From assembly GCA_027011045.1 (NCBI GenBank), contig JALVAT010000006.1, forward strand, positions 1-40,539: a stretch of DNA of 40,539 nucleotides, read 5' to 3'. The notes beneath the pieces are model-generated. The model was given only the letters and a program-made list of their open reading frames with translations, was not told the origin of the DNA and ran no database searches. Numbering within the stretch: position 1 is the stretch's first letter; every line of letters starts with the position of its first letter. The stretch is from Microcaldota archaeon (GTDB lineage: Archaea > Iainarchaeota > Iainarchaeia > JAADDC01). The translations under genes were made by a program, and so were the position numbers. Below, piece by piece: positions 1 through 40,539 of the stretch.

Positions 1-144
1 GCTAGGAACCTGCCCGGTGTGGATGTGGTGGAGGTGCGCAACCTCAACGCTGAGCTCCTCGCCCCGGGTGCACACCCCGGCAGGCTGGCCATCTGGACTC
101 GGGACGCCATCGAGGAGCTCGAAAACCTCTTCGTGGTGATGTAA
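1..144 (+). CDS. rpl4: 50S ribosomal protein uL4 (C-terminal fragment, truncated by window start)
   Basis: Frame 1 reads [47 protein letters not shown], typical archaeal L4 C-terminus; directly upstream of L23. Confidence 0.9.
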
Positions 145-145
145 A

Positions 146-400
146 ATGGAGGAAATCATCCTCTACCCCCTCATATCGGAAAAGGCCATTGCGCAGATCC
201 ACAACAACAACACAATAGTCTTCATCGTGCGTCCCGATGCAACGAAGCAGCAGATTCGCCGCGCGATCGAGGATCTCTACAACGTAAAGGTTCAGGATGT
301 TAACACCCTCCGCACCCGTGATGGCCGCAAGAAGGCCTATGTGCGCCTTGCGGAGGGCTACTCTGCGGTAGACCTAGCAACGAAACTGGGTGTGATCTGA
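146..400 (+). CDS. rpl23: 50S ribosomal protein uL23
   Basis: 84 aa ORF, L23 family sequence, operon position. Confidence 0.95.
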   Translation: MEEIILYPLISEKAIAQIHNNNTIVFIVRPDATKQQIRRAIEDLYNVKVQDVNTLRTRDGRKKAYVRLAEGYSAVDLATKLGVI

Positions 401-1116
401 TGGGGAAGAGAATTCGTGTTCAGAGGCTCGGAAGGGGCAGTCCCACTTTCCGGGTTGCAGACCACCGCAGGAAGATTCAGAAGGTTTCCTACCCCCGCCC
501 CAGCATTGAGACTGTTCGTGGCCAGGTTGTTGACCTGGTTCACGACGTGGGGCGGTCTTACCCCGTGATGGTCGTTATCATGGAGGATGGGGCCACCGTG
601 TACCTTCCCGCCCCCGAGGGTATTGCTGTGGGTGACTGGCTCCAGTTCGGCACCGGGGCCGAACTCGCCATTGGCAACGTACTGCCGCTCGCTGAGATCC
701 CCGAGGGTACCCCGATATTCAACATAGAGGGTGTGCCAGGGGATGGCGGCAAGTACGTGCGCACCTCCGGCGCCTACGCCATTGTCTCCACCCGTACCGA
801 CAGGGAAGTTATCGTGAAGATGCCTTCGGGCAAGCTCAAATCCTTCAACCCTGCGTGCAGGGCCATGATTGGCAACGTTGCTGGTGGCGGTAGGACCGAG
901 AAGCCCTTCGTGAAGGCTGGCAAGCGCTACCACGCAATGGCCGCCCTCAGCAAGAAGTATCCCAAGGTGCGCGGTGTGGCCATGAACGTTGTGGATCACC
1001 CACACGGTGGTAAGGAGCACCACCCGCCCGGACCGACTACCGTTGCAAGGAATACGCCACCCGGGCGCAAGGTGGGTCACATTGCAGCGCGCCGCACTGG
1101 TAGGCGCAAGAAGTAA
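400..1116 (+). CDS. rpl2: 50S ribosomal protein uL2
   Basis: [17 protein letters not shown]...[15 protein letters not shown] signature. Confidence 0.97.
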
Positions 1117-1127
1117 AGGTGATGCTC

Positions 1128-1538
1128 ATGGCGAAGGAGTTTAAGTACCGCGGCTACACCGTCGATCAGCTAATGGGGATGCCCCTTGGCGAGTTCGCCA
1201 AGCTCGTTCCCTCCCGTGCTCGCAGAACCCTGCTCCGTGGCTACAAGGACCCCATGCGCAAGAAGCTCATGGAGAAGGTAAAGCGGGCCAGGGAGGCCGT
1301 GGATGCGGGCAAGCCCCAGCCCAAGGTGCGCACGCACTGCAGGGATGTCGTGATCGTTCCACAGATGATAGGATTGACCATAGAGGTCTACAACGGTAAG
1401 GAGTTCGTCCCCCTGAAGATAAAGCCTGAGATGCTCGGTCACCGCCTCGGCGAGTTCGTCTTTACCAGGAAGCGCGTGATGCACAGCTCGCCGGGTGTCG
1501 GTGCGTCGAGATCCACCAAGCACGTGGGTAGGAAGTGA
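1128..1538 (+). CDS. rps19: 30S ribosomal protein uS19
   Basis: S19 motif [31 protein letters not shown]; start at ATG 1128 chosen after GGTGAT SD. Confidence 0.95.
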
Positions 1539-1543
1539 TGGTC

Positions 1544-1996
1544 ATGGTGAAGAAGCGCTACTCGCACAAGGACTACGACCCTAAGCGCATGGCGAGGGGC
1601 ATGCTTGTCAATGCCCCCATTTCCACCAAGTGGGCAGTGGAGATCGGCAGGGCCATTAAGGGCATGCGCTTGGTGGATGCAGAGGCATACCTCCGCCGTG
1701 TCCTGCGCCACGAGGACTGGATACCCATTCGCAGGTTCAACAGGGACGTTCCACACCGCAAGGGCGTAAAGGCAGGCGTGAAGAGCGGAAGGTACATGGA
1801 CAAGGCGGTTCGTTACTTCCTCAAGCTCATCGAGAACGTCAAGAACAACGCCGAGCAGAAGGGCCTCGATGTGGAGAAGCTCAGGATCATCCACGTTTCC
1901 GCGTCCAAGGGTTACCGCAGGCCCAGGATTCAGCCCATGCTTCTGCGTGTGATCCGCAGGAAGTCCACGCACGTTGAAATGGTGGTGAGCGAATGA
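1544..1996 (+). CDS. rpl22: 50S ribosomal protein uL22
   Basis: L22 family sequence; operon position. Confidence 0.94.
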   Translation: MVKKRYSHKDYDPKRMARGMLVNAPISTKWAVEIGRAIKGMRLVDAEAYLRRVLRHEDWIPIRRFNRDVPHRKGVKAGVKSGRYMDKAVRYFLKLIENVKNNAEQKGLDVEKLRIIHVSASKGYRRPRIQPMLLRVIRRKSTHVEMVVSE

Positions 1997-2709
1997 TCGA
2001 GCGCGAGTTCGTCAAGGATGCCACCCTTGGCCTTGCGGTCAAGGAGTACCTCATGTATGAGCTTCGCCAGGCTCTCCCGTCCGAGATAAAGGTGCTCAAG
2101 ACCCCTCTCGTTACTCGCATCGTTGTGAAGGTTGCCAGGCCGGCTCTCGTCATCGGTCGCAAGGGTTCCCGCATCAAGAAGCTCACGGAGGACGTCAAGC
2201 GCCGCTTCCGTCTTGAGAACCCACAGATTGAAGTGGTGCCTGTCCAGAACCCCACCCTTGACGCCCAGGTGCAGGCTATGCGCATAGCGCTTGCCCTGGA
2301 GCGCGGGCAGGCCTGGCGTCCCCTGATGCGCAAGACCCTCGCCAGGATCATGGCAGCCGGCGCAAAGGGTTGTGAAATCGTCATCAAGGGTAAGCTCGGT
2401 GCACGTGGTGCGAAGAAACGCACGGAGCGCCTGCTTGCCGGCTACATGAAGAAGTGTGGTGACCCCGTGAAGCTCGTGGACCAGGGCCACGCTGTCGCTT
2501 ACACGCGTTGGGGTACCATCGGTGTTCACGTGTATATCGTCCACCCGGACACCGTGTTCCCCGACCACGTGGAGATCCCGGACGTTCCCAAGGAAACCAT
2601 CGCTCAGAAGCTTGGCCTTGCTGTTTCCGCGTCCGGGTCCGAATCAGCTACTGAGGTGAGCGAGAATGGCAATAGCCAGGGCGAAGGAGCTGCGGCAGAA
2701 GAGCGTTGA
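1993..2709 (+). CDS. rps3: 30S ribosomal protein uS3
   Basis: KH domain VIGRKGSRIKKL, S3 family. Confidence 0.96.
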   Translation: MIEREFVKDATLGLAVKEYLMYELRQALPSEIKVLKTPLVTRIVVKVARPALVIGRKGSRIKKLTEDVKRRFRLENPQIEVVPVQNPTLDAQVQAMRIALALERGQAWRPLMRKTLARIMAAGAKGCEIVIKGKLGARGAKKRTERLLAGYMKKCGDPVKLVDQGHAVAYTRWGTIGVHVYIVHPDTVFPDHVEIPDVPKETIAQKLGLAVSASGSESATEVSENGNSQGEGAAAEER

Positions 2710-2878
2710 GGAGCTCAAGGCCATGCTCTCCGAGTATCGCGCTGAACTGCGCAAGATCATGGCCCAGACCGCCGCTGGGGTGCGCCCCGAAAATCCCGGC
2801 AGGGCGAGGGAGTTAAAAAGGACCATTGCCAGAATACTAACGATACTCCGAGAAAAGGAGAACGAGGTGGCAGGCTAA
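2666..2878 (+). CDS. rpl29: 50S ribosomal protein uL29
   Basis: L29 family; overlaps uS3 3' end. Confidence 0.93.
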   Translation: MAIARAKELRQKSVEELKAMLSEYRAELRKIMAQTAAGVRPENPGRARELKRTIARILTILREKENEVAG

Positions 2879-2879
2879 A

Positions 2880-3194
2880 GTGGTAAAGGACCTTGCAGAC
2901 GTGATCGGGCTTGACGAGGAGCTCATTGAGCCAGAGAGCTTGACCCGCGAGCAGATGCGGATTAAAATCCGCCGCGAGAAGCGTAAATGGGGCAAAATGA
3001 TGACGATCATCAGCGGTTTTGACGATACCGTTGATGTCAAGGCCCTCGCTAAGCGCCTGAAGCGCACCCTTGGTTGCGGCGGTACCTACGACCCGAAGAC
3101 CCGGACGATTGAGCTACAGGGTGACCACGCCCGCAAGGTTCGTGAATTCCTCATTAAGGAGGGCTTCCCTGAGGAGAACATCGACGTGGTATAA
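2880..3194 (+). CDS. translation initiation factor aIF1 (SUI1 family)
   Basis: TIISGFDDT...LKRTLGCGGTYDPKTRTIELQGDH: SUI1 core; GTG start. Confidence 0.92.
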   Translation: MVKDLADVIGLDEELIEPESLTREQMRIKIRREKRKWGKMMTIISGFDDTVDVKALAKRLKRTLGCGGTYDPKTRTIELQGDHARKVREFLIKEGFPEENIDVV

Positions 3195-3238
3195 GCCCTC
3201 CCCTACTTTTCCTTAAAGCCTTTACTCCAATTCTTCAC

Positions 3239-3538
3239 GTGCGCCGTCTGCACCCTGCCCTTCTGGGGGAACTCATCGGTCTGCGGGTTCGTGTGGTTAA
3301 CGCCACGCATCCCGGCTACATAGGGATAGAGGGAACCGTTGTGGACGAGACGAAAAACCTGCTGGTGGTGGAGACCTCGGAAGGGATTAAAAAACTTCCC
3401 AAGCCTGATATTGTGGTAGAGTTTGAGCTCCCTAACGGGGAGCGAATTTGTGTGGACGGTGCTGAAATAACCGTCCGTCCCCATGAGAGGACAAGGAAGC
3501 TCTGGAGGAAGGTCTATGCGCGCAGTGGTCGTGGGTAA
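3239..3538 (+). CDS. rnp1: RNase P protein component 1 (Rpp29/Pop4)
   Basis: LIGLRVRVVNATHPGYIGIEGTVVDETKNLLVVET; between aIF1 and uS17 as in other archaea. Confidence 0.92.
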   Translation: MRRLHPALLGELIGLRVRVVNATHPGYIGIEGTVVDETKNLLVVETSEGIKKLPKPDIVVEFELPNGERICVDGAEITVRPHERTRKLWRKVYARSGRG

Positions 3539-3869
3539 CCAGGTTATCGAACCCCCCACCAAGGAGGACTGTGGGGATAAGAAGTGTCCTTTCCACGGTA
3601 ACGTCACCGTTCATGGTCAGCTCATCGTGGGCAAGGTCATTTCGGACAGGATGCAGAGGACTGTGGTCGTCGCCCGGCAGGCGAGCCGCTACGTCAAGAA
3701 GTACAAGCGTTACATGCGCGTTACGTACAAGATCCACGCACACAACCCGCCCTGTGTGAACGCGCACGTGGGCGACATAGTTCTGCTGGGCGAGACCCGT
3801 AAGCTCGCAAAAACCGTTAACTTCGTGGTTCTGAAGGTTCTTAAGAAGGCTGAGGAGGGAGCACAGTGA
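3516..3869 (+). CDS. rps17: 30S ribosomal protein uS17
   Basis: FHGNVTVHGQLIVGKVISDRMQRTVVV; start at ATG 3516 with GGAGGAAGGT upstream. Confidence 0.94.
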   Translation: MRAVVVGNQVIEPPTKEDCGDKKCPFHGNVTVHGQLIVGKVISDRMQRTVVVARQASRYVKKYKRYMRVTYKIHAHNPPCVNAHVGDIVLLGETRKLAKTVNFVVLKVLKKAEEGAQ

Positions 3870-4264
3870 AGGCGATTAGCGCTTCCGTTACTAAGGGCAT
3901 TACGGTTCGCACGCTCCTCACCTGTGCCGACAACACCGGTGCCAAGGTCCTCAAGGTTATCGGTGTGATCGGCTACAAGGGCGTGAAGCGCCGCTACCCC
4001 AAGGCTGGTGTGGGCGACATTGTGGTCGCCTCCGTGGTCAAGGGTACCCCTGAAATGAGGAAGAAGGTTGTCAAGGCTGTGATCATCCGTCAGCGCATGC
4101 CCTACAGGCGCGCCAACGGCACGAGAATCGCCTTTGAGGATAACGCTGCGGTCATAGTCAACGATCGTGGTGAGCCCCGAGGATCTGAGATCAAGGGGCC
4201 GGTCGCCAAGGAGGTGGGCGAGCGGTTCCCCAAGGTTGTTAGAATAGCATCCATCGTGGTGTGA
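3866..4264 (+). CDS. rpl14: 50S ribosomal protein uL14
   Basis: L14 family sequence. Confidence 0.95.
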   Translation: MKAISASVTKGITVRTLLTCADNTGAKVLKVIGVIGYKGVKRRYPKAGVGDIVVASVVKGTPEMRKKVVKAVIIRQRMPYRRANGTRIAFEDNAAVIVNDRGEPRGSEIKGPVAKEVGERFPKVVRIASIVV

Positions 4265-4267
4265 GCC

Positions 4268-4615
4268 ATGACGGTCAAGATCGGTTATCAGCCCAGGAAG
4301 CAGAGGCGCTTCCGCTACCGTGCTCCCCTGCACCTCAGGAAGCGCTTCGTCCGTGCAACGCTCTCCAAGGAGCTTCGTAAGGAGCTCGGCCGCAGGTCCA
4401 TCACCGTCCGCAAGGGCGACACCGTGAGGATCATGCGCGGCAAGTTCAAGGGCAAGGAGGGCGTGGTTGCCCGCGTGGATCTCCGCAAGGGCAAGGTCTA
4501 CGTGGAGGGCATCACGGTCAAGAAGGCCAACGGCACCGAAGTGATGGTTCCCCTGGATGCATCCAATCTCATGGTAATCGATGTGTACAGAGAAGATGAC
4601 AGGAGGTTCGCGTAA
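4268..4615 (+). CDS. rpl24: 50S ribosomal protein uL24
   Basis: KOW motif GDTVRIMRGKFKGKEGVV. Confidence 0.95.
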   Translation: MTVKIGYQPRKQRRFRYRAPLHLRKRFVRATLSKELRKELGRRSITVRKGDTVRIMRGKFKGKEGVVARVDLRKGKVYVEGITVKKANGTEVMVPLDASNLMVIDVYREDDRRFA

Positions 4616-5343
4616 TGGCCCTGGTTGGTGGAGGTTCTCGGCACCTTAAGCGCCTTGCTGCTCCAGCGTCCTGGAAGATCAAGCGCAAGCGCCGCTTCGG
4701 CACCTGGATAGTCAAGCCTATTCCCGGTCCTCACCCCATGGAACGCTCTGTTCCACTGCGCGTGCTCATACGCGATCTGTTGGAGCTGGCGTACACGACG
4801 AAGGAAGCCGATCGCATTATTCGCGCCGGCGAGGTTCTCGTGGACGGGCGTGTCCGCAAGAACCCGCGCTTCCCCGTGGGTCTTTTCGACGTCGTGGAGA
4901 TCCCCAAGCTTAAGAAGGTCTACCGCATCATTCTCGACGACAAGGGCCGCATTGTGCCCAAGGAAGTGCCAGAATCCGAGAGAAATGTCAAGATCGTCCG
5001 TGTTGAGCGTAAGAAGACCATTAAGGGCGGAAAGATTCAGATCGGCACGCACGACGGTAGAACATTCCTCATCGATGACAAGGACTCTATCCACGTCGGT
5101 GACGCCATCAAGATCCAGCTCCCCGACCAGAAGATCCTTGAGATTTACCCCCTCGGCAAGGGGAGCCTCGCATACGTCCTTTCCGGGCGTCACGCGGGTA
5201 CCGTTGGTACCATTGAGGATGTTATCCCCGGTGACGTCGTGAGGGAGCGCGCCGTGGTCATTACCGTAGGCGGTGACAGGATGCAGACCGCGGCGAGGAA
5301 CGTGTTCGTCGTCGGTGTACAGAACCCCGCCATAACGTTGTAA
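4615..5343 (+). CDS. rps4e: 30S ribosomal protein eS4
   Basis: GGSRHLKRLAAPASWKI. Confidence 0.96.
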   Translation: MALVGGGSRHLKRLAAPASWKIKRKRRFGTWIVKPIPGPHPMERSVPLRVLIRDLLELAYTTKEADRIIRAGEVLVDGRVRKNPRFPVGLFDVVEIPKLKKVYRIILDDKGRIVPKEVPESERNVKIVRVERKKTIKGGKIQIGTHDGRTFLIDDKDSIHVGDAIKIQLPDQKILEIYPLGKGSLAYVLSGRHAGTVGTIEDVIPGDVVRERAVVITVGGDRMQTAARNVFVVGVQNPAITL

Positions 5344-5353
5344 GGTGGTATGA

Positions 5354-5872
5354 ATGACCTCTGCAGAGAACCCCATGCGTGCCATTCGCATTTCCAAGGT
5401 AGTCATCAACATCGGTGTGGGCGAGCCCGGTGAGCGTCTGGACAAGGCAGAGGAGTTGCTCAAGCGCCTCACCGGACACAAGCCCGTCCGCACCCGTGCC
5501 AAGAAGAAGATTCCAAAGTGGGGCGTTCGTCCGGGACTCCCCATCGGCGTGAAGGTCACCCTCCGTGGTGCGGATGCCGAGGAGTTCCTTAAGCGTGCCT
5601 TCGCCGCGGTGGACAACAAGATTTCGGCATCTTCCTTTGACGAGCGCGGCAACTTCAGCTTTGGCATTCGCGAGTACATCGACATTCCCGGGATGAAGTA
5701 CGACCCCAAGATCGGAATCTTCGGTATGGATGTCTGTGTTTCCCTTGAGCGTCCCGGTTTCCGGGTTGCACGGCGCAAGGTGCGCCGTGCCAAGGTTGGT
5801 AAGCGCCACCTGATCACAAAGGATGAGGCCATTGAGTTCGTAAAGAACAAGTTCGGAGTGGAGGTAGTCTGA
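5354..5872 (+). CDS. rpl5: 50S ribosomal protein uL5
   Basis: L5 family sequence. Confidence 0.95.
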
Positions 5873-6027
5873 TGGGAAAGCGGAGGCGTCGTGCTAAGCA
5901 CGGGAAGAACGTGAAGTGCCAGCGCTGCGGCAGGCCTGAGGCGGTCATCCGCAAGTATGGATTGATGCTCTGCCGCCAGTGTTTCCGCGAGGTCGCCGCG
6001 GAGCTGGGGTTCAAGAAGTATTCGTAA
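5872..6027 (+). CDS. rps14: 30S ribosomal protein uS14 (zinc-binding type)
   Basis: 51 aa ORF below the supplied track cut-off: [51 protein letters not shown], CxxC...CxxC. Confidence 0.95.
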
Positions 6028-6037
6028 GGTGGTGCTC

Positions 6038-6430
6038 ATGGTCAGGGTTGATCCTCTCGCAGACGCACTCAATGCCATCAAGAACGCAGAGATGGCCGGC
6101 AAGCGCGAGATAACTGTGTACCCAGCCTCTAAGCTCCTGCTCAACGTCCTCCGCGTGATGCAGGAGAAGGGCTACATCAAGGAGTTTGAGTTCATCGACG
6201 ACGGCAGGGAGGGCATGGTCCGCATAGTGCTTGCTGGCACCATTACCAAGTGTGGTGCCATTCGCCCCCGCTACGCCGTTAAGAAGGATGGATGGGTTGA
6301 GTGGGAGAAGCAGTTCCTCCCGGCCCGTGGAATCGGTATACTCATCGTTTCCACGCCTGAAGGATTGATGACCCACGAGGAGGCTAAGCAGAAGGGCCTG
6401 GGCGGCAGGCTCATAGCCTACGTGTACTGA
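6038..6430 (+). CDS. rps8: 30S ribosomal protein uS8
   Basis: [14 protein letters not shown]...[20 protein letters not shown]. Confidence 0.95.
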
Positions 6431-6440
6431 GGTGTGATCC

Positions 6441-6989
6441 ATGCAGAGACTCGTAAGGGAAATAGAAATTCCAGAGGGCGTTACGGTCCAGGTTGACGGT
6501 CGTACGGTTACTGTGACCGGGCCACTGGGCACCCTCAAGCGCTACTTCAACAACGAGGGCATAGAAATATCTCTCGAGGGCAACAAGGTCATTGTCCGCG
6601 CCCTCTCCCACAAGCGCAAGCACAAGGCCAATGCCGGTACCGTCGCCGCCCACATTACGAATATGATAAAGGGTGTCCAGAAGCCCTGGAAGTACAAGCT
6701 CCGCGTGGTCTACTCGCACTTCCCCATCAAGGTCCAGATCAAGGGCGACGTTGTTGAGATCGTTAACTTCCTTGGCGCCAAGACTCCACGTTACGCACGC
6801 ATCATGCCGGGCGCCAAGGTGCAGATAAACGGTCAGGATATCGTTGTTACGTCCATCGATAAGGAGGCCGCGGGTCAGACTGCTGCGAACCTCGAAATCG
6901 CCACGAAGCTCGGTCCGGATTTCGACCCGCGCAAGTTCCAGGACGGTATCTTCATTGTGGAGAAGGCCGTTTGGGGTGAAGAAGAATGA
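6441..6989 (+). CDS. rpl6: 50S ribosomal protein uL6
   Basis: L6 family sequence. Confidence 0.95.
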   Translation: MQRLVREIEIPEGVTVQVDGRTVTVTGPLGTLKRYFNNEGIEISLEGNKVIVRALSHKRKHKANAGTVAAHITNMIKGVQKPWKYKLRVVYSHFPIKVQIKGDVVEIVNFLGAKTPRYARIMPGAKVQINGQDIVVTSIDKEAAGQTAANLEIATKLGPDFDPRKFQDGIFIVEKAVWGEEE

Positions 6990-7330
6990 GCATAGTCGCA
7001 CTCAAGCGCAGGAAGCCCCGTTTCCGTAGGCAGCACGGTCCTTGGAGCAAGCGGCTCAGGGACACGTGGAGGCGTCCACGGGGTGAGAACTCTAAGCAGC
7101 GCAAGAAGTGGTGGGGGAAGGGTGAGCACCCCGGTTCCGGCTGGAGGCAGCCCCGCGCCATAAGGGGACTTCACCCCTCCGGTCTTCCAGAGGTGCTCGT
7201 CTACAACCCCAGTGAGCTTGATGGCCTTTCCGGCGTCCTCATCAGGATCGGTCGCACTGTGGGCAAGCGCAAGCGCGCCCAGATCGTGGAGAAGGCTAAG
7301 CAGCTTGGTCTGAAGGTGATCAACCCATGA
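6986..7330 (+). CDS. rpl32e: 50S ribosomal protein eL32
   Basis: KPRFRRQ...WRRPRG...RGLHPSGLPEVLVYNP. Confidence 0.94.
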   Translation: MSIVALKRRKPRFRRQHGPWSKRLRDTWRRPRGENSKQRKKWWGKGEHPGSGWRQPRAIRGLHPSGLPEVLVYNPSELDGLSGVLIRIGRTVGKRKRAQIVEKAKQLGLKVINP

Positions 7331-7767
7331 AGCCCGATCGAGCCAAGGAGCTCGTTGCGGAGATCTACAAGGTGGGCGCATCTCGCGTTCGCATTCGCCC
7401 TGAGGGCCTCTCCGAAGTGGAGGAGGCAATGACGAAGGACGACCTTAGAGCGCTCGTGGAGCGCGGCGTTATCGAGATACTTCCCAAGCGCTCGCCGTCC
7501 CGTCATCGTGCTCGCTACCTGCACCAGCAGAAGCGCAAGGGGCGCAGGCGCGGTTATGGTTCCCGCAAGGGCAAGCCCGGTGCGCGCCTTGATCCTAAGC
7601 TCGCGTGGATGTTGAAGATCCGTGCGATCCGCCGCTTCCTCCGTACGCTCCGTGCGGAGGGCAAGGTTACTCCAAGGGAGTACCGTAGGATTTACAGGCT
7701 TGCAAAGGGCGGACACGTGCGTAGCAGGCGCCACGTACTTGAAATACTCGAGGAGCTGAGGCGGTGA
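7327..7767 (+). CDS. rpl19e: 50S ribosomal protein eL19
   Basis: L19e family; R/K-rich core, operon position. Confidence 0.94.
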
Positions 7768-7769
7768 TC

Positions 7770-8354
7770 ATGGCACACGGTCCCAACTACAAGGTGAAGC
7801 TGAGGCGTATTCGCGAGGGGAAGACCCGCTATCCCAAGCGCCTCAAGCTCGTCAAGTCTGGAAAGCCCCGCCTCGTCGTGCGCAAGGGGCTCAGGAATAT
7901 CATCGTTCAGATCATAGAGTACCGCCCCGAGTCCGACGTTACACTCCTCTCCGTCTCTTCCGCAGACCTCAAGCGTCTTGGATGGAAGGGGTACACGGCG
8001 AACCTTCCAGCGGCGTATCTGCTCGGCTACCTTGCCGGCAAGCGCGCGCTGGAGCGCGGTGTGAAGGAGGCTGTGCTTGACATAGGCTTCACCACCCCCG
8101 TTCGCGGAGCCGTTGTCTTCGCCGTGCTCAAGGGCGCCATTGATGCGGGGCTTGATGTGCCCCACAGCGAAGAGGCGTTCCCATCCGAGGATCGTATACG
8201 GGGCGAGCACGTCGCGAACTATGCCAAGCAGCTGAAGGAGAACGATCCCGAGCGCTACAAGCGCCAGTTCTCAAGGTATCTTGAGCGTGGACTCGCTCCA
8301 GAGGATCTCCCCAAGCACTTTGAGGAAATACTCGAGAAGGTGAAGGCAGCATGA
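7770..8354 (+). CDS. rpl18: 50S ribosomal protein uL18
   Basis: L18 family; ATG 7770 chosen. Confidence 0.94.
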
Positions 8355-8983
8355 AGGGCGATTGGGAGCCCAGGACAAAGCTGGGCAGGATGGTGAAGAA
8401 GGGCGATATTACCACCATGGAGGCCGCCCTTGAAACAGGCCTGCCCATACTCGAACCCGAGATTGTTGATGCTCTTCTGCCAGATCTTAAGTTCGTTATC
8501 CTTGACAGCAGGGCCACGGTTCGCGTGACGGACTCCGGTAAGCGCAGGTCCATTGAGGTCCTTGTGGTCGTCGGAAACGGAAATGGCTACGTGGGTGTTG
8601 GCCTGGGCAAGGCAAAGGACTTCAGGACAGCGCTCCAGAAGGCAATTGCCCGTGCCAAGCTGAACATCATACGCGTCCGCCGTGGCTGTGGTTCCTGGGA
8701 GTGTGGTTGTGGCACTGCGCACTCCATCCCCTTCAAGGTGGAGGGTAAGTCCGGCTCGGTCAGCATAGTGCTGATGCCTGGTCCCAAGGGCCTTGGCATC
8801 GTGGCACCAGACTCCATTAAGCCAATCTTCGAGCTGGCTGGCATCAAGGATATATGGACCAAGGCACGTGGCAACACGAGGAACACGATCAACTTCGCAC
8901 AGGCGGTCATTGACGCCCTGAAGAAGCTAGCCGCCACGAAGATTCCGAAGGAGCAGATGGTTGTACTAGGGGTGGATTGGTAA
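8351..8983 (+). CDS. rps5: 30S ribosomal protein uS5
   Basis: [32 protein letters not shown]. Confidence 0.96.
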
Positions 8984-9444
8984 TGGCGTACGCTGTTGTG
9001 CTCGTAAGGGGCCTGGTCAATGTGCGCTCTGAGATAAAGGATGCCATCCGCAGGCTCCGCCTAACAAGGGTTAACCACGCGGTTGTGGTTCCTGAGACGC
9101 CGCAGATCCGCGGTATGCTCAACCTTGCCCAGGGCTACGTTACGTGGGGCGAGATCGACAGGGACACCCTGGACGCACTGCTTCGCAAGCGCGGCAGGTT
9201 CCAGGGCGATGTTCCCGTCACCCCCGAGGAGATTGAGAACCGTACTGGTATGAAGTGGGACGAGTTCCTCGATGCTGTGCTTAAGGGCGAGATCAAGCTT
9301 TCTGACGTTGGCATAAAGCCCTTCCGCCTCCACCCGCCCAGAAAGGGATATGGGCGTGGTGGTGTCAAGCAGAGCTTCAAGGTTGGCGGAGCCCTCGGCT
9401 ATCGCGGCGAGGCTATTAATGAACTCCTCAGGAGGATGATGTAA
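8983..9444 (+). CDS. rpl30: 50S ribosomal protein uL30
   Basis: VRGLVNVRSEIKDAIRRLRL...RGMLNLAQGYVTWGEI. Confidence 0.95.
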   Translation: MAYAVVLVRGLVNVRSEIKDAIRRLRLTRVNHAVVVPETPQIRGMLNLAQGYVTWGEIDRDTLDALLRKRGRFQGDVPVTPEEIENRTGMKWDEFLDAVLKGEIKLSDVGIKPFRLHPPRKGYGRGGVKQSFKVGGALGYRGEAINELLRRMM

Positions 9445-9852
9445 ATGGTAGTTCGCCGCAGGAAGAAGTACAGGAAGAAGCTCGGCGGTCGCACTTACCA
9501 CGGTAACACGAAGAATCGCCGCGGCCACGGTACCCGTGGCGGCAAGGGCTGGTCCGGCCGCTGGGGTCAGAAGCTCATAAAGGCCATCAAGGAGGGTCGC
9601 GGCCCCGAGAAGGGGTTCTCCCCCGTCCGCCGTCGCGAGGTTGACGTTATCAACGTTGCTGACATTGATGACCTCGCGCTTGCGGGTGTCCTGCCAAAGG
9701 AGGGGGAGAAGTTCGTCTTTGATGCCCGCTCCTTCGGTGTGGACAAGGTTCTTGGCCGTGGCCAGATCACCGTTGCCGTGATAGTTCGTGGCGCCGATGT
9801 AAGCGCCAGGGCAAGGGAAAAGATAGAGGCAGCCGGTGGAGAGGTGGAGTAA
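9445..9852 (+). CDS. rpl15: 50S ribosomal protein uL15
   Basis: GHGTRGGKGWSGRWGQK; L15 family. Confidence 0.94.
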   Translation: MVVRRRKKYRKKLGGRTYHGNTKNRRGHGTRGGKGWSGRWGQKLIKAIKEGRGPEKGFSPVRRREVDVINVADIDDLALAGVLPKEGEKFVFDARSFGVDKVLGRGQITVAVIVRGADVSARAREKIEAAGGEVE

Positions 9853-9853
9853 G

Positions 9854-11227
9854 TTGCCCTTTGACCTGCGAAGGCTGGAACCCCTTTACGCAAAGCTCCC
9901 CGAGGTGGAACCTCCAAAGGTTCCCCTCACCCTTCGCCAAAAGCTCATGTGGACTGCAGCAGTGCTCCTGACGTTCTTTGTGCTTGGTTACATACGGCCT
10001 TATGGTGTTAGCCAGGCCGCAGCGGAGCAGCTCGCCTTCCTTTCCGTGGTGCTCGCTTCGCGCATCGGTTCCATCATAACCGCAGGTATTGGTCCAATAG
10101 TGCTGGCGTCTATTATACTCCAGCTCTTCGTAGGTGCTGGCATCTTCTCCGTCGATCTTTCCCGTCCAGAGGGTAAAAAAGCCTTTACAGGGACTCAAAA
10201 GCTACTTGCCATTCTGCTCTCCTTCTTTGAGGCGTGGGTATTCACCAGATCCTACCTCATACCCGCACCCGGCATGCTCTGGTTGGTTGTGCTCCAGGTT
10301 GCCTTCGGTTCGATCTTGCTGATGTATCTGGACGAGGTTGTTATGAAGTGGGGCATTGGTTCTGGTATCTCCCTGTTCATCGCCGGTGGTGTGGCCAAAA
10401 CGATGTTTGTGCGCACCTTTGGTCCCCAGAACTCCGTCATAATTGACATCATTAACGCCTTTTCCACGGGGAACCTGACTCAGCTCATCCAGCCCCTCTG
10501 GCTCATCACTGCAACCATCTTGGTCTTCCTGTTGGTGGTCTTTGCGGAGGGCATCCAGGTGGAGATTCCCATCACCTGGACCCGCGCCAAGGGCTACGGC
10601 GGCAGACACCCCATCAAGCTTCTCTACCTTTCTAACATACCCGTTATCCTTGCCGCAGCCCTCTTCGCAAACATACAGCTCATAGCATACCTCGTTCAGG
10701 GCACGCCCCTTGCCCCCATTCTCGGTGTTTACGACCCAACGACGCGCCAGTTCGTGGGCGGCCTGGCCATGTTCACCCAGCCCCCCAGGACGCTGCTAAC
10801 GGAGCTCGTGAACACGATCATCTACGGCCAGGCGTATCCCGCCCTGTGGCTCCACATCGTTCAGGCCATTGGGTACTTGATCCTCCTGACGCTGACCTCC
10901 GTCCTGTTTGGATACCTCTGGCTGGAACTTTCGGGTATGGGTCCAAAGCAGATCGCAGAGCAGCTTGTTCGCTCCGGGTTTACAGTGCCGGGCTTCCGCA
11001 GGGACCCGCGCGTTGTGGAGAAGGTGCTCGAGCGCTACATCCCCGTGGTTGCAATCCTTGGATCTGCCTTCGTGGGTGCGCTCGCCGCATTCACGGATAT
11101 CTTTGGCGCGCTCGCCTCTGGTATGGGCATCCTGCTTGCTGTGGACATCGTCTACCGCTACTACCAGCTCCTGATGCGCGAGCGCCTCTTTGAGCAGCAC
11201 CCAGAACTTGCCAAGGTGTTGGGATGA
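9854..11227 (+). CDS. secY: preprotein translocase subunit SecY
   Basis: Multi-TM SecY/Sec61-alpha sequence; TTG 9854 immediately after uL15 stop (alternative GTG 9836). Confidence 0.95.
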   Translation: MPFDLRRLEPLYAKLPEVEPPKVPLTLRQKLMWTAAVLLTFFVLGYIRPYGVSQAAAEQLAFLSVVLASRIGSIITAGIGPIVLASIILQLFVGAGIFSVDLSRPEGKKAFTGTQKLLAILLSFFEAWVFTRSYLIPAPGMLWLVVLQVAFGSILLMYLDEVVMKWGIGSGISLFIAGGVAKTMFVRTFGPQNSVIIDIINAFSTGNLTQLIQPLWLITATILVFLLVVFAEGIQVEIPITWTRAKGYGGRHPIKLLYLSNIPVILAAALFANIQLIAYLVQGTPLAPILGVYDPTTRQFVGGLAMFTQPPRTLLTELVNTIIYGQAYPALWLHIVQAIGYLILLTLTSVLFGYLWLELSGMGPKQIAEQLVRSGFTVPGFRRDPRVVEKVLERYIPVVAILGSAFVGALAAFTDIFGALASGMGILLAVDIVYRYYQLLMRERLFEQHPELAKVLG

Positions 11228-11811
11228 TCGTCGTAGTTGGAGGCGTTCCCGGGGCGGGCAAGAGCACCGTGATACAGCGAGCCCGCGAGTACGAGGACTT
11301 TGACTATGTGAACTACGGCGATCTCTTCTTCCAGCTCGCCCGGGAGCGCTACGGTATTGAGCACAGGGATGATATGCGTAGGAAGCTATCCATCCATGAG
11401 TACCGGGAGCTTCACAGGGCTGTAGCCGATAGGATCCGCGAGATTGATTATCGGGATATTCGAAAGCCCCTTGTTGTGGATACCCACTTTATGATTGCCA
11501 CCCCCGTTGGCTTTTACCCTGGCTTCCCGGAATACATCATTCGCAGCATTCCCGCCGTTGCCTGGGTGCTCATTGAGGCTGAGCCCGAGGAAATTCGCGC
11601 CCGCAGGGAACAGGATGCAGCAATCAGGAAGCGCGGTGGCGGCATCGAGGACGACATATGGACGCACCAGGATCTGAACCGCAGCGCAGCCGTTCTCTAC
11701 GCGTACCTAACCAACGGTGCCGTGTACATCATTCACAATCGGCAGGGGCACGTGGACGACGCTGCAAAGGAACTGGCACAGGTGATCAGAAGTTGCAGGA
11801 CTGGGCAGTAA
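11224..11811 (+). CDS. adkA: archaeal adenylate kinase
   Basis: P-loop MIVVVGGVPGAGKST; position after secY. Confidence 0.9.
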   Translation: MIVVVGGVPGAGKSTVIQRAREYEDFDYVNYGDLFFQLARERYGIEHRDDMRRKLSIHEYRELHRAVADRIREIDYRDIRKPLVVDTHFMIATPVGFYPGFPEYIIRSIPAVAWVLIEAEPEEIRARREQDAAIRKRGGGIEDDIWTHQDLNRSAAVLYAYLTNGAVYIIHNRQGHVDDAAKELAQVIRSCRTGQ

Positions 11812-12161
11812 TCGTTTTGGTGGCTATAGGCTATTCCATTCTCCTCGCGTTCATCAATCGCCTAATTGGCTTTTCGGAGATGCAGCGCAGGACGCAGCAG
11901 CTCATGAAGCGCATGAAGGATGCTCCGGAAGACGTTTCGCAGGAAGAACTCATGCAGCACCTGGTTGAGATGAACAAGAAAAACCTCCTGCGCCTCGTCT
12001 TGGTATTTATTGTTTTCTATCCCATCTACTACTACTTCAGTTCTCGGTACGGGGACGTCCAGACGCCCTTCGGGACGGTATACTGGCTTTGGCTCTTCAT
12101 CGGAGCCAGCATCGCCTTTGGCATCATCCTAGGAGGTGTTAAGAAATGGTTAGCCCGATGA
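11793..12161 (+). CDS. DUF106 membrane protein (YidC/EMC3-like family)
   Basis: Likely TTG start at 11793 in the supplied ORF; TM segments flanking a charged coiled region; secY-adk-DUF106 context. Confidence 0.82.
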   Translation: MQDWAVIVLVAIGYSILLAFINRLIGFSEMQRRTQQLMKRMKDAPEDVSQEELMQHLVEMNKKNLLRLVLVFIVFYPIYYYFSSRYGDVQTPFGTVYWLWLFIGASIAFGIILGGVKKWLAR

Positions 12162-12487
12162 AACGCAGGCTCAAGAAGATCATTCGTCGTACTCCTGGCG
12201 GCCGCGTTGTCGTCCACTACAAGCGCGGCAAGACGGGCAAGCACCACTGTGCCATTTGTGGCAAGCCTCTGCACGGCGTGCCGCACGGTAAGCGCCCTGC
12301 ACAGGTTCGCAAGCTCGCCAAGACCGAGCGCAGGCCTGAGCGCATATTTGCAGGCATCCTCTGTCCCGAGTGCACCCGTCGCGTGATCGAGTACGCCTTC
12401 TACGTGAAGCACGGCGTGATGGAGATGCGGGACGTGGATATGCGCTATCGTAAGTACGTAGAGCAAGCCCTGAAGGTGGTGGAGTAA
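12158..12487 (+). CDS. rpl34e: 50S ribosomal protein eL34
   Basis: HHCAICGKPLHGVP...CPECTRRVIEYAF. Confidence 0.93.
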   Translation: MKRRLKKIIRRTPGGRVVVHYKRGKTGKHHCAICGKPLHGVPHGKRPAQVRKLAKTERRPERIFAGILCPECTRRVIEYAFYVKHGVMEMRDVDMRYRKYVEQALKVVE

Positions 12488-12488
12488 C

Positions 12489-12707
12489 ATGATGGTCCCT
12501 GGTCGTGTCGTGATCAAGGCGAGCGGCCGCGATGCCGGTAAGAAGCTCGTTGTGGTTGAGAACGTGGACGACGTTTACGTTTACGTTGTTGATCGTTCCG
12601 GCAAGCGCCGCAAGGTGAACAAACGGCATCTGCTCCCAACGGAGACTGTTATCGATGTGAATGGCAAGTCCGACGAGGAAATCGCCAAGGCACTGGGGGA
12701 GCTTTGA
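12489..12707 (+). CDS. rpl14e: 50S ribosomal protein eL14
   Basis: PGRVVIKASGRDAGKKLVVVENVDDVYVYVV...RKVNKRHLLPTE. Confidence 0.92.
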   Translation: MMVPGRVVIKASGRDAGKKLVVVENVDDVYVYVVDRSGKRRKVNKRHLLPTETVIDVNGKSDEEIAKALGEL

Positions 12708-13726
12708 TGCCGTTTCCCTGGGAAGGACCCAAGAAGTTCATCGTGCGCGCGGAGGAAGAGCCCGGGCCCTGGGGTAAGCGGCCCGAGGAGCGTACAGTGG
12801 AGGAGCTCCTCCGCGCATCCATTATTAACCTCGATAAACCCCCTGGACCGACGTCCCACGAGGTAGTCGCGTGGATCCGCCGGCTTCTCAATGTAAGAAA
12901 GGCTGGTCACGGGGGTACCCTGGATCCCCTCGCTACTGGCATTCTCCCCGTGGGAATCAACGCAGGAACCAAGGTTCTCCAGGCTCTTCTCCACGCGGGA
13001 AAGGAGTACGTGGGTATCCTCCACTTGCACGGTGACGTACCGGAGGAGAAGATCCGCGAGGTGGCCAAGGAGTTTGTGGGGGATCTCTACCAGCGCCCCC
13101 CCGTTAAGTCCGCCGTGAAGCGCCGCCTTCGCATCCGCACGGTATACTACCTTGATATCATCGAGGTGGACGGCAGGGACGTGGTCTTTCGGGCAGGGAC
13201 CTCTGCGGGCACCTATATCCGCAAGCTCTGCCACGATCTGGGTATGGCCCTTGGCGTAGGGGGCCACATGGCGGAGCTCCGGCGCACCCGGGTGGGTGCC
13301 TTTAGCGAGGACTACGCCGTGACGCTCCAGGACGTCGTGGATGCCTATCACTTCTGGAAGGAACAGGGGATCGAGGAGCCCATACGCAAGGTGCTCCTTC
13401 CCGTTGAAACGGCTGTGGTGCACCTCCCCAAGATTATTATTCGGGATTCCGCCGTTGCAGCCATAACCCACGGGGCGGATCTCGCCGTACCAGGGATTCT
13501 GCAGGTGCAGGCGGATATACAGCCGGGCCAGCTCGTGGCCATCATGACCCAGAAGGGGGAGCTCGTGGCGCTGGCCCGTGCTCTCATGTCTGCAGAGGAG
13601 ATGGCCATTGCTGACAAGGGAATCGCAGCGGACATCGAACGTGTTATAATGGATCAGTCCGTGTATCCGCCCATGTGGAAGAAGAAGGTCAAAGCGGCGG
13701 AATCGAAGGATAAGGAGGCAAAGTAA
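12707..13726 (+). CDS. cbf5: tRNA/rRNA pseudouridine synthase (Cbf5/TruB family, PUA domain)
   Basis: NLDKPPGPTSHEVVAWIRRLL...KAGHGGTLDPLATGILPV. Confidence 0.95.
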   Translation: MPFPWEGPKKFIVRAEEEPGPWGKRPEERTVEELLRASIINLDKPPGPTSHEVVAWIRRLLNVRKAGHGGTLDPLATGILPVGINAGTKVLQALLHAGKEYVGILHLHGDVPEEKIREVAKEFVGDLYQRPPVKSAVKRRLRIRTVYYLDIIEVDGRDVVFRAGTSAGTYIRKLCHDLGMALGVGGHMAELRRTRVGAFSEDYAVTLQDVVDAYHFWKEQGIEEPIRKVLLPVETAVVHLPKIIIRDSAVAAITHGADLAVPGILQVQADIQPGQLVAIMTQKGELVALARALMSAEEMAIADKGIAADIERVIMDQSVYPPMWKKKVKAAESKDKEAK

Positions 13727-13787
13727 TGGGAATATTTTTAACCTCTACGGCACCCCAGATTAATATCTCCTTTTCAAGGGTGATCGC

Positions 13788-14261
13788 GTGACAGCGGTAG
13801 ATCATGTGGAAAGGGACATAGTGCGCATTGCGGATGTGGACCTAGACGGTACACTTCCCATTCACCGCGCCCTGCTCCGGATTAGGGGCGTGGGGCAGAA
13901 CTTTGCTGTGATTGTTGAGCGCGTTTTTTCCAAGGAGACCGGCATTTCTCCAGACACCCCCCTCGGAAATGTTCCAGAGGACAAGTACGAGCTCCTTGAG
14001 GATATAATCAAGCACCCCGAGAAGCATGGCATTCCCGCATGGGTCTACAACACACAGAAGGACCTTGAGACGGGTGAAGACAAGCATCTCGTTGGCGTGG
14101 ACCTCGAGATCAAGGAACGCAACATCCTCAAGATGGAGGCGGACATGGGATCCTACCGCGGTCTGCGCAGGATGTGGGGTCTCAAGGTGCGCGGTCAGCG
14201 CACGAAGTCCAAGGGCAGGAAGAACAAGATCAGCCCGCGCATAAGGAAGAAGAAGAGGTGA
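13788..14261 (+). CDS. rps13: 30S ribosomal protein uS13
   Basis: S13 family; GTG start with GGTGA SD; TTAATAT box about 26 nt upstream. Confidence 0.94.
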
Positions 14262-14265
14262 CGGT

Positions 14266-14826
14266 ATGGGAGACCCGAAGCGTCAGAAGCCCAAGTATCG
14301 CCGCCCCTATAAGCGCTGGGACAAGGCGCGTATCATTGAGGAGCGGCAGATCATGCGTACCTATGGGCTCAAGAACAAGAAGGAGCTCTGGGTTGCCCGT
14401 GCGGAGCTCCGCAGGATCAGGAAAATCGCTCGTGATCTTCTCGCTGCGTCCGGTGAGGAAAAGGAGCTCCGTGAGAAGGAGTTCCTCAACAGGCTCTATC
14501 GTCTTGGTCTCCTTCCCAAGGACGCTACCCTTGACGATGTTCTGTCCCTTACCGTTCAGGATATCCTCGAGCGCCGCCTTCAGACCATGGTCTGGCGCAA
14601 GGGCTTGGCTCGCACGGTCAAGCAGGCCAGGCAGTTCGTTGTCCATGGCCACGTGTACGTCAACGGCCGCAGGGTGACCATCCCATCCTACTGGGTGCGG
14701 CGTGACGAGGAGGATAAAATTACGGTGGATCCTGACCTCCTCGCGGTTGTCCGTGGCGATGTCCACGCCCCCGCGAAGGAGGCTGTAGAAGCAGCTCAGG
14801 GTGGTGGAGATGAAGGCCAGCAGTAA
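14266..14826 (+). CDS. rps4: 30S ribosomal protein uS4
   Basis: S4 domain [25 protein letters not shown]. Confidence 0.95.
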
Positions 14827-15205
14827 CAGGGTAGCTATCGTCCACATTTACTCCTCCAAGAACAACACCATTGTGCACGCCACGGACATGACCGGGGCCG
14901 AAACCATAGCGATCGCCTCTGGCGGCATGGTTGTGGACGGCGGTAGCAAGAAGGGCACTGCCACTGCTGCCATGAAGGCGATGGAGCTCGTGGCCCAGAA
15001 GATCAAGGACATGGGCATTCGTCACGTGATCATCTACGTCAGGGCGCCCGGTGGAACGAAGTCCAAGACCCCTGGCCCCGGTGCCCAGGCAGCGATCCGT
15101 GAGCTTGCTCGCCACGGTCTCATTCCCATCGTGATCCGCGATGTAACCCCGATCCCCCACGACAGCACCCGCAAGAAGGGAGGTAAGAGGGGTAGGCGCG
15201 TATGA
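14810..15205 (+). CDS. rps11: 30S ribosomal protein uS11
   Basis: [27 protein letters not shown]... Confidence 0.96.
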
Positions 15206-15945
15206 AGGTTGAACTGCTTTCCCGGCGGGGCGACGAAGCCCTTACCCTTCTTATCAAAGGGGCAAAGGTGGGCTTCGTCAACGCCCTGCGTCGTGCTATC
15301 ACCGCAGAGGTTCCCGTATTTGCCGTGGACGAAGTGCAGTTCTACGAGAACACCAGTTCCATATGGGACGAGTATATAGCGCACCGCATCGGCCTCGTAC
15401 CGCTTAAGGCAGAGTGGGGCACGTATAACGAAGACTCCGAGGCTCGCTTCTACCTTGAGGTGGAAGGGCCCGCCACCGTGTACTCCAAGGACCTTCAGCC
15501 CCAGACCCCCGGCGTTTCCGTGGCTGACGAGGAGATCCCCATTGTAATGCTCCGTGAGGGTCAGCGCCTTCGCCTAGAGGCCATTGCCCGTGTCGGCACC
15601 GCTGTGGAGCACGCAAAGTGGCAGGCGGGCATTGCTTCCTACCGTCCCGTTGTCCGCATCGATGTGAAGGATCCAGAGAAGCTCAAGGAGCTCATTCCCG
15701 AGCTCGATCCCAAGGAGATTGAGGCGCAGAATGAGCGGCCAGAGGGCGTTGATTCCAAGGTGTATAACCTTATTGACGATCTCATCGTAGACCACCCAGA
15801 GGTTGCCGAAATCCGCAAGAAGGACGATGCCTTCATCTTCCGCGTTGAGAGCTACTGGAACATGCCCGTGGATGACCTCGTTGACGCGGCGGTGGAAACC
15901 CTCGTGAAGCGTCTCGAGGAATTCGCTCGTAAGGTGGGTGAGTAA
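15202..15945 (+). CDS. rpoD: DNA-directed RNA polymerase subunit D
   Basis: [44 protein letters not shown]. Confidence 0.95.
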
Positions 15946-15947
15946 TC

Positions 15948-16310
15948 ATGAAGAGAACAGGACCGACTAACCCCGTGCTCAGGAGCCTGATCGTTCGCCT
16001 GGAGCGCGCCTCCCGTGAGCATGCGGCGCCGATCTGGGCGGACGTGGCCTACGAGCTCAACATGCCCACCCGGAAAAGGGTGGAGGTTAACGTTGGTGAG
16101 ATTGACAAGCACGTCGAGGATGGTGCTGTCGTAGTTGTGCCCGGCAAGGTTCTGGGCCTCGGCAAGATCCGCAAGAAGGTCACCGTTGCCGCGTGGGCCT
16201 TTTCCTCGGCAGCCCGTGCGAAGATTGAGGCCGCTGGTGGAAGGGCCATATCCATTGAGGAACTGCTCAAAGAGAATCCCCGCGGCAGCGGAGTTATCAT
16301 AATGAAGTGA
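15948..16310 (+). CDS. rpl18e: 50S ribosomal protein eL18
   Basis: TGPTNPVLRSLIVRLERASRE; L18e family. Confidence 0.94.
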   Translation: MKRTGPTNPVLRSLIVRLERASREHAAPIWADVAYELNMPTRKRVEVNVGEIDKHVEDGAVVVVPGKVLGLGKIRKKVTVAAWAFSSAARAKIEAAGGRAISIEELLKENPRGSGVIIMK

Positions 16311-16320
16311 GGTGGCAGTC

Positions 16321-16734
16321 ATGATCGTGATCGACGGCACTGACACCCCCCTTGGCAGGCTTGCATCATACGCCGCCAAGGAGCTGCTCAAGGGCGAGTC
16401 TGTGGTCATCGTAAACGCGGAGAATATCGTGATCTCCGGTGATCCTGACTTCGTCTACAAGCGCTACAAGCACAGGATCGACCTCGTGACCCACAGGAAT
16501 CCACAGGTGAACTCCCCCAAGTACCCGCGCACCGTCACGGGGATTGTCAAGCGCACCGTGCGCGGAATGCTTCCCCGCTGGCGCAAGCGCGGCAGGGAGG
16601 CTCTGAAGCGCCTGGAGGTCTGGCGCGGGATACCAAAGGAGTATCAGGATATCGAGCCGATTAAGCTCAACACGCGCCTCCCGAGGTTTTACATCCGGCT
16701 CGGAGATCTTGCTAAGAGGCTAGGAGGCTGGTGA
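16321..16734 (+). CDS. rpl13: 50S ribosomal protein uL13
   Basis: IDGTDTPLGRLASYAAKELLKGESVVIVNAENIVISG. Confidence 0.95.
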   Translation: MIVIDGTDTPLGRLASYAAKELLKGESVVIVNAENIVISGDPDFVYKRYKHRIDLVTHRNPQVNSPKYPRTVTGIVKRTVRGMLPRWRKRGREALKRLEVWRGIPKEYQDIEPIKLNTRLPRFYIRLGDLAKRLGGW

Positions 16735-16735
16735 A

Positions 16736-17155
16736 ATGGCCGGGAAAAAGAAGAAGGAAAAAATCATATTCACGAAGGCCAAGAAGAAGAGTGCCGTTGC
16801 GAGGGCCACGCTCCACTACCCGGGTAGCGGTCAGATCCGCATCAACGGCTATGCCGTGAACGTCTACGCGCCCAACCCCTACGTGGAGCAGATTATCCTC
16901 GAGCCCTTTGCCCTCGCACCCCAGTACCGTGATGCAGTGGACATCAGCGTGAACGTACACGGCGGCGGTTTCATGGGCCAGGCCGTTGCCGTCCGTGGTG
17001 CCATTGCCAAGGCCCTCGTTGAGCTGGATCAGGATCTTCGCGAGGTGTTCCTCGCCTACGACCGTACGCTGCTCGTTGACGACGTCCGCCGCGTTGAGCC
17101 CAAGAAGCCCCTTGGAAGGAAGGCTCGCGCGAAGAAGCAGACGTCCTACAGGTGA
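16736..17155 (+). CDS. rps9: 30S ribosomal protein uS9
   Basis: S9 C-terminus ...RKARAKKQTSYR. Confidence 0.95.
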   Translation: MAGKKKKEKIIFTKAKKKSAVARATLHYPGSGQIRINGYAVNVYAPNPYVEQIILEPFALAPQYRDAVDISVNVHGGGFMGQAVAVRGAIAKALVELDQDLREVFLAYDRTLLVDDVRRVEPKKPLGRKARAKKQTSYR

Positions 17156-17161
17156 CGGCAC

Positions 17162-17374
17162 ATGCTTCCCCCTGTCCGTTGCTTTACCTGCGGGAAGCCC
17201 ATTGGTGGGCGCATATACCGCGAGTTCCGCGAGCGCCTAGCCAAGGGCGAAGACCCGCAGAAAATCTTCGAGGACCTTGGCATAGAGCGCTACTGCTGCA
17301 GAATGGCCCTCTTTACCTCAGAGAACTACTTCGAGGAAATAATACCGTACACCACGGTCAGAACACGTCAGTAG
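17162..17374 (+). CDS. rpoN: DNA-directed RNA polymerase subunit N
   Basis: PPVRCFTCGKPIGG...YCCRM zinc motif. Confidence 0.96.
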   Translation: MLPPVRCFTCGKPIGGRIYREFRERLAKGEDPQKIFEDLGIERYCCRMALFTSENYFEEIIPYTTVRTRQ

Positions 17375-17379
17375 CGCCC

Positions 17380-17452
17380 CCTTCTTTTATCTATTTGTTT
17401 CGTTCTTGCTTTAACCCTCAGAATCAGCTCTTTTTGCAGTTTTTGTTTTGTA
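17380..17452 (+). terminator. T-rich terminator region at the end of the ribosomal superoperon
   Basis: Repeated T-tracts after rpoN (cttcttttatctatttgtttcgttcttgcttt ... ctctttttgcagtttttgttttg). Confidence 0.55.
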
Positions 17453-17456
17453 GTGC

Positions 17457-17550
17457 GGCGTGTAGTGCGGGGCGAGGCTCCGAACATGGGGCTCCCGCCC
17501 CTATTACCCCGTAGGGGGTGTCTCCGACACCCTGCTGTCAATTGTATAGT
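17457..17550. repeat. Copy 1 of 94/95-bp repeat flanking the 3' end of a tRNA-Leu gene
   Basis: Identical by eye to 26352-26446 except a one-G length difference; contains perfect hairpin GGGTGTC-TCC-GACACCC (17516-17532). Confidence 0.9.
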
Positions 17551-17633
17551 GCGGGGGCGGGGATTCGAACCCCGGAAGGCACTAAGCCAGCGGATCTTGA
17601 GTCCGCCCCCTTTGGCCGCTCGGGCACCCCCGC
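17551..17633 (-). tRNA. tRNA-Leu(CAA)
   Basis: Minus strand GCGGGGGTGCCCGAGCGGCCAAAGGGGGCGGACTCAAGATCCGC...GGGGTTCGAATCCCCGCCCCCGC; class II tRNA with variable arm; anticodon loop CTCAAGA. Confidence 0.93.
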
Positions 17634-17819
17634 AGCCGATCCTCGGCTGGCGCGGAGCTAACTGCCTGTCGCAGACAGGCAGTTATGCGCTTGTACGCGT
17701 GACTGAAGCCCCGCAACCGTATCCCGGTTGACGTGACCGTGCATGGGGCTTTCAGCCCCATACTCAACCGGATGTGTGGTCGGTTGCTTGCAACCGGCCT
17801 CGCGGACCCACTGTCCGCG
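17633..17819. repeat. Hairpin mosaic upstream (5' side) of tRNA-Leu(CAA)
   Basis: Serial inverted repeats: CAGCCGA-TCC-TCGGCTG 17633-17649; AACTGCCTGTC-GCA-GACAGGCAGTT 17660-17684; CAACCG/CGGTTG 17714-17730; ATGGGGCT-TTC-AGCCCCAT 17743-17761 inside CCGGTTGA/TCAACCGG 17724-17771; GGTCGGTTGC-TT-GCAACCGGCC 17778-17799; CGCGGAC/GTCCGCG 17801-17819. Confidence 0.88.
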
Positions 17820-17865
17820 TCGGCCCTGGGTTTACCTGCGCAGCGTAGTTAATTTTTCAGGGAAG

Positions 17866-17874
17866 TTTTATAAG
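17866..17874 (+). promoter_or_regulatory. Archaeal TATA box for the CPA2 antiporter gene (leaderless arrangement)
   Basis: ttttataag about 26 nt upstream of GTG 17896. Confidence 0.55.
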
Positions 17875-17895
17875 CTATTGAAGCGTTTTTCTCTG

Positions 17896-19713
17896 GTGGA
17901 GAGCGCCTCCCTCAACTCGTCGTTTTTTCAGTTTGGCGTGCTCATCTTCGTCTCCCTGCTTCTGGGGGATATAGTTAGTTGGCTGGGCTTTCCCTCTGTT
18001 ATTGGATATCTTCTGGCCGGTTTTGCCCTTGGGCCGGGCGGCATTGGGTTTGTGAGTGATCAGACGCTCATCACATACCTATCGGAGCTCGGTGTTCTCC
18101 TCTTGCTGTTCTACATGGGCCTCGAGATCAGTATGAAAAAGTTCAGCCGTGCGGGAATATTCGCGCTCTTTCTGACGCCCATAAAGAGTGGTTTCGGCTT
18201 TGCCCTTGGTTTCCTTGTGGCTCGATGGCTTGGTTTGCCCTCCGTTCTTGCCATCGTCTTTGGCGCGTCCCTTGCCGTCTCATCCACGGCGATCATATCC
18301 CAGATCATACTGGAGCGCAAGATGCAGGATGCCCTTGAATCGCAGATCGCCATTGCAATGCTAATCCTTGAGGATATAATCTCTGTGTTCGTTATCGGCT
18401 ATCTCCTTGGCGCGGAGGGTGGGATTTCCGTCGGGAAGGTGCTTCTGAACTCTGTTGTCATCCTCCTGATTATGTTCATCCTTGGCACGCGTCTGTCGAA
18501 GAAGATCCTCGCCATGAGCCTGCGCCTTGGCGGTCAGGAGTTTTTCTCGCTCTATGCCTTCGCCCTTTTGCTCATCTTCGCCTACGGCGTAAGCTACGTT
18601 GGTATGTCCCCACTTCTTGGCGCGTTCTTTGCCGGTATGCTCCTCTCCGAGACGGTCCATGCCCACAAGATCGAGGAAGAGCTTGCAGCGCTTCGCCGCC
18701 TCTTTGTTCTGATATTCTTCACGTCCCTGGGCCTGAGGTATACCATTACCTTCGGATCCCTGGCCCTCAAGCTCACCCTGTTCGGTTTCATCATTTTGCT
18801 CCTTCAGAAGCTTGTGCTCTTCCTCTTTGCCCCTGTATTCGGCGTGGACCCGCGGAAGTCTGCCCGTCTGAGCATCCTCATGTTCCCGCTCGGTGAGTTC
18901 TCGCTGTTCACCGCCGCGGCGATACAGAGCATTAACTTTTCATCCCCTGAAGCCCTCCACTACTTTGGCCTCACGCCGCAGGAGGCTGCGCTCATTCACC
19001 CCCTTGCCGCCGAGCTCATGGGGGCCACCTTTGCCCTCATCGTCATTACCACGGTCCTCAGCGGCCTGATCTTCAAGCGCGAGGAGGCGATTGAGGAGTT
19101 CCTTCTGCGTCACCGCCCTTCCTTTGTGGATGCCCTATCCCGACGCCTGGCACCCTACTTTGCGGCAGGCCGGAGAGCCCAGCGCGTGGCTACCTCCTCC
19201 CGCTTTGCACTCCTCGTGGAAAGGAAATTCCAGCGCATTCTCGAGCTTGTGCTTTCTCTAATCCTCCTCGCCTACATAATGGGCTATGCTGCCAGCCAAT
19301 ATCCGCAGTACACCCTATACATATACCTGATCGGATATCTCCTTGCCCTCTATCCCTTGAGCGGAATTTCCCGGGCTATGTACGCTCTTCTCAGCAGGTA
19401 TGCCGAGGAGATGGTAAAGTTCTCCGGATTTCCCCGTCAGTATAACAGAACAATCGCCATGAGCATCGCCCATGTCTTTATGGGCATTACCCTCTTCGTT
19501 ATGGGCATTCTCTTCCTCGCTGCGGGGGAGGGACTCGGCGTGGTCACGTTCCACCTCCTGTCCTTCCTGCTCATTGCTGCATCGGTGGGCTTTGTTGCCT
19601 ACGGTATCATTCATCTGTTCCGCGTGTTTCTTGAGCCCGTTCCCGTTTCCTCCGGTGGGGCTACCGCTAGAACCAGGCGTCGAGGCTCATCTGCGAGCCG
19701 GAAGCGGGCGTAG
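17896..19713 (+). CDS. CPA2-family (Kef-type) cation/H+ antiporter with extra C-terminal TM region
   Basis: [52 protein letters not shown]; start trimmed to GTG 17896 (alternative TTG 17878). Confidence 0.88.
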
Positions 19714-20692
19714 CCTTTTCCAACCTATCCAAGGCTCGCTCGACGCGTTCTGGGGAGAAATCGTGCTCCTCCACAAGGATTTTCATAACCGCATCCCTGT
19801 CGGGCTTTTTGAAGCGTATGCTGTAGTCGTCCGTGACAGGCGGGTTGAGGAAGAGCTGCTCAATCTCCCTCCAGTCCCACTCCGGCTGGTATCCCAGGGC
19901 CTTTAGGATCTCATCAAAGGAGTCGTACTCCTTTACCAGCGCGAGGGCCCTCTTTGGCCCTATTCCCGGGACCTTCTCGTTGAAGTCCGTTCCGATGAGG
20001 ATTCCTATCCATATGAGCTTTCTTCTGTCGATTCCCAATGTCCTCAGTGTTTCCTCGAGCTCTATGAGCTCCGGCTTTATCTCCACGTATACGTTCTTCC
20101 TCGGGAGCTTTCTCCTGCCCACTATTGTGAGGTTTCTTGCTAGTCTAGGTGCGCCGAAGAGCAGGGAATCGTAGTCCTGGGATCCTGCGGCCCATACGTC
20201 TCCCTTTGCCGCCATGTGTGCTGCCTGTGCTTCTCCCTCGGACGGTGCCTGGACCCACGGGATACCCATCGCCGTGAGGAGCTTCTTGGCATCTTCCACC
20301 ATATCTTGCGTTAGGCGGGCGGCCTCCTGCGCGTACGTCCTCGCCTCCTCCAGGTTTCCCTCTCGGATGGCTTCTTCCCACTTCTGCTTGGCTTTCTCCC
20401 GAGCTTCCTTGCGCTTTTCGAGGGTTCTGTGCTTGAGCTCGGGGGGCTTTCCATCAAACACGTAAACCGGGCGAATATCGTGCTCCAGAAGGTTTATCGT
20501 TCTGTAGAAGAGGCCGGAGAGGTGGGATGTTATCCTGCCCTTTCTGTCCATTAGTGGCGTCCCGTCTGGCTGCCTTATTGCTGAGAGGAACTGGTAGAGC
20601 GCGTTGTAGGCGTCGAGGGCGATGGTTTTTGTTGCCAGGGCCTCGAGCTCCACCGTTTTCTTGGGGACGAGGTCCCCGATGGCTACCCCCAT
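19667..20692 (-). CDS. fen: flap endonuclease FEN1
   Basis: [12 protein letters not shown]...[27 protein letters not shown]-terminal PIP-like SQMSLDAWF. Confidence 0.96.
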
Positions 20693-20696
20693 TGGC

Positions 20697-21896
20697 TCAC
20701 CCGTATATCGGGTATTCCATGGCCTGCTTCTTGCCCTTCTTTGCCCGTACCTTCTCCAGGGCGTCGAGGATGTCCGTCTCCGTTATCGTCCTGTGGTTCC
20801 TCCGTATGGCGAGCATTCCCGCCTCCGTGATCACAGCCTTCAGGTCTGCGCCGCTCATGCCCTCCGTGAGCTTGGCTATCTTCTTGAGGTCCACCTTCTT
20901 GGAGAGCTTGAGCTTGCGGGTGAGTACCTTGAGGATTTCGAACCTTGCCCCTTCGTCGGGTAGTGGCACCTCTATGATCCTGTCGAAGCGCCCCGGCCTC
21001 AGGAGTGCCGGATCGAGGATGTCTGGCCTGTTCGTTGCAGCAATGATTGCTACACCCTCAAGGGGGCGGAATCCGTCGAGCTCTGCCAGTAGCTGGACAA
21101 GGGTTCTCTGCACCTCGCGATCTCCGCCCGTTAGCGTTTCCGTGCGCACAGCACCAATGGCGTCGATCTCGTCTATGAACACGATGGCGGGTGCCTTCTC
21201 CCTTGCCATCTTAAAGAGATCCCTAACGAGCTTTGCCCCCTCTCCGATGAACTTACGCACGAGCTCGGAACCCACCACGTGGATGAAGGTTGCATTCGTC
21301 TCGTGTGCCACGGCCTTTGCGAGGAGCGTCTTGCCCGTACCGGGGGGGCCGTAGAGCAGCACGCCCTTTGGCGGTTCGATCCCGAGGCGCTTGAATCGCT
21401 CCGGTTCCTTCAAGGGCAGCTCAACCACTTCGCGTACCTCTTGTATAACGTCCTCAAGACCTCCGATATCCTTGTAGCTGACGTTTGGCCGCTCTATGAC
21501 CTCGAATGCCTTTACACGCTCATCTTTCTGCTCTGGAAGGATGCCCACCACTGCGAGGGTCTGTTGCGATAGCGCTACCTGTTGCCCCGGTCTTAGCCGG
21601 GGGTAGACGGAGGACAGAACGTTCACAAGGAAGGTCACGCCGTTGGAGTTCTTTACAACCGCCCTACCGTCTGGGAGCACGTCCACAACGGTGCCCACCA
21701 TAAGGGGCGGCTGGATTAGCCGGTCGTACTCGCGCTTCAGCTCTATGTATTTCTTCTGCAGGAGGAACGTGTGGCTTTCCAGCCTTGCCCTTTCGTTTCT
21801 CAGGGCTTGGAGCTCCTTCTGAAGCCTGTAGAGGTATTCCTCGAGGGAAGACGTGTCAGAACCGCCGTTCCTTCGCTCGCTTTCGCTCTCAACCAT
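20697..21896 (-). CDS. pan: proteasome-activating nucleotidase (AAA ATPase)
   Basis: [27 protein letters not shown]-terminus ...YPIYG has an HbYX-like tail. Confidence 0.96.
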
Positions 21897-21931
21897 ACAA
21901 TCTATTATTGTTTTGGTCTTCTTTTAAATTC
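21897..21931. promoter_or_regulatory. 35-bp divergent promoter between pan and the MBF1 gene
   Basis: TTTTAAATT (minus-strand TATA for pan, about 26-27 nt from its ATG) and tctattatt (plus-strand candidate for MBF1) interlock in acaatctattattgttttggtcttcttttaaattc. Confidence 0.5.
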
Positions 21932-22414
21932 ATGTATTGCGAACTCTGTGGCCGTGAGATTTCTTGGGGCTACTTGATCGAGATTGAGGGTGCGAAGGTA
22001 ATCGCCTGTGCGGACTGCGCGGATCGCGGCGTTATCATCCGCAAGGTTCGGGCCCCCAGGGAGGACGAGCAGCGTAGGCGCAAAACCGTTGAAAAGTCTG
22101 AGGAGGAACCGGAGCTCGTGCTTGTGGATGACTACGCCGAGAGAATACGTGCTGCACTCCAGGAAAAGGGCCTTACTGTAGAGGCACTCGCCAAGCGCGT
22201 GAACGAGTCACCTCACTATATTGAGCGCATAGTGGATGGCGATCTGAAGCCGACGGAAAAGCTTGCTCGCCGCCTCGAGAAGCTGCTGGGCATAACGCTC
22301 TTCGAGGCGATCTCCGAGGAGGACGAGCTACCCGTTTCCGAGGACGAGGGGGAAGATACCGGCGAGATTACCCTTGGCGACGTGGTCAAGATACGCGTGG
22401 TTAAGAAGCGATGA
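21932..22414 (+). CDS. mbf1: archaeal multiprotein bridging factor 1 (zinc ribbon + HTH)
   Basis: MYCELCGREISWGYLIEIEGAKVIACADCADRG then Cro/C1-type HTH LTVEALAKRVNESPHYIERIVDGDLKPTEKLARRLEK. Confidence 0.88.
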   Translation: MYCELCGREISWGYLIEIEGAKVIACADCADRGVIIRKVRAPREDEQRRRKTVEKSEEEPELVLVDDYAERIRAALQEKGLTVEALAKRVNESPHYIERIVDGDLKPTEKLARRLEKLLGITLFEAISEEDELPVSEDEGEDTGEITLGDVVKIRVVKKR

Positions 22415-22423
22415 GGTGTGCTA

Positions 22424-23731
22424 ATGGACAGTGTGCTCGCCTTTTTTGTGGCGCTTGCCGTGAGTATCCCCCTTGCCGAGGTGCTTCGTCGCCGTTTCAA
22501 TGCAAGGGGCACTGTGATCTACGTTTGGCCCAGCAGAAGGCTCCGCGAGTTCATCGAGGCGCACGCACATTCAGCCAACTGGCAACTCTTTGGAGATTTT
22601 GCCGTGGTTTTGCTGGCTGGACCCCTGCTATCTCGCCGTTTTGCCAGTGATCGGCGTGCCTACGTTCTCTTCGCGCTCTACGTTCTCGTTACGATGGTGG
22701 CGATCCCCTTCTTTGGGGGTGCCGCCACCTTCAGGAGTATTGATTTTCTTGCCCTTGGCGTGGTGCTCCTAACGGGGTATGCGGGCTATGCAATGCTCCT
22801 TATCGCCCAGTCCGCATGGGGCATCATCTACAGCTACTTCCATGGCGTTACCCCTGCCCCTGGGATCGGACCGGCAATCCCCGGTGTGGACATAGGCGGC
22901 TTCGAAATCCCGCTTTGGCAGGGCATCGTAGCGCTGGCGATCGCCCTTATCTTTCATGAGGGCGCACACGGGGTTGTTGCCCTCCGCGAGCGCGTGCCCC
23001 TTGAGGAATCTGGATTCATTACCCTTGGTCTTCTCCCCATAGGGGCCTACGTTGAGCCCAAGGAGGGGATATTTAAGGCGAGGCCCCCGTTGTCGAAGCT
23101 CCGCGTGTTCGCTGCTGGCCCCGCTGCCAATATGATCATATTTGCAGTTTTTGCAGCCCTAATGCTTGCCCTTGCTCCCGTCGGAAGCTTTCTAACGGAC
23201 TACGGCTGCGCCCATGGCAAGGGCGTTCGCATACTCTCCGTTCCCAAGACCTTCCAGATAGGTACCGATGTAGTTCCCTCTGGCGCCTACGGGAAGATTC
23301 CAGCGGGGGCAGTGGTGCTCGATGTGAATGGAGAGCCCATTCGCTGCACATATCAGTTTATGCTTGCCATGGCGCGTTACCAGAAGCTGGACTACAACGG
23401 GCCGGCGTACTTTACCATTGACGTTAACGGCCAGATCCGCACCGTCCAGGTAACGCTTCACAGGGGTTTCATGGGTATTCGCGGCGTGGAAACCGTCTAC
23501 GCCGAGCCGCTTCCCTGGTGGTATGACGCGCTTACGTTCTTGCTCTCCGTAGTTTCCTGGGTTGCGCTGCTAAACCTCATGGTCGGACTCGTCAATATGC
23601 TGCCCCTTGACCCCCTCGATGGCGGCCAGTTTTATCGCGTTTTCTTTGAGGGGGGCAAGGTGTACGAGCTCCTCCAGTGGCTGACCATTCTGCTCTTTGT
23701 GCTCAACGCCCTTCCCTGGTTTTTCAAGTGA
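22424..23731 (+). CDS. site-2 protease family (M50) membrane metalloprotease
   Basis: FHEGAHGVVALRE (HExxH) and NMLPLDPLDGGQFYR second motif; multiple TM segments. Confidence 0.92.
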   Translation: MDSVLAFFVALAVSIPLAEVLRRRFNARGTVIYVWPSRRLREFIEAHAHSANWQLFGDFAVVLLAGPLLSRRFASDRRAYVLFALYVLVTMVAIPFFGGAATFRSIDFLALGVVLLTGYAGYAMLLIAQSAWGIIYSYFHGVTPAPGIGPAIPGVDIGGFEIPLWQGIVALAIALIFHEGAHGVVALRERVPLEESGFITLGLLPIGAYVEPKEGIFKARPPLSKLRVFAAGPAANMIIFAVFAALMLALAPVGSFLTDYGCAHGKGVRILSVPKTFQIGTDVVPSGAYGKIPAGAVVLDVNGEPIRCTYQFMLAMARYQKLDYNGPAYFTIDVNGQIRTVQVTLHRGFMGIRGVETVYAEPLPWWYDALTFLLSVVSWVALLNLMVGLVNMLPLDPLDGGQFYRVFFEGGKVYELLQWLTILLFVLNALPWFFK

Positions 23732-23795
23732 GCCAATAAGCGCTTCTATTTTTCTTTCCAAGAATTCAGTAATAAAATAAGGTAAGGTGTTGGGG

Positions 23796-24902
23796 TTACT
23801 TGAGGTAGTCAAGACCGGGGATCTCTGCCTCGAGTCCGCCAACCCCCGTGGGCGCGCTACCAGCCACCGGGCTGTTTATGAAAGGGGAGGAAACGCCCGT
23901 GAAGATGGCGATAACGCGCACCCTGTCCTGGAAGCTGGGGTCGATGCGGGCACCCCAGACCACCGTGGCCCTGGGGTCGACCTGCTCAGTCATCATTTCA
24001 CCGATCTGAGCGGCCTCTCCGAGGGTGAGGTCAGGACCACCGGTAATGTGGATCAGCACACCCGTGGCGCCGCGGACGTCCACGTCGAGGAGCGCGTTCT
24101 TCAGGGTGTCCTCCACGACGTCGTGCACCTTGTTCACGCCGCGGCCCTCACCGACGGAGATAACGGAGAGACCACCGCCACCCATGACGGAGCGCACGTC
24201 GGCGAAGTCGATGTTCTTGAACACGGATGGCTGGGTGATCGTCTCAGTGAGGCCCTGTATGGTCTTGGCAATGACCTCGTCTGCCACCTTGAGCGCGTCG
24301 TTGAGTGGCAGGTTGGGGACGAGCTCCACGAGGCGGTTGTTGTCAATCACGATGACCGTGTCTGCATACTGGGCGAGGTTCTGGAGACCCTCATCGGCAT
24401 TCCTCATGCGGGCGCGCTCCAGGCGGAAGGGGTACGTAACCATTGCCACAACAAGTGCGCCCATCTCCTTTGCCACCTGTGCCACCACAGGGGCTGCACC
24501 GGTACCGGTACCACCACCAAGACCTGCAAGGACGAATACGAGGTCCGCACCCTCGAGCACCTGCTCGATGCGCTGGCGGGACACCTCTGCAGCCTTCCTA
24601 CCGACTTCGGGGTTACCTCCGGAGCCAAGACCGCGGGTCACACCGTCGCCAATGAGTATCTTCGTGAGGTCGTCAGAAATCATGGCGAGGTGCTGCTTAT
24701 CGGTGTTAATGGCGATCAGTTCGGCACCCTTAACTCCCATCTGGGCGATTCGGTTCACAATGTTGTTACCAGCGCCACCCACACCAACTACAACAATGCG
24801 GGGCTGTCCAAATTCCTCCACGGGCTGGGCCGTAGGAACGTTCTTCCGGAGGGCGTCTTCCACCAGAGACTTCACATATATCACCTCTCGAGGCTCCTTC
24901 AT
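23796..24902 (-). CDS. ftsZ: cell division protein FtsZ
   Basis: GVGGAGNNIVNRI...GLGGGTGTGAAPVVA tubulin signature; alternative GTG start at 24875 follows a GAGGTGAT SD. Confidence 0.97.
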   Translation of the reverse strand: MKEPREVIYVKSLVEDALRKNVPTAQPVEEFGQPRIVVVGVGGAGNNIVNRIAQMGVKGAELIAINTDKQHLAMISDDLTKILIGDGVTRGLGSGGNPEVGRKAAEVSRQRIEQVLEGADLVFVLAGLGGGTGTGAAPVVAQVAKEMGALVVAMVTYPFRLERARMRNADEGLQNLAQYADTVIVIDNNRLVELVPNLPLNDALKVADEVIAKTIQGLTETITQPSVFKNIDFADVRSVMGGGGLSVISVGEGRGVNKVHDVVEDTLKNALLDVDVRGATGVLIHITGGPDLTLGEAAQIGEMMTEQVDPRATVVWGARIDPSFQDRVRVIAIFTGVSSPFINSPVAGSAPTGVGGLEAEIPGLDYLK

Positions 24903-24977
24903 TGGGCTGAATACCCGTGTAAATTTGTGCTTTTCTCGTTTAAATATGTTTCTATGGGTGCACCACGGCGATTGTCG

Positions 24978-25039
24978 GTTATGTATATTTGCGCATTTTC
25001 CTAATTCTGGGAAATATCCAAAAATACTTGTTATGTATA
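24978..25039. repeat. Direct repeat GTTATGTATA in AT-rich ftsZ/SRP RNA intergenic region
   Basis: GTTATGTATA at 24978-24987 and 25030-25039, 52 bp apart. Confidence 0.5.
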
Positions 25040-25116
25040 AACAGCCTCTTGCGGCTGAATTCTGGAGGAAACCCCTGTTTTTAGAGGGCGGGATTTTGCA
25101 ACATCCTTGGCAATTC

Positions 25117-25125
25117 CTTTATAAT
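25117..25125 (+). promoter_or_regulatory. TATA box for SRP RNA
   Basis: ctttataatc about 26-28 nt upstream of the predicted 5' end of the SRP RNA. Confidence 0.6.
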
Positions 25126-25147
25126 CTGGGCACACCCTATTGTATTT

Positions 25148-25422
25148 GGACGGGCAGGCCGGGGGGTTAGCGGTCCCCTGTAACCGGAAATCCGCTTACG
25201 CCGGGGCCATACCCCCGGGAAGGGCGTTGGGATCCCTCCTCCGCGGGGGCATTGCCCGTAGAAGGCCTGTCCCGCCGGGCGGTCGGGTTCGGGTGAATCG
25301 GCCAGGCCCGGAAGGGAGCAACCGTAGCCCGGCCCGGTCGTGCTGGCGGGGTAGCAGGCTGGAGGGCCGTGTCCCCGTTGGTAGGGGGTGCATCCCGGCG
25401 TTCGACCCGGGGGCGCCCGTCC
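25148..25422 (+). ncRNA. archaeal signal recognition particle (7S) RNA
   Basis: 5' GGACGGGC pairs with 3' GCCCGTCC; GGCCGGGGGGTTAGCGGTCCCCTGTAACCGGAAATCCGC...GCCGGGGCC; helix 8 GTGAATCGGCCAGGCCCGGAAGGGAGCAACCGTAGCCC with GGAA tetraloop. Confidence 0.93.
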
Positions 25423-25439
25423 GCTCATGGTGATTCCCC

Positions 25440-26054
25440 ATGCGCGTCTCCCTCTACGCTGTTGCCGGTATCGTCCTTCTTCTTGTCATCGGGTTTGCAG
25501 CGTATATGATTTACCATGGCAGTACTGTTGATTCGGGGCCCATTTCCTTTTGCACTACGGTTGGTGCTCTTGGCTTCGACGGGAAGAGCGGTGTTGTTCT
25601 ACCTCTGCACGCGTGTTCCGTTTCCTGTCCTCACCCGGGGGTGTATGTTGGCGTATCCTCCGTTTATGGCATTCCGTTCCAGCAGGCGGTTCGCTCTGCC
25701 CTTGCCGCGTATGAGCGGTTGCACGGGGATGTTGATCGCTGCGTTTTCCTTTCCGTGAAGAGCCCCGATCTTCTTACAGGGGAGTCTGTGGGTCTTGCTG
25801 CGTATTTAGCGATCTGGGCAGCTCTGAACCACGTTGATCTATCCAAATATGCTGCTACAGGGGTGGTAAATCCGGACGGGTCCGTTTCAAGCGTGCTCTA
25901 CGTGCCCCAGAAGATCTCGGCCGCAAACGGGGCAAAACTCACCGTGTTTGTACCCATCGCCAACTGCCCTGTATCCCGCGGTGACAACGTCCTTTGCGTC
26001 GGTTCCGTTTCCGACGCTGAGCGCGTTTTGACCTCCTCTTCTGCGGGTAGATAA
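25440..26054 (+). CDS. membrane-anchored Lon-like (S16-fold) serine protease domain protein, no ATPase
   Basis: N-terminal TM (LYAVAGIVLLLVIGFAAYMIY); TGESVGLAAYLAIWAAL and ATGVVNPDGSVSSVLYVPQKISAANGAKLTVFVP resemble the Lon Ser and Lys motifs; S116-K158 spacing 42. Confidence 0.72.
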   Translation: MRVSLYAVAGIVLLLVIGFAAYMIYHGSTVDSGPISFCTTVGALGFDGKSGVVLPLHACSVSCPHPGVYVGVSSVYGIPFQQAVRSALAAYERLHGDVDRCVFLSVKSPDLLTGESVGLAAYLAIWAALNHVDLSKYAATGVVNPDGSVSSVLYVPQKISAANGAKLTVFVPIANCPVSRGDNVLCVGSVSDAERVLTSSSAGR

Positions 26055-26058
26055 CCCA

Positions 26059-26066
26059 TTTAAATA
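26059..26066 (+). promoter_or_regulatory. TATA box for tRNA-Asn transcript
   Basis: TTTAAATA; predicted start near 26088, about 68 nt before the tRNA. Confidence 0.5.
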
Positions 26067-26095
26067 TTCCGCAGCCAACATCTAATGCCCTGTTC

Positions 26096-26146
26096 TGGGC
26101 CCGTAGGGCCCAAGCCCGTCTCCTGTGGCATCCCTGCCACGCTTGG
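26096..26146. repeat. Hairpins in the leader between candidate promoter and tRNA-Asn
   Basis: TGGGCCC-GTA-GGGCCCA 26096-26112; GTGGCA-TCCC-TGCCAC 26125-26140 inside CCAAGC/GCTTGG 26110-26146. Confidence 0.7.
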
Positions 26147-26155
26147 GGATTTTGG

Positions 26156-26228
26156 GCCCGGGTAGCTCAGTTGGTAGAGCGGCCGGCTGTTAACCGGCAG
26201 GTCCCAGGTTCGAGTCCTGGCCCGGGCG
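26156..26228 (+). tRNA. tRNA-Asn(GUU)
   Basis: GCCCGGGTAGCTCAGTTGGTAGAGCGGCCGGCTGTTAACCGGCAGGTCCCAGGTTCGAGTCCTGGCCCGGGCG; full cloverleaf. Confidence 0.97.
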
Positions 26229-26351
26229 CTTGACATTTTCTCCTTCTTCGTGTCCCCTGATTTCTTTTATTCTGACACAATGCCCGACAAGCGTGCCCGG
26301 CCCCCTCACCGCCTCTCTTGTATTCCTTAGAGAAGTTGACGTGGTAGTGGG

Positions 26352-26446
26352 GGCGTGTAGTGCGGGGGCGAGGCTCCGAACATGGGGCTCCCGCCCCTAT
26401 TACCCCGTAGGGGGTGTCTCCGACACCCTGCTGTCAATTGTATAGT
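26352..26446. repeat. Copy 2 of 94/95-bp repeat flanking the 3' end of a tRNA-Leu gene
   Basis: Matches 17457-17550 apart from one G; hairpin GGGTGTC-TCC-GACACCC at 26412-26428. Confidence 0.9.
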
Positions 26447-26529
26447 GCGGGGGCGGGGATTCGAACCCCGGAAGGCACTAAGCCACCGGATCCTAAGTCC
26501 GGCCCCTTTGGCCGCTCGGGCACCCCCGC
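26447..26529 (-). tRNA. tRNA-Leu(UAG)
   Basis: Minus strand GCGGGGGTGCCCGAGCGGCCAAAGGGGCCGGACTTAGGATCCGGTGGCTTAGTGCCTTCCGGGGTTCGAATCCCCGCCCCCGC; anticodon loop CTTAGGA. Confidence 0.93.
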
Positions 26530-26848
26530 AACCGTATCCCGGTTGACGTGACCGTGCATGGGGCTTGCAGCCCCATACCCAACCGGTTGTGCGTGCGGCC
26601 AAAGTGCCGCACCCGCCATCCCGGTTGACATCGCAAGCTTCGCTTGCGTGCACGCGAACGGAGTTCGCGATGCGTGACCGTACATGGGGCTTTCAGCCCC
26701 ATACTCAACCGGGTGTGCGTGCGGCTGAAGTGCCGCATCCGCGGCAGCGTCAACCGATGTAGCGGTTGCTCGGCTGACGCGGAGCTAACTGGGGATCTGC
26801 GATCCCCAATTATGCACCGGTTGTGTGGTCGGTTGCTTGCAACCGGCC
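26529..26848. repeat. Hairpin mosaic upstream (5' side) of tRNA-Leu(UAG)
   Basis: CAACCG/CGGTTG 26529-26545; ATGGGGCT-TGC-AGCCCCAT 26558-26576; GTGCGGC/GCCGCAC 26593-26612; CGCAAGC-TTC-GCTTGCG 26632-26648; CGCGAAC-GGA-GTTCGCG 26653-26669; ATGGGGCT-TTC-AGCCCCAT 26684-26702; TGCGGC/GCCGCA 26720-26737; CAACCG/CGGTTG 26751-26768; TGGGGATC-TGC-GATCCCCA 26790-26808; GGTCGGTTGC-TT-GCAACCGGCC 26827-26848. Confidence 0.88.
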
Positions 26849-26895
26849 TCGCGGACCCGCGGGCCGATGTGGCGGCCGCTCTGTTCACGGACCGC

Positions 26896-26906
26896 CTCTT
26901 TTATAT
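26896..26906. promoter_or_regulatory. Near-symmetric TATA element (cttttatatc) able to serve the HTH gene (+) and possibly the tRNA-Leu(UAG) precursor (-)
   Basis: About 26-28 nt before GTG 26930 on +; reads gatataaaag on - with predicted start near 26874, beyond the hairpin array. Confidence 0.45.
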
Positions 26907-26929
26907 CGTGCCATTATTCTTATAGATTT

Positions 26930-27250
26930 GTGCAATGGGGTGTGGATGACGTAAGGGCGCTTATGCGTGCCCTTGGTGCAAAAAAATCCGAGATTTCGGT
27001 CTACCTCGCCCTCTATCGCAGGGGGCCCGCCACTGTGCGTGACCTTGTCGAGAGGACCGGTCTTTCCGAGAGGACCGTTCGGGTTGCTCTCCGCTCCCTT
27101 TTGAATGGGGGCTATGTGTCCGTCGAAAAATCGGGTCGTTCCAACGTGTACTCTGCCGTTTCTCCAAGCGTTATCTCTCAAAAGTTTAGGAAAAAGGTTG
27201 AGGAGTACTTCTCCTCCATGTTCACGCGTCTTCGATCCCGTTCATCGTGA
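26930..27250 (+). CDS. HTH transcriptional regulator (TrmB/winged-helix type)
   Basis: [56 protein letters not shown] 26930 (leaderless) or GTG 26942. Confidence 0.75.
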
Positions 27251-28181
27251 TCCTGAATATCGCTTCTCCCTCTGGCAGGTGCGGCGAGTCCACGAGCCTT
27301 GCTACGCGCTTATCTCCCTTGCTCTTCTTGATGTAGATGCGGTAGGTCGCCGCGTGTCCCAGGACGTGTCCACCCACTGGTTCCGTTGGGTCGCCGAAGA
27401 ACATATCTGGCTTAGCCATCACCTGGTTCGTGACAACCACCGCCACGTTGTACGTGTCTGCCAGCTTCTGCAGAGTATGTATGTGCCTGTTCAGCTTCTG
27501 CTGTCGCTCTGCCAGCGCTCCCCTGCCAACGTACTCGGCTCTGAAGTGTGCAGTTAGAGAATCCACGATTATGAGCTTTATGTTCTTCTCCTCTATGATC
27601 TCGCGGGCCTTTTCCGCCAGCAGCATCTGGTGATCCGAGTTATACGCCCTCGCGACGTATATGTGCTCCAACGCCTGCTCTGGATCCAGCCCAACGTGCT
27701 TTGCCATCTGTATGATTCTTTCGGGCCTGAACGTGTTTTCCGTGTCTATGTACAGGGCGTTTCCGTCCAAACCGCCCTTTTCAAGGGGTAGCTGCACGTT
27801 TACTGCCAGCTGGTGGCATATCTGTGTCTTTCCAGACCCGAACTTACCGTAGAACTCCGTGATTGCCTGTGTCTCTACCCCGCCTCCGATGAGCTCATCC
27901 AAAGCCTGGGAGCCCGTCGTAATTCTGCCCACGTCCTTTCTCCGTTCCATGAGCTCCTTTGCGGACATCCAACCCATTTCAAGGGCTTCCCTGGCTGCGT
28001 TGATGATCTTTATTGCGGTACCCTCTCCGAGACCTGCTACTTCAGCGAGTTCCGCGGGCGACGCCACCGCTATTGATTCAACGGTTGTGTATCCAGCTTC
28101 TCTGAGCTTTTCCGCGGTCGTGGGACCAATTCCGGGCAAATCCTCTATGCGTTGAACCTTTTTCTTCTCCTTTTCCGCCAT
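27222..28181 (-). CDS. radA: DNA repair/recombination protein RadA
   Basis: Hh[21 protein letters not shown], Walker [17 protein letters not shown]. Confidence 0.97.
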
Positions 28182-28240
28182 GTAAAAACTCGGGATTTCG
28201 TGTTAATAAAGCTGTGGAGACCTTGCTTTCCCCTAATCCC

Positions 28241-29578
28241 CTAATCAGTACCGACCATTCTCTCGACTTCCTCCAGCTCCCTTTTCACGATCTGCTGGTA
28301 GTCGGGCCTGCCGATGCGGAATGCTCGCATTTCCCTTTGCCCGTCACTCCTTTCAGATACCCTTCCGCGTATGGTGACCTCATCCCCGAGCAGGTGTTCT
28401 AGCATTTGCTTCGGATCGTCATTGGGGTTTGTGGGCTCGTTTTTCCCGTATAGCTGTCTCGCTGCGTCCCCAAAGGCTATTACCCTTATGACACCGGTTC
28501 CATCGTCAACCTCTATGGATGCGGCGGGGCTCGTTCGAACATCCTTGCTTCCGCAGGCGGTGCACACCCACTCTCCGTTTTCCCACGTTGCTCTTGCACC
28601 ACACACGTTGCAGAATGCGGTAATAGGCGTTATTCTGTATATTTGGACGACGATCCCTCGTATCGTTGCCCATTCTCCGTCTTCGACCTCGGCGATGGGG
28701 GTGATAGTCTCCGTACGGCTCCTTCCCGCCACCGCCTGGAACTGCTCCCGTAGGTCTTCCCGTTTTCTCGCGTATCCTGATCTGCCTACGTGCACGTTTA
28801 TTCCCGCCGTTCCTTGACGCGTGTACCCATTGATGATCTCGATCACGTCTCCTTCCTGGAGGTCAAGCTCCGCATTGTCGCCCCAGAGGACAACTCTAAC
28901 GGTTCCGTCCTTGTCTGCACCTATGAAGGCGCGCATCTTGGTCTTTCCAAAGCTGGTTTCAACTTCCCTGGGTGGATACGCCCTCAGCACCCGCAGGATG
29001 ATGTTCACGTTGTTCTGGCCCTCCGCTAGCTGTGCGGTGGACGTGTGGGGCTCCCAGCTCTCCGGAGCCTCTACATCAACACCCTCTGGATTGACAAGCA
29101 ACCTGCTATCGAAGGACAGCCTCAGGGCCGTTTGCCCGTTGTACTCCTCGGCGTATCCGTTAATGACTTCTACAACATCGCCTATTCTGATCTTTCCCTT
29201 TTCTACGAGCTCCACGTCTCTGTTCCACAGTGTGACGCGTATGGAGCCGCTTTTGTCCCCTATTATTATTCTGCAGTATTTGCCGGTTCTGCCGTTCTTC
29301 TGGAATGTTTTCGGCGGATATATACGAAGAACCCGGCCCATCACGTCAATGCGTTCCATCCCCGGCTCTATTTGGCCGATTAGAACACGTCTGCTTAGCT
29401 CTCTGTCCAGATCGATCTCTACGCCGAGCTCCTTTGCAACGGCGTATGTTGCCCCCGCCTCTGTGAGCAGCCCTGCGAATTCCTTCATTTTTTCCTCTAT
29501 GCGCCGCTTTACCTCTTCCTCTGGTATTCCTGCTCGCTGGGAGATCTTCTTTATGAGTGCGTCGATGTCGGCAAGCAC
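28241..29578 (-). CDS. replication protein A (multi-OB-fold ssDNA-binding protein with zinc finger)
   Basis: Repeated OB folds and CNVC...CTAC zinc finger; GTG 29578 preferred (TTG 29596 alternative). Confidence 0.9.
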   Translation of the reverse strand: MLADIDALIKKISQRAGIPEEEVKRRIEEKMKEFAGLLTEAGATYAVAKELGVEIDLDRELSRRVLIGQIEPGMERIDVMGRVLRIYPPKTFQKNGRTGKYCRIIIGDKSGSIRVTLWNRDVELVEKGKIRIGDVVEVINGYAEEYNGQTALRLSFDSRLLVNPEGVDVEAPESWEPHTSTAQLAEGQNNVNIILRVLRAYPPREVETSFGKTKMRAFIGADKDGTVRVVLWGDNAELDLQEGDVIEIINGYTRQGTAGINVHVGRSGYARKREDLREQFQAVAGRSRTETITPIAEVEDGEWATIRGIVVQIYRITPITAFCNVCGARATWENGEWVCTACGSKDVRTSPAASIEVDDGTGVIRVIAFGDAARQLYGKNEPTNPNDDPKQMLEHLLGDEVTIRGRVSERSDGQREMRAFRIGRPDYQQIVKRELEEVERMVGTD

Positions 29579-29605
29579 AAAAACAATTGCCCTCAACTCT
29601 TCTTA

Positions 29606-30391
29606 ATGCGATATGCGTTTCGCGTTGGATACGTTGGTGAGGGGTATCACGGTCTTGCGCGCCAGCCGAACGTTCCCACGGTAGAAGGGGAAATTCTACG
29701 CGTTTTCACGGAAAGGGGCTACCGTCGGGATGATGGTTTCTTCCTATTTTCCAGCAGAACCGACAAGGGCGTCCACGCCCTTGCCAACGTCTTCGCCGCG
29801 GAGATAAGGCGAGAGCCAAAGCTCGGTGAGATAAACTCGCGGCTTAATGGTATTTGGATATGGGCGTATGCGCCTGTACCGCATTCTTTTAACCCGATAC
29901 GCGATGTTCGGCTTCGTTGGTATCGGTACGTATTTCCCCATCGCTTTTCTGCAGAGCAGGAGGAGCGGATGCGTGAGGCGGCGGCGCTCCTTATTGGCAG
30001 GCACGACTTTTCATCCTTCGCGATTCTCGAGGATAAGAACCCTGTTCGAACTGTGAAACGAATAGAAATTTTCAACACCGGCTATACCGTGATGGATATT
30101 TACGCCCCGGGTTTCCTCCGCCAAATGGTTCGACGAATCGCCACTGCCCTTATGCGTGTGGCCCTGGGCGAGTGGGATCTTGATGAAATCCGCCGACGGC
30201 TGGAGGAAAGGGATCCGGTGCCTCCAGCGCCACCGGAGGGGCTCATTCTGATGGACGTCTACTACCCGACCGTTTCCTGGACCGTTGATACCGACTGGTA
30301 CGGAAGAATGATGGAGTTTTGGGCAGAGGAGGAAAGAAAGAGTATGGTGCGGGCATCCCTGGCCCGTGCACGGCTATTCTTCCAGCCGTAG
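29606..30391 (+). CDS. truA: tRNA pseudouridine(38-40) synthase TruA
   Basis: VGYVGEGYHGLARQPNVPTVEGEI, SSRTDKGVHALANVF. Confidence 0.94.
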   Translation: MRYAFRVGYVGEGYHGLARQPNVPTVEGEILRVFTERGYRRDDGFFLFSSRTDKGVHALANVFAAEIRREPKLGEINSRLNGIWIWAYAPVPHSFNPIRDVRLRWYRYVFPHRFSAEQEERMREAAALLIGRHDFSSFAILEDKNPVRTVKRIEIFNTGYTVMDIYAPGFLRQMVRRIATALMRVALGEWDLDEIRRRLEERDPVPPAPPEGLILMDVYYPTVSWTVDTDWYGRMMEFWAEEERKSMVRASLARARLFFQP

Positions 30392-31927
30392 CCTCTTCAC
30401 TGCGAAATCCCTGTCCAGGGAGAGGAGGAATCCTGCTGCCCTTGGGCCCCTGTCTTTCCCGATGAACAGGCGGTAGATCCAGGGGAAGAACTCCCTGGGC
30501 GATGAAACACTTTTGGCAGTCTCGAATATTATTGTGTTCAGTTCCTCCTCCGTTACGCCGCGCTCTATGGCCTCTGCAATCCGCTCGAGCCCCTTCCTTA
30601 TGTTTTCTGGCACTTCTATTGCCGGCAGCTCTTCAAGTATCTTGAACTTCACGTTGTCCGGCGCGTACTTCTCCACCCAGTTCCTTGCCCGCTCTGCCCG
30701 TGCTAGCACCCGTTTCCAGTCCTCGTCGCTGATATTCTCTGGGATCTTGCCCATTCGTACGAGCGTTTCCCTTAGCTTCTCCTCGTCCATACCCGGTAGC
30801 TGCACGAGGTTCACCAGCGTGGAGAAGGGCACGCGCACCGGTTTCTTCTCGGGCATGGGCTCCATGGCTATCCAGTACGCGCGCAGGAGATCCTCGTCAT
30901 GCTCTGCCCCGTTCCAGTACGCTTCCTCCGTTCTGTCGAACTCGTCATACTGCTTCAAGAGGTCCAGTCCGAGGTCTATCTTTATCTCCTTGTTCGGCCT
31001 GTAGCGTGCGTAATAGAAGAGGATCAGCTCTGGCTCCATCACCTCGAGAAGGTCCGAGATCAGGATCACGTTGCCCTTGGAGCCGCTCATCTTGCCCTTC
31101 TGGCCCTTTATGCTCACGAACTCGTACATAAGCGTGCTTGGTGGTTCCCTCTCGAAGATCTCCCGCACTATGATGCTCCCCGTCTCGAAGGATCCTCCCG
31201 CCGCGTGGTGGTCCTTGCCCGCCGGCTCGAAATCGATCCCGAGCTTTGACCAGCGCGCCGGCCAGTCCACGCGCCACCGCATCTTTACGTTGCCATCGCG
31301 TATATGCGTTTTTCCTTCGTGGCCGCAGGAGTTGCATTTATAGTGTATATACTCTCCGTCGAAGGACAGTATCGTTGTGCCATCCTTCCGGCATTTCTCA
31401 CAATACACGTAAACGGGCCACCAGTCGTCGGGAAGCGGTTCCTGCTTTGCCTGCTCCCTTATTTTGTTAAGCACCTCTCGTATCCTTTCTTTTTTCTCCA
31501 GCGCTATGCGTATCTCGTTCTCGAAGAACCCCTGCTTGTATAGCTGTTCTGCGTGTAGGAACTCCACCTTCATGCCGAGCTTCGCTATTTCCTCTTCGAA
31601 CTGATCCATGAAGTGGTGAGCGTAGCTCCTGTGACAGCCCCAGGGATCAGGAACCTCTGAAACAGGCTTTCCCAAGTGCTCCTTCCACTCCTCGGGCACA
31701 TTTTTGGGCACCTTTCTAAATCGATCGTAGTCATCCCAGAAGTGGATCACGCGAACCTTTTTTCCCTTGGCGCGCAGGGCCTTGGCCACCGCCCAGACCG
31801 TGAAGGCCTCGCGGAAGTTGCCGATGTGCACAAATCCAGAGGGCGTTATCCCAGATTCGAAGACGTATTCCTCTTTGTCCCCGCGCTCCCGTATAACGCG
31901 TTCAGCCGTCACGTCTGCCCAGTGCAT
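30374..31927 (-). CDS. lysS: class I lysyl-tRNA synthetase
   Basis: SGITPSGFVHIGNFREAF (HIGH-like) and KMSGSKG; class I LysRS sequence. Confidence 0.95.
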   Translation of the reverse strand: MHWADVTAERVIRERGDKEEYVFESGITPSGFVHIGNFREAFTVWAVAKALRAKGKKVRVIHFWDDYDRFRKVPKNVPEEWKEHLGKPVSEVPDPWGCHRSYAHHFMDQFEEEIAKLGMKVEFLHAEQLYKQGFFENEIRIALEKKERIREVLNKIREQAKQEPLPDDWWPVYVYCEKCRKDGTTILSFDGEYIHYKCNSCGHEGKTHIRDGNVKMRWRVDWPARWSKLGIDFEPAGKDHHAAGGSFETGSIIVREIFEREPPSTLMYEFVSIKGQKGKMSGSKGNVILISDLLEVMEPELILFYYARYRPNKEIKIDLGLDLLKQYDEFDRTEEAYWNGAEHDEDLLRAYWIAMEPMPEKKPVRVPFSTLVNLVQLPGMDEEKLRETLVRMGKIPENISDEDWKRVLARAERARNWVEKYAPDNVKFKILEELPAIEVPENIRKGLERIAEAIERGVTEEELNTIIFETAKSVSSPREFFPWIYRLFIGKDRGPRAAGFLLSLDRDFAVKRLRLEE

Positions 31928-31958
31928 GAATAAAATCTTATCCGTCCTTCATATAAAT
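31928..31958. promoter_or_regulatory. 31-bp divergent promoter between lysS and rtcB
   Basis: taaaatctta (+, about 26 nt before rtcB ATG 31959) and atttatatga (-, about 26 nt before lysS ATG 31927). Confidence 0.55.
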
Positions 31959-33398
31959 ATGCCCAGAATTCTCAAGATTCGCGAGGCCGTCTGGGAGATT
32001 CCAAGGTCCGAGCGCCCGGACATGAGGGTGCCTGCGCGCATCTACGGGACGGAGAAGATTGTGAACGCGCTTGATGAGGGTGCCATAACCCAGGCAATGA
32101 ATGTGGCGACTCTTCCGGGTATCCAGAAGTACTCCATCATGCTCCCCGATGCCCACCAGGGCTACGGCTTTCCCATTGGCGGTGTGGCTGCCTTTGATGC
32201 GGAAGAGGGTGTTATATCTCCTGGCGGCGTTGGGTTCGACATAAACTGCGGTGTTCGCCTCATCCGAACGGATCTAACGTACTCCGACGTCAAGGATCGG
32301 CTGGATGAGCTCGTTGACGTCCTATTTAAGAACGTGCCCGCCGGCCTTGGTTCCGAGAGTCATATTCGCCTATCGGACGGCGACTTCGACGAGGTCATGA
32401 CCGAAGGCGTCTACTGGGCCGTGGACAAGGGCTACGCCTGGGAGGACGATCCCAAGCACATAGAGGAGAACGGAAGAATGTCTGGCGCCGATCCAGACAA
32501 GGTGTCCGCCCGTGCGAGGAAGCGCGGCAGGAAGGAACTGGGGACCCTTGGCTCGGGCAACCATTTTCTGGAGATACAGAGGGTTTCCCGCATATTCGAC
32601 GAGAAGATCGCCAGGCGCTTTGGCCTCTTTGAGGATCAGATCGTCATCATGATTCACACCGGTTCCCGCGGTTTCGGGCACCAGATAGCCTCCGATTACA
32701 TCCGTGTGATGGAGGAAGCGGGCAGAAAGTATGGCATAAAACTCCCGGACCGCCAACTGGCGGCAGCTCCCTTCCAGTCAGACGAGGCACAGGACTACTT
32801 CGCCGCCATGAAGGCTGCGGTGAACTATGCCTTTACGAACCGGCAGATGATCACGCACTTCGTCCGCCAGTCCTTCGAGGCGATCTTCGGCGAGGATGCG
32901 GAGGACCTGGGGATGCGCATCGTTTACGACGTAGCGCACAACATAGCGAAGCTTGAGGAACACATTGTGGACGGAGAGCGGAAGAGACTGGTGGTTCACC
33001 GTAAGGGTGCTACCCGCGCGTTCCCCGCAGGCCGTCCCGAGGTCCCCAAGACATACGAGGGCGTTGGACACCCCGTTCTCATTCCTGGTAGCATGGGCAC
33101 GGCGTCCTACGTGATGGTTGGCACGGAGAGGGCGCTTGAGGAGACCTTTGGGAGTATCTGCCACGGTGCTGGCCGCGTGTTGTCCCGTACAAAGGCAAGG
33201 AAGGTTCATCCCGGCGAGGACGTTTTGAAGCGCCTGGAGGCCCAGGGGAAGAGGGTCCGCGCCGTTTCCATGAAGGTGCTTGCAGAGGAGGCCCCCGACG
33301 CCTACAAGGATGTGGACGAGGTAATCAGATCCGTGGAAATCGCTGGGATTGCCAGAAAGGTCGCGCGGATGATCCCCTTGGGCGTGGTCAAGGGTTAG
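31959..33398 (+). CDS. rtcB: RNA-splicing ligase RtcB
   Basis: MLPDAHQGYGFPIGGVAAFDAEEGVISPGGVGFDINCGVRLIRT, MIHTGSRGFGHQI; start trimmed to ATG 31959. Confidence 0.97.
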   Translation: MPRILKIREAVWEIPRSERPDMRVPARIYGTEKIVNALDEGAITQAMNVATLPGIQKYSIMLPDAHQGYGFPIGGVAAFDAEEGVISPGGVGFDINCGVRLIRTDLTYSDVKDRLDELVDVLFKNVPAGLGSESHIRLSDGDFDEVMTEGVYWAVDKGYAWEDDPKHIEENGRMSGADPDKVSARARKRGRKELGTLGSGNHFLEIQRVSRIFDEKIARRFGLFEDQIVIMIHTGSRGFGHQIASDYIRVMEEAGRKYGIKLPDRQLAAAPFQSDEAQDYFAAMKAAVNYAFTNRQMITHFVRQSFEAIFGEDAEDLGMRIVYDVAHNIAKLEEHIVDGERKRLVVHRKGATRAFPAGRPEVPKTYEGVGHPVLIPGSMGTASYVMVGTERALEETFGSICHGAGRVLSRTKARKVHPGEDVLKRLEAQGKRVRAVSMKVLAEEAPDAYKDVDEVIRSVEIAGIARKVARMIPLGVVKG

Positions 33399-34065
33399 CG
33401 CCCATATTGCGGAGGTAACGTATCTCCAGGGCCCTGTTGTATGCATTCTCTAGCTTGGGATGTACGTTCTTTTTTCTTTCCTTGTATATGTGGAAGAGGG
33501 TGGGCTCTTCTGCTAATATCTCGGCTATCTTGTTAAGGAACTCGCCATATTTGTCGCTGTGTTCGTAGTATTCCTCGAGAAGTTCATTGTATTGTTGGTG
33601 GGCTCTAAGAAATGCCGAAACAACCTTTTCGGGAATTCCTGTGGCCTCTGCTATCTTGTCTGGCGGAAGGACCTTGGAATGGGATACTATCGTTTCTGGT
33701 TCTCCACCGTGTTTCTTTAAGGTGCTGGCCCGTCTTCTCCTCTCCCTTAGCGCTTCCGCTAGGTCCATCTGCAGTATTTTGTCCCTGTTCTCAAACTTCC
33801 ACAGGTGCTTCTCAAACTCATCGAGTATTCTTGCTACCGCGTCGCCGAGTTCGCCTCTTGCCGCAGATTTTACGAAACGTTCCATCGGTTTCGATGGATT
33901 GGCCCTTTGGAAGAGCTGTTTTCTTTTTCTCGCGGTATCCACTACGAAAAGGATGTCGCTCATATCTATGGCTTTTTTCCGTGATATCTCCCTCAGGCGT
34001 CTCCGGGTTGCCTCGTCGAACACCACAACCACATCTGGAAGTCCCACTTTAAACCTTTTCTCCAC
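33388..34065 (-). CDS. uncharacterized highly charged protein
   Basis: 225 aa ORF filling the gap between rtcB and psmA; GTG start; no family recognised from sequence. Confidence 0.7.
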   Translation of the reverse strand: MEKRFKVGLPDVVVVFDEATRRRLREISRKKAIDMSDILFVVDTARKRKQLFQRANPSKPMERFVKSAARGELGDAVARILDEFEKHLWKFENRDKILQMDLAEALRERRRRASTLKKHGGEPETIVSHSKVLPPDKIAEATGIPEKVVSAFLRAHQQYNELLEEYYEHSDKYGEFLNKIAEILAEEPTLFHIYKERKKNVHPKLENAYNRALEIRYLRNMGANP

Positions 34066-34099
34066 CCTTGAATAGGTAGAGTGGAGAGGTGAGCGACAG

Positions 34100-34816
34100 A
34101 TGTATCCGTTTTCTGGAGCCGCAGCTTATGATCGGGCAATAACGGTGTTTTCCCCGGAGGGGGAGCTTTACCAGGTAAAATACGCCACGAAGGCAGCTGA
34201 GCGCGGCACCCTCGGCGTTGGTATCGTGTACAAGGACGGTGTGCTCCTCGCTGCAGACAAGCGCATTACGTCGAAGCTCGTGGTTACCCCCACCCTCGAG
34301 AAGCTCTTCATAATAGACGACCACATCGCCATCCTTTACTCTGGCCTTGTTGGGGATGCGCGGGTTCTTGCGGACTATGCGCGGGACGTTGCTGAGCAGC
34401 ATCGTATCCTTTACGACGAACCCATATCCGTGGAGCGCCTGGCAAAGGAAATCGCCCGAATCAAGCAGGCATACACGCAGTACGGCGGTACCCGCCCCTT
34501 CGGCGTTACCTTTCTCATCGCGGGTTACAATGATCATCCACGACTCTTCGAAACGCAGCCCTCCGGCACCCTGCTCGAGTACTACGCGGATGCCATCGGT
34601 AACAAGAAGTACGATGTGATGGAGCTTCTGGAATCCGAGTGGAAGAGGGATATTGACAGGGAATCCGCGATCCGCCTTGCTCTCAAGGCGATTAAGCAGT
34701 CACTCGCCGAGGACGAGTCCATTACCCCTGAGCGGATAATCCTCGCAACTATAGAGAAGGATACCGGCATCCACGTCTTTTCGCCCGACGAGGTAGCCAA
34801 GTTCCTCGAGGGGTAG
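34100..34816 (+). CDS. psmA: proteasome subunit alpha
   Basis: YDRAITVFSPEGELYQVKYATKAAERGTLGVGI. Confidence 0.97.
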   Translation: MYPFSGAAAYDRAITVFSPEGELYQVKYATKAAERGTLGVGIVYKDGVLLAADKRITSKLVVTPTLEKLFIIDDHIAILYSGLVGDARVLADYARDVAEQHRILYDEPISVERLAKEIARIKQAYTQYGGTRPFGVTFLIAGYNDHPRLFETQPSGTLLEYYADAIGNKKYDVMELLESEWKRDIDRESAIRLALKAIKQSLAEDESITPERIILATIEKDTGIHVFSPDEVAKFLEG

Positions 34817-34818
34817 CC

Positions 34819-35511
34819 ATGGTAAGCGTGGATAAGGCCATCATTGCCAGGTATGAGAAGGGTGGCCAGCGTTTCGAGATCTTGGTAGATCCGGACCTTG
34901 CCTGGAAGCTGAAGAAGGGCGAAGACGTGGATCTTGACGATATGCTTGCTACCTTCGAGGTCTTCCGCGACGTGCGGAAGGGGGAGCGCGCCCCTGAGTC
35001 GGAGGTACAGAAGGTCTTTGGCACCACCGACATATACGAGATCGCCCGGAAGATCATCAAGGAAGGGGAGGTACACCTCACAACGGAGCAGCGCAGGCGT
35101 CTCTATGAGGAGACCCGTCAGAAAATCGCGAACATCATTGCGAAGCGCGCCATAGACCCCCGTACTGGAGCTCCCCACACCGTTCAGCGTATCCTCGCAG
35201 CAATGGATCAGGCGAAGGTGCACGTGGATATATTCAAGAGCCCCGAGGAGCAGGTGCAGTCCGTTGTTGATGCAATCCGAAGAATCATCCCCATCCGCAT
35301 AGAGAACAAGAAACTGGAGCTCATAATCCCGGCGCAGTATGCATCCAAGGCCTATGGTAAGCTCCACAGCTACAAGGTCCTTCGGGAGAATTGGCAGTCC
35401 GACGGATCCCTGCGCGTCGTTATTGAAGTTCCTGCGGGGATTCTTGAGGATGTTCTCCACGAATTCGCAAATCTTACCCATGGAGATATTCAATCCAAGA
35501 TTCTGGAGTGA
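34819..35511 (+). CDS. ribosome maturation protein SBDS
   Basis: SBDS/SDO1 family sequence; adjacent to psmA/exosome genes. Confidence 0.95.
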   Translation: MVSVDKAIIARYEKGGQRFEILVDPDLAWKLKKGEDVDLDDMLATFEVFRDVRKGERAPESEVQKVFGTTDIYEIARKIIKEGEVHLTTEQRRRLYEETRQKIANIIAKRAIDPRTGAPHTVQRILAAMDQAKVHVDIFKSPEEQVQSVVDAIRRIIPIRIENKKLELIIPAQYASKAYGKLHSYKVLRENWQSDGSLRVVIEVPAGILEDVLHEFANLTHGDIQSKILE

Positions 35512-36194
35512 TGAACATGGCAGACGATGGAGTGGAAAGGCCGCAGCGTTGGCTCGTGGTCCCTGGTGAGGTTATAACAACGGAGCGAGTTAAGCTGGGA
35601 CCTGGGGTTTACGTGCGCGGCGGAAAGGTCATTTCCAAGATCGTGGGGCTCGCCGAGGTAAAGGACGGCACGGCACGGGTAATTCCCCTGGAGGGACGCT
35701 ACGTGCCCAAGCCCGGCGACTCTGTGATCGGCATTGTTATCGACGTGAAGATCCCCGGGTATGACGTGGACATAAACTCTCCATACACCGCGTTCCTCCC
35801 CCGTGAAGCGGTGGACACGGAGCTCGAGTACGGAGACGTGATTCTTGCAACCGTTAAGTACGTGGATGAGGTGAAGAACGCCCTGTTGGAGAATGCGACA
35901 GTGCTCCGTGGTGGGGAGCTCATAAAGATCATTCCTTCCCGCGTGCCCCGCGTGATCGGCAAAAAGGCCAGCATGATCACCCTGCTCAAGCACATGACGG
36001 GATCCGCAATCCTCGTTGGTGCGAACGGGAGGATTTGGATCCACGGTGGTTTCTCCGAGGTTGCTAAGGATGCTATTCGCAAGATTGAGGCGGAGGCACA
36101 CACCTCAGGTCTGACCGACAGGATTACGCACTTCCTTGAGGAAAGGATTGCAGAGGCAAAGGCGAAGAACGAAACTGGTGAATCGGAGGAGTGA
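35511..36194 (+). CDS. rrp4: exosome complex RNA-binding protein Rrp4
   Basis: VVPGEVITTE..., S1 and KH domains (RVIGKKASMITLLK). Confidence 0.95.
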   Translation: MNMADDGVERPQRWLVVPGEVITTERVKLGPGVYVRGGKVISKIVGLAEVKDGTARVIPLEGRYVPKPGDSVIGIVIDVKIPGYDVDINSPYTAFLPREAVDTELEYGDVILATVKYVDEVKNALLENATVLRGGELIKIIPSRVPRVIGKKASMITLLKHMTGSAILVGANGRIWIHGGFSEVAKDAIRKIEAEAHTSGLTDRITHFLEERIAEAKAKNETGESEE

Positions 36195-36196
36195 GT

Positions 36197-37309
36197 ATGG
36201 CAAAGGAGATTCGTGCCGATGGTAGAGCCTTTGATGAGCTTAGGAGCATTAGAATAGAGGCTGGCATACTTGACAGGGCCGACGGATCGGCCCGTGTGGA
36301 ATGGGGTCTCGATACCAAGATCCTAAAGGCTCCCGCGGAGGATATTTCCAAGATTGAGGAGCTAAAGAATGATTATTACATAAAGATCGTTCGATCCCTG
36401 CCCGGTGCGGAGGATCGCAAGCGAGTACTTCAGGGCTGCCTGCCCGAGGATGTTAACCTTGACCTCGAAGGGCTTGCCGCTCGCACCGCAGGTTTGCCCC
36501 TTGATGGTCTGTTCGACGTTTGCGAGCGCCTGCGCGAGGCGTATGAGTCTGGGGATAAGCTCTCCGACTCCGCGGTCAAGAAGATTGTGGATGAGGTGCG
36601 CAAGGGCGCCAATGCCGACGCCAAGGAATGGATCTTTGTGGACGTGCCCGAGAAGCTGCTGGGTCATCTGCAGGAACTGAAGGACTACGAGGTTGTTGGC
36701 AGCGGATTTAGGGGCAACGTCGCGGTTGTTGCCGTCTATGGGCCAAGGGAGCCCATCCCTCGCCACGTGGGTGACCCGTACGAGTCCATCATACGGTTCC
36801 GTTATACCATGGCGCCGTTCTCTGTTCCCGAGCGCAAGAGGCCTGCCCCTGGGCGGCGTGAGGTTGAGATCTCCAAGGTGTGCAAGGAAGCGCTTCAGCG
36901 CGTGGTCTTTGCGGAAGAGTTCCCTATGACCGTCATCGATGTCTTTGCAGAGATCCTTGCCGCTGACGCGGGAACCCGTGTAACAGCCCTGACTGCTGCT
37001 GGTGTAGCCCTTGCCGATGCAGGGATCCCCATGCGTGATATTCCTGCAGCCGTTGCCGTGGGGCGCGCCTTTGGCCAAATAGTCGCTGACCTTACGAAGT
37101 TTGAGGAGGACGCCCCCGACGCCATCGACACACCCATGGCGATCCTCCCTGGGACTGAGGAAATTGCCCTGCTGCAGATGGATGGACGCGCTACCCTCAT
37201 GGAGATGGATGAGATCATTGATCTGGGCGTTCGTAAGGCCAAGGAAGTATCCGAGCTCCAGCGCCGCGCCCTGAAGGAGAAGTATTCGAAGGTGGTGGAT
37301 AATGAATGA
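36197..37309 (+). CDS. rrp41: exosome complex exonuclease Rrp41 (with about 135-aa internal insertion)
   Basis: RADGRAFDELRSIRIEAGILDRADGSARVEWG ... NVAVVAVYGPREPIPRH ... MAPFSVPERKRPAPGRREVEISK; insertion 36308-36712. Confidence 0.93.
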   Translation: MAKEIRADGRAFDELRSIRIEAGILDRADGSARVEWGLDTKILKAPAEDISKIEELKNDYYIKIVRSLPGAEDRKRVLQGCLPEDVNLDLEGLAARTAGLPLDGLFDVCERLREAYESGDKLSDSAVKKIVDEVRKGANADAKEWIFVDVPEKLLGHLQELKDYEVVGSGFRGNVAVVAVYGPREPIPRHVGDPYESIIRFRYTMAPFSVPERKRPAPGRREVEISKVCKEALQRVVFAEEFPMTVIDVFAEILAADAGTRVTALTAAGVALADAGIPMRDIPAAVAVGRAFGQIVADLTKFEEDAPDAIDTPMAILPGTEEIALLQMDGRATLMEMDEIIDLGVRKAKEVSELQRRALKEKYSKVVDNE

Positions 37310-38120
37310 GTTTGTCTGGGAGTTCACCAAGGATCGCGTAAGAAAGCTTGCCATGAAGGGGCTTCGCCTTGATCGCAGGGGCCCCCTCGACTATAGGGAT
37401 GTGAAGATCGAGACATACGTCTATCACAATGCTGATGGCTCCGCTCTCGTTGATCTCGGGGGTACCAAAGTCGCTGCAGGTGTGAAGTTCGAGCTCGGCT
37501 CTCCCTTCCCCGACACGCCAAACCAGGGAGCTATAATGACCGATGCCGAACTGCTCCCCATTGCAAACCCCACCTTTGAGCCGGGTCCCCCTGATGAGAA
37601 TGCCATAGAGCTCGCCCGTGTGGTGGACCGCGGCATTCGCGAGTCCAAGGCCATCGACCTGGAATCCCTCGTTATTGAGGAGGGCAAGCACGTCTGGCTC
37701 GTCTTTACAGACCTCCGTGTCCTCGACGACAACGGAAACCTATTTGACGCAGCGGAACTGGCAGCGATCACCGCCCTTGCCACCGCACGGATACCGAAGG
37801 TGGAGTACGAGGGCGACGAGCCGACAATCGTGCGCGGCGAGTATCAGGGCAGGCTACGGCTCGCCGAAATACCTATATTGACTACCTTCGTAAAGATTGG
37901 TAACGCGATCTTCGCAGACCCATCTCTCGAGGAAATGAAGGCTGCGGATGCACGCCTCTCCGTGGCCACCGTTGATGATGGGTCCATAACTGCCCTCCAG
38001 AAGGGGGGCACCGGCTGGTTCACGCCGCAGGAGGTTAAGCTCGTCTTCGAGCGGGCCATAGATCGCGGCAAGTACCTCAGGGAAATAGTCAAGAAGGTGA
38101 TAGGCGATGGGCAGGACTAA
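37302..38120 (+). CDS. rrp42: exosome complex protein Rrp42
   Basis: RNase PH fold: [18 protein letters not shown]...[22 protein letters not shown]. Confidence 0.95.
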
Positions 38121-38376
38121 GAAGGTCGGTAGCGCTGGCCGTTTCGGTCCGCGCTACGGTGTGAAGATCCGCAGGACCGTTGCGAAGATAGAGAAGGAGC
38201 AGAAGAAGCGCCACGTTTGTCCTCGCTGTGGCCACCGCGCCGTTGTGCGCGTTGCCTCTGGCATTTGGCGTTGCAAGAAGTGTGGCGCAGTGTTTGCGGG
38301 TGGCGCTTACACCATTGAAACGATCGTTGGCCGCTCCGTGAAGAAGACCCTCGAGGCCAAGAGGGGAGGCGCATGA
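38107..38376 (+). CDS. rpl37ae: 50S ribosomal protein eL43 (L37ae)
   Basis: [32 protein letters not shown]. Confidence 0.95.
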
Positions 38377-38507
38377 CGTACGTCTGTCCCAACTGTGGGC
38401 ACGAGTTCGAGGAGCTTCCCAAGATCGCCGTGCGCTGCCCCTACTGCGGCCACAGGATTATTTTGAAGGCCAGGCCCCCCGTTGTCAAGATCGTGAAGGT
38501 CGTGTGA
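38373..38507 (+). CDS. rpoP: DNA-directed RNA polymerase subunit P
   Basis: 44 aa ORF below the track cut-off: [44 protein letters not shown]. Confidence 0.94.
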
Positions 38508-38522
38508 CGGCGGCGGGGCCCC

Positions 38523-39026
38523 ATGATTCTTATTACTACTTCTCGGCGCCCATCTCGGCGCACCCGGCGTTTCTGCAGGGAGCTGTCCGCAGTGCTTCCC
38601 CATTCGTTCTATGTGAACCGCGGCAAGGCATCCCTCCGCACCGTGGTGGAGCGTGCCTTCGTTGATGGCTATTCCCGCGTGCTCATCGTGGGGGAAACTA
38701 AGGGCAATCCGTCGCTCATGAGATTCCTTGACGTGCAGAGGAGCGGGTGGCGCTGGCTCTACCAGTTTTACATAGATGACGTGCATCTTTTGCTCGACGA
38801 GCACAGGAAGTACCGGGAGCTGGATGCAGACGGCTTACTTGTGAGGGCTGAGCTCGCGCCGCTCAGGGAAGTGTTCGACGTTTACCCCGAGTGCACCTCT
38901 GATTGCGTTGAATTGATCGAACAAGGGGGAAACGTTCGTTTTACTTACAATGGAAAAGCGGTGGGGCCTCGCTTTCACATAAAAGGTGTTGACCGTGTCC
39001 CAGACAACCAGCAGCTCCAGCCATGA
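38523..39026 (+). CDS. Brix/IMP4-domain rRNA maturation protein
   Basis: ITTSRRPSRRTRRFCRELSAVLP; position in exosome superoperon. Confidence 0.85.
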   Translation: MILITTSRRPSRRTRRFCRELSAVLPHSFYVNRGKASLRTVVERAFVDGYSRVLIVGETKGNPSLMRFLDVQRSGWRWLYQFYIDDVHLLLDEHRKYRELDADGLLVRAELAPLREVFDVYPECTSDCVELIEQGGNVRFTYNGKAVGPRFHIKGVDRVPDNQQLQP

Positions 39027-39297
39027 TCTTTGGTTTGAGGCACGCGTGGAATTGCCCTCCGAGCGTGATGTGCAAGCTGCTATACGTGCCCTCGAGCCAG
39101 AGACCGATACTTCCCGCCGTTTTTCCGTAGAGCTTGACAGCTCTGGAAACGTGCTTATCCTTCGGGTCGTTGCCAAGGACCTCTCTGCGCTGCGGGCCGC
39201 CCTGAACTCATATCTGCGCTGGATTTACCTCATTGAGATGCTTATAAAGAACATGGGTTCAAATTCTTCCGGTGATGCACATGGAGCTTCCCCCTGA
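38995..39297 (+). CDS. KEOPS complex subunit Pcc1-like
   Basis: ARVELPSERDVQAAIRALEPET...LRVVAKDLSALRAALNSYLRWI. Confidence 0.82.
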   Translation: MSQTTSSSSHDLWFEARVELPSERDVQAAIRALEPETDTSRRFSVELDSSGNVLILRVVAKDLSALRAALNSYLRWIYLIEMLIKNMGSNSSGDAHGASP

Positions 39298-39655
39298 GAT
39301 TCAGAAGGACATCATAAACTACCAGGCGCTACAGAATCAGCTCGGCGTTCTTCAGGCACAGCTCGCGAGGATCGACGCAGAGCTCAACACGATTTCGGAT
39401 GCCATTTCCGCCCTTGAGGCTGCCGAAGACGACTTCGCATACAAGGCGGTTGGGCCTATTCTCGTTCGCGAGCGAAAGGAAGTGCTCCTCAAGGAGCTCC
39501 AGGAGCGCAAGGAGGCGCTCGAGGTCCAGAAGACGTCCTACTCCAAGAAGATAAAGCAGCTGGAGACGAAGCTACTTGAGCTGAAGAAGAAGCTTGAGCA
39601 GGCTCTTGGGGCCCTGCAGCAGGGTGGTGGCTCTGGACCTACGCCGTCTGCGTGA
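39281..39655 (+). CDS. pfdB: prefoldin subunit beta
   Basis: Coiled-coil prefoldin: YQALQNQLGVLQAQLARIDAELNTI...YKAVGPILVRERKEVLLKELQERKE. Confidence 0.94.
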   Translation: MELPPEIQKDIINYQALQNQLGVLQAQLARIDAELNTISDAISALEAAEDDFAYKAVGPILVRERKEVLLKELQERKEALEVQKTSYSKKIKQLETKLLELKKKLEQALGALQQGGGSGPTPSA

Positions 39656-40539
39656 ATCCGTGGATGCGCTACGTGAGCGCATCTCCCCACTACCTTCCCC
39701 CATAGCCGTGGTCCCCCACGATCGGGCGGATTTTGATGCGATTGGCTCAGCCCTTGGTATGTCCTGGTATCTGAATCAGAATGGTTTTGATGCGAGGATT
39801 TTTGCTCCGAGCGTCTCTTCATCCGTGGCGAGAACCCTGGATAAGCTTGACGTTACCCTTGCCACGGATCTTGGCGATCTCCCCGTTCTCCTTGTGGATA
39901 CTCACAGCTCTAATATGCTCCCGCCTGGCGTTCCTGCGGATTCCGTGGTACTTGCGGTGGACCATCACAAAAGCGGTGACCTGCCCGCCGTAACGTTCCC
40001 CTGCGCGGCATCTCTCTCCCAGATCGTAGGATATCTCGCCCTTTCTCAGGGGAAGGACTTGCCCCATCCTGTGGCTGTGGCCCTCTCCCTTGGCATATTC
40101 CACGATACGCACGGGCTTTCAGCCGCCGATCCTGCGGCTCTCCTTGTCTTGTCAGAGCTTTTAGACATGCTGGGCACCGATGTGTCTGAGCTGAGGTTCT
40201 CCTACGAGTCACAGTCCCCCGTATCCCTGAGGATAGCCCTTCTGAGATCCGCGGAGCGCCAGCGTATATACGTTTGTGGGGACTACATAGTTGTCGTATC
40301 CCATGTATCATCCTTTGAGGGCATGGCTGCCAGCTTTCTTCTCGGAGCCGGTGCCGATGCCGTTTTCGTTTACGCCACGGACCGGATGTCCGTTCGGTTC
40401 TCCAGAAGGCTTTTGGACCTCGGAATTTCCGCATCTACCGTGCTGGAACACGTGGTACGTCAGGTCGGCGGTGCATGGGGTGGCCACGACGCTGCCGCCG
40501 GCTGGGCGGGTTCCGATCCAAAAACAGCTGCCCGTGTGG
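39627..40539 (+). CDS. DHH/DHHA1-family phosphoesterase (truncated by window end)
   Basis: Open frame absent from the track because it runs off the end: VVPHDRADFDAIGSALGMSWYL, VLLVDTHSS, AVDHHKSGDLP, C-terminal GGHDAAAG; GTG 39627 or 39660. Confidence 0.88.
   Translation, partial: MALDLRRLRESVDALRERISPLPSPIAVVPHDRADFDAIGSALGMSWYLNQNGFDARIFAPSVSSSVARTLDKLDVTLATDLGDLPVLLVDTHSSNMLPPGVPADSVVLAVDHHKSGDLPAVTFPCAASLSQIVGYLALSQGKDLPHPVAVALSLGIFHDTHGLSAADPAALLVLSELLDMLGTDVSELRFSYESQSPVSLRIALLRSAERQRIYVCGDYIVVVSHVSSFEGMAASFLLGAGADAVFVYATDRMSVRFSRRLLDLGISASTVLEHVVRQVGGAWGGHDAAAGWAGSDPKTAARV

Follow-up and report, generated by a model that had tools for sequence, protein, structure and literature searches.

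The tRNA-Leu(CAA) gene is separated from a divergent antiporter gene by a closely packed series of hairpins, which raises the question of what these hairpins are and how they came to lie at the edge of a tRNA gene. The window, that is, the whole stretch of DNA analysed, is 40,539 nt long and represents the entire contig C6 of an archaeal genome (G000; 0.74 Mb, 54 contigs, 92% complete). It was compared with four further members of the genus (G001 to G004) and one genome of the sister genus (G005). All of these are fragmented metagenome-assembled genomes, in which TATA boxes were assigned by a simple motif.

Hairpin arrays at two tRNA-Leu genes

All five hairpins listed upstream of tRNA-Leu(CAA) in the earlier note are present and had been placed to within a base or two, module B being slightly longer than described (Table 1). 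The further claim of a hairpin vocabulary common to this array and the larger one at 26.5 kb agrees with BLAST. When folded on the tRNA strand, positions 17633-17850 yielded a predicted -110 kcal/mol compared with -83 ± 4.6 for shuffled sequences (z -5.8); the opposite strand gave a z of -5.3, with 0 of 200 shuffles as good. The stem of the terminal hairpin includes G1 of tRNA-Leu(CAA) itself. The hexamer GCGGGG immediately after the internal terminal hairpin is possibly a relic of a tRNA-Leu 5' end left by an earlier insertion, a doubtful reading of a weak, 6 nt resemblance. A scan of the window against Rfam returned the tRNAs and an archaeal SRP RNA gene (25147-25423; RF01857, 145.7 bits), with no array match above the gathering score.

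Table 1. Features of the two tRNA-Leu loci in the window.
Feature	Position	Strand	Basis or remark
Duplicated tRNA 3'-end relic GTTCGGAGCCTCGCCCCGCACTACAC, T-loop to 3' end plus 6 nt	17460-17485	-	Read by eye; near-identical Leu(TAG) copy passed the score cut
3'-side hairpin insertion after tRNA-Leu(CAA), including GGGTGTC-GGA-GACACCC at 17516-17532	17486-17548	-	Fold z -2.5
tRNA-Leu(CAA), intact target	17549-17633	-	ARAGORN; Infernal 17550-17633, 52.7 bits
Whole 5' hairpin array (leader insertion), promoter-to-tRNA interval	17633-17829	-	Absent in G001 ortholog, different in G002 and G003
Terminal hairpin CAGCCGAGGATCGGCTG, adjoining mature nt 1; 7-bp stem, GGA/TCC loop	17633-17649	-	Compensated variant CAACCGAGGATCGGTTG in G003 ortholog
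Module B hairpin TAACTGCCTGTC-TGC-GACAGGCAGTTA, 12 bp, perfect	17659-17685	-	Paralog stems differ yet pair (GGGGATC...GATCCCC)
GCGGGG straight after internal terminal hairpin	17709-17714	-	6 nt only
Internal copy of the other terminal hairpin, CAACCGGGATACGGTTG	17714-17730	-	Also abuts Leu(TAG), Leu(GAG) and Leu(CAG) tRNAs
Nested D unit CCGGTTGA...ATGGGGCT...AGCCCCAT...TCAACCGG; 8-bp outer and 8-bp inner stem	17724-17771	-	
H2-slot hairpin GGCCGGTTGCAAGCAACCGACC between conserved GCGAG and CACACA	17778-17799	-	9 genome copies, one orientation relative to tRNA
Array-start hairpin CGCGGACAGTGGGTCCGCG	17801-17819	-	
GCGCAGG, promoter-proximal leader start	17835-17841	-	Conserved in G001, G002 and G003
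Candidate promoter AT box AAAAATTAAC (aaaaattaac)	17848-17857	-	Position matches AT boxes upstream of GCGCAGG in G001-G003
Second candidate TATA TTATAAAA	17866-17873	-	Position of AATAAAAAAC in G001 and G003
Leu(TAG) 3'-side insertion with T-loop/3'-end relic	26352-26444	-	99% identical to 17456-17549
tRNA-Leu(TAG), second target in window	26445-26529	-	ARAGORN
Larger 5' array, family shared with Leu(CAA) array	26530-26880	-	BLAST

A second insertion at tRNA-Leu(CAA), on its 3' side (17460-17548), was missing from the earlier list. The two tRNA-Leu loci (17455-17690 and 26344-26548) exhibit 94% identity over 205 nt, the 3' insertion included, and differ in their 5' arrays, as if a recent gene conversion had stopped at the 5' edge of the tRNA. 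Positions 26628-26680 of the larger array include a cruciform module of 44 nt (CATCGCGAACTCC...GCTTGCGATG, a stem that carries two hairpins), present inside some D units and missing from others; among its copies the loops are GGA and TCC, that is, in both orientations.

Pairing is retained while the sequence changes. For 22 distinct hairpins occupying the slot between GCGRG and CRCACA, a hand-picked set in which kinship among copies inflates the doubly changed counts, 93.9% of cells were paired and 41 were doubly changed, compared with 13.6 in shuffles. When the partner was shifted by one to three columns, pairing fell to 26-43%. The terminal hairpin is likewise compensated (CAGCCGA/TCGGCTG compared with CAACCGA/TCGGTTG). 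Judged by these substitution patterns, the comparisons show that it is the palindrome that matters, as DNA or as RNA. The stems may stay paired because the palindrome is needed for spreading or because it is selected in the RNA, and either explanation is uncertain.

Filled and empty sites across the genus

Arrays were counted by a rule requiring a distance of at least 80 nt to the TATA-like box and GC-rich sequence over the last 60 nt, which also catches some tandem tRNAs; it was passed by 26 of 46 tRNAs in G000, 19 of 45 in G001, 17 of 39 in G002, 20 of 36 in G003 and 3 of 26 in G004. In G005, of the sister genus, just three tRNAs passed, all in one tandem cluster. A search of G000 with the window region and another array located about twenty more array loci, essentially all of them beside a tRNA gene, with isotypes including Leu, Arg, Ala, Val, Pro, Lys, Glu and Ile among others. 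The sole match without a tRNA neighbour in view lies at the extreme end of contig C52, and no array copy away from a tRNA was found in 273 kb of the genome's own sequence sampled directly (37% of the genome). All nine copies of the GGTCGGTTGCTTGCAACCGGCC (E) hairpin are oriented alike relative to the tRNA. The ends of contigs C11, C33 and C52 fall inside or beside hairpin arrays; arrays thus terminate some contigs, probably by breaking assemblies, and the counts may be too low. Restriction to the genus was assessed by searching 55 relatives with one array, by inspecting G005 tRNA by tRNA and by a single scan of GTDB genomes for the exact pattern. tRNAs with introns (Met, Trp, Tyr and others; loci L095, L030, L121 and L208) also recur in the genus, mostly without hairpin arrays.

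The tRNAs that carry arrays are not the same ones from species to species, and the distance from the TATA-like box to the tRNA is mostly 28-57 nt without an array as opposed to 90-450 nt with one. Homology of the upstream flank reaches -9 in G002 as against -79 in G000 for Leu(TAA), -10 in G000 as against -146 in G001 for Thr(TGT) and -7 in G002 as against -113 in G000 for Glu(TTC). The cleanest example of an insertion is Thr(GGT), where sequence repeating nt 1-15 exactly has entered after nt 15-17 in both G001 and G002 and is absent in G000 and G003. The Leu(CAA) locus, next to the same antiporter gene, is free of a 5' array in G001 and holds different ones in G002 and G003. Since orthologous sites are empty or differently filled, the arrays are insertions, gained or replaced locus by locus, and the gain, loss and shuffling of modules proposed in the earlier note is strongly supported. 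That note had named related genomes devoid of structured sequence here as evidence against its account; G001 is literally such a genome, on the 5' side only, and is taken as the unfilled state. An assembly artefact was ruled out, because four genomes, each assembled separately, show this same architecture between flanks that are conserved.

Duplicated tRNA ends and the promoter side

Many of the insertions are bounded by a copy of part of the tRNA that they adjoin. Among 182 tRNAs, the promoter-proximal end of 22 non-tandem arrays is a copy of the tRNA's own sequence from nt 1 to nt 12-20, most often nt 15. Mismatched tRNA starts gave a chance rate of 1.3% per tRNA, or about 2 expected in 182. 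In 16 of the 19 cases with a measurable TATA box the fragment lies 22-64 nt from it, and the 5' fragments mark the original start of the tRNA relative to the TATA box. No clear excess of identity was found upstream of mature nt 1 that would extend the duplication into the leader. Most arrays of G000, the window's own 5' array included, have no convincing 5' fragment.

Downstream of tRNA genes, 21 arrays end in a copy of the stretch from the T-loop to the 3' end, 15-22 nt long and running 0-21 nt past the tRNA. Beside tRNA-Ser(CGA) a perfect 35-nt repeat flanks a 64-nt hairpin unit. The T-loop is altered in about half of the duplicated 3' pieces (TTCGNNATCC or GTTCNGAATCC type; for example L234, L238, L240, L247, L028 and L061), as if such pieces had been left unable to form a normal T-arm. 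A nested-tRNA model, in which 5' and 3' fragments together represent one outer acceptor stem, was rejected: two loci of G002 carry both fragments, compared with about 2.8 expected from 12 and 9 among 39.

On the promoter side, the earlier observation that no TATA box lies just upstream of tRNA-Leu(CAA) held, no promoter-like AT box being found in the interval from the array to the tRNA. The nearest candidate is indeed aaaaattaac, beyond the array; a second box (TTATAAAA), which had not been listed, lies further out and may instead serve the divergent antiporter gene. Both candidates were aligned by eye with the AT boxes of the orthologous loci. The AT boxes and GCGCAGG are conserved at all four orthologous loci, including that of G001, which has no 5' array, and this supports transcription from beyond the array. 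By this indirect evidence the old promoter would drive transcription through the 5' array, which would form a long, structured leader.

Loss of RNase P as a cause of unusual leaders was ruled out, since G000 and most relatives carry an archaeal RNase P RNA. In the predicted fold the acceptor stem of the tRNA still forms alongside the array. The first hairpin does abut the 5' end of the tRNA, as had been claimed, but it is not specific to 5' processing. Terminal hairpins of one kind adjoin nt 1 of the tRNA and, on the 3' side, T-loop fragments, for which reason we interpret them as the ends of an element rather than as signals for RNase P.

Candidate mechanisms and comparison with known systems

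The hairpin clusters look like an undescribed mobile or self-spreading sequence that spares its target gene. Our preferred interpretation, to which we assign a probability of roughly 70%, is that the arrays belong to a genus-specific family of short palindromic, nonautonomous elements, which enter a tRNA gene at its D- or T-loop edge and duplicate that end of the tRNA in doing so. Where fragments survive, a 5' insertion enters after nt 12-20 of the tRNA, in the D-loop, and repeats nt 1 to that point; a 3' insertion lies past the tRNA and finishes with a copied stretch running from the T-loop to the 3' end, sometimes extending up to 21 nt beyond. One complete tRNA is left, and repeated events would generate mosaics in which the youngest unit is presumably nearest the tRNA. 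A 5' array would be transcribed as a leader and removed by RNase P, which may be why it is tolerated. Joining might be performed by a trans-acting strand-transfer or template-switch activity drawn to the hairpin-like D- and T-arms, an uncertain step of this scheme.

Two findings sit awkwardly with elements of this kind. The fixed orientation is unusual for a DNA transposon, and the 5' duplications start at mature nt 1, unlike a generic target-site duplication. These atypical properties leave room for a processing-coupled or template-switch mechanism. Copies have just modules in common, so no single full-length element with fixed ends can be defined. It is possible, though we hold it only tentatively, that insertion is guided by tRNA structure or processing, with arrays attached to the ends of the mature tRNA by way of a processed-RNA intermediate or a novel integrase. 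The outer boundary would then be nt 1, the RNase P site, and the inner boundary would fall in the D- or T-loop; the tRNA would be restored at every event, and the insertions would be preserved next to it in order, like a fossil record.

Candidate mobilising enzymes were sought as four families in genomes 87-92% complete. No Y1 transposase (PF01797) was found across the five genomes of the genus. Reverse transcriptase (PF00078) was not detected in G000, G002 or G003 and was found in G001 only, Cas1 was absent from G000, G002, G003 and G004 with one in G001, and tyrosine integrase (PF00589) was not detected in G000, G002, G003 or G004. The reverse-transcriptase matches of G001 lie in two very long open frames of 1607 and 1876 aa (contigs C1 and C8; L268 and L269), seen in that genome only. 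Mobilisation by a resident enzyme of the REP/RAYT, retro, Cas1 or integrase type was rejected, such enzymes not being detected in G000; a viral origin was likewise set aside, the exact core pattern not being found in IMG/VR.

The arrays might also have arisen without any mobile element, through replication template switching and ectopic gene conversion by way of conserved D- and T-arm sequence, with stalling at hairpins. The breakpoints do fall in the D- and T-loops, regions in which tRNA genes resemble one another particularly closely, no transposase was found, orientation is fixed, and the 94% tract shared by Leu(CAA) and Leu(TAG) over 205 nt is a likely conversion tract. However, plain conversion from another isotype would import the wrong acceptor strand, whereas the copies match the recipient's own nt 1-15, and the inserted sequence is unrelated to the recipient locus. 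This explanation, while possible, is clearly the less probable beside insertion of a palindromic element.

A functional leader RNA, selected as a structured 5' leader that helps to fold, protect or time maturation of the tRNA precursor, with module turnover incidental, would account for the strong compensatory change in the H2 slot, for an orientation fixed with transcription and for the position of the array between promoter and tRNA, the predicted fold still allowing the acceptor stem to form. We consider it unlikely, given that hairpins of these types are also present 3' of tRNAs and that the array-carrying tRNAs differ between species. The array is missing at many orthologous loci, and almost wholly so in G004 and the sister genus, and is thus dispensable.

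Scars of att-site elements, integrated into tRNA genes by a tyrosine integrase and since deleted of their interiors, are more improbable again. Elements of that class leave partial tRNA copies (PMC9897764), and the 3' fragments from the T-loop onward resemble att sites. Against this, the inserts measure tens to a few hundred bases and draw on one common set of hairpins, duplications of the 5' end are as frequent as those of the 3' end, no integrase was found in G000, G002 or G003, and the exact core pattern is absent from viral contigs. Archaeal tRNA introns can occur in the D-loop, where the 5' insertions enter the tRNA gene, but reading fragment plus array as an intron or a split tRNA is barely credible, for the tRNA beyond the array is complete, no fragment is present in many arrays, and the identical exon-end and intron-end sequences argue against bulge-helix-bulge pairing.

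If the insertion of palindromic elements is correct, roughly half of the tRNA genes in some very small archaeal genomes have been struck by a target-duplicating palindromic family. The arrays would then provide a natural test bed for the tolerance of RNase P towards long structured leaders, a possible new mechanism of mobilisation in which no recognised transposase takes part, and a source of wrongly annotated tRNA fragments. A search confined to an open-access library returned no description of this tRNA-edge array pattern.

Among known systems, the REP/BIME and MITE elements of bacteria and archaea are dispersed, modular, nonautonomous hairpins. The present arrays differ in being confined to tRNA loci in one orientation, with long and variable duplications and no Y1 transposase detected. 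General intergenic dispersal of the REP type was not observed, arrays being tRNA-proximal in the 273-kb sample and in genome-wide matches, barring the one match at a contig end. Rickettsia palindromic elements insert into functional genes, RNA genes included, without killing them and become part of the product, whereas these arrays leave one intact tRNA. The repeated insertion of arrays close to an edge resembles the growth of CRISPR arrays. As with tyrosine-integrase elements (PMC9897764), a partial tRNA copy lies beside an intact one, but here in the form of short, gene-free hairpin arrays. Casposons are large, encode Cas1 and target the 3' end of tRNA genes with a target duplication of 14-15 bp (PMC6614799); here 3' duplications span 15-22 nt, and 5' duplications of 12-20 nt are equally frequent. 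Double-hairpin elements of mitochondria and the GC clusters of yeast are short GC-rich palindromes, merged and shuffled, and mobile without a known enzyme of their own; in some mitochondria palindromes lie near tRNA genes, and a target of 2 nt, AG, serves the GC42 cluster of yeast (PMC4478555, PMC5910586). Presence or absence at orthologous sites and a palindrome kept between copies are typical of this class and are both encountered here; unlike GC42, the arrays are found at tRNA gene edges only, with 12-22 nt of the tRNA end duplicated. Double-hairpin elements and GC clusters are therefore closest in character, and casposons and integrase islands closest in target and in duplication length.

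Follow-up and report, generated by a model that had tools for sequence, protein, structure and literature searches.

The DNA immediately 5′ of a tRNA-Leu(UAG) gene in the genome of an uncultured archaeon is packed with hairpins, raising the question of what this array is and how it came to abut a tRNA. The stretch analyzed (the window; 40,539 nucleotides) is contig C6 of a 744-kb genome that is 92% complete. Relatives of a protein encoded in the window came mostly from Candidatus Diapherotrites MAGs. A preliminary description of the window had suggested a long structured pre-tRNA leader, a new ncRNA, or a palindromic mobile repeat family. The hairpins with their short loops and the modules that recur were all confirmed as it described them. 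The array was real, with its far end at about position 26877 rather than 26848 and a length of 348 bp. The recurring unit ATGGGGCT-NNN-AGCCCCAT occurred twice in the array (26529-26586; 26622-26711, split by two extra hairpins) and again at 17722-17771. The exchange of AACT-GCCTGTC for AACT-GGGGATC within one frame was likewise found, at 17654-17689 and 26779-26816.

The second array (17634-17826) lay immediately 5′ of tRNA-Leu(CAA), and both tRNA-Leu genes of the window were followed by a 3′ hairpin insert; neither the tRNA adjacency of the second array nor the 3′ inserts appeared in the preliminary description. The coordinates of all features are given in Table 1. The duplicated segment beyond the 3′ insert of tRNA-Leu(UAG) agreed with tRNA-Leu at most positions. 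A search of the window for decayed 5′ copies of tRNA-Leu gave nothing significant, the 3′ copies alone being recognizable; GCGGGG, at the outer edge of the inner insert of tRNA-Leu(CAA), is possibly a remnant of the tRNA 5′ end, 6 nt only. The window also contained a tRNA-Asn gene (26156-26229) with a hairpin-rich leader (26090-26155), GCCCGTAG at -57 and the nearest TATA-like box at -97/-99. This leader is probably a decayed element.

Table 1. Features of the two tRNA-Leu loci in the window.
Feature	Position	Strand	Evidence
tRNA-Leu(UAG), intact	26445..26529	-	ARAGORN; Rfam tRNA 55.8 bits
5′ hairpin array (compound insert) abutting tRNA +1	26530..26877	-	sequence, folding, module matches
Right-end module (inverted left module), outer end flush with tRNA +1	26529..26586	+	CM R1 37.0 bits, E 4.9e-6
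Left-type module, head-to-head with right-end module (span 144)	26583..26672	-	CM R1 37.3 bits
Left-type module	26709..26767	-	CM R1 47.1 bits
Left-type module, outermost of array	26817..26877	-	CM R1 62.3 bits, E 4.1e-11
TATA-like box ATATAAAAG, just upstream of array	26898..26906	-	sequence; pattern across loci
3′ hairpin insert after tRNA-Leu(UAG)	26382..26444	-	sequence
Duplicated tRNA-Leu T-loop-to-3′-end segment GTTCGGAGCCTCGCCCCCGCAC	26360..26381	-	alignment score 16, 0/1000 shuffles equal
tRNA-Leu(CAA), intact	17549..17633	-	ARAGORN
Inner 5′ insert of tRNA-Leu(CAA)	17634..17713	-	sequence
Complete head-to-head unit, 113 bp: modules 17714-17771 (+), 17768-17826 (-)	17714..17826	-	CM matches
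TATA-like box TTATAAAA, upstream of tRNA-Leu(CAA) array	17866..17873	-	sequence
3′ hairpin insert after tRNA-Leu(CAA), near-identical to 26382-26444	17486..17548	-	sequence
Duplicated tRNA-Leu T-loop-to-3′-end segment	17465..17485	-	alignment score 13, 1/1000 shuffles equal

A DNA search of the same genome gave 45 matches spread over about 18 places, almost all of them beside tRNA genes. In total, 46 tRNA genes were located and their flanks read, the reading covering the stretches around tRNA genes and module matches. Arrays preceded tRNA genes for Leu (5), Val (3), Ala (3), Pro (3), Lys (2) and Glu (2), as well as Ile(gat), four of the five Arg tRNAs and one intron-containing tRNA; most remaining tRNAs had a short leader. 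The tRNA genes of this tiny genome were mostly single-copy, and more than half carried inserts.

A covariance model of the left module was built from 17 sequences of four species, in which 10 of 16 pairs were changed on both sides. Covariation was 0.353 compared with 0.139 after shuffling, and none of 500 shuffles reached the observed value. When the model was run over 87 genomes of the class, the four congeners had 19, 29, 16, and 34 copies, two sister-genus genomes had 8 and 4, and the other 81 had none; one genome without module matches, G004, is 68% complete. Altogether, 88 of the 98 copies in the four congeners lay within 600 nt of a tRNA gene, 82 of these 88 on the strand of the tRNA. 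These counts exclude a scatter of modules without tRNA association, the refuting condition named in the preliminary description. Among the ten copies away from tRNAs, at least three were tRNA loci truncated at contig ends. The inserts were gene-less and about 64-350 bp long.

Contig ends often fell within arrays or duplicated tRNA ends (contigs C11 and C4 of G002, C42 and C75 of G001, and C52 of G000). Contigs ending in this way indicate that the elements break assemblies, and tRNA genes are probably missed in annotation as a result.

In the basic unit, two inverted modules of about 58 bp stand head to head, about 113 bp in all. Thirteen such pairs were found, with spans of 109-161 bp, mostly 109-126 bp, and these pairs supply the terminal inverted repeats expected of a MITE. 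Of the 21 opposite-strand modules on the 5′ side of a tRNA, 12 had their outer end 0-1 nt from tRNA +1; both arrays of the window contain such an inverted module. Several simple inserts had a left module and no clearly recognizable right module. Longer arrays are compound.

Comparison of tRNA flanks in the four congeners revealed filled and empty versions of orthologous tRNA loci, with the promoter side conserved, in 12 anticodon families. At Val(cac), CTCGTAGTTTTTTAATT was kept in all four species; it was followed by about 190 nt of hairpins in G000, about 70 nt in G003, and none in G001 and G002. These differences between species show that the array is no ancestral leader. Across five genomes, the nearest TATA-like box lay at a median of -198 from tRNAs with an array and -39 from those without, placing the arrays between the putative promoter and the tRNA. 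For tRNA-Leu(UAG), the TATA-like box upstream of the array predicts a transcription start near 26875.

The outer edges of the inserts carried copies of tRNA ends. At 11 loci of G002, the insert had on its outer edge an exact 12-20 nt copy of the tRNA's own 5′ end, just at the point where the tRNA starts in the empty relative. Each copy matched the tRNA of its locus (Gly, Asn, Thr, Ile, Arg, Pro, Leu), for example GCGCCGGTAGTCTAG at Gly, GCCCGGGTAGCTCAG at Asn, GCGGGGGTGCCCGA at Leu and GGGGCCGTGGTGTAGCC at Pro. Since each copy belongs to its own tRNA, each insertion was a separate event. Over G001-G003, 19 of 115 loci had their own 5′ copy of at least 12 nt, compared with 22 of 4010 foreign pairings (P 1.6e-22, an indicative value because the loci are not fully independent). 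On the 3′ side, 12 of 124 loci in G000-G002 had their own copy, compared with 27 of 4778 foreign pairings (P 9e-12); this copy spanned the T-loop to the tRNA 3′ end, usually with a further 0-6 nt. At tRNA-Ser(cga) of G000 (L069, contig C26), a 22-nt tRNA-Ser 3′ fragment, GGTTCGAATCCCAGCCCCGGCG, and a 13-nt trailer were repeated downstream, with the insert between the tRNA and the repeated fragment.

In fresh-looking inserts, duplication of the first 12-20 nt of the tRNA upstream indicates entry into the D-arm, with an intact tRNA rebuilt downstream. At older loci the outer copy decays, as at Ala(tgc), where GAGCCCG or TGTCCCG stands for GGGCCCG; such decay points to the inner, contiguous tRNA as the functional copy.

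Two insertions were found outside tRNA genes. At G000:C40, an insert of about 110 bp ending in GGCCAGAGAATCTGGCC lay between exact 20-bp direct repeats, AAGCCGCCAAGCTGACCACA, so that target-site duplications, as in MITEs, were present both at tRNA loci and here. At G003:C98, an array at the 3′ end of an ORF lay between 24-nt repeats that were 79% identical. Direct repeats outside tRNAs make the long duplication a property of the insertion itself. Transfer RNA genes are the preferred target, or else the sole targets that tolerate a long duplication well.

Taken with the dispersed copies, the relatives' empty sites and the inverted terminal modules, the duplicated target ends strongly support the mobile repeat family suggested in the preliminary description. 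Most probably it is a gene-less, palindromic, MITE-like insertion family that targets the elbows of tRNA genes and makes long target duplications that spare the tRNA. The proposed mechanism is DNA-level transposition by a trans-acting enzyme, with a stagger of 12-25 nt and an insertion point in the tRNA D-arm (nt ~14-20) or T-loop (nt ~54). At tRNA genes, the stagger would run from the D-arm or T-loop to the tRNA terminus, so the 12-25 bp of copied target would be the short severed tRNA end. An intact tRNA would be restored on one side, and the dead copy on the other would decay. The element would come to lie between promoter and tRNA, in the 5′ leader, or else in the 3′ trailer, and the product would retain promoter, leader and intact tRNA. 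The array would then be transcribed and removed by processing: RNase P, the RNA of which was present, would cut the junction of insert and tRNA, and 3′ processing would remove trailer inserts.

A bolder version of this reading, which we regard as possible and rather doubtful, is that these are mobile elements of a new class, which recognize the shape of tRNA and act through an enzyme or through host nucleases on a tRNA cruciform. One strand would be cut at the D-loop or T-loop, the opposite strand at the end of the tRNA. Each insertion would then automatically regenerate the tRNA and hide in RNA discarded by RNase P.

The preliminary description had also offered a long structured pre-tRNA leader as a possibility and had seen signs of selection on structure. 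The location suits a leader, a TATA-like box lying upstream of the array. As a functional leader or new ncRNA, the array would be a selected RNA structure that controls tRNA maturation or releases small RNAs. The strong covariation of the left module would agree with this, as would the better folding of the transcribed strand in the window (positions 26530-26880: z = -9.7 for the strand of the tRNA, z = -6.0 for the opposite strand; 0 of 100 shuffles equally stable). However, covariation is insufficient to show RNA-level selection, because inverted elements keep their pairing at the DNA level too. No consistent G.U excess was found on the transcribed strand: stems with one mismatch had 46 G.U and 30 A.C on the 5′ side, compared with 30 and 34 on the 3′ side. 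Conserved function is further contradicted by orthologous tRNAs in the genus that lack arrays, by G004, which has no module match, and by the occurrence of the same modules on the 3′ side of tRNAs and at two sites outside tRNA genes. In a Rfam scan, tRNA and SRP RNA alone exceeded threshold, the array staying below that of every family. A selected leader or ncRNA is accordingly an unlikely account of the array, though the hairpin inserts may have an RNA function.

Scarcely more probable is an origin in replication or repair, in which forks stall at tRNA genes and template switching adds palindromic filler and re-copies the tRNA end. The mosaic arrays, the negative transposase searches and the match of the duplicated ends to structural boundaries of the tRNA would all fit. 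Against it stand homologous inserts with defined inverted modules in four species and a sister genus, and the family member outside tRNA genes with its 20-bp direct repeat. Remnants of plasmids or viruses integrated by a tyrosine integrase are very improbable. Transfer RNA genes are the classical target of such elements, and in Caldiarchaeum a tRNA-Thr 5′ fragment remains upstream of a 1.8-kb insert (PMC3293823). Yet the inserts described here are short, gene-less and alike, each flanked by the end of its own tRNA, which speaks against one attachment site; no common attachment core was found, and integrase was absent from G000, G002, and G003. Plasmid and phage sequences gave no match. Viral contigs gave no match to the left-module pattern and 24 matches to the 16-base right-end pattern, the best module score of which (E 0.014) was taken as chance.

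A tRNA intron was also considered and rejected: an intact, contiguous tRNA follows the insert, and the upstream partial copies decay (Ala(tgc) in G001 and G003). No bulge-helix-bulge splicing signals were seen when the main unit was inspected by eye.

The search for a mobilizing enzyme covered the reverse transcriptase, tyrosine integrase, rve, Y1, and Cas1 families. In G000, G002, and G003 (87-92% complete), no match was found to reverse transcriptase, tyrosine integrase, rve transposase or Cas1, and Y1 transposase was found in none of six family genomes. Searches with the right-end pattern and the modules revealed no autonomous transposon sharing the ends. Two open frames of G001 (1607 and 1876 aa; contigs C1 and C8; L262, L263, L301, L302) each contained RVT_1 and rve, a combination resembling eukaryotic LTR retrotransposons; they are likely MAG contamination.

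Palindromic units in mosaics are known from REP/BIME elements with RAYT (Y1) transposases. Those elements are generally intergenic and the present family is tRNA-linked; membership was rejected on the absence of Y1. Prokaryotic MITEs share with the family short, gene-less, multi-copy sequences with inverted terminal sequences and flanking direct repeats (PMC10969869), a copy number of 16-34 modules per genome being seen in the four congeners. The family differs from MITEs in targeting the tRNA D-arm and T-loop near-exclusively, in 12-25 bp duplications that rebuild the tRNA, and in that no autonomous partner was found; tRNA is not mentioned in the text of the MITE review (PMC10969869).

Casposons have target-site duplications of similar length (1-27 nt, median 15), and some have terminal repeats with palindromic sequences (PMC4046053). 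Some also insert at tRNA 3′ ends, five euryarchaeal casposons overlapping the last 4-7 nt of tRNA genes (PMC4046053). In contrast, casposons encode Cas1 and PolB, whereas the present inserts are gene-less and their targets include the D-arm. A casposon was rejected on the lack of Cas1 in G000, G002, and G003; in G001, Cas1 adjoins a Cas2-like gene, the arrangement of an ordinary CRISPR locus.

Of the published cases found, the nearest is the Caldiarchaeum tRNA-Thr disruption, where a mobile element leaves the 5′ fragment upstream and a complete tRNA gene downstream (PMC3293823). That case concerns one tRNA, a 1.8-kb recombinase-encoding element and tRNA intron gain, whereas dozens of loci and short palindromes are involved here. 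IS1202-family elements show targeted insertion, and one subgroup has duplications longer than 15 bp (PMC10132070); the members studied are 1.5 kb, transposase-coding and near dif sites, and no rve-type transposase was found in G000, G002, and G003. Mitochondrial repetitive hairpin-forming elements and GC clusters are small mobile hairpin families in the non-coding DNA of small genomes and are similar in form, with no tRNA-restoring duplication noted in the portion of the source consulted (PMC2800124). The family and its insertion geometry were not found described in the literature covered, which leaves out most subscription journals.

The insertion geometry would explain how a parasite can saturate essential tRNA genes without breaking them, and the loci provide sequence-level examples of tRNA genes cut at the D-arm and T-loop and then rebuilt. 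It bears directly on the fragmentation and splitting of archaeal tRNA genes and on how they acquire long leaders, and suggests that DPANN archaea harbor an unknown transposition enzyme.

Additionally, a comparison of the G002 Arg and Pro loci with the Ala, Thr and Ile loci (L184-L208) showed a correlation between the first hairpin of each insert and the D-arm sequence of the target: CACCGAGTGCTTCGGTG followed GTAGCC, GGGCCGACG followed TAGCTCAG, and CAGCCGG or CGGCCG followed GTGCCCGA. This correlation possibly reflects target-specific subfamilies.
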